Shown here piece by piece: positions 1 to 35,642 of a stretch of DNA of 35,642 nucleotides; the first letter of the stretch is position 1; every line of letters begins with the position of its first letter. This DNA is from an uncultured Campylobacterales bacterium. Its GTDB lineage: Bacteria > Campylobacterota > Campylobacteria > Campylobacterales > Arcobacteraceae. Location: the NCBI GenBank assembly GCA_947503785.1, contig CANNFB010000021.1, positions 1 to 35,642 on the forward strand. The letters run 5' to 3'. The notes under the pieces are model-generated. The model was not told the origin of the DNA. It was given only the letters and a program-made list of their open reading frames with translations, and searched no databases. The translations under genes were made by a program, and so were the position numbers.

Positions 1-1
1 T

Positions 2-2329
2 GCAACATTTAAAGTAAGAGCATTTGATGGAACAGATTATAGTTTAGAACATACAGTAAATGTAACAATTGAAGGTGTAACAGATACTTTATCAGGAACA
101 AGTGTTGATGGATATATCTCAGGTATGACAGTGTTAAGTGATTTAGATGGAGATAAAGTAGTAAGTGGTACAGAAACTAATACTCTTACTGATATTGCAG
201 GAAACTTTACACTAACAGGTGGTGATTTAAGTGGAACAGTTATAGGTTATGGTGGAACAGATATTTCAACAGGCTTATCTTTTGAAGGTATTTATAAAGC
301 ACCAGTAGGTTCAACAGTATTAAATCCAACAACAAGTTTATTAGTTGATTTAATGAATGAAGGTAAAACTTTAACAGAAGCAAAAACTCTAATTTATAAT
401 AACTTAGGTGTTGATTCAAGTGTAGATTTACTTTCAGATCCAATAGCAAGTGCAATAGACTCAACAAATTCAAGTGTTGTAGATAATTATGTAGCATATC
501 AAACACTAAATGTAGAAATCAATAATACAATTGGGCAATTAGCAGCAGCACTAGATGGAGCAAGTATAACAAGTGAAATAAATGCTTCAGATGTTATTTC
601 TCAAGAAATAGCAAAAATGCTTATAGCTAATAGTGTTGATCTAACAAATAGTACAGATGTAAATACATTAATTACAAATGTATTAACTACACTAGGTGGT
701 ACAATAGCAAATACTGTTCAATCTGATATTTCAGAAGTAATAGTAAATACAAATACTGCAATAATTAATTCAGGAACAGGAGCATCAAGTGCTCAAAATG
801 CATTTGAAAACTTAGCAAGAGTACAAATAGCAGCAGAAGAAACAGAAACTGAACTAGAAGTAGGTGTTGCAAATGGAAATACAACAGATGCAGTAAATAA
901 CTCAAGTGGAAGTGAATTTGAAGCTAGAGTAGATGAATCTACTGTAGGGTTTATCTCTCAAACACAAGCGACAAATGCTGCTCCAGTTATAAATAATGTA
1001 CATTCAATAACATCTAATGATGAGTTAGACTTTACTTATAATGGGCAACTTGATAATACTATTATGGATTCTAATATAAATGATACGTTTACTTATGATT
1101 GGGATTCTTCTAGTGTGACAATGAGCTTATCTTTAACAGGGTTAAGTAATTTAGATAGTATTTTGGAATTAAGAAGTGAAGCCTCTTTAAATGCTTTAAC
1201 ATCAGCTGCAATAGAATTAAAACCTATATTAATAGACTTTCTTGCAAATGGGAATGTTCTTGGATTAACAGCATTATCATCAGAGACAATAATGATTTCA
1301 AAATCATTGTTTTCAACATTAAATTCATTTAATACAGTAAATAGTGGATTATTAGATGAAGTTTTATCTTTAAAAGACTTCATTTTATTAAATAAAGATG
1401 CCTTAGTATCACAATCAACATTATCAAATGAAAATATTGTGCTACTTAGTGAAATATTATCTCCATCAAATATTACTGCAGTAAATAATTTAATAACATC
1501 TCTTGAAACTTTTAATACTAATAATCCAACATTTAAAACAATGGTTGAATCTATATTAGCAGACAATAATATCAGTCAAATAGAATTAGCAACATTAAAT
1601 CCAGTTATTTTAGCTCAAGTAGATTCTTTAAGATTAGAAGTTATAAGTATTTTAAATACTAATGCATCATTAATTAACTTAATTGATATTCAAGAAGTTC
1701 TTACAAAATTAACAGAAGTTATTGAAGTAGACCCAATTAACGGTGAAATTACTATCACAGCTAATGTTAATCACGTGGCAGCTGAAGCTATGATAAACAT
1801 TGATGAAAATACAGGAGAGTATAGTATCTTAAATCCATATTTTAATACACTTCCTGAGTCAACAAATGTTGAAGTTAACTTTGATTATAATGTTGAAGAT
1901 TCAACAAACAATACTAGTAATACAGCAAAAGCATCTATTTTAGTTACAAGTGATAATGTAAGTGATTTAGATGTAAGTCTTGATAATGGTATACTTTCAG
2001 CGTATGCTAATCAAGATATTAATATGTTAGAACTGCTTGAAAACTTTTCAAGTAACAATGAAGTTTCAGATATTGATTCAATTGATCTTACAAATGGTTC
2101 TCATATACTTTCAAATCTTACTATTGAAGACTTTGAAGAAATGGTATCCGATTCAGCATCAAATGAGTTATCTATAATGGGTGAAAATAACGATACTATT
2201 AAATTAGATTTAAATACATGGACAGCTGGTTCTGTGAATCAGGATGACTTTATTCCTTATGTTGCAAATGGTAGTTCAGATGTATTAACATTGTTAATAG
2301 AAAAAAATATTATAGTTGAAGATATTTAA
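2..2329 (+). CDS. C-terminal part of a giant type I-secreted repeat adhesin (5' end outside window)
   Basis: The frame is open from base 2, so the gene starts upstream of the window; about 775 C-terminal residues are visible. The fragment is rich in Thr, Ser, Asn, Asp and Val, contains no Cys, and opens with the end of a cadherin/Ig-like strand (VNVTIEG). An EF-hand-like acidic loop (DLDGDKVVSGTE, about residues 47-58) follows. A further Ig/VCBS-like segment starts near DTFTYDW but is interrupted by about 200 leucine-rich, probably helical residues before strands resume near EVDPINGEITI. The last 85 residues (IDLTNG...LSNL...LDLNTW...YVANGSSDVLTLLIE) resemble the C-terminal secretion-signal region of large type I-secreted adhesins. 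No classical GGxGxDxxx nonapeptides are visible. It probably works outside the cell in adhesion or biofilm formation, and is probably exported by the system at 30273-35475. Family assignment is by pattern, not by search. Confidence 0.8.
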   Translation, partial: ATFKVRAFDGTDYSLEHTVNVTIEGVTDTLSGTSVDGYISGMTVLSDLDGDKVVSGTETNTLTDIAGNFTLTGGDLSGTVIGYGGTDISTGLSFEGIYKAPVGSTVLNPTTSLLVDLMNEGKTLTEAKTLIYNNLGVDSSVDLLSDPIASAIDSTNSSVVDNYVAYQTLNVEINNTIGQLAAALDGASITSEINASDVISQEIAKMLIANSVDLTNSTDVNTLITNVLTTLGGTIANTVQSDISEVIVNTNTAIINSGTGASSAQNAFENLARVQIAAEETETELEVGVANGNTTDAVNNSSGSEFEARVDESTVGFISQTQATNAAPVINNVHSITSNDELDFTYNGQLDNTIMDSNINDTFTYDWDSSSVTMSLSLTGLSNLDSILELRSEASLNALTSAAIELKPILIDFLANGNVLGLTALSSETIMISKSLFSTLNSFNTVNSGLLDEVLSLKDFILLNKDALVSQSTLSNENIVLLSEILSPSNITAVNNLITSLETFNTNNPTFKTMVESILADNNISQIELATLNPVILAQVDSLRLEVISILNTNASLINLIDIQEVLTKLTEVIEVDPINGEITITANVNHVAAEAMINIDENTGEYSILNPYFNTLPESTNVEVNFDYNVEDSTNNTSNTAKASILVTSDNVSDLDVSLDNGILSAYANQDINMLELLENFSSNNEVSDIDSIDLTNGSHILSNLTIEDFEEMVSDSASNELSIMGENNDTIKLDLNTWTAGSVNQDDFIPYVANGSSDVLTLLIEKNIIVEDI

Positions 2330-2364
2330 TTATAACAAACTAAAATCACACGAGAGGACTAAAA

Positions 2365-3105
2365 ATGTTTTTTAAACTATTTTCAAAGATGAAGAGTAAG
2401 AAACATGACCTTTCAGAATATTATACTACTGATATTCATTCTCACTTAATACCAGCTATTGATGATGGTGTTAAAACTTTTGATGAAAGCATTTCTATCA
2501 TAAAGGAAATGCATTCATTAGGATATAAAAGAATCATCACTACGCCTCACATAATGAGCCACAGATTTCCTAATACAAAAGAAACAATCACCAAAGGCTA
2601 CAATAAAGTAAAAGAAGAACTAATCAAACAAAATATTGATATTATCTTTGATATGGCAGCTGAGTATTACTACGATGAGCATTTTATTGAATTAGTAAGA
2701 GCAAAAGATTTATTAACTTTTGGGGATAACTATGTATTATTTGAGCTTTCATATACTACAAAACCTTTTGGAATAGAGCAGGTGATATATGAGCTTTTAT
2801 CTGCAGGTTATAAGCCTGTTCTAGCTCATCCTGAAAGATATAGCTACTATTCTTCAGATTTCAATAAATATGATGCCTTAAAGGATTTAGGCTTATTATT
2901 TCAAATAAATTTAAACTCTTTAAATAGCTTTTATGGTAAAAAACCCAAAAAAGCAGCTGAGTATTTAGTAGACAATCAGTTAGTGGATTTTGTGGGAAGT
3001 GATATTCATGCTATGAGATATTTTGATTCTTTGAAGAGTTTTACACAATCAAATAAGTTAAAAGAAGTTTTTGAAAAGAATCAAATAAAGAATGACTTTA
3101 TTTGA
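2365..3105 (+). CDS. cpsB: CpsB/YwqE-type PHP-domain protein-tyrosine phosphatase
   Basis: This 246-residue protein matches the manganese-dependent PHP phosphatases that dephosphorylate capsule tyrosine kinases. Visible metal-site motifs are D23-I-H25-S-H27 followed by DDG at 33-35, TTPHI near residue 60, AHPERY near residue 155 and GSDIHA near residue 212. These are the usual family positions, and the length is normal. The ATG at 2365 follows an AGAGGA ribosome-binding site. The gene lies 35 bases after the adhesin stop and converges with wzc, whose protein has a tyrosine-rich tail. The natural inference is that it reverses Wzc phosphorylation in the cytoplasm and so controls polysaccharide chain length or export. 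The pairing with Wzc rests on proximity and family knowledge. Confidence 0.9.
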   Translation: MFFKLFSKMKSKKHDLSEYYTTDIHSHLIPAIDDGVKTFDESISIIKEMHSLGYKRIITTPHIMSHRFPNTKETITKGYNKVKEELIKQNIDIIFDMAAEYYYDEHFIELVRAKDLLTFGDNYVLFELSYTTKPFGIEQVIYELLSAGYKPVLAHPERYSYYSSDFNKYDALKDLGLLFQINLNSLNSFYGKKPKKAAEYLVDNQLVDFVGSDIHAMRYFDSLKSFTQSNKLKEVFEKNQIKNDFI

Positions 3106-3125
3106 TTCTTTCATTTTAAATATTT

Positions 3126-5486
3126 TTATCTGTCTTTATAATACTTGTCATTTCCATAACCGTATCCATAACTAACACCATAACCATATCCATATTTTTC
3201 ACCAATCTCAACACCATTTAAAATCATACCTATATGATTGTGTGAGTGTTCTTTACTAAGCCTATCAAGGTTTTTAATAAACTCTTTTCTAGTATAATTA
3301 GCTCTTACAATAAAGAATGTAATATCAGCATAATTCATTAAAATTAAAGCATCAGTTACAAGTCCAACAGGAGGAGTATCAATGATAATATAATCATAAG
3401 TTTTCTTCAATAACTCAATAGTATCTTTCATCTCATCCATTAAAATTAACTCAGATGGATTAGGAGGTAATACACCAGTTGAAATAATATCAACATTTTC
3501 TACAGATGTTTTCTTGATTACTTCTTCAAGGCTATTTTGCTTTGTTAAATAGTTAGAAATACCAATATTATTAGGTACATCAAACTCTTTATGTACACTA
3601 GCTTTTCTTAAGTCTAAATCTAACACAATCACTTTTTTATTACTCTTAGCAATTATCTCTGCAAGTTTTGCTGTTGTGTTAGTCTTACCTTCACCTGATA
3701 CAGATGAAGTGATAGTAATAACTCTACTTTCTTCATGTTGTGGCAAAAACTGTAAGTTTGTTCTAATAGACCTAAAGGCTTCTAGGAAAATATTGTTTGT
3801 TTTTTTATTTTTATTTGAAGGAATTACTCCATAAATAGGAATACTAGATAATCTTTCTATTTCTTCAGTATTTTTAATAGTATCATTTAAAAACTCTTTA
3901 ATAAATACATATACTAAACCAAAGATAATACCTAATATCATACCAACTAAAACAATAAGCATTCTTTTTGGTTTTATAGGTGTAGGGTAGTTTAAAGCTT
4001 GATCTAAAACTCTACCATTTGAAATAGTAGATGATTTTAAGATAGCAGTTTCAGCCCTTTTCTCTAATAAGAAAGAATATACTTTTTCATTTACATTAAA
4101 GTGTCTAGATAGTCTTGTAAGTTCTCTTTCTTGTTTTGGAAGAGTCTCTAAAGATTTTGACAGCTTTGCTATTACATTTTTCATAGATGCTTTTCTTTGA
4201 CTTAATTGTCTTAAGTTTGCTTGTAAAGATGCTTTTATAGATCTTCTTAAAGAAGCAATAGTTTTACTAAGTTTTTCAACATCAGGATGAAGTTCTGTAT
4301 AGTCAATAAGTACACTTTCTCTTTGTGTAGAGTACTCATGTAGTTTATTTATCAAACTAGCAAGAGCAGGATCTGCAAAACGTATCGAACCCACTGTTAA
4401 TCCAGATAGATTTGTATTTGTTTTGATATACTGTTGTAAGTTTCTTAAAATATTTTCTTCTATTAAAATCTCTTGTAGTTTAGTTTCATACTGAGTGATA
4501 TTTTTTGAAGTATTAGTTGCTTTCTCCGGTAAACTTATCACGTCGTTTGTCTCTTTATAAACTTCAAGTTTACTTTCAGAAATTTTCAATCTTTTGTTTA
4601 TATCTTCAAGTTGATTATCAATAAAATTCAAAGATAAGTTTGCTACTTCACTTTTTCTTTCTATCTCTTCATTTAAATATGCTTTAAATATAGAATTTAA
4701 AAGATCTTTTGCTCTAGTAGATACAGTATCTTGTATAGATATTCGCAATACAGATGATAGCTCTGATACTTGAGATACATTTAATCCCCTATAAAAAGTA
4801 TTTGCAGCCGCACTTGGATGTACAAAAGAAAAAGAATACTGCTCATTTAAAAGTTCTGAAATCTGCGCTACTTTTATATTAAACCACTGACTATCTATCT
4901 CTTCACCGTATTTATGGTTTGCATCATAGGAGATTAAATCATGTTCTTCAAAAGGTGAAATGCCTAATTGAGCTAAGATTCCTTTTTTTGACCATTTTGA
5001 AACAGGTAATATCTTTAGATTAAAGCTGTCTTTATTTATTGGCGTAAGTATGAATCTTTTTCCATACATAAAGTTATCTAAAACTTTCTGGCTTACGATA
5101 AAAGGTGAGTTTTGATAAAACTCTCTTTTTCTATAGTTTTTAGTAGTAAAGTATCTAGTATTTAAGTCTAAGTTTTCTAATGCTTTATTAGCTAAAAAAC
5201 GTGACTTAAAAACTTCAATTTGATTTTCTACATTGGTTCCTCCACCTGTAAAAGCTTGTTTTAAAGCATCTGAACTATTATAACCTCTTTGCTCTTCTTG
5301 AAGCTCTATAGTAGCAGATGAACCATAGATACTAGGCTTTGTATATGCAAATACGGCAGCTAAAAGTGTGAATATAAAAGCAAATAAAGCGATTATATAT
5401 TTATATCTAGCTATTGTTTTAAAAAGTAGTTTTAAATCTATTTCGTCATTTTGCTGAGTATTTAGATTATTGTTTAAATTATTCAT
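3126..5486 (-). CDS. wzc: Wzc-like polysaccharide co-polymerase / BY-family tyrosine autokinase
   Basis: Inner-membrane chain-length regulator and tyrosine kinase of Wzy-dependent polysaccharide export, 786 residues. An N-terminal membrane segment (about residues 30-50) starts the Wzz domain; a long periplasmic coiled-coil region follows, then a second membrane segment (about 509-529). The cytoplasmic kinase domain has Walker A SGEGKT (near 598), Walker A' VLDLDLRKA (near 622) and Walker B IIIDTPPVG (near 703). The last 20 residues are a Gly-Tyr-rich tail with many Tyr, the usual autophosphorylation cluster. The frame runs 20 codons further upstream, but the ATG at 5486 is preferred: it overlaps the wza stop by one base (TAATG) and begins MNNLNN, so translation is probably coupled to wza. 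Confidence 0.93.
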   Translation of the reverse strand: MNNLNNNLNTQQNDEIDLKLLFKTIARYKYIIALFAFIFTLLAAVFAYTKPSIYGSSATIELQEEQRGYNSSDALKQAFTGGGTNVENQIEVFKSRFLANKALENLDLNTRYFTTKNYRKREFYQNSPFIVSQKVLDNFMYGKRFILTPINKDSFNLKILPVSKWSKKGILAQLGISPFEEHDLISYDANHKYGEEIDSQWFNIKVAQISELLNEQYSFSFVHPSAAANTFYRGLNVSQVSELSSVLRISIQDTVSTRAKDLLNSIFKAYLNEEIERKSEVANLSLNFIDNQLEDINKRLKISESKLEVYKETNDVISLPEKATNTSKNITQYETKLQEILIEENILRNLQQYIKTNTNLSGLTVGSIRFADPALASLINKLHEYSTQRESVLIDYTELHPDVEKLSKTIASLRRSIKASLQANLRQLSQRKASMKNVIAKLSKSLETLPKQERELTRLSRHFNVNEKVYSFLLEKRAETAILKSSTISNGRVLDQALNYPTPIKPKRMLIVLVGMILGIIFGLVYVFIKEFLNDTIKNTEEIERLSSIPIYGVIPSNKNKKTNNIFLEAFRSIRTNLQFLPQHEESRVITITSSVSGEGKTNTTAKLAEIIAKSNKKVIVLDLDLRKASVHKEFDVPNNIGISNYLTKQNSLEEVIKKTSVENVDIISTGVLPPNPSELILMDEMKDTIELLKKTYDYIIIDTPPVGLVTDALILMNYADITFFIVRANYTRKEFIKNLDRLSKEHSHNHIGMILNGVEIGEKYGYGYGVSYGYGYGNDKYYKDR

Positions 5487-6283
5487 TAGTCGATTAACTC
5501 TTTTCTTTGAGTGAATGGATCTAAGATAGCTGATAATGCATTCCAAAATGGTAACACTTCATTAAATGCTCTATTATAACCTTTCATAGGTCTAGGTTGT
5601 ACATAAATAATATCATTTGGTTTAAGTAACATACTTCCATCATTTAGTGCAGTTAAATTTGCTAAGTCAATATTTCTAATAGTAGGATTTCTTAAATCAC
5701 CTCTTATGATTTTGATATCATTTCTAGATGCATAATCTGTAAGATCTCCACTTTGTGCGATAGCTTCGATTAGATTCATTGTTCCATTTTTTACTGAAAC
5801 TATTCCTGGTTTTTTTACTTCACCTATTACTGTTACTCTTTGGTTTTTGATTTCAGTTGTAACATAGGGATTCCTTATATATAGTTTGTATAAACCTATA
5901 AGTTTTTCTGATACTTCATCTTCTGTAAGTCCTGATATTTGTACACTTCCAATCAAAGGTAATCTAACAGTACCTTTTTGTGTTACAAGAATTCCTGTAT
6001 CGTCTACGTTTGTAGTATTGTTTGTATTTTGACTTGTAAGAATAGAAGTCATTTGTTGAGAACCTTTTCCTGATTGAATATATACAACAATCGAAACTCT
6101 ATCGTTTGCAGAGACTGTACTTTCATAAGCAAGCTCTTTTTCATATTGTTCTATTGTTACTTTAGTGATTTTATCCTCTTCTTTTTCTTCAACTTGAAAA
6201 AGCTTATAATCTTTTAGTGAACAACCACTAAACAATAACAATACACCAAAAGTAAGTAAGGTTTTTGACAAAACATTCCTCAT
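5486..6283 (-). CDS. wza: Wza-like outer-membrane polysaccharide export lipoprotein
   Basis: This 265-residue protein begins with a lipoprotein signal peptide ending LFSGC, with Cys21 as the lipidated residue. A polysaccharide-export (Poly_export) domain follows (about residues 55-150, including TVRLPLIGSVQISGLTEDE), then an SLBB domain (about 155-240, including VTVIGEVKKPG). A C-terminal amphipathic stretch (about YNRAFNEVLPFWNALSAIL) could line the outer-membrane pore. It is shorter than E. coli Wza (about 380 residues), consistent with one SLBB domain. The ATG follows an AAAGGA ribosome-binding site. It is the first gene of a two-gene operon with wzc and should form the outer-membrane exit channel for the polymer made by the 8993-30049 operon. 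Confidence 0.92.
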   Translation of the reverse strand: MRNVLSKTLLTFGVLLLFSGCSLKDYKLFQVEEKEEDKITKVTIEQYEKELAYESTVSANDRVSIVVYIQSGKGSQQMTSILTSQNTNNTTNVDDTGILVTQKGTVRLPLIGSVQISGLTEDEVSEKLIGLYKLYIRNPYVTTEIKNQRVTVIGEVKKPGIVSVKNGTMNLIEAIAQSGDLTDYASRNDIKIIRGDLRNPTIRNIDLANLTALNDGSMLLKPNDIIYVQPRPMKGYNRAFNEVLPFWNALSAILDPFTQRKELID

Positions 6284-6309
6284 ACATTTCCTTTAAAACA
6301 ATTTTTCTT

Positions 6310-6339
6310 ATAATAACACAATTCCTTATTAAAGGTCAA
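6310..6339 (-). promoter_or_regulatory. Predicted sigma70-type promoter for wza-wzc
   Basis: On the minus strand TTGACC (6334-6339) is followed after 18 bases by TATTAT (6310-6315), about 27 bases upstream of the wza ATG. The match is good but the AT-rich background makes chance -10 matches common. Confidence 0.5.
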
Positions 6340-6416
6340 ATGCTTATTATTATGATTAATAAAACAAGGGTAAGATAGTGTTTAAGTTTAGTTTAATATT
6401 ATAATTAAAAATATTA

Positions 6417-6425
6417 TGATATAAT
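6417..6425 (+). promoter_or_regulatory. Extended -10 promoter element for the 6458-8955 operon
   Basis: TGATATAAT is a perfect TGn-TATAAT extended -10, 32 bases before the ATG at 6458. No convincing -35 is present at 17 bases upstream, which fits extended -10 promoters and the weak -35 conservation known in Campylobacterota. A CGGAGA ribosome-binding site at 6447-6452 sits 5 bases before the ATG. Confidence 0.5.
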
Positions 6426-6457
6426 CTATTTAATTATTCAAATATACGGAGATAATC

Positions 6458-6670
6458 ATGAAAAAAAATACAACTAATGAATCAAGAAGAGCTTTCTTAA
6501 AAAAAGCTGCTTATGTAGCACCAACAGTAATAGCACTCGGTGCAATTACTAATCCTGTAACATCTTCAGCAGCAAGTTGTACAGCAGCAAATCCTTGTAG
6601 TCAGCCTACTGATACAGGTTCAAGTAATTCAGGTAACAATGATGAAGGTGGATTTAAAGGCGCTTTTTAA
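6458..6670 (+). CDS. Small twin-arginine-signal peptide, candidate precursor/substrate of the adjacent modification genes
   Basis: This 70-residue protein carries a textbook twin-arginine motif S9-R-R-A-F-L-K15, a hydrophobic stretch (about residues 17-29) and a likely signal-peptidase site after Ala38 or Ala39. The predicted mature part is only about 31 residues, contains Cys41 and Cys47 (C-T-A-A-N-P-C), is rich in Ser, Thr, Asn and Gly, and ends GGFKGAF. The ATG has a good CGGAGA ribosome-binding site, stronger than that of the next gene, so it may be the most highly expressed gene of the operon. It is followed after 7 bases by an HPr-kinase-like gene, then PqqD-like and nucleotidyltransferase genes. 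I recognise no named family. The role as modified substrate is inference from size, gene order and the peptide-binding habit of PqqD domains; it could instead be an unrelated small exported protein. Confidence 0.75.
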   Translation: MKKNTTNESRRAFLKKAAYVAPTVIALGAITNPVTSSAASCTAANPCSQPTDTGSSNSGNNDEGGFKGAF

Positions 6671-6677
6671 TTAAATA

Positions 6678-7550
6678 ATGAAAGTTTTTAATTATTTAAT
6701 ACTTGATAAAGAAAACACTGCCCTAAATACTAATCATTATATTTTAACAGAAGAAGAATACCCTTCTGTTAATTTATCTTATGTTCTTATTCTTTATAAT
6801 AATCAATATAGAGAAGTACAAATTACAAGTAACAAATCTTTTGATAAAATAGAAAAAAATCAATATTTTAGTTTTGATGTAAAAGATGTATTATCATTTT
6901 TATTTAAAATTGGTACAAATACAATAATTCTTAAAAGAAAAGAAAAAGCCACTGATCTTTTGGTAGACTATTGGTTATATCATACTTTTTTACCTATTTT
7001 ACTCACCTTTGAAAATAAGTACTATTTTTTACATGCTGGTGCAGTTGAGATTGAGAGTAAATCAGTACTCTTTATAGCTGATTCTTTTGGTGGAAAATCA
7101 ACACTAACAGATTTTTTCATAAAAAAAGGTCATACTATGATTTCTGATGATAAAGTAGCTACTTTTGAAAAAGATGATAAAATATATGCTGTTCCTTCAT
7201 ATCCTTATCATAGACCATATCGAAAGATGGAAGATTTAGGTATTTTTGTAGAAAATTTTGCAAATAAAATAAAACCAATACATTGTATTTTTAATCTAAT
7301 AAAATCAGATGAAGAATCTAAAATAAAAATAGAGAAAATATCAGGAATAGAAAAGTTCAAAGCACTAAGATATGCAACTGATATAGATTTACCAGTACAT
7401 AAAGAATCAAGATTTAAATCAGTAACAAATATAGCAAATAAAGTATGTATTTACAATATCTCAATACCTTGGGATTTAGAAAGACTAGATGAAGTATATG
7501 GTAAAATATGTAAGTTTATAAAAAAGGAAGCAGATGAACTTAAACACTAA
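6678..7550 (+). CDS. HPr kinase (HprK)-related kinase
   Basis: This 290-residue protein resembles the C-terminal kinase half of HPr kinase/phosphorylase, as in the HprK-related proteins found beside PqqD-like genes. A LHAGAVE segment (near 118-124) leads into a P-loop A134-D-S-F-G-G139-K-S-T, where the first P-loop glycine is replaced by Ala. A following MISDDKV (154-160) matches the conserved Ser-Asp-Asp region of this family. Genuine HPr kinase would need a PTS context, which is absent here. By analogy with HprK-like kinases that phosphorylate lasso peptides in some Firmicutes, it may phosphorylate a peptide, here perhaps the product of 6458-6670. The start has no clear ribosome-binding site and lies 7 bases after the upstream stop, suggesting coupled translation. 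Substrate unknown. Confidence 0.8.
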   Translation: MKVFNYLILDKENTALNTNHYILTEEEYPSVNLSYVLILYNNQYREVQITSNKSFDKIEKNQYFSFDVKDVLSFLFKIGTNTIILKRKEKATDLLVDYWLYHTFLPILLTFENKYYFLHAGAVEIESKSVLFIADSFGGKSTLTDFFIKKGHTMISDDKVATFEKDDKIYAVPSYPYHRPYRKMEDLGIFVENFANKIKPIHCIFNLIKSDEESKIKIEKISGIEKFKALRYATDIDLPVHKESRFKSVTNIANKVCIYNISIPWDLERLDEVYGKICKFIKKEADELKH

Positions 7551-7809
7551 ATTATCTATACCAGATACACTTTTCTCACAAGAAGTAGATGACGAAACAA
7601 TAGTGCTAGATACTAATACTCAAGAATACTTTAACTTCACAGGAATTGGAAAAGTTATCTGGGATATGCTTATAGAAGAAAATACACTTGCTGAGATATA
7701 CGAAGAACTAAATGAGTTTATGGAAGTAGAATCAAAACAACTAGAAAATGACATCTTAACTTTTGTAAAATCTTTAAATGATAGTAATCTTGTTGTTATT
7801 GAAAGCTAG
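7534..7809 (+). CDS. PqqD-family protein (RiPP recognition element-like peptide chaperone)
   Basis: This 91-residue single-domain protein has the PqqD layout: a first strand with E-TIVLDTNTQEYFNFTGIG, then IWDMLIEENTLAEIYEEL and a C-terminal helix ending in L-NDSNLVVIE. PqqD and related RRE domains bind the leader of a ribosomal peptide and present it to modifying enzymes. No pqqA, B, C or E gene is nearby, so PQQ synthesis is not indicated. The gene overlaps the end of the kinase gene by 17 bases and has an AAGGAA ribosome-binding site, and the nucleotidyltransferase ATG follows its stop directly. It probably brings the small Tat-signal peptide to the kinase and/or nucleotidyltransferase; that link is inference. 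Confidence 0.85.
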   Translation: MNLNTKLSIPDTLFSQEVDDETIVLDTNTQEYFNFTGIGKVIWDMLIEENTLAEIYEELNEFMEVESKQLENDILTFVKSLNDSNLVVIES

Positions 7810-8955
7810 ATGAAATTAGAAGAATTAAAGCTTTCAACAGATTTATTAATTATAATAGAGTGTTGTAAAAATAATCCATCTGAAGATAAAATAAATAACT
7901 ATACAATAAAAATAAAAGATTGGAATAGTTTTATATATAAAGTAGGATCTCATGGAGTATTACCTTTAGTTTATAAATCATTAAAAGTACTTAATGACCC
8001 ATCTGTTCCTCCTTTTGTAATATCTAAATTAAAAGATAATTATTTTAAAATAGCTAAAGATAATATGCTTTTAAGCTCAGAACTTATAAAAATTTCTAAA
8101 CTATTTGATCTTAATAATATTAGGTACATTAATTTTAAAGGACCTACCTTATCTTACTCAGCTTATGGAGATATAACATTAAGACAGTATTGTGATTTAG
8201 ATATATTAGTTGAATCAAAAGAGAAATCTAAAATAAGTAAAATATTAAAAAATATTGGATATCAAAATGAACATTTATATTTAAAAGAACCAGAGTATGT
8301 AAATATAAAAGTCATAACATTTTTTAATAAAGATCTAGGAACAACTATTGAAATACATTTTGAACTTATATCAAAGACATATGCAATAAATTTAAATGGT
8401 ATAAATCTTTTTAAAAAAACTAGTATTCTTGATCTTAATAAAACTAATATCAAGATTTTTAAAAAAGAATTTCTTTTTATCTATCTTTGTCTTCATGGGT
8501 CAAAGCATATTTATGAAAGAGTATCTTGGATTTGTGATATTAATAAACTATTAATAGATAAAACTATTAATTGGAAGTTAGTAATAAAATATGCTAAAAG
8601 TATAAATATTGAAAGAACAATACTTTCTTCTATTTATTTAGCTTCTATGACTTTTGATACTAAATTACCTACTATTCTAACAGTTGATATAAATAGAGAT
8701 CAAAAAGTTATATTTATTGCAGATAATATATTAGTATCTTTAGATACTAATAATAAAATGTCATTAAATTCTTTACGGATATTACTAAGTCAACGAAGAG
8801 GTATTTATAATAAAATAAATCTTCTATTTAAGTCTATATTTCAAGTTAAAGATACAGATATTCAATCAATAAAGCTTCCCCAAAATTTATATTTTATATA
8901 TGTTTTTATACGACCTTTTCGGTTAATTTTTAAAAAATTATTTAACAAAAAATAA
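7810..8955 (+). CDS. Nucleotidyltransferase-fold protein (NTP_transf_5-like)
   Basis: This 381-residue protein has the pattern of the uncharacterised nucleotidyltransferase family often found next to HprK-like and PqqD-like genes. The core is F108-K-G-P followed by TLRQYC and D129-L-D131-ILV, the expected paired metal-binding aspartates of the pol-beta nucleotidyltransferase fold. A later third acidic residue is plausible in the EIHFEL segment. The C-terminal half is helical and basic. The ATG follows the PqqD-like stop codon with no gap, so the two are translationally linked. It could transfer a nucleotide to a peptide, protein or small molecule; the substrate is unknown. It is the last gene of the operon and converges with the VanZ-like gene. 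Confidence 0.78.
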   Translation: MKLEELKLSTDLLIIIECCKNNPSEDKINNYTIKIKDWNSFIYKVGSHGVLPLVYKSLKVLNDPSVPPFVISKLKDNYFKIAKDNMLLSSELIKISKLFDLNNIRYINFKGPTLSYSAYGDITLRQYCDLDILVESKEKSKISKILKNIGYQNEHLYLKEPEYVNIKVITFFNKDLGTTIEIHFELISKTYAINLNGINLFKKTSILDLNKTNIKIFKKEFLFIYLCLHGSKHIYERVSWICDINKLLIDKTINWKLVIKYAKSINIERTILSSIYLASMTFDTKLPTILTVDINRDQKVIFIADNILVSLDTNNKMSLNSLRILLSQRRGIYNKINLLFKSIFQVKDTDIQSIKLPQNLYFIYVFIRPFRLIFKKLFNKK

Positions 8956-8992
8956 TAGATTCACTACTATATAATTAAGTATTATTAGTTTT

Positions 8993-9322
8993 TTATGAAT
9001 TTATATGTATGTTTTTTATAAAATAACTCAGTATAAAATAAAAGACGACTCCAGTCAAACCAGCAAGAAAATCAATAAAACTAGCTTCTCTTCCTATAAA
9101 TGACTGAACTACTTCAATTAGTACAGCAAAGAAAGCCAATATAAGAATAATATATATATTATTAGTACCTTCAAAACTTTTATAAAAGAGAAATGAAAGA
9201 ATAAAAAATGCTATAAAATGTTTAATCTTATCTGCACCTTCAAATAAATAAGGATTTATAAAAGTAGAGTTAAATGAAATATAAATAATCAACCCCAATA
9301 CTAAGATAAGCATATATTTCAT
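8993..9322 (-). CDS. VanZ-like small membrane protein
   Basis: This 109-residue, four-helix membrane protein has VanZ-family signatures: DKIKHFIAFFILSFL in the middle and EVVQSFIGREASFIDFLAGLTG towards the C-terminus. VanZ-like proteins of unknown biochemical function recur at the ends of exopolysaccharide operons. Its start overlaps the stop of the upstream glycosyltransferase by four bases (ATGA), making it the last gene of the long minus-strand operon. No specific role can be read from the sequence. Confidence 0.8.
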   Translation of the reverse strand: MKYMLILVLGLIIYISFNSTFINPYLFEGADKIKHFIAFFILSFLFYKSFEGTNNIYIILILAFFAVLIEVVQSFIGREASFIDFLAGLTGVVFYFILSYFIKNIHINS

Positions 9323-10434
9323 ATTAAACTTTTTATTTTCTCTAAGTATTTATTTATTACTATAGTTTCATCAAATTCTTTGATGACTTTTTCTCGTCCT
9401 TTGTCCCCCATATCTTTTATCTCTATTTTTGATAGTAAGACCATCATCTCAATCTTCTCTGCTAAATCCTTACTATTTTTAACTTCACATAAAAAAACAT
9501 TTTCTTTATGAACTACTACATCTCGACATCCTGGCACATTTGTAGTGATGATAGGTTTTGCTAAACTTGCAGATTCTAATAGTACTCTAGATAATCCTTC
9601 TCTATAAGATGGAAGAATGACACAGTCTATTTTTTCTATCTCTGATTTTACATCATCACTATGACCTAGGTATTCTATTAGATTCTTTTCTATCCAATAA
9701 TTTAGCTCTTCTTCTTTTACTGCTGTAGGATTTCCTGGATATAAAGAACCTAGAAGTTTAAATTTTATATCTGGATATTTTTCTTTTATAATTTTTATAG
9801 CTTCTATATATTCTAAAATACCTTTATCTTTTACAAGTCTTGCTATCATCATAAAAGTAAAGTTTGTATTTTCTTTTTTTTCTGTATTTTTCACATATGG
9901 TTTGTATATATCTGTATTTATTCCAGAACCAGGAAGTAAATCACACTGTTCCTTTTTTACAAGTTTATTTTTTATAAATAAATCTTTATCATCATTATTT
10001 TGAAAAAAAATAGTATTTTTTACAAGTGCAATCTTATAAAGCCATTTAGCCACTTTTGAAGATAAATTATCATTTAAAAATACAGTACCCAGACCTGAAA
10101 TATTCGAGATGACTTTTTTTCCTAAAACTCTTGCGGCTATTGAGCCATAGATATTTGGTTTAATAGTGTACTGAAGTATAACATCTGGATTTATTTTTTT
10201 GTAAAGATTATAATAATCTTTGATAAGTTTCAAGTCTTCTATAGGATTTGTACCCTTATTATTCATCTTAATATCATAGTATTCAAAACCTAAGTCTTCT
10301 AACTTTTTTGCGTATTCGTCGTATGGAGAAATACAAATTATCTTATATCCTTCACTTTGTAAAAATTTTAAAAGTCCAACTCTAAAGTTAAAGATATTCC
10401 ATGAAGTGTTTATTGTGATTATGATTGTTTTCAT
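9319..10434 (-). CDS. GT4-family glycosyltransferase (PglA/WbpH-like)
   Basis: This 371-residue GT-B enzyme has the N-terminal pattern NTSWNIFNFRVGLLKFL and the segment PDVILQYTIKPNIYGSIAARVLGKKVISNISGLGTVF. That segment is typical of enzymes adding an N-acetylated hexosamine to an undecaprenyl-linked acceptor. The C-terminal domain has MMIARLVKDKG and the E-x7-E motif EGLSRVLLE before SLAKPIITTNVPGCRD. It overlaps its neighbours by four bases on each side. It acts on the cytoplasmic face of the inner membrane to extend the repeat unit; donor and acceptor cannot be assigned from sequence. Confidence 0.88.
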   Translation of the reverse strand: MKTIIITINTSWNIFNFRVGLLKFLQSEGYKIICISPYDEYAKKLEDLGFEYYDIKMNNKGTNPIEDLKLIKDYYNLYKKINPDVILQYTIKPNIYGSIAARVLGKKVISNISGLGTVFLNDNLSSKVAKWLYKIALVKNTIFFQNNDDKDLFIKNKLVKKEQCDLLPGSGINTDIYKPYVKNTEKKENTNFTFMMIARLVKDKGILEYIEAIKIIKEKYPDIKFKLLGSLYPGNPTAVKEEELNYWIEKNLIEYLGHSDDVKSEIEKIDCVILPSYREGLSRVLLESASLAKPIITTNVPGCRDVVVHKENVFLCEVKNSKDLAEKIEMMVLLSKIEIKDMGDKGREKVIKEFDETIVINKYLEKIKSLI

Positions 10435-11483
10435 ATTAATTCTTTATAAATTTTTTCGTGTTGTATAACTATTTTATCTATTGAGTAAGTTTTTTCTATA
10501 TCAGAAAAAAGATTTTTAGCTTTCACAGTTGCTTCTTCGTAATTCTCTAGAACATGAGTCATTTGATTTTTAAAATCAGACAATTTACTTAAATATGAAT
10601 TTCTTGTATTTAATAAAGAGGGGATACTACCTACGGGAGTAGAAATAACTGGTAAACTTGCTGCCCCTGCTTCAAGTATGACTATTGGTAAACCTTCCCA
10701 AAGAGAAGGCATTATCAAGCAATGTGATTTATTTAAAAGTTCAGGTATATCATTTCTAAGTCCAAGTAATTTTATTGTATTATTTAAATTATTTTTTTCT
10801 ATTAAAACTTGTAAATCATTTTTTAAATAGCCATCACCAACTATGTGTATTTCAAACTTATATTTATCTTTTAATGTATTTGCTATATTAATTAAAAACT
10901 TATGATTTTTAACAGTTTCTAATCTTCCAACTGCTATAAAAATAAACTTTTCATTTTTTTCTAATTTTAGATTATATTTATTTATTTTAATACCATTTGC
11001 GATAACTTTATGATTATATTTATAAAAATATTTCAAAATATCTTTTGAAAATATAATGTCTAAATCTCTAAATGGTTTTAATATCCAGACACCAAATTCT
11101 CTTACCTTTGAGCCAATATTTAAACTATGTGAAGTAAATACTATTTTAATAGATGGATTAAATAACTTCAATATTGATGCAATTATAATAGAATGAGTCA
11201 TATGTGCATGAATAATATGAATATTTTTTTCTTTTATAAATTGATGAACAGATTTCACGATTATGAATATATCTTTTAAAGAATTAGATTTTTTTAAAAT
11301 ACTTGTATCGATATTATTTTCTAAATATTCATTAAGAAGTTCATCTCTTTTTGACATAGCCAGAACATAAGTATTAAAATCATCTGTATTTGTATATTTT
11401 GCTAAATCTAGCACAACTTTTTCAGCACCTCCCATGCCTAATCCTGTAATGAGTTGTAGAATATTGATTTTATTTAGACTCAT
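10431..11483 (-). CDS. GT4-family glycosyltransferase
   Basis: This 350-residue GT-B enzyme begins with the usual LQLITGLGMGGAEKVVLDLA acceptor-domain start. Its C-terminal nucleotide-sugar domain has FIFIAVGRLETVKNH, HIVGDGYLKNDLQ and the E-x7-E motif EGLPIVILE ahead of SLPVISTPVGS. The length is normal. It overlaps the upstream gene by 14 bases and the downstream gene by four, so it is part of the same transcription and translation unit. Substrate unknown; the role is addition of one sugar to the lipid-linked repeat unit. Confidence 0.88.
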   Translation of the reverse strand: MSLNKINILQLITGLGMGGAEKVVLDLAKYTNTDDFNTYVLAMSKRDELLNEYLENNIDTSILKKSNSLKDIFIIVKSVHQFIKEKNIHIIHAHMTHSIIIASILKLFNPSIKIVFTSHSLNIGSKVREFGVWILKPFRDLDIIFSKDILKYFYKYNHKVIANGIKINKYNLKLEKNEKFIFIAVGRLETVKNHKFLINIANTLKDKYKFEIHIVGDGYLKNDLQVLIEKNNLNNTIKLLGLRNDIPELLNKSHCLIMPSLWEGLPIVILEAGAASLPVISTPVGSIPSLLNTRNSYLSKLSDFKNQMTHVLENYEEATVKAKNLFSDIEKTYSIDKIVIQHEKIYKELI

Positions 11484-12594
11484 AATTCTGCTCTCTTTTA
11501 TTTAATATATAATTAAAAAATTCTAATCTTTTCACTTCTTTTCTCTCTTGATCTAAATAAGGTCTGGATTCTTCTCTGATAGATTCTTTTTTTAAATTTT
11601 TGATGCTTACACAAAAATCCTCTATTTCTTTTATATTATTTTTAATGTTTTCTTCATAGTTTCCAACATTTAAGATAAAATTACAATTTTTTGGTAAATC
11701 GGTATCTTCATAACCCATTATAATAGGTAGTCCATTAGCTAAATACTGTCTACTTTTTAATGAACTTGCTTCATTCATATTATTTCTATGTAAAGCTAGT
11801 GTAGAAATACCTATATCGGAATCTGAAATTATTTCCTCAATAATCGAATTATTACAAAAACCATGAATTTTCATATTTGTATTTATTCTATTATCTATAT
11901 TTTTTATGTCTTCGATTGATGGACCAATAATATGAAATATATAATTTGGAAGTTTGTTTGCTAAATAAATTATTTTATCTAAACCATGCCATTTTTGATT
12001 TGGGGTACCAACAAAAACAAAAGTTAAAGGACTAGTAGATTTTTTTTTATCATTTTTTATAAGATTAAAGTTATATCCATTTCCCATAACAATTGAAGGT
12101 TTATTGAATTTGGAAAAGTTAATATCATTATCAATTTCCTTTGATACAGAAACAAAGCCTGAAGATTGAGAAAGGAAATATTTTCTAGTTAATAAGTTGT
12201 AATAATAAACAGTTTTTTTTCTAAGTTTATATTCATCTACGTCATTAGAATTTAATTCAATTATATAAGGTGCATGTTTGTTTAAAACTCTCGACATATT
12301 AGGATAATACTTCATATATCTAGTATATATAATATCAGGATTAAACAAATTTAAATGCTCATCTAATTTTTTTATATTATTATATTGTTGAAATAGTTTT
12401 TCTAATAATCCTCTATTTTCAAATTTAGATAGAACTATACCTTCTTTTAATAATGACTTATCACTTTTTGATCTTAATGAATAAACTTTTACTTCATGAC
12501 CATTTCTTTTCCAAATTTCTATTATGTTTTTTATTTTTTTATAAATACCTGATTCTTCTGATATATCATCATCTAATATATATGCTATTTTCAT
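11470..12594 (-). CDS. GT4-like glycosyltransferase with atypical donor motif
   Basis: This 374-residue protein has a GT-B layout: N-terminal MKIAYILDDDISEESGIYKKIKNIIEIW, a central YIIELNSNDVDEY, and a C-terminal half with FVFVGTPNQKWHGLDKIIYLA, IHGFCNN and DIGISTLALHRNNMNEASSLKSRQY. The canonical E-x7-E motif of GT4 enzymes is not visible; the equivalent region reads NEASSLKSRQYLANGLPII. Donor binding may therefore differ, although many divergent capsule glycosyltransferases show this. It lies 22 bases after the wzy-like stop and overlaps the next gene by 14 bases. Confidence 0.8.
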   Translation of the reverse strand: MKIAYILDDDISEESGIYKKIKNIIEIWKRNGHEVKVYSLRSKSDKSLLKEGIVLSKFENRGLLEKLFQQYNNIKKLDEHLNLFNPDIIYTRYMKYYPNMSRVLNKHAPYIIELNSNDVDEYKLRKKTVYYYNLLTRKYFLSQSSGFVSVSKEIDNDINFSKFNKPSIVMGNGYNFNLIKNDKKKSTSPLTFVFVGTPNQKWHGLDKIIYLANKLPNYIFHIIGPSIEDIKNIDNRINTNMKIHGFCNNSIIEEIISDSDIGISTLALHRNNMNEASSLKSRQYLANGLPIIMGYEDTDLPKNCNFILNVGNYEENIKNNIKEIEDFCVSIKNLKKESIREESRPYLDQERKEVKRLEFFNYILNKREQNYESK

Positions 12595-12616
12595 TTTTAT
12601 CCTTTATTGTAATTAG

Positions 12617-13801
12617 TTAGTTATATTTAAAAGCTATATTATTAGGTTTTAAATGTGTTTTATGGTTATATATTAAAAATAAAAAGATTATCCAGAAAAT
12701 TGGATCATAATAATAAATTTTACTAATAAAAATCGGTAAACTAATAATTAAAAAGATTATATTATAGTTTTTTAGAATCAAATAAGAAAAAATAAAAATT
12801 ATTATTAAAGTAATTAGTATTCCAAATACTACTGATAAATTTAGTAAAAATCCTGCATCTTGAACTGAAGGAATTCCAATATTAAATTTTGGATTGAATC
12901 CTTCTCCTAGTATTATAAAATTGTCAAAAGTTTCGACATATTTTGAATATGCAATTTTTTTTGCATCAGCTGATGCATTACTAGTTGTCAATTTATTTAT
13001 AGTATATAAATAAGATGAAGAATTAATAAAGATATTTATAAAATAGATACTGATAATAGTTGTTGAAATAACAGTAAATATTTTTTTTAATAGCGTAATT
13101 TTTCTCATTTTATTTAGTAAAATAAAAAATAAAAGATAAGTACCCATCATCATTCCCAAAATAGAATTAGATAAAATTATTGAAATAGCTCCAAGAAATA
13201 TTATTAAACCATCTATTTTTTTAGTAATCAATATATATAGAAATAGAAATAAATACATATAATTTGCATATGTTCCTGGCTCTATATATAAACCCCCTGT
13301 ACGATAAAAACCTTCAAAATTATCATAAATACCAGTTCTTGCCTCACTAAATGGATAAATTGTTTCATGTATAGGAATAATTTGTCCAGTAATCTCTAAT
13401 ATAAGAATTTGTAAAAATAACATTGAAATTGAAAAATAAATAAGTAATTTTAAAGAAGAAGTGAATATTTTTTTATAATCTTTATTATAAGATAAACTTG
13501 AAGATACTACTATTGCAAATAAAATAGAAAAAGAAAATATAACCGCATCTCTTTCAATACTTATAAGTAGACTTACAAGTACTAGAATTACTAGTGCAAA
13601 AATAATAAATCTAGCTAATATATTTATTTGAATCTTAAAATTATTATGATAAAAACTAAAGAATAGAATTATAAATAAAAAAGAAAAGTGAATATTTTGC
13701 GTTTTTGATATACTACTAGTTTCAAATGGAATAAAGGCATATAAAAAGAAAGTGAATAAGAGAATTATTTTTATGTATTCAAATAGAAGAGTTTTTTTCA
13801 T
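12617..13801 (-). CDS. wzy: Wzy-like polysaccharide polymerase
   Basis: This 394-residue, highly hydrophobic protein has about 10-12 predicted membrane helices. A large central loop carries RTGGLYIEPGTYANYMYLF, matching the F/Y-x-EPG-x-x-AN signature of O-antigen and capsule polymerases. It has no soluble domain. The position among glycosyltransferases and downstream of the flippase gene supports the assignment; polymerases are poorly conserved, so context matters. It would join undecaprenyl-linked repeat units on the periplasmic face, with Wzc setting chain length. Confidence 0.85.
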   Translation of the reverse strand: MKKTLLFEYIKIILLFTFFLYAFIPFETSSISKTQNIHFSFLFIILFFSFYHNNFKIQINILARFIIFALVILVLVSLLISIERDAVIFSFSILFAIVVSSSLSYNKDYKKIFTSSLKLLIYFSISMLFLQILILEITGQIIPIHETIYPFSEARTGIYDNFEGFYRTGGLYIEPGTYANYMYLFLFLYILITKKIDGLIIFLGAISIILSNSILGMMMGTYLLFFILLNKMRKITLLKKIFTVISTTIISIYFINIFINSSSYLYTINKLTTSNASADAKKIAYSKYVETFDNFIILGEGFNPKFNIGIPSVQDAGFLLNLSVVFGILITLIIIFIFSYLILKNYNIIFLIISLPIFISKIYYYDPIFWIIFLFLIYNHKTHLKPNNIAFKYN

Positions 13802-13812
13802 AATATATTACC

Positions 13813-15054
13813 TTAAGAATTTATTATTTCATTAATAAAAGATTTATAATTGTTTTTAGCATCATATTTTTCTAAAAACAAGGCATAAGAATTATTTCGA
13901 ATTGTATTGTTTTTGAATAATTGTATTTTTTCTAAAGCATTTGCAATTTCATCTACTGGAGATTCTTTACTTAATAATATACCATTAAAATTATTTATTA
14001 CCATGTCTTGAATTCCACCAATATCAGGTGCTATAATAGGTATATGGCAACTCATTGCTTCCATTATAGTAACCGGAACTCCTTCAGATTTACTTGTATT
14101 TATAAATACGTCAACTGGATTGTTTTGATAAAATTTATAAATTTCCTGATTATTTAAATTACCTTGAAATGTATATTCTAGATTATCGTATTTCTCTAAT
14201 TTTTCTTTTGCATAAGAGGAGATTTTGTCAGATAATTCTCCTCCCCCTAGATGGGTCCAATTATAATTTATTTTTTCATTTTCATTTTTATTTAAAAGTA
14301 TTGATAATGCATCTATAACTTTATCAACTCTTTTAACCTCAGTTAAAAATGCACAAGATACAATATAGAATGAGTTATTATTGCTTTTTTTTGAGATTAT
14401 ATTTAGGTTTTCAACTCCTAATCTGGATAAGAATAAAGAATTATATTTAAAACCATAAGTATTATGTAAATAATGACTTGCACTTTCTGTAATAGTAAAT
14501 AGTTTATCAATATTTTTTGTAAAATGTCTTTTCAAAGGCATGTAATATCCTATTCTTCTTTCTTTATAAATATCAAATCCATGTATTCTACTAACAAGTT
14601 TGTATTTGTATTTATTTTTCAATGATTGAAGAGCGTAAGTTGATTCTGTATGCCAATATGTATATATTATTGTATTTTTTAAGTCAACTTGTTTTCCAAA
14701 GTATTTATCAAAAACTGTATAATACTTTTCATAAGAAATTATTGCTACTAAAAAAGATTTAAATACATTTAAATTAAATATATTTATTGAGAAAAGTTCT
14801 TTGTAGAAAAGTTTTTTTTTCATTGCTTTAAATAAAAATTTTAATTTTTTAATTTTTGTTTGATATTTTCTCTTATTTAAAACATCATTTATTATTATAT
14901 CTTCAGAAATCTCTCTTTTATTATTAAAAGAATTAAGAGGTAATATAGTTAATTCTATATTTTGAGAATTTAAATAATACTTAATCTCAGTTTCTAAGAA
15001 TTGTTCAGTATTAAGATAAGGGAAAGAGGTTGTTATTAATAATATTTTTTTGAT
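13813..15054 (-). CDS. GT4-family glycosyltransferase, probably initiated at a non-canonical ATC codon
   Basis: The first in-frame ATG (14823) gives a 336-residue protein lacking the normal GT-B N-terminus. The frame stays open upstream, with no stop, for 77 more codons. The added residues read KKILLITTSFPYLNTEQFLE near the start, exactly the first strand and loop expected of a GT4 enzyme. No ATG, GTG or TTG occurs in frame there. An AGAAGG ribosome-binding site (15061-15066) lies 6 bases before ATC (15052-15054), and the next codons are AAA AAA ATA, as after a usual ATG. The full protein would be 413 residues. The C-terminal domain has the E-x7-E motif EGVPVTIME and IIAPDIGGIQDM. An in-frame stop lies further upstream. 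The alternatives are a start-codon mutation or a sequencing error. Confidence 0.75.
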   Translation of the reverse strand: MKKILLITTSFPYLNTEQFLETEIKYYLNSQNIELTILPLNSFNNKREISEDIIINDVLNKRKYQTKIKKLKFLFKAMKKKLFYKELFSINIFNLNVFKSFLVAIISYEKYYTVFDKYFGKQVDLKNTIIYTYWHTESTYALQSLKNKYKYKLVSRIHGFDIYKERRIGYYMPLKRHFTKNIDKLFTITESASHYLHNTYGFKYNSLFLSRLGVENLNIISKKSNNNSFYIVSCAFLTEVKRVDKVIDALSILLNKNENEKINYNWTHLGGGELSDKISSYAKEKLEKYDNLEYTFQGNLNNQEIYKFYQNNPVDVFINTSKSEGVPVTIMEAMSCHIPIIAPDIGGIQDMVINNFNGILLSKESPVDEIANALEKIQLFKNNTIRNNSYALFLEKYDAKNNYKSFINEIINS

Positions 15055-15066
15055 TTTAAACCTTCT
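15052..15066 (-). promoter_or_regulatory. Ribosome-binding site and ATC initiation codon deciding the glycosyltransferase start
   Basis: On the minus strand AGAAGG is followed by TTTAAA and then ATC AAA AAA ATA. Spacing is 6 bases, ideal for initiation. The absence of any canonical start codon until 14823 makes this site decisive for the true N-terminus. Confidence 0.55.
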
Positions 15067-15117
15067 TATAAAAAAAATTATAAATATTTGAATTAGATAC
15101 TAAAAAGATTTGTTTAA

Positions 15118-16869
15118 TCATCCACTGATCTCTTTATCTTTAAAGTAATTTTTATAAACTGATAATAAAGTTAACACTTGTGTTTTCTCTCCAGTAGAAC
15201 CATCTTCATACATTCTTATCATATCATTTTTTAATGAAATATCTTCAATTTTAAATATAGCATCTCTATAATATGAATCCATATATTCTTTTAAATCATT
15301 GTTTTCATTATACCAATAATCAAATGGATTCATATGATGCTTTGTAGCAAATGCATTTTTAGATATTCCTACTTTTTTCATTAAATATTTGTATGTTTTA
15401 ATTAATAATGTATTAAGAGTAAAAGTTTTCCCTAATAAAGTATATACTTTTCTTTTGTTTTTTGTGATTTTTCTGCCATTATGAGCATACTTAGATGCAT
15501 CAGGATATTTTTTAAGAATCCATTTATCATATATATTATTATTTGATCTCATTTCTATAGGTATAGTTAAGCAAAATGTAAAAAAATCTAAATCAGAGAA
15601 GGGTGAATATGACTCTGTATATTCTTGAATGATGAGAGGAGAACCCATATTCATACCATTAAAACCTCGATTATAAAAAGTAAATATCTCTTGATTTTCA
15701 TGTTTTTCAATATTATAATTAGCCAAGCTCTTTTCAAACTCATTTATTAATTTGGTTGAATAAGCACCACTACTAATTATATTTGATTGATTATTGTTGA
15801 ATTTTTCTAAATATGTTCCAGTAAGTACATTTGCTAGCATGCCAGTGTGTATTATACCAACTTTTTTTAAGTCAAGAAACCTAAGCATATCCCATACTTG
15901 AGCTGGACCACCATACAATACTAATCCAGCTGTCTTTTCAAAGATTTCATCTATAAAGAAAAGTGATAAACCATTATCTAGAGGTTTAAATATTAAATTT
16001 GTTTTTAATTCAGCTGATATTTTTTTTGGAATAACTTCATCAAAATAATTTGATTGTGAATATGTAATATTTGTAATATCTTTCACTTTTTTTGATAAAA
16101 CCCAAGTAGCCATTCTTGAATCTAAGCCAGCACTTAATTGGGCATAATTTTTATAGCTATATTCATTATTTTTTCTTACAATTTTCTCAACTGCAATATT
16201 AAATAAATCATCAATTTTCTCAATTATTTGATCTTCTGTCATTTTATAGTTAGTATTACTTTTAAATAAATGATATCTAGATACAATTAATTTGTTATTT
16301 GAAATTTTTAAATAGCAACCTGCTTTTAAATGTTTAATTTCTTGAAATAAAGTTAGATCATCGATCATATATCCATGAGTTAATAAAGAATAAGCTCCTT
16401 TTTTATCTAATTTATATGATATATTGTTTTTTTTCATTAAATCTATTAAATATTTAATTTCTGATGAAAATAATATTTTACCATTATTTTCATAATAATA
16501 AATTTGCTTGCTAGCAATTTGATCTGTAAAAACACTTATATTATTATTAAGTTTAAAATAGATTACACCACTAAAAGAACCTCTAAAATTTTCAAAAAAA
16601 ATTGTATTATTTATTTCAATAAGATCAATTAAGGTTTCTTTCCAATTAGTTTTCTTGGATGCCATCATCAGTTCATCTTTATTTAAAATAACTCCTTCTA
16701 GAGCAAAAACATAATCTTTTGTTTCAAAAAATATTTTATCTTTTTCAAATTTTGGAATACTTCTTTTTTCTATTGATATATCTGTATTGATATATTTATT
16801 TGTTATTAAATCATCTTCATTTTCTAAATCTGAATTTCTAATATTAACTGTTCCTACAATACCTGACAT
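15118..16869 (-). CDS. Asparagine-synthetase-like amidotransferase with a degenerate glutaminase domain
   Basis: This 583-residue protein has the two-domain AsnB layout. The N-terminus reads MSGIVG, whereas AsnB enzymes start MCGI with Cys2 as the glutaminase nucleophile; here it is Ser (codon TCA). Other glutaminase positions are also altered: the usual NGEIYN segment reads EGVILN, and the RDxxGxKPLYY segment reads TDQIASKQIYY. The synthetase domain keeps a PP-loop, S246-A-G-L-D-S251, with Ala in place of the usual first Gly. Asparagine-synthetase homologues in O-antigen loci, such as WbpS of Pseudomonas aeruginosa O6, amidate uronic acids. Given the neighbouring uronate pathway, ATP-dependent amidation of a uronic acid using free ammonia is a reasonable guess. 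The start has an AAAGGA ribosome-binding site. Confidence 0.85.
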   Translation of the reverse strand: MSGIVGTVNIRNSDLENEDDLITNKYINTDISIEKRSIPKFEKDKIFFETKDYVFALEGVILNKDELMMASKKTNWKETLIDLIEINNTIFFENFRGSFSGVIYFKLNNNISVFTDQIASKQIYYYENNGKILFSSEIKYLIDLMKKNNISYKLDKKGAYSLLTHGYMIDDLTLFQEIKHLKAGCYLKISNNKLIVSRYHLFKSNTNYKMTEDQIIEKIDDLFNIAVEKIVRKNNEYSYKNYAQLSAGLDSRMATWVLSKKVKDITNITYSQSNYFDEVIPKKISAELKTNLIFKPLDNGLSLFFIDEIFEKTAGLVLYGGPAQVWDMLRFLDLKKVGIIHTGMLANVLTGTYLEKFNNNQSNIISSGAYSTKLINEFEKSLANYNIEKHENQEIFTFYNRGFNGMNMGSPLIIQEYTESYSPFSDLDFFTFCLTIPIEMRSNNNIYDKWILKKYPDASKYAHNGRKITKNKRKVYTLLGKTFTLNTLLIKTYKYLMKKVGISKNAFATKHHMNPFDYWYNENNDLKEYMDSYYRDAIFKIEDISLKNDMIRMYEDGSTGEKTQVLTLLSVYKNYFKDKEISG

Positions 16870-16895
16870 TCTAAATCCTTTTAATTAAGTATATT

Positions 16896-18158
16896 CTAAT
16901 CTTCATTTTTCTTTAATAGGTGTAAAAACCAAAAACCTTGTAAAAATATAAAAATTGAATTTGAAATTGAAAATATATACAAGGCTTTTATTATATCATC
17001 GGTATAAATACCTATCATTAGGGATGAAATTTTAATTATTCCATAAAGTATTTCAATTTTTAAAGATAGGCTTTGTTTCTTAAAAAGCGTTGGAGCAAAA
17101 GATAAAGGGCTTATGATAAATGCCATTATTATCCATGGAAGAAGTGCTAACATATAATCACCTAAACTATTCCAATCATTTCCAAAAATCATTCCCATAT
17201 AATCTGATAAAATAATAAGTGATATCGATATAAAAAAAGCTAATATAACTTGAAATATTAAGAATTTATATATTTGTTTCATATATTTTATTTTATTATT
17301 TTTATAATTTATTATTTTTTCAGTTAGAACATTACTAATGGCTTGAGACAATATTCCAATTGGAATTTTAATGATTCTTAAAGCCATGGAATAAAAACCT
17401 AAAGTACTTGCAGCAAAATAAATACCTAATATAAACAATGGAATATTTGTAAATAAAGTATTAACTAAGGTATTCCATGTTGAATATTTTGGAAAATCTT
17501 TGTATTTTTTTGCAAGGGCTATTATTTTTATTTTTGATATTTTAGATATAAGTTTTTTATCTTTTATTATATTTTTAAATAATTTATTATTTGCAAAGAA
17601 ATGTGAAATTAATTGACCACTTATAAGTCCTGATGCTCCTTGATGTATAAACCCTATTGAAAGTTGAACTATTGCTGTTGATACGGATTTTATGATGGTA
17701 GCTTTTGCTAAATCTTTATATTGTTTTTTACGGTTATTATAATATCTGAGGATATTAAAAATACCTATTAAAAAAACCGCTAATGGAACAAAATAAAGCC
17801 ATATTTTTAATTCTTCATTTCTTAGTAGTGCAACAAAAGAATCGTTAAAAAACACTATTAAAACCAAGAGTATAAAAGATATTACACAATTAATAATAAA
17901 GCTTAATGCCAAAATATTTATAGCATCTTCATCTTTTTTTGGAAGCATAATCGCAAGTTCATATTTACCATTTACGATACTTCCTAAAATAGCTGAAATA
18001 GCTACAAAAATTGCAAAAAGACCAAAATCCTCAGGAGTATAAATTCTAGTAAGAATAGGACTAATAGAAATGGGAATTGCTTGAGCAATAGTAGTTCCTG
18101 TCATAAGAGTTAATATGTTACGATTAAACTCTGATTTTACTTTAACTTTATTAATCAT
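16896..18158 (-). CDS. wzx: Wzx-like oligosaccharide flippase
   Basis: This 420-residue membrane protein has about 12 predicted helices and the N-terminal pattern of the polysaccharide-synthesis (MATE-like) exporters: LTLMTGTTIAQAIPISISPI followed by LTRIYTPEDFGLFAIF and GKYELAIMLPK. Later segments such as GFYSMALRIIKIPIGILSQAISNVL are also characteristic. It should flip the undecaprenyl-diphosphate repeat unit across the inner membrane for Wzy. It lies between the small ORF (4-base gap) and the asparagine-synthetase-like gene. Confidence 0.9.
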   Translation of the reverse strand: MINKVKVKSEFNRNILTLMTGTTIAQAIPISISPILTRIYTPEDFGLFAIFVAISAILGSIVNGKYELAIMLPKKDEDAINILALSFIINCVISFILLVLIVFFNDSFVALLRNEELKIWLYFVPLAVFLIGIFNILRYYNNRKKQYKDLAKATIIKSVSTAIVQLSIGFIHQGASGLISGQLISHFFANNKLFKNIIKDKKLISKISKIKIIALAKKYKDFPKYSTWNTLVNTLFTNIPLFILGIYFAASTLGFYSMALRIIKIPIGILSQAISNVLTEKIINYKNNKIKYMKQIYKFLIFQVILAFFISISLIILSDYMGMIFGNDWNSLGDYMLALLPWIIMAFIISPLSFAPTLFKKQSLSLKIEILYGIIKISSLMIGIYTDDIIKALYIFSISNSIFIFLQGFWFLHLLKKNED

Positions 18159-18162
18159 TAAT

Positions 18163-18456
18163 TTAGATCCTAACTTTTTCTATGGCATAGCTAAATTCTT
18201 GATACTTTTTATGAAATTCAATATTAAAAAAAATATTTCTAATTGAAATAATTCCAAAAGTAGCGAAGTTATCTAATCTACATTTCAAATATTTTAGTAA
18301 TTCAATTAAATAACAATCTGTTCTTAAAAACTTAATTCTATGAAAAAAGACTTGAATTTTTATTATTATTTTAATTATATTGGAATATTTTCCACTAATT
18401 AATATAGTAATTAAGTTTGATTTAGGTTTTTCGATTGTCCTCATATATATATTCAT
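18163..18456 (-). CDS. Hypothetical small protein between wbpI and wzx
   Basis: A 97-residue open frame fills the 312-base gap between wbpI and wzx and ends 4 bases before the wzx start. The product is basic and rich in Ile, Lys and Phe, with a moderately hydrophobic stretch near LITILISGKYSNIIKIIIKI and two Cys. No family is recognised. Two in-frame ATG codons (residues 1 and 5) are possible and neither has a strong ribosome-binding site. It may be a genuine small gene, or the decayed remnant of a larger transferase gene once located here. Confidence 0.4.
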   Translation of the reverse strand: MNIYMRTIEKPKSNLITILISGKYSNIIKIIIKIQVFFHRIKFLRTDCYLIELLKYLKCRLDNFATFGIISIRNIFFNIEFHKKYQEFSYAIEKVRI

Positions 18457-18469
18457 TAATATTTTAATC

Positions 18470-19531
18470 TTAAAAGTTTACTAATTGATTGATAATAAGA
18501 CTACTGGCGATACCTTTACCATATAAATCAAGTGAATAGTTAGAATTAAATAATTTTTTTCTATTTTTATAATTATTTAAAATTTTATTTTTGTTAGCAC
18601 CAACAAGTAAATTAAATTTATTTTCAACTAGTTCAACCCATTCTGTTTCATCTCTTAATGTAATACAAGGTTTTTCAAAGAAAAAAGCTTCTTTTTGCAA
18701 TCCACCACTATCTGTCATTACTAAATCACAATTGTCTATTAACCAAACCATTTCTAAATAACCAATTGGTTCTATAAGTGTAAAATCAATAGTTATTCCA
18801 TTTTCCTCAATCATTTTTTTTGTTCTGGGATGTAGCGGTAAAATTACTTGTTTTTCTTTATTTATTTCATTTAATGATTCTATAATTGACTTTAATCTAT
18901 TACTGTCATCTGTATTCTCTGCTCTGTGTATTGTTGAAAGTATATATTTATTATCTATTTTGCAATTAGGTTTTACGGCAAGGTTTTTGTAGAATATTGC
19001 ACCATCTTGCATAACATCACCTGAATTCACAATTTTACAATCTAATTTATTATATCCCTCATTCTTTAGGTTATTTATTGCAGTAGTTGTAGGACAAAAT
19101 AATATATTACTAACTCTATCTGTTAATATTCTATTTACTTCTTCAGGCATTTTCATATTAAATGACCTTAATCCAGCTTCAACATGAGCTAATTTTATAT
19201 GTAGTTTCGAAGCTACAATTGCTCCGGCAAGAGTCGAATTTGTATCACCATATACCATAATCCAATCAGGTTTTTCTTTTAGTACAACTTCTTCAATTTT
19301 TTCTATCATTTGGCCTGTCATAGCACCATGAGATTTACCACCTATTCCTAAAAAATAATTTGGCTTTGGTATTTTCATTTCATGAAAGAATATATCTGAC
19401 ATATTTGAATCATAATGTTGTCCGGTATGAACTATTACTTCTTCTATATTATTATGATTAGCAATCTCTCTACTAACTGAACCTGCTTTTATAAATTGTG
19501 GTCTTGCACCTAAAATTGTTAATATTTTCAT
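18470..19531 (-). CDS. wbpI: UDP-GlcNAc/UDP-diacetamido-uronate 2-epimerase (WbpI-like)
   Basis: This 353-residue non-hydrolysing 2-epimerase has ILGARPQFIKAG at the N-terminus, HTGQHYDSNMSDIFF, VYGDTNSTLAGA, HVEAGLRSFNMKMPEEVNR and the C-terminal DSGGLQKEAFFF. These motifs fit both WecB and WbpI; the presence of wbpB, wbpE and wbpD directly upstream favours WbpI, which converts UDP-GlcNAc(3NAc)A to UDP-ManNAc(3NAc)A. The start overlaps the wbpE stop by one base (TAATG). Confidence 0.87.
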   Translation of the reverse strand: MKILTILGARPQFIKAGSVSREIANHNNIEEVIVHTGQHYDSNMSDIFFHEMKIPKPNYFLGIGGKSHGAMTGQMIEKIEEVVLKEKPDWIMVYGDTNSTLAGAIVASKLHIKLAHVEAGLRSFNMKMPEEVNRILTDRVSNILFCPTTTAINNLKNEGYNKLDCKIVNSGDVMQDGAIFYKNLAVKPNCKIDNKYILSTIHRAENTDDSNRLKSIIESLNEINKEKQVILPLHPRTKKMIEENGITIDFTLIEPIGYLEMVWLIDNCDLVMTDSGGLQKEAFFFEKPCITLRDETEWVELVENKFNLLVGANKNKILNNYKNRKKLFNSNYSLDLYGKGIASSLIINQLVNF

Positions 19532-20619
19532 TATAATTTTCCTTTTATAAAATTTATTTCATCATCAGAAACATATGGATTCATAGGAATTGACATAATT
19601 TCATTAGAAACAACTTCAGATATAGGAAAATCACCCTTCTTATATCCTAAGTACTCAAAGCATTCTTGTAAATGCAATGGCATTGGATAATGAACAGCTG
19701 TTGGAATTCCTTGTTCTTTTAAAGATGCTTGTACTTCATCTCTATTCTTAACTCTTACAGAATATTGTGCCCATGCTGATGTTGCTCTTTCATCTAAAAA
19801 TGGTAAAACTAAATCAGATTTAGATTTTAAAGCTTCAGTATATTTTTTTGCAACTTCTTGTCTTGAGCTCAAATCTTTTGGATAGTATTTTAATTTTATA
19901 TTTAAAACAGCTGCTTGTAATGTATCAAGTCTTCCACCCATACCAATATATTTATGATGATATCTTTTAGATTGTCCATGAACTCTTAATGATTTCATTT
20001 TTAAAGCTAATTCTTCGTTATTAGTAAATACAGCTCCTCCATCTCCAAAGCATCCTAATGGTTTTGCTGGAAAAAATGAAGTAGTTGAGATATCCCCTAA
20101 AGCTGAGTCTGTTGTGTTATTAAAAGTTGAACCAAAGCTTTGTGCTCCATCAACGATAACTTTCAAGTTATGTTTATTAGCAATAGATTGAATAGCATCC
20201 ATATCTGATGGTTGTCCATATAAAGATACAGGCATAATTGCTTTTGTTTTTGATGTGATTTTTTCTTCTATTAATGAAGGATCAATATTATAAGTCTTTT
20301 CATCAATATCTACAAATACTGGAACTGCACCTAAAAATGCAATTGTTTCAGCAGTTGCTATAAATGTAAAAGGAGTAGTGATTATTTCATCACCTGGTTT
20401 AATATCAAGTGCCATCATTGCAAGTAATAAAGCATCTGTTCCATTACTACAAGAAATTGCATATTTTGTATTAGTAAATTCTTTAAGTGAATTTTCTAAA
20501 GTACTTATTTCTTCACCCATAATATAATTTGATTTATTTAAAACAGCACTCATTGCTTCATCAATTTCTCTTTTATATAATTGATATTGATATTGTAAGT
20601 TTGCAAAATCTATCTTCAT
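19531..20619 (-). CDS. wbpE: DegT/DnrJ/EryC1-family sugar aminotransferase (WbpE-like)
   Basis: This 362-residue PLP-dependent aminotransferase has SCSNGTDALLLAM, DEIITTPFTFIATAE, VDGAQSFGS and the lysine segment FFPAKPLGCFGDGGA (Lys near residue 186). The segment MGGRLDTLQAAVLNIKL is typical of WbpE/WlbC proteins. It should aminate the 3-keto product of WbpB to UDP-GlcNAc(3NH2)A. It is flanked by wbpD (3-base gap) and wbpI (one-base overlap), matching the usual clustering of this pathway. Confidence 0.9.
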   Translation of the reverse strand: MKIDFANLQYQYQLYKREIDEAMSAVLNKSNYIMGEEISTLENSLKEFTNTKYAISCSNGTDALLLAMMALDIKPGDEIITTPFTFIATAETIAFLGAVPVFVDIDEKTYNIDPSLIEEKITSKTKAIMPVSLYGQPSDMDAIQSIANKHNLKVIVDGAQSFGSTFNNTTDSALGDISTTSFFPAKPLGCFGDGGAVFTNNEELALKMKSLRVHGQSKRYHHKYIGMGGRLDTLQAAVLNIKLKYYPKDLSSRQEVAKKYTEALKSKSDLVLPFLDERATSAWAQYSVRVKNRDEVQASLKEQGIPTAVHYPMPLHLQECFEYLGYKKGDFPISEVVSNEIMSIPMNPYVSDDEINFIKGKL

Positions 20620-20622
20620 ATT

Positions 20623-21204
20623 CTATTTTTCCTCTATTAATGTTACTACATCATTTTCTAATTTATATTTAGAATTATCAAATAAATCAATAGCAATATT
20701 TTCTTCATTAAATTCTAATCTATTTCCAGCAATTGAAACCCATCCAATTTGTTTACAAGGAACGCCAACCATAAGTGCAAAATCTTTTACATCTTTATTT
20801 ATAACAGTTCCTGCTCCAACGAGTGCATATTTACCAATAGTATTACCACATACTACAGTTGCATTTGCACCAATTGAACAACCACGTTTTAGAAGTGTAA
20901 TTTTAAACTCTTCACGACGCACAATAAAAGATCTAGGATTTATTACATTTGTAAAAACCATAGAAGGTCCTAAAAAGACATCATCTTCTACAACTACACC
21001 TTCATAGATTGAAATATTATTTTGAACTTTTACACCATTTCCAATATTTACTTGAGGGCCTACTACACAGTTTTGTCCAAACGAACAATTTTTACCAATA
21101 GATGTACCACTTAGTATATGTGAAAAATGCCAAATTTTAGTATCATCACCAATATTTACATCATTATCAACATAAGATGATTCATGATAAAAAAACTTTG
21201 CCAT
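20623..21204 (-). CDS. wbpD: UDP-2-acetamido-3-amino-uronate 3-N-acetyltransferase (WbpD-like)
   Basis: This 193-residue left-handed beta-helix acyltransferase has imperfect hexapeptide repeats throughout (for example IGKNCSFGQNCVVG and IGANATVVCGNTIGKYALVGAG). The start, FYHESSYVDNDVNIGDDTKIWHFSHI, is typical of WbpD/WlbB. It would acetylate the 3-amino group formed by WbpE using acetyl-CoA. The ATG overlaps the wbpB stop by one base. Confidence 0.9.
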   Translation of the reverse strand: MAKFFYHESSYVDNDVNIGDDTKIWHFSHILSGTSIGKNCSFGQNCVVGPQVNIGNGVKVQNNISIYEGVVVEDDVFLGPSMVFTNVINPRSFIVRREEFKITLLKRGCSIGANATVVCGNTIGKYALVGAGTVINKDVKDFALMVGVPCKQIGWVSIAGNRLEFNEENIAIDLFDNSKYKLENDVVTLIEEK

Positions 21205-22169
21205 TATTTAATCTTTTTACAGAATGGGTGATATTCACCTTTTAAACCAATTGCATCTTGGTTTCTAATGGCAGACACTGTTCTAATTGAACCATATGCT
21301 TCATCTAGACCAAATCCATTACCAGCTAAGATTTCTTCATAAGATCTTGTATGAAGGTCTTTAAATCCACCTGAGAATTCTATCTCATCACCATCAACTG
21401 TAATAGATCTAAATGTAGTTAGTCCTGAATCTCTTACATCTTGAGGAATATAGTCATAGTTTACAGATAAAAACCATCTAACATTTGCATGTTTTAGTTT
21501 AAAACCACCAGCATTTACATCTGGAGTTTTTAAATGTACAATATTTTCTTCTACATCTCCAAATATCCAACAAAGCATATCATAGAAATGAACTCCAATA
21601 TTTGAAGCAATTCCACCTGATTTAGATTCATCACCTTTCCAAGAAACAAAGTACCATTTTCCCCTTGAAGTTAAATATGTTAAATCAATATCATATACTT
21701 TATCAGGGTTTTCTTCTAATTCTTTTTGAACTTTTTCTTTTAGAGCAATAATAGAAGGATGAAGTCTTAGTTGTAAGATATTATGTACTTTCTTACCTGT
21801 TTCTTGTTCTATTATTTTTAATTGATCAATATTATGAGGATTTAGTACTAATGGTTTTTCACAAATAGCATCACATCCACTTTTTAATGCAAATCTTATA
21901 TGTGCATCATGTAAATAGTTAGGAGTAGTAATTGCCATATAATCTATTTTCTTTTCATTCTCTCTATGGTATTTATCTACAAATCTATCAAATCTTTCGA
22001 ACTCTGTAAAAAAACTTGCTTGTGGAAAATGTGAATCCATTATTCCTATTCCATCATATGGATCAAGTGCAGCAACTAATGTGTTACCTGTTTCTGTAAT
22101 TGCTTGCATATGTCTAGGTGCTATGTATCCTGAAGCACCTATTAGTGCAAAGTTTTTTTGATTTGGCAT
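21204..22169 (-). CDS. wbpB: Gfo/Idh/MocA-family UDP-GlcNAcA 3-dehydrogenase (WbpB-like)
   Basis: This 321-residue NAD-dependent oxidoreductase begins NFALIGASGYIAPRHMQAI, with the nucleotide-binding loop and the APRH segment seen in WbpB/WlbA. It also has CEKPLVLNPHNID with the conserved Glu-Lys-Pro and a later GGIASNIGVHFYDML with the conserved His. It oxidises C3 of UDP-GlcNAcA for transamination by WbpE. The gene starts one base after the stop of the 6-dehydrogenase gene. Confidence 0.9.
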   Translation of the reverse strand: MPNQKNFALIGASGYIAPRHMQAITETGNTLVAALDPYDGIGIMDSHFPQASFFTEFERFDRFVDKYHRENEKKIDYMAITTPNYLHDAHIRFALKSGCDAICEKPLVLNPHNIDQLKIIEQETGKKVHNILQLRLHPSIIALKEKVQKELEENPDKVYDIDLTYLTSRGKWYFVSWKGDESKSGGIASNIGVHFYDMLCWIFGDVEENIVHLKTPDVNAGGFKLKHANVRWFLSVNYDYIPQDVRDSGLTTFRSITVDGDEIEFSGGFKDLHTRSYEEILAGNGFGLDEAYGSIRTVSAIRNQDAIGLKGEYHPFCKKIK

Positions 22170-22170
22170 T

Positions 22171-23430
22171 TTACAGTCTCCCGTCGCTATTTTTTAAAAT
22201 AGATTTAATATCATAAACTACTTGGTCTTTATTTGAAAACTCTAAGTTTTTATATTTATCATGAGAAACAGCCATTACAATAGCTTCATAATCATCATAA
22301 TCTACATTATTATCTAAGTTTAAATCATATTCACGTTTAACTTCATCTTTATCAGCCCAATAATCAGAAACTGTAATATCACATCCAAACTCTTGAAGTT
22401 CAGAAATAACATCAATAACTCTAGAGTTTCTAATATCCGGACAATTCTCTTTAAAAGTAATACCAAGTACTAGTACTGTTGAACCTTCTATTTTATGACC
22501 TTTTTTAATCATTAGTTTTATTACTTGATTAGCTACATAAATACCCATATTGTCATTTAGTCTTCTACCTGCTAAGATAATCTCAGGGTTATAACCAATT
22601 TGTTGTGCTTTATGAGTCAAGTAGTATGGATCAACACCAATACAATGTCCCCCAACTAACCCTGGCTTAAACTTTAAGAAGTTCCATTTAGTTCCAGCAG
22701 CTTCTAGTACATCATTTGTATTAATTCCAAGTTTATTGAAAATAATTGATAATTCATTTACAAATGCGATATTAATATCTCTTTGAGAATTTTCTATTAC
22801 TTTTGCAGCTTCTGCTACTTTAATAGTAGGAGCAAGATGAGTACCTGCAGTTATAATACTTGAATATAGTGCATCTACTTTCTTACCAATTTCAGGAGTT
22901 GAACCAGCAGTTACTTTTAATATCTTTGTAACAGTATGTTCTTTATCACCTGGATTGATTCTCTCAGGCGAGTATCCACAAAAGAAATCTTCATTAAATT
23001 TCATACCAGAGAACTTTTCAAGAACTGGAACACAGTCTTCTTCTGTTGCACCTGGGTATACTGTTGATTCATAAATAACAATATCATCTTTTTTTAATAC
23101 TTTTCCAATAGTCTCAGAAGCTTTTATTAAAGGAGTTAAATCTGGTCTCTTATTCTTATCAATAGGAGTAGGAACAGTTACAATATAAATATTACAATCT
23201 TTAATATCTTCGATATTACAAGTAAACTTAATATTATTATCAATAGCTTCTTGAAGTTGAGCTTCATTTAGTTCTAGTGTTCTATCATATGCACGACTTA
23301 ATTCATCTATTCTTGTTTGATAGATATCTAAACCTACAACTTCATATTTTGAAGAAAATGCTGCTGCTAAAGGCAGACCTACATAACCAAGTCCAATTAT
23401 ACATATTTTACTATTACTCATATTTACCAT
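22171..23430 (-). CDS. wbpO: UDP-N-acetylhexosamine 6-dehydrogenase (TviB/WbpO-type)
   Basis: This 419-residue UDP-sugar 6-dehydrogenase has the Rossmann loop CIIGLGYVGLPLAAAF, VTVPTPIDKNKRPDL, YESTVYPGATEEDC, GYSPERINPGDK and the catalytic-cysteine segment GGHCIGVDPYY (Cys near residue 260). The sequence is closer to TviB/WbpO than to WbpA; in this cluster it should also supply UDP-GlcNAcA for WbpB. The frame extends eight codons upstream, but the start MVNMSNSK is chosen: the ATG at 23430 lies 9 bases after AAAGGAA and one base after the wbpP stop, avoiding a long overlap. Confidence 0.88.
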   Translation of the reverse strand: MVNMSNSKICIIGLGYVGLPLAAAFSSKYEVVGLDIYQTRIDELSRAYDRTLELNEAQLQEAIDNNIKFTCNIEDIKDCNIYIVTVPTPIDKNKRPDLTPLIKASETIGKVLKKDDIVIYESTVYPGATEEDCVPVLEKFSGMKFNEDFFCGYSPERINPGDKEHTVTKILKVTAGSTPEIGKKVDALYSSIITAGTHLAPTIKVAEAAKVIENSQRDINIAFVNELSIIFNKLGINTNDVLEAAGTKWNFLKFKPGLVGGHCIGVDPYYLTHKAQQIGYNPEIILAGRRLNDNMGIYVANQVIKLMIKKGHKIEGSTVLVLGITFKENCPDIRNSRVIDVISELQEFGCDITVSDYWADKDEVKREYDLNLDNNVDYDDYEAIVMAVSHDKYKNLEFSNKDQVVYDIKSILKNSDGRL

Positions 23431-23431
23431 T

Positions 23432-24466
23432 TTATTTATTTCCTTTAATATCATTTATATACCATGCTAACGATTCTTTAAGTCCAAGTTCTAAAGTATG
23501 AGTTGGTTCATATCCTAGAAGCTCTTTGGCTTGATCTATATTTGCATTTGAGTGTCTTATATCACCAGCTCTAAAATCTCTATAGATTGGATCTTTTACT
23601 TTTAACTCAGGTAGTTTTTCTTTTAGTCCATTTGAGATTGCATTATATAAATTATTTAGAGTTTCTCTTCCACCTGCTGCTATGTTATAAGCTTTTGCAA
23701 AGGCTTCTTTATTTGTAGTTGTTCCTGCCATTATGTTAGCTTGAACAACATTATCAATATATGTAAAATCTCTTGAAGTTTCTCCATCACCATTTATATA
23801 TACATCTTCACCATTTAGTATTGCAGATATCCATTTTGGCATTACTGCTGCATATGCTCCATTAGGGTCTTGTCTTTTTCCAAAAACATTAAAGTATCTA
23901 AGTCCTATAGATTCAAAGCCATAACATTTATAAAATACACCCATATAAAGTTCATTTATATATTTTGTAACTGCATAAGGAGAAAGAAGATTTCCTGTTC
24001 TTGATTCTACTTTTGGTAGTTCAGCTGAGTCCCCATATATAGAAGAAGAAGATGCATAAACAAATCTTTTTACACCATTTTCTTTTGCAGCAGTTAACAT
24101 ATTTAAAAAACCTGTTACATTAGAATTATTTGAAATTACTGGATTATCAATTGATCTTGGAACTGATCCTAATGCAGCTTGATTTAAAATAATATCTACA
24201 CCTTTAGTAATTTTATCACATGTCTCATAATCTGAAATATCACCTTTTGTAAAAGAAAAATTTTTCCATTGATTTTTTGAAACTGACTTTTCTATATGAT
24301 CAAGATTATACTGATGACCTGTTGCAAAATTATCTAAACCAATTACTTTTTGGTTTAGTGTCAAAAGAGTTTCAACTAAATTTGATCCTATAAAACCAGC
24401 ACATCCTGTTACTAGCCATGTTTTTGGATTCTGCTTTAACTCTTCTTTTGCTTTAGTGTATTTCAT
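23432..24466 (-). CDS. wbpP: UDP-GlcNAc C4-epimerase (WbpP/TviC-type)
   Basis: This 344-residue short-chain dehydrogenase-type epimerase has WLVTGCAGFIGSNLVETLL, NQAALGSVPRS, YASSSSIYGDS, a YAVTK catalytic Tyr/Lys (near residue 165) and GLRYFNVFGKRQDPNGAYAAVMPKW. The extended N-terminus before the nucleotide loop and the AALGSVPRS segment are typical of WbpP/TviC, which interconvert UDP-GlcNAc and UDP-GalNAc. It is distinct from the GalE at 27933-28952. It pairs with the downstream TviB/WbpO-type dehydrogenase, as in the Vi and O6 antigen loci. Confidence 0.9.
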   Translation of the reverse strand: MKYTKAKEELKQNPKTWLVTGCAGFIGSNLVETLLTLNQKVIGLDNFATGHQYNLDHIEKSVSKNQWKNFSFTKGDISDYETCDKITKGVDIILNQAALGSVPRSIDNPVISNNSNVTGFLNMLTAAKENGVKRFVYASSSSIYGDSAELPKVESRTGNLLSPYAVTKYINELYMGVFYKCYGFESIGLRYFNVFGKRQDPNGAYAAVMPKWISAILNGEDVYINGDGETSRDFTYIDNVVQANIMAGTTTNKEAFAKAYNIAAGGRETLNNLYNAISNGLKEKLPELKVKDPIYRDFRAGDIRHSNANIDQAKELLGYEPTHTLELGLKESLAWYINDIKGNK

Positions 24467-24498
24467 TTATTTCCTTTTTTATATAATATTATAACATA

Positions 24499-25698
24499 TT
24501 ATTTTTTTAATTTATCTTTAAGTATAACTTTTCCAAGCTCAACACCAGGTTGATCATAAGTATTTATTTGTACAAACTTACCAATTACAGAAGTTAAAAG
24601 CTGAAATGTATACATAAGTTTTGATATGTTAAATTCATCGATTTTATCTATTGTGATGATATCACATGGTATGTCTTGTAGCTCTTCTACTGCTTGTATT
24701 GTAGAATCTGCTTGTTTATTTATTAGGTCTTTAAACTTTAGATTATTTATATAGTCTAACTCTTCTAAGCCTTGCAGTTTTATATCTGGTATTGTAGTGT
24801 CTTCTTCAAAATCTTCTACTTTTATAAACGTTACAGTTTTATCTCTGTTTCCCTCCATAATAAGCTGTAAAAAACTATGCTGATCAATAGGACCTATTAG
24901 TCCTATTGGTGTTAGACCTTGTCTTGTTCCATTTATATTTACTTTTCCAAGGCTTTCACCCCATAGTTGAACATACCACTTATTAAAGCCCTCAAGAAGT
25001 GATGAGTATGAAAATACTACATTGATATTAAATCTGTTTTTATTTTCTACTAAAAATCTTCCCTTTTGGAGTATCTTATCAAAGTATTCTCTTTTTTCAA
25101 AAAAGCTATTGTTTACTTCTTTACATCCATTTAAAATTTCATCAATATCTAAACCTAAAATGGCAAGAGGTAAAAGTCCTACAGGTGAAAATACTGAAAA
25201 TCTACCACCTACATCTTTTGGTATCTCAAAAGTTTTCATACTATTTGCTTTTGCATAAGTGTTTAGCTTACTATCATGCTCTGTTATACATACACAGTTT
25301 GTTTTATCTATACTGGCTAAGCTATGAAGATACTTAAAGATACTAATAGTCTCTATTGTCGTGCCTGATTTACTTATGATTATAAATAGTGCATCATTTA
25401 GGTCTATCTTACTTACTCTTTTTTTGATATCTAAAGGATCAGTTGATTCTAAATAGTGAAGTTTTTTATCATTTGTCTTGTGTCTTAAAAAGTTATGAAC
25501 AGCATAAGTACCCAAAGAACTCCCACCAATACCAATAATCACAATATGCTTTTGCTCTACACTTTTAGCAAAGGCTTTTATATAACTTGTATCTTGCGAA
25601 GGAAGAGAGTAGTAACCTATAGTTTTTCTTTCTTTTTTAATTCTTTCAAAGATTTCATCATTGGATTTTATTTGGTAGAAGTTTCTTGAGTATTTCAT
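24499..25698 (-). CDS. pgi: Glucose-6-phosphate isomerase
   Basis: This 399-residue isomerase has IVIIGIGGSSLGTYAVHNFL near residue 55, ISKSGTTIET, GGRFSVFSPVG and WGESLGKVNINGTRQG, followed by GPIDQHSFLQLIMEG with the conserved Gln-His. It is short compared with the 550-residue E. coli enzyme, as is usual for this bacterial group. It interconverts glucose-6-phosphate and fructose-6-phosphate, linking central metabolism to nucleotide-sugar supply. The ATG directly follows the galU stop (TAGATG). Confidence 0.93.
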   Translation of the reverse strand: MKYSRNFYQIKSNDEIFERIKKERKTIGYYSLPSQDTSYIKAFAKSVEQKHIVIIGIGGSSLGTYAVHNFLRHKTNDKKLHYLESTDPLDIKKRVSKIDLNDALFIIISKSGTTIETISIFKYLHSLASIDKTNCVCITEHDSKLNTYAKANSMKTFEIPKDVGGRFSVFSPVGLLPLAILGLDIDEILNGCKEVNNSFFEKREYFDKILQKGRFLVENKNRFNINVVFSYSSLLEGFNKWYVQLWGESLGKVNINGTRQGLTPIGLIGPIDQHSFLQLIMEGNRDKTVTFIKVEDFEEDTTIPDIKLQGLEELDYINNLKFKDLINKQADSTIQAVEELQDIPCDIITIDKIDEFNISKLMYTFQLLTSVIGKFVQINTYDQPGVELGKVILKDKLKK

Positions 25699-26532
25699 CT
25701 ATTTTTTACTCTCTGCTTTTTTTGATTTAGTATAGAAGTGATTAGTAGCTTCTACAAAGCCATCGATACTTCCACAATCAAATCTTTTACCATCAAACTT
25801 AACAGCAAGAACCATGCCTTTTTTTGCTTGTACAAGAAGTGCATCTGTGATTTGTATCTCTCCACCTTTTCCAGGTTTTGTAGTTCTGATAATATCAAAG
25901 ATATCAGGAGTCAAGATATATCTTCCAATAATTGCTAAGTTTGAAGGTGCATCTTTAGGATCTGGTTTCTCTACCATATCTTTTATCATAAAAATACCTG
26001 GTTCGATTTCATTTCCTGCTATTACACCATATTTATTTGTATCCTCTTTTGGAACTTCTTCAATAGCAACGATTGAACATTGATATTTTTTATAAAGTTC
26101 ACACATTTGAGAAAGTACACCTTTTTTTGCATCACATAAATCATCGGCAAGTACAACAGCAAAAGACTCATTTCCTATTAGTGTTTCTCCCGAAAGAATT
26201 GCATGACCTAGTCCTTTCATCTCTACTTGTCTTGTATATGAAAAAGTACACTTACTAATAACTGCTCTTATTTCTGTAAGATAAGGCTCTTTACTAGTAC
26301 CTTTGATTTGATGCTCTAACTCATAAGATATGTCAAAGTGATCTTCAATAGCACGTTTACCACGACCTGTTACTATTGCCATAGTATTCATCCCCGCTTC
26401 TATAGCTTCTTCAACACCATACTGAATAAGTGGTTTAGTAAGTACGGGAAGCATTTCTTTTGGAGTAGCTTTTGTTGCAGGTAAAAATCTTGTACCATAT
26501 CCTGCTGCTGGAAATAAACACTTTCTAATCAT
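25699..26532 (-). CDS. galU: UTP-glucose-1-phosphate uridylyltransferase
   Basis: This 277-residue nucleotidyltransferase begins KCLFPAAGYGTRFLPATKAT with the signature G-x-G-T-R loop and PKEMLP. It continues with GRGKRAIEDHFD, VVLADDLCD, GRYILTPDIFD and KFDGKRFDCGSIDGFVEA, all standard GalU features. It makes UDP-glucose, which GalE can convert to UDP-galactose. The start overlaps the preceding phosphomutase gene by eight bases. Confidence 0.95.
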   Translation of the reverse strand: MIRKCLFPAAGYGTRFLPATKATPKEMLPVLTKPLIQYGVEEAIEAGMNTMAIVTGRGKRAIEDHFDISYELEHQIKGTSKEPYLTEIRAVISKCTFSYTRQVEMKGLGHAILSGETLIGNESFAVVLADDLCDAKKGVLSQMCELYKKYQCSIVAIEEVPKEDTNKYGVIAGNEIEPGIFMIKDMVEKPDPKDAPSNLAIIGRYILTPDIFDIIRTTKPGKGGEIQITDALLVQAKKGMVLAVKFDGKRFDCGSIDGFVEATNHFYTKSKKAESKK

Positions 26533-27910
26533 TTTTATTATTCTCTATAGTTTTTAGTAAAGCTAAAAGAGCATCTTCATATACTTTTGCATTTTCTTTT
26601 GTATCTGCTTCAAATCTAGTTACAAGTTTTGGAGTTGTATTTGAAGCTCTTACCAATCCCCAACCATTTTCAAAAATCACTCTTACTCCATCTACATCTA
26701 TGATATCTTTGATACTAGGAAACTTTTTTGGAGGATTTTTTAAAGCTAGTTTTAAATCATCGATAATTACAAACTTTGTATCTTCTGTTACTGTGATATT
26801 AATCTCAGGAGTTGAGTACACTTTTGGGAGTGCTGCATATTGCGCATCATAATCAAAGCCATCATCAATAAGTTCTAAAGCTCTAAATGTAGCATAAATA
26901 GCATCGTCATATCCAAAGTATCTGTCATTGAAAAACAGATGACCAGAAACTTCTGCTGCAAAAGATGCATTTGTTTCTTTTATCTTTACTTTCAAGTTAG
27001 AATGTCCTGTTTTATACATAATAGCACGACCGTAAGTATTGATGATATCATACATAACTTGGCTACATTTTACTTCCCCAATCACAGTAGGATTATCTAT
27101 AAACCTTGAAAAGAATATAGCTAAAATATCACCTTTAAAGTTGTTTTTTTGAGATAGCAATGCAATTCTATCCGCATCTCCATCATAAGCAAATCCAAAA
27201 TCAAACTTGCCAGTATCAAGCTCTCTTTTGATATCTACAAGAGTTGACTCATCACTTGGATCTGGGTGATGATTTGGGAAGTTTCCATCAGGCTGTTCAA
27301 ATAAAATATGATGCTTGATATTTAGTCTATCAAGAAGCTCTCTTAAAACTACACCCGCTACTCCATTTCCACAATCAAATACAAACTTTTTACTTTCAAG
27401 TTTTAAATGCTTAAAATGATCTACAATATAGTCCATATATTTATTTTTTGCATCAATTTCTATACTTGTATTATTATCAGGAATAGAAGAATCATCTGCT
27501 AAGATATCTCTACCCATTGCATATATTTGTTCACCAAAAAATGGATCTTTATCTATAGTGATTTTAAAACCATTATATTCTGGTGGATTGTGTGAACCTG
27601 TAATCATTATAGATCCATTACAAGATAAACCATCAAAATCTACAAAGTTTGAGAAATAGTTTACAGGAGTAGGAACAAGACCCATATCAAGTACTTCAAG
27701 TCCTGCATGATTTATTCCAGAACTAAGCCAATCTTTAAGTTTTGGTGAGTGAAGCCTAGCATCATAACCAACAGAGATAAATCTTGCATCAGGTACTTTT
27801 TTTACTAACTCTTTTGCAAAATAAAAACCAATCTTTTTAACAATATTTTCATTTAACTCTTCTTGAAAAATACCTCTAATATCATATTCTCTAAAAATTG
27901 TACTCGCCAT
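26525..27910 (-). CDS. manB: Phosphoglucomutase/phosphomannomutase
   Basis: This 461-residue alpha-D-phosphohexomutase has the start STIFREYDIRGIF, the phosphoserine loop MITGSHNPPEYNGFK (Ser near 104), the metal loop FAYDGDADRIALL (near 243), the sugar-binding EVSGHLFFNDRYFG and the C-terminal phosphate loop RASNTTPKLVTRFEA. It is of the AlgC type acting on mannose and glucose phosphates. The frame extends 27 codons upstream into galE, but the start at 27910 is chosen because it has an AAGGGAA ribosome-binding site, the family N-terminus, and avoids a 59-base overlap. Confidence 0.93.
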   Translation of the reverse strand: MASTIFREYDIRGIFQEELNENIVKKIGFYFAKELVKKVPDARFISVGYDARLHSPKLKDWLSSGINHAGLEVLDMGLVPTPVNYFSNFVDFDGLSCNGSIMITGSHNPPEYNGFKITIDKDPFFGEQIYAMGRDILADDSSIPDNNTSIEIDAKNKYMDYIVDHFKHLKLESKKFVFDCGNGVAGVVLRELLDRLNIKHHILFEQPDGNFPNHHPDPSDESTLVDIKRELDTGKFDFGFAYDGDADRIALLSQKNNFKGDILAIFFSRFIDNPTVIGEVKCSQVMYDIINTYGRAIMYKTGHSNLKVKIKETNASFAAEVSGHLFFNDRYFGYDDAIYATFRALELIDDGFDYDAQYAALPKVYSTPEINITVTEDTKFVIIDDLKLALKNPPKKFPSIKDIIDVDGVRVIFENGWGLVRASNTTPKLVTRFEADTKENAKVYEDALLALLKTIENNKND

Positions 27911-27932
27911 ATATTTTCCCTTACTTATTTTA

Positions 27933-28952
27933 CTATCTATAACCATTTGGATTATTACTTTGCCATTTCCAGCTACTTTCGCACATTTCATTTATATTTC
28001 TACTAGCTTGCCATCCTAATACTTCTTTTGCAAAACTTGGATTAGCATAACATTTTGTTATATCCCCATCTCTTCTTGGAACCATTTTATAAGCTACTTT
28101 TTTATTACTTGCTTTTTCATATGCTTTTACCACTTCAAGTACTGAGTATCCAGTACCAGTACCTAGGTTTAAAATAAGTGGATTAATAGTATCTTTTTTA
28201 TTTAAGTGATTTATAGCTTTTACATGACCATCGGCTAAATCTACTACGTGTATATAATCTCTTACCCCAGTACCATCAGGAGTATCATAGTCATCTCCAA
28301 ATATAGATAAATATTCTCTCTCACCTACAGCTACTTGGGAAATAAAAGGCATAAGATTATTAGGAATACCCTTTGGGTCTTCCCCTATAGTTCCACTTTC
28401 ATGTGCACCTACAGGATTAAAATATCTTAATATTACAACTTTAAATGAATTATCAGAAATATATACATCTTCTAAAATTCTCTCAATCATATATTTTGAC
28501 GTACCATAAGGGTTCGTCGTAGCTCCTATAGGAAAATTCTCTAAGATAGGTGTTGATGCAGGATCCCCATAAACTGTAGCACTAGAAGAGAAAACTATTT
28601 TTTTACATTTAAATTCTTTCATTACTTCAAGAAGTTTTACTGTTCCTAAAACATTATTATCATAATATTCTATAGGATTAACTACAGATTCACCCACAGC
28701 TTTTAGCCCAGCAAAATGTATTACAGAGTCTATGTCATATTTAAAAAAAACTTCTTTTAATCTTTTTAAATCTCTAATATCACCTAATTCTAAGATAATA
28801 TCTTTATTTATTATTTTTTCTACTCTTTTTAGTGATTTTTTTGAAGAATTAGACAAGTTATCATAAACAATAAAATCATAACCAGCATTTGATAATTCGA
28901 TTAACGTATGGGAACCAATATATCCAGCTCCTCCTGTTACTAGTATTTGCAT
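27933..28952 (-). CDS. galE: UDP-glucose 4-epimerase
   Basis: This 339-residue epimerase starts MQILVTGGAGYIGSHTLIEL and has VIHFAGLKAVGES, the SSSATVYGDP segment, the catalytic YGTSK (near residue 150), LRYFNPVGAHESGTIGEDP and GTGVRDYIHVVDLADGH. All are textbook GalE motifs. It interconverts UDP-glucose and UDP-galactose in the cytoplasm. The start overlaps the wecA stop by one base (TAATG), so the two are translationally coupled. Confidence 0.95.
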   Translation of the reverse strand: MQILVTGGAGYIGSHTLIELSNAGYDFIVYDNLSNSSKKSLKRVEKIINKDIILELGDIRDLKRLKEVFFKYDIDSVIHFAGLKAVGESVVNPIEYYDNNVLGTVKLLEVMKEFKCKKIVFSSSATVYGDPASTPILENFPIGATTNPYGTSKYMIERILEDVYISDNSFKVVILRYFNPVGAHESGTIGEDPKGIPNNLMPFISQVAVGEREYLSIFGDDYDTPDGTGVRDYIHVVDLADGHVKAINHLNKKDTINPLILNLGTGTGYSVLEVVKAYEKASNKKVAYKMVPRRDGDITKCYANPSFAKEVLGWQASRNINEMCESSWKWQSNNPNGYR

Positions 28953-30049
28953 TAAGCTTTTCCTTCTTTATTCTTCAGTTTAAGTTTCTTCTTTAAACTC
29001 ATTTTTTCTTTCTTTTCTTTTTCGTATTTTTTTCTAAGTCTTGCGTCTTTTGGACGTTTTTTAGCTCTTGGATCGAAAAGATTGAAAAACACTAAGAACA
29101 ATAATACAAAGGTAATTAAATTGAGTAATTCATCTTCTTTATATATTTGTAAAAATATAACACTAAAAGATAATTGCATAAGTAAAAGCATCTTAACTGT
29201 ATACGCTTTATCTTGCTTTATATTGTTTAAAATATGATGAAGATGGTTCTTATCAGCTGTAAATGGCGATTTTCCTCTTTGCATTCTTCTTCTAAACACA
29301 ATTAAAGTATCAAGTATTGGAACAGCTATAAGAAATAAAATAGACATAGTGTTAATATATTCAATAGCATGAATACTTAAAATAGATATAATAAACCCTA
29401 AAAGTAAAGATCCACTATCTCCCATAAAAACTTTTGCGGGATGCCAGTTTAGAAGTAAAAAAGCTACTAAAATTGAGATTAAAATTGCAGGCCAAACTAT
29501 AAGCATATGATCATCATATATATAGCCAATTATAAATAATGCAGTTAAAATTATGATTGATAAAGATCCCGCAAGTCCATCTAACCCATCACTTAGGTTT
29601 ATAGCGTTTGTTAATCCTACTATAGCAATTATAGTTCCAAGTAGTGATAAATATCCAAGATGAAGATCATAACCAAAAAATGTACCAATATAATTAATTT
29701 GAAAACCAGAAAAGTAAGCAATAATTGCAGCAATTGATATAAGAATTATCTTTTTTAGAGGACTGATATTATAAATATCATCTAATAAGCCACATATATA
29801 AATAATAATAATAGAAAGTAGGGCATATTTTATTTCGCTAAAGTATTGAATCTCAAAAATAAAAAGACCTAATATAAAAATAAGACCAAAAACTATTCCC
29901 GCACCTCTAGGAATATGTTCTACATGAGAACTTCTGTGATTTGGGATATCAATTAAGTTAAATTTCTCAGCTACATTTATAAACTTGCTGATAGAAAAAT
30001 AAGTGATTATTATCAAGGCAATACAAAAAGTTATTAGATATATAGACAA
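28952..30049 (-). CDS. wecA: WecA/MraY-family undecaprenyl-phosphate sugar-1-phosphate transferase
   Basis: This 365-residue, multi-helix membrane enzyme starts the lipid-linked repeat unit. Motifs: NHRSSHVEHIPRGAGIVFG, CGLLDD (near 88), NLSDGLDGLAG (near 150), KVFMGDSGSLLLGF (near 218) and DKNHLHHIL (near 270), with a strongly basic C-terminal tail. Together these match the polyprenyl-phosphate N-acetylhexosamine-1-phosphate transferases (WecA, WbpL, TagO). It is the first gene of the long operon and the only priming enzyme seen; the donor is probably UDP-GlcNAc or a related N-acetylhexosamine. Confidence 0.93.
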   Translation of the reverse strand: MSIYLITFCIALIIITYFSISKFINVAEKFNLIDIPNHRSSHVEHIPRGAGIVFGLIFILGLFIFEIQYFSEIKYALLSIIIIYICGLLDDIYNISPLKKIILISIAAIIAYFSGFQINYIGTFFGYDLHLGYLSLLGTIIAIVGLTNAINLSDGLDGLAGSLSIIILTALFIIGYIYDDHMLIVWPAILISILVAFLLLNWHPAKVFMGDSGSLLLGFIISILSIHAIEYINTMSILFLIAVPILDTLIVFRRRMQRGKSPFTADKNHLHHILNNIKQDKAYTVKMLLLMQLSFSVIFLQIYKEDELLNLITFVLLFLVFFNLFDPRAKKRPKDARLRKKYEKEKKEKMSLKKKLKLKNKEGKA

Positions 30050-30102
30050 TTTTAGACTTCCTAATAGTATTTTTTAAATATTATTATAATATAAATTTTC
30101 TT

Positions 30103-30108
30103 ATTATA
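30103..30108 (-). promoter_or_regulatory. Candidate -10 element for the glycan operon (second candidate at 30083-30088)
   Basis: On the minus strand TATAAT occurs at 30103-30108 and again at 30083-30088, 34-54 bases upstream of the wecA ATG. Neither has a convincing -35 at 16-18 bases, and the region is very AT-rich, so the exact promoter is uncertain. Confidence 0.35.
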
Positions 30109-30111
30109 TTG

Positions 30112-30129
30112 TAAAAGTAGTTACTTTTA
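30112..30129 (+). repeat. Perfect 18-bp palindrome, candidate operator
   Basis: TAAAAGTA, a 2-base spacer GT, then TACTTTTA form a perfect inverted repeat. It lies just upstream of the candidate -10 for wecA and about 85 bases upstream of the type I secretion promoter, in the shared divergent intergenic region. Size and symmetry suit a dimeric transcription factor. No regulator gene is visible in the window. Confidence 0.45.
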
Positions 30130-30214
30130 GGTTACAAATACGTCAATTTAAATAATTTTTTAATGTATAAAAAGAATCAAATCACTGAAATACTTAATAA
30201 AATTATTAAATAGC

Positions 30215-30243
30215 TTGTATTTTTATTATCTTTTCATTATAAT
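30215..30243 (+). promoter_or_regulatory. Predicted sigma70-type promoter for the type I secretion operon
   Basis: TTGTAT (30215-30220), a 17-base spacer and TATAAT (30238-30243) lie 29 bases upstream of the ATG at 30273. Optimal spacing and a consensus -10 make this a strong candidate. The gene's ribosome-binding site AAAGG is at 30261-30265. Confidence 0.65.
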
Positions 30244-30272
30244 ACTAACAATATAATGCAAAAGGTAAATTA

Positions 30273-31916
30273 ATGAAAATTAGTAAGTATACATACAGTC
30301 TTCCAGTTTTAATGTTTCTTATGTCTTCTTTACAAGCAACATCTATAAAAGATGTAGTAGAACATACAGTTCAAAACAACGAAGATATAATTTCTAAATC
30401 TCTTAACAATAAGGCTTTTAGAAAATATATTGACGAACAAAAAGGTGGATATTATCCAAAACTAGATTTAACTGCGTATCTAGAAACAAAGAAAACAGTA
30501 GAAGATGGATTAACTGCTGCGGATACTAATCAAGATGGTTCTAATGTTCAACTAGATTTTGAACAACTAATTTATGATGGAAACTTAACACCAAGTAGAG
30601 TTGAAGAAGCAAAAGCTAGTTACGTATCAAATAAGCTTAAAAACTCTAGTGATGTAGAAACTATTCTTTTAGATTCTATTAATTCATATTTAGAAATGCT
30701 TCAATATGATGAAAGAGTTGCTAACTCAAAAGAAAATTTAAAAATTCATGAATCATACTTCTCAATTGCAAAAGAAACTGAAGCAATAAACGGTGAAATT
30801 TTAGATAAGATTCAAACAAAAGCAAAAATTCACTCTGCAAAAAGTAGCCTTTTTAATGAAATGAACAGCAAAAATGCAGCGAAAAGTTCATTCAACAAAA
30901 ATGTAGGTATGAAAATTACAAGTGATTTATGTAGACCTTCAATAGATGAGTCAAAGATTCCTGCAACTTTTGAAGACTTACAAAAAACAGCTCTTACTAC
31001 AAACTACCAAATCTTAGAAGCAATTGCAAATATCAAAGAACAAAAAGCAGTAATATCTCAAGAGAAATCAAACTTTCTACCTACATTAAAGTTTAAATTA
31101 CAAGGTATTTATGATAAAGATCTTTTAACAGATACTTTAGATACTAGTATTTATAGCGGAAAATTAGAACTTAAATACAATTTATTTAATGGATTAAGTG
31201 ATAGAAAAAGAACTCAAAGAGAAGAGCTATTTTTAAAAGAAGCACAATTAAAACTGGATTCAACTTCAAAATCAGTTCTAGATGAATTAAATGTAGCATA
31301 TACTACATATAATACTGCAAAAAAACAAATTGTAGAATTAAAACAATTTATAGAAGAAAATAAAACAATTATTGATATTTACAATGATCAGTTTGATGCA
31401 GGAACTAGAAACTTTATTGATGTATTAAATGTTGAAGCAGATTTATACAACTCTAAAACAAACTTAATCAATACAGAATTCGCTATGTATAAAGCATACT
31501 ATGAAATATTAAAAAATACTTCAACTTTACAAACTAGTATTGAAAACTCAAATGCTGGTACTTGTGCAGAAACTTCATCAAATTCTGTTGAAGAAGAATT
31601 AAACTTAAGTGATACAAATGTAGAAGAAAGTATTTCAGATGTTTTAGTTGAAGATGTAAAAACTGATGTTGTTGTAGCTGTAGCAAATGAATATGTATTA
31701 TTTATTGAATCATATACAAACAAAAACTCAGCAGAAAATGCATTATCTAAGCTAGCTTCTTACATAGATGAAAATACAAAATCAAAAGTAATTGCAAACA
31801 ACAATGGTACATATACTGTAGTTATTTACAATATTGATGGAAAATCTCAGGCTATTGCTATTAAAAATAAGCTAAACTCTAAATATCCAGGTTCATATTA
31901 CACGAAGAAGAAATAA
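30273..31916 (+). CDS. TolC/LapE-like outer-membrane efflux protein with C-terminal SPOR domain
   Basis: This 547-residue protein has a signal peptide (cleavage probable after LQA, residue 22) and the duplicated outer-membrane efflux protein layout of long helices and beta strands, about residues 25-420. Typical segments are GYYPKLDLTAYLE, KVNGE-like helix turns and LKYNLFNGLSDRKRTQ, then FDAGTRNFIDVLNVEADLYNSK. After an acidic linker (about 435-468) the last 75 residues (EYVLFIESYTNKNSAENALSK to the end) look like a SPOR peptidoglycan-binding domain, including NGTYTVVIYNIDGKSQA. It should form the outer-membrane duct for the ABC exporter encoded next, with the SPOR tail perhaps tethering it to septal or denuded peptidoglycan. 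It starts the three-gene operon. Confidence 0.85.
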   Translation: MKISKYTYSLPVLMFLMSSLQATSIKDVVEHTVQNNEDIISKSLNNKAFRKYIDEQKGGYYPKLDLTAYLETKKTVEDGLTAADTNQDGSNVQLDFEQLIYDGNLTPSRVEEAKASYVSNKLKNSSDVETILLDSINSYLEMLQYDERVANSKENLKIHESYFSIAKETEAINGEILDKIQTKAKIHSAKSSLFNEMNSKNAAKSSFNKNVGMKITSDLCRPSIDESKIPATFEDLQKTALTTNYQILEAIANIKEQKAVISQEKSNFLPTLKFKLQGIYDKDLLTDTLDTSIYSGKLELKYNLFNGLSDRKRTQREELFLKEAQLKLDSTSKSVLDELNVAYTTYNTAKKQIVELKQFIEENKTIIDIYNDQFDAGTRNFIDVLNVEADLYNSKTNLINTEFAMYKAYYEILKNTSTLQTSIENSNAGTCAETSSNSVEEELNLSDTNVEESISDVLVEDVKTDVVVAVANEYVLFIESYTNKNSAENALSKLASYIDENTKSKVIANNNGTYTVVIYNIDGKSQAIAIKNKLNSKYPGSYYTKKK

Positions 31917-31931
31917 TAAATAGGATAAATA

Positions 31932-34142
31932 TTGGAAATCAATCAAAATAATTTAAATGATGATTTTGAAAATATAAGAGAAAAAAATGAAGAAGATACT
32001 CTTTTAGAGTCTCTTCTTTTTTTATCTAAATTTCATAAACGAACAGCTTCCGCTGAATCCCTGATTGCAGGACTTGCAATCCACAACACCTTAATGACTC
32101 CCTCAATGTTTCAAAAATCTGCTAAAAAAATTGGTTTAATAGTAAAAGCAGTAAATAGAAAGCTTCAAGATATAGACAACAAAGCCTTACCTGCTGTTAT
32201 GATTTTAAATAACAACAAAGCTTGTATCGTTTTAAATGTAGACATTTCAAAAAATGAAGTCAAGCTTATAATACCGGATGTAAGTTCAGGTGAAATAACA
32301 CTTTCAATTGCTGAGCTAGAAAAATTATATACAGATAATTTATTTATTGTTAAACCTGCATACAATTTTGAAAATAGAGTAGATAAAGATGTCAAAGTTG
32401 AAGATACAAAAAGATGGTTTTGGCGAACAATGAAAAAAAATCTAGGCCTTTATAAGCTAGTAATAATAGCAGCTATCTTAATAAATATATTCGTAATCTT
32501 CGTTCCGTTATTTACAATGAATGTATATGATAGAGTTTTACCAAATAAAGCAATAGATACGTTATGGGTTTTATTAAGTGGAATAGTTTTCGTATTGATT
32601 TTTGATTTTATATTAAAATTAATCCGAGCATATTTTATAGAACAAGCAGGGAAAAGAGCAGATATAAGAATGTCTAGTAAGATATTTGATCAGCTATTAA
32701 ATATAAAATTAGACTCAAAACCTTCATCAACAGGTATGTTTGTAAGTAGGCTTCAATCCTTTGAAAGTGTAAGAGAGTTTTTTACAACAGCAACAGTTAC
32801 TGCCTTTGTTGATTTACCTTTTGTAATATTATTTATTTTTATCATCTTTTATGTAGGTGGCCCAATAGGTTATATCTCAATTGGAACAATGATAATAGCT
32901 GTGCTCTTCTCATTTTTTATGCAAAGACCAATTAAGAAAAACATCTTGAATTCTGCAAAAGAAGACCAGATAAAACAAACAGTTTTAACAGAAACAGTAA
33001 CAGGTTTAGAAATCATAAAATCTGTTCGTGCTCAAAATAGAATGAGAACACACTGGGAAAAATCAATCTCTCAAACTTCATACTATGGTAATAAGACACA
33101 CTATTTATCACAAATAGTTACATATTTTGTAGGTTTTATCTCACAACTTTCAGGAGTTTTAATAGTTGCAGGTGGAGTAATGCTTGCAAGTGAAGGTGAT
33201 ATGACTATGGGAGCAATTATTGCAGCTATGATGCTAAACTCAAGAGTAATAGGTCCTGTTTCTCAAATTGCTGGAATGATCATAAGACTAGATAGAACAA
33301 TGCTTTCTCTTAATAACATAGATGAAATCATGAAAATGCCAGTTGAAAGAGAGCAAAATCAAAACTATCTAAGTAGGCCAAATTTAGATGGAAATATTGT
33401 TTTCAAAGATGTAAATTTTGCATATAAAGGTCAAAAGTTTGATGTACTAAAAAATATAAACCTTACAATAAAAAAAGGTGAAAAAGTAGGAATTATAGGA
33501 AAAATAGGTTCAGGGAAATCTACCTTAGCTAAACTACTTCTAAACTTATACGAGCCATTAAAAGGGTCAGTATTAGTAGATAATACTGATATAAGACAAA
33601 TAGATCCTGTGGACTTAAGAAGATCAATCGGATACGTTCCACAAGAACCGTTTTTATTTATGGGAAGTATCAAAGACAATATCACGATAGGTGAACAGTA
33701 TGCAACAGATGAGCAAATACTAAAAGCCTCAAAAGTATCTGGTGTTCATGATTTTTTAGGAAAGCATGAATCAGGATATGATTTAATTGTAGGAGAAAGA
33801 GGAGAGGGCTTAAGTGGTGGAGAGAGACAGTCTGTTACTTTAGCTCGTGCAATTTTATCTGATCCAAATATTTTAGTACTAGATGAGCCTACTAATATGA
33901 TGGATGAATTATCCGAAAATACATTTAAAAGAAATCTAGTAAGTATAATAAGAGATAAAACAGTAATTATAGTAACCCACAAACCATCACTACTTTCAAT
34001 AGTAGATAGATTAATAGTGATAGAAGATGGAAAAGTAGTAGCAGATGGTCCAAAAGAAAAAATCGTAGCTTCTTTTGGAAATAAAGCTAAATCTACTAGC
34101 GCAATAAAAGCAACTAAAATAAAAAGAGTTCCAAATGAATAA
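31932..34142 (+). CDS. Type I secretion ABC transporter ATPase/permease (LapB-like)
   Basis: This 736-residue protein has a C39-peptidase-like N-terminal domain (about residues 20-145) without an obvious catalytic Cys, then a six-helix membrane domain (about 165-440) and an ABC ATPase domain. ATPase motifs are Walker A GKIGSGKST (523-531), signature LSGGERQ (near 627), Walker B ILVLDEP (near 647) and the H-loop VTHKPS (near 682). This matches the LapB/LssB type exporters of large adhesins. The start is TTG at 31932, with AGGA 6 bases upstream and no nearby ATG at the expected N-terminus. The stop overlaps the start of the adaptor gene. It powers export of an RTX-type adhesin across the inner membrane. 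Confidence 0.93.
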   Translation: MEINQNNLNDDFENIREKNEEDTLLESLLFLSKFHKRTASAESLIAGLAIHNTLMTPSMFQKSAKKIGLIVKAVNRKLQDIDNKALPAVMILNNNKACIVLNVDISKNEVKLIIPDVSSGEITLSIAELEKLYTDNLFIVKPAYNFENRVDKDVKVEDTKRWFWRTMKKNLGLYKLVIIAAILINIFVIFVPLFTMNVYDRVLPNKAIDTLWVLLSGIVFVLIFDFILKLIRAYFIEQAGKRADIRMSSKIFDQLLNIKLDSKPSSTGMFVSRLQSFESVREFFTTATVTAFVDLPFVILFIFIIFYVGGPIGYISIGTMIIAVLFSFFMQRPIKKNILNSAKEDQIKQTVLTETVTGLEIIKSVRAQNRMRTHWEKSISQTSYYGNKTHYLSQIVTYFVGFISQLSGVLIVAGGVMLASEGDMTMGAIIAAMMLNSRVIGPVSQIAGMIIRLDRTMLSLNNIDEIMKMPVEREQNQNYLSRPNLDGNIVFKDVNFAYKGQKFDVLKNINLTIKKGEKVGIIGKIGSGKSTLAKLLLNLYEPLKGSVLVDNTDIRQIDPVDLRRSIGYVPQEPFLFMGSIKDNITIGEQYATDEQILKASKVSGVHDFLGKHESGYDLIVGERGEGLSGGERQSVTLARAILSDPNILVLDEPTNMMDELSENTFKRNLVSIIRDKTVIIVTHKPSLLSIVDRLIVIEDGKVVADGPKEKIVASFGNKAKSTSAIKATKIKRVPNE

Positions 34143-35475
34143 TGAAGACGTAAACTTTGTAAATATGTTGCATGCACAAAAAAATGCAAAAGCAGACTTC
34201 AAAGTATTATTGCTATTTTTTTCAATAATTATTTTCTTTGCAGGTGCATTTATTTGGTCTTATTATTCGGAAATAGATGAACTTACAAGAGGAGAAGGTA
34301 AAGTAATACCTTCTGAAAAAATCAAAACAATTCAAAGTTTAGATGGTGGATTAATCTCAGAAATTTTAGTTAAAGAAGGTTCTATAGTAAAAATAGGTCA
34401 GCCTTTAATGAAAATCGATACTACAAGATTTGAAGCTTCACTAGAAGAAAATAAACAAACTTATTTTCATTTACTTGTTACCAAAATAAGACTTGATGCA
34501 GAATCAAAAATAGATTTATCAAAACCAATACCTGAATTAGAATTTCCTAAAGAAGTATTAAAAGAAGCAAATACATTCGCTCAAAATGATAAAAAACTTT
34601 TCAGATCAAGAATAGCAGAACTAAAAAGTACAACAGAAATTTTTAAAATACAACTAAAACAAAAAGAACAAGAAGTAAAAGAGCTAAGAAATACAAGTTC
34701 GCAATTAAGAAGAAATCTAAAGTTAGTAAAAGAAGAAGCTCAAACTATGGAACTCTTGGTAAAGAGAAGATCAAAATCTAAAGTTGACTTAATACGAATT
34801 AAGAAAGAGCTATCACAACTTCAAGGTGATTTACAAAGTACATATATAAATATTCCAAAAGCAAAATACGCAATGGAAGAAGCAAAAAATAGAATCAGTG
34901 AAAAAGCAAAAATTTTTAGAGCTGAAGCTTCAAATGAATTACAAAAACTAAACACTGAAATAAAAAAATACGAATCAAAACTTGTTTCAGAAGAAGATAA
35001 ACTTGAAAAAACAATCCTACACTCACCAGTAGATGGAATCGTAAAACAAATAAATGTTAATACTGTAGGTGGAGTAATCAAATCAGGAATGGAACTAATA
35101 GAAATCGTTCCACAAAGTGATACCTTGCTTATAGAAGCTAAAATAGATCCTAAAGATATAGCTTTTATAAATCCACAACAAAAGGCAATTATTAAAATAA
35201 CAGCTTATGATTTCTCAATATACGGTGGACTTGATGGACAAATAGTTGAGATTTCAGCAGATAGTATTCTAGATAAAAACGATAAAAATCAAAAGAGTTA
35301 CTATAAAGTAATGATAAAAACAAATCAAACTTACCTAGAAAAAAATGGAGATAAGCTTCCAATTATCCCAGGTATGATTACAAGTGTAGATATTATTACA
35401 GGTAAAAAATCAATCCTAGACTTCATTTTAAAACCTATATTAAAGACAAAACAAAACGCACTTCACGAAAGATAA
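34135..35475 (+). CDS. HlyD/LapC-like membrane fusion adaptor of type I secretion
   Basis: This 446-residue adaptor has a short cytoplasmic N-terminus, one membrane anchor (about residues 22-45, ending IWSYYSEIDELTRGEG), a biotinyl-lipoyl-like strand set (VIPSEKIKTIQSLDGGLI) and long coiled coils (about 80-300). The lipoyl half is completed by LHSPVDGIVKQINVNTVGG, then a beta-barrel with VPQSDTLLIEAKIDPKDIAFI and a final PGMITSVDIITGKKSILDFILKPI. All are HlyD-family features. It bridges the ATPase at 31932-34142 and the TolC-like duct. It overlaps the ATPase gene by eight bases and is the last gene before the terminator. Confidence 0.93.
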   Translation: MNNEDVNFVNMLHAQKNAKADFKVLLLFFSIIIFFAGAFIWSYYSEIDELTRGEGKVIPSEKIKTIQSLDGGLISEILVKEGSIVKIGQPLMKIDTTRFEASLEENKQTYFHLLVTKIRLDAESKIDLSKPIPELEFPKEVLKEANTFAQNDKKLFRSRIAELKSTTEIFKIQLKQKEQEVKELRNTSSQLRRNLKLVKEEAQTMELLVKRRSKSKVDLIRIKKELSQLQGDLQSTYINIPKAKYAMEEAKNRISEKAKIFRAEASNELQKLNTEIKKYESKLVSEEDKLEKTILHSPVDGIVKQINVNTVGGVIKSGMELIEIVPQSDTLLIEAKIDPKDIAFINPQQKAIIKITAYDFSIYGGLDGQIVEISADSILDKNDKNQKSYYKVMIKTNQTYLEKNGDKLPIIPGMITSVDIITGKKSILDFILKPILKTKQNALHER

Positions 35476-35501
35476 AAGAAGAGTAATAAACTCTTCTTTT
35501 A
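35473..35501 (+). terminator. Rho-independent-type terminator overlapping the stop codon of the adaptor gene
   Basis: A perfect 12-bp stem (TAAAAGAAGAGT paired with ACTCTTCTTTTA) encloses a 5-base loop. It begins at the TAA stop codon itself. The 3' arm ends in a T-run, so it can act on the plus strand; being symmetrical with A-run and T-run arms it may also work on the minus strand. It separates the secretion operon from the promoter at 35551. Confidence 0.8.
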
Positions 35502-35550
35502 TTCAAAAAAATCAAATTCCAAAATTTAAACTACATTTAAGTAATACCTC

Positions 35551-35579
35551 TTGACAAACCCAAAGAAATCTCCTATAAT
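35551..35579 (+). promoter_or_regulatory. Near-perfect sigma70 promoter, probably of an rRNA operon
   Basis: TTGACA (35551-35556), a 17-base spacer and TATAAT (35574-35579) are both exact consensus hexamers at ideal spacing. An AT-rich stretch upstream (about 35503-35540) could act as an UP element. The bases after the -10 (CCCGTCC) form a GC-rich discriminator, unusual in this AT-rich DNA and typical of stringently controlled stable-RNA promoters. Confidence 0.85.
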
Positions 35580-35622
35580 TCCCGTCCAAATTAAGTGACA
35601 CACAATGTTGCGAAAGATGGAT

Positions 35623-35635
35623 GATCTTTAACAAT
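35623..35635 (+). promoter_or_regulatory. boxA-like antitermination element of an rRNA leader
   Basis: GATCTTTAACAAT closely matches the boxA of bacterial rRNA leaders (E. coli TGCTCTTTAACAA). It lies about 38 bases after the predicted transcription start. The rRNA genes themselves would begin just beyond the window edge, so the identity of the operon is inferred. Confidence 0.7.
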
Positions 35636-35642
35636 GTAAATA

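Follow-up and report, generated by a model that had tools for sequence, protein, structure and literature searches.

The window analyzed here, the whole 35,642-nucleotide stretch of DNA from an uncultured Campylobacterales bacterium of the Arcobacteraceae, carries a four-gene cassette that we read, with a probability of roughly 0.68, as a RiPP-type pathway in which the Tat signal peptide of a small precursor doubles as the leader, a Gram-negative counterpart of the linear polyphosphorylated peptides (LPPs; Popov et al. 2026, PMC13381572). In the proposed route, the PqqD-like protein, acting as a RiPP recognition element (RRE), would bind a YxxPxV motif inside the hydrophobic region of the Tat signal and bring the precursor to an HprK-like kinase, which would phosphorylate, and perhaps polyphosphorylate, a Ser close to the mature N terminus (S40 in the window); a sugar or another group may subsequently be attached to the phosphate by the NTP_transf_5 protein. 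As long as the RRE is bound, the signal would be masked from TatBC, and after release Tat would export the peptide and signal peptidase I would cut after an AxA-type site. With export by Tat and leader removal by signal peptidase I, a dedicated leader peptidase and ABC exporter would be unneeded. All of the evidence is computational and comes from one phylum, Campylobacterota.

Gene content and setting of the cassette

The initial annotation had described four adjacent genes, encoding a Tat peptide, an HprK-like protein, a PqqD-like protein, and an NTP_transf_5 protein, and both their coordinates and their families were confirmed. All four lie nearly contiguously on the forward strand: the Tat peptide gene at 6458-6670, encoding a 70-aa precursor with a Tat signal and a mature part of about 31 aa; the HprK-like Ser kinase gene at 6678-7550 (290 aa); the PqqD-like gene, for a discrete RRE, at 7534-7809 (91 aa); and the NTP_transf_5 gene at 7810-8955 (381 aa), whose product has a nucleotidyltransferase fold. 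The first two genes are separated by 7 bp, the kinase and PqqD genes overlap by 17 bp, and the gap between the PqqD and NTP_transf_5 genes is 0 bp. A putative ribosome-binding site, GGAG (6448..6451, forward strand), lies 6 bases 5' of the ATG at 6458; promoter and terminator scans gave scores no better than those of shuffled sequence. The cassette is divergent from two genes, one wza-like and encoding a lipoprotein, the other wzc-like, and genes of a Wzx/Wzy-type capsule locus come after it. By alignment search, the nearest named kin of the window were Arcobacter, Aliarcobacter, and Campylobacteraceae records (L058-L060).

Several other genes of the window were recorded. A small VanZ-like membrane protein (8993-9322, reverse strand) adjoins the cassette, and small ORFs resembling it are found beside NTP_transf_5 at L047 and L049. 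The capsule locus includes an AsnB-like amidotransferase (15118-16869, reverse strand) whose scores against the models for asparagine synthase and lasso cyclase are far under cut-off. No lasso cyclase was found beside the precursor, the AsnB-like protein 6 kb away scoring 47 bits against a cut-off of 525. The nearest ABC gene in the window encodes a C39-type exporter (31932-34142) beside type I secretion genes, the whole set (an OEP with SPOR, the C39-type ABC exporter, and HlyD) spanning 30273-35475 on the forward strand. At the other end of the window, positions 125-2329 (forward strand) encode a 734-aa protein without a Pfam match.

The precursor and its Tat signal

The small Tat ORF is a coding gene: orthologues of 69 and 74 aa occur at the equivalent position in two relatives, their N and C termini are conserved, and the differences by codon position (8/8/22 and 16/10/30) are concentrated at third positions. 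Conserved C-terminal residues, which the initial annotation had anticipated, are indeed seen within the Arcobacter group; beyond it they are not, and it is the signal peptide itself that is conserved throughout. The precursor has an RRxFLK motif, a hydrophobic region, and an AxA-type cut, as in Tat substrates, and the genome has a Tat system; the score of the signal against TIGR01409 was 13.5, below the cut-off of 16.7. The stretch from the twin arginine R10 R11 to Gly28 (6485..6541, forward strand) contains the RRE-binding motif as Y19xxP22xV24xxxG28, in the register of lasso leaders. From the AxA-type rule and the family alignment, the cut is predicted after A38 or A39, which gives ASCTAANPCSQPTDTGSSNSGNNDEGGFKGAF as the predicted mature peptide (6572..6667, forward strand).

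At HprK-type loci of Campylobacterota, 48 distinct Tat peptides were collected; as the loci share descent, neither peptide nor locus counts represent independent events. Counted from the first Arg, the signal consensus is RRxFLKKxxYxAPxLxxLGxLxKPT, with K6, K7, Y10, P13, L18, G19, and P24 near invariant. The motif [YW]xxPx[LVIFAM] is present in 48 of 48, at R+9 in 44 and at R+8 in 4. Tyr thus stands at position 10 (9 in four peptides) and is replaced by Trp in a few signals; Pro follows at +3, Leu, Val, or Ile lies 2 residues beyond, and a Gly occurs four residues further on in nearly all peptides. Lasso and LPP RREs bind [Y/W]xxPx[L/V/I/F/A] in crystal structures (PMC13381572), and the Campylobacterota lasso precursors KKIYARPTLIEIGK, KKSYRQPQLKEIGK, KIYARPTLIEIGK, KSYRQPQLKEIGK, and KPYNKPELVEMGS show Y0-P3-L5-G9, the same register as the Tat peptides. 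By comparison, the leader motif occurred in 0 of 68 other Tat signals, taken as TIGR01409 matches in eight Tat-cluster genomes. Moreover, RR-type small ORFs directly upstream of HprK were also collected regardless of the motif, and since all 23 of these carry it, selection bias appears limited. Separately, second Tat/YxxP peptides with the repeat NNGxGNGDQxAPGNSxxHNxAEN were observed at four loci (L061:9304-9696, L062:9292-9747, L063:9265-9705, and L192:6007-6276); they gave no significant match to Pfam.

TatC and signal peptidase I were found in all eight Tat-cluster genomes tested. The B2-type peptidase was absent from seven of them, the eighth also carrying a lasso cluster, and the B2 leader peptidase (PF13471) was absent from the window genome. 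The LPP-type signal peptidase (TIGR02228) had no match in the cassette or the window genome and none over cut-off in the eight genomes. From these findings, the Tat signal seems to replace both a dedicated peptidase and an exporter. Counted from the first Arg, the cut is predicted to follow position 29, where Ala or Gly stands in 44 of 44 main-register peptides. Thus, the earlier remark that the operon has no peptidase is right for the cassette, and no dedicated one is required, signal peptidase I being available. Tat normally prefers folded cargo, and a peptide of about 30 residues would be unusually small cargo, which counts against the export step.

Proposed recognition and modification proteins

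The PqqD-like protein matched PF05402 with 44 bits, and its closest PDB relatives in a profile search were the lasso and LPP RREs TbiB1 (7.9e-16), PbaB1, TfuB1, and LppB. The match to true PQQ PqqD was far weaker (0.02 only), and a role in PQQ biosynthesis was rejected on this score. In LppB, D70 hydrogen-bonds the leader Tyr; this residue corresponds to D73 in the window and is Asp in 66 of 68 Campylobacterota RREs, while LppB F74 corresponds to F77 and is Phe in 64 of the 68. LppB N33 corresponds to Thr in the window protein. By profile and by pocket residues, the window PqqD appears to be a discrete RRE of the lasso/LPP class with its leader-binding residues kept, which lends support to the initial proposal that it would bind the leader. 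No co-variation between a Tyr or Trp leader and RRE residues was seen; the RREs of Trp-type genomes retain Asp. A PqqD gene was missing within 3 kb at 12 of 33 Tat loci, which counts against the dual-role reading. In one genome (G180), a lasso locus and a Tat peptide locus were found to have only one PqqD gene between them, so that one RRE may serve both. There is apparently one PqqD gene for several kinase loci in G180 and G060 (L136, L298).

The kinase is weak by sequence, its match to the HPr kinase C-terminal domain (PF07475, E 1.9e-5) falling under cut-off, and the best solved matches of its AlphaFold model (pLDDT 93) are HPr kinases (3tqf, E 8.5e-8). Lasso kinases have a characteristic His-Lys-Asp-Asp set (PMC9266682), which is present here as H119, K140 (P-loop), D157, and D158 and is invariant across 32 homologues. 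Fold and conserved residues alike favor the earlier suggestion that this protein is a modifying kinase, which would act by phosphorylation. The HPr-rel-A system (TIGR04352, TIGR04353) was considered and rejected, HprK_rel_A scoring 23 bits against a cut-off of 200 and TIGR04353 giving no match. In 33 of 48 peptides, a Ser occurs within mature positions 1 to 3, compared to a mean of 14.9 and a maximum of 27 in 5000 shuffles, with mature starts set by a simple cleavage rule and a count that small residues near the signal-peptidase cut may inflate. Ser occurs anywhere in the predicted mature part in 47 of 48 peptides, the L180 homologue having none. The LPP kinase phosphorylates LppA at core Ser3 (PMC13381572). 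Based on the Ser enrichment near the mature start and on LPP modification at Ser3, we predict S40 of the window peptide to be the likeliest phospho-acceptor.

The NTP_transf_5 protein matched PF14907 with 180 bits and has the invariant DxD as D129 and D131. In structure comparison, its fold was near those of MenT1, LnuA, and ANT(2'')-Ia and, more weakly, that of FKRP, which transfers ribitol phosphate. Its homologue PsmN has been tied to the attachment of a hexose to phospho-Ser (PMC9266682), and LppN was inactive in B. subtilis (PMC13381572); for these reasons, the nucleotidylation of the peptide put forward in the initial annotation was unsupported and was rejected as the main chemistry, and by analogy sugar addition appears likelier. 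Arcobacter, Sulfuricurvum, and a few other loci have the NTP gene close to the cassette, and most short-peptide loci lack it nearby; it is a looser part of the cassette. One NTP gene that seemed truncated (L005) is intact when read from another start.

Recurrence, known relatives, and rival explanations

A single-protein search of genome contigs gave no matches, and the alignment search found six loci. HprK profile matches were present in 22 of 397 Campylobacterota genomes; within two families, the profile then matched 57 of 175 and 16 of 151 genomes. Inspection of about 90 kinase loci together with their flanks showed mainly two kinds. Lasso loci carry a cyclase, a B2 peptidase, and an ABC exporter; in Tat loci, a small Tat ORF precedes the kinase, usually by 7-60 bases. 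The Tat-HprK-PqqD gene order recurs far outside the close kin of the window. Among loci with enough flank, 27 were Tat only, 25 lasso only, 1 both, and 11 neither (Fisher p 3e-8, kinship of loci ignored). At the one locus with both (L136), a lasso cluster immediately adjoins a Tat cassette; a lasso cyclase, leader peptidase, or ABC exporter lay within range at just 1 of 28 Tat loci. The check suggested with the initial annotation, whether the small Tat ORF recurs beside homologous clusters, came out in its favor, the ORF being present at 28 of 39 non-lasso HprK loci with enough flank. We consider the Tat peptide very likely to be the substrate that would be modified. Plasmid searches in other phyla returned mostly lasso-type clusters and no Tat peptide.

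Other observations concern the surveyed loci. Kinase-bearing lasso clusters are common in the examined Campylobacterota families (L134, L135, L138, L142, L145, L147, L154, L155, L158, L194, L195, and L204). In several short-peptide loci, a gene for a lipoprotein of about 260 aa lies directly upstream of the Tat peptide (L073:468-1250, L086:487-1266, and L088:2598-3377); no family was found for that of L073. A Shinella plasmid (L287:4968-7981) encodes a subtilisin-like peptidase, an 86-aa ORF, and a protein with a PqqD annotation and a match to the kinase as well; these may form a further peptide system.

The initial annotation had treated the kinase/PqqD/NTP set as undescribed, yet it is already the core of paeninodin-type lasso clusters and LPPs (PMC13381572), so that the Tat leader alone is undescribed. 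The enzymes are of known kinds; the Tat leader is new, and no report of a Tat signal as a RiPP leader was found in a literature search mostly covering journals outside subscription. Sec signals in RiPP precursors are known, and called rare (PMC12452194). Like the cassette, LPP clusters have a discrete RRE, an HprK-like kinase, an uncharacterised NTP transferase, no cyclase, a YxxP leader, variable cores, signal-peptidase-type leader removal, and locations in capsule loci. However, LPPs are reported only from Bacillota (PMC13381572), whereas the cassette belongs to Gram-negative Campylobacterota and lacks both the dedicated archaeal-type signal peptidase LppS and the MsbA-like exporter found in LPP clusters; furthermore, the non-Tat LPP leader reads YxxPxVLxHQxIxFETxxS, a consensus from which YVAPTVIALGAITNP in the window departs. 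Given these differences in signal peptidase, exporter, and leader, the cassette would work like an LPP system but is not one by definition.

Paeninodin/pseudomycoidin-type lasso systems (PadeK, ThcoK, PsmK, PsmN) also have a homologous kinase, RRE, and NTP protein, with 25%, 22%, and 26% identity, respectively, between the cassette and the paeninodin-type locus of Paenibacillus cellulosilyticus, and their leaders share the Y/WxxPx[LV] motif of the Tat signal. In contrast, the cyclase, B2 peptidase, and ABC exporter of lasso clusters are all missing from the cassette, and the residue that PadeK modifies is the C-terminal Ser, while the last residue of the window peptide is Phe. Bufferins and other MNIO RiPPs (PMC12452194) likewise have a signal peptide in place of the usual leader, but they use Sec rather than Tat and iron enzyme chemistry, and a lasso-type RRE motif is not reported in their signal. 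The Tat chaperones (REMPs) DmsD and TorD are small cytoplasmic proteins that bind the hydrophobic part of Tat signals before export (PMC3316669), as proposed for the RRE, although fold and motif are unrelated and their cargo is a cofactor enzyme rather than a peptide. Tentatively, and at slightly less than even odds, we suggest that the RRE serves as a quality-control chaperone for Tat export: it would retain the precursor in the cytoplasm pending modification by HprK, and perhaps by NTP_transf_5, and the finished peptide alone would then be exported and processed by the housekeeping signal peptidase, with a possible link to surface polysaccharide.

Two roles have been considered for the product, each lying downstream of the dual-leader route and compatible with it. 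The peptide might be a polymer-linked anchor, its phospho-Ser being glycosylated by NTP_transf_5 or capsule enzymes so that it carries or starts a surface glycan. The Arcobacter and Sulfuricurvum cassettes adjoin wza/wzc-type capsule export genes, LPPs of Bacilli are also in capsule loci (PMC13381572), and both the PsmN-linked hexose and the FKRP-like fold would suit such a role; nonetheless, short-peptide loci of another family lack the capsule context and usually a nearby NTP gene, and we regard an anchor as doubtful. A secreted signal or antimicrobial acting independently of the capsule seems similarly unlikely. In many homologues, the predicted mature part has 8-18 residues and is Pro-rich with a Trp near the C terminus (e.g., RNSVPGPPVW), and the cores are variable, as in secreted RiPPs, but the window peptide is longer, contains Cys, and lies in a capsule locus, and no immunity or receptor gene was identified.

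It is quite improbable that the cassette represents a decayed lasso cluster from which the cyclase, peptidase, and exporter have disappeared, with the Tat peptide as a secondary export rescue and a product without a conserved role. The kinase, RRE, and NTP families are the same as in lasso clusters, and Tat and lasso kinases are intermixed in the kinase tree (a quick tree with a distant outgroup), with Tat loci in at least two groups. Even so, the fixed signal-plus-motif architecture in 48 peptides across several families, the synonymous-biased change, the intact active sites, and the conserved gene order argue for selection. Least probable of all, the signal Tyr and Pro would serve Tat targeting only and the neighboring kinase would act on something else, which is at odds with the 68 other Tat signals that do without the motif and with the kept RRE pocket residues.

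In RiPPs, the leader and the export signal are normally distinct elements. A Tat signal with an RRE docking motif would join two recognition systems in about 20 residues, and such a dual signal would explain a RiPP without its own peptidase and exporter. The dual-leader reading would extend LPP-like phosphorylated-peptide pathways from Bacillota to Gram-negative bacteria. The pattern RRxFLKKxxYxAPxLxxLG can be used to search for further cases, and the cassette offers a direct test of whether RREs time Tat export.
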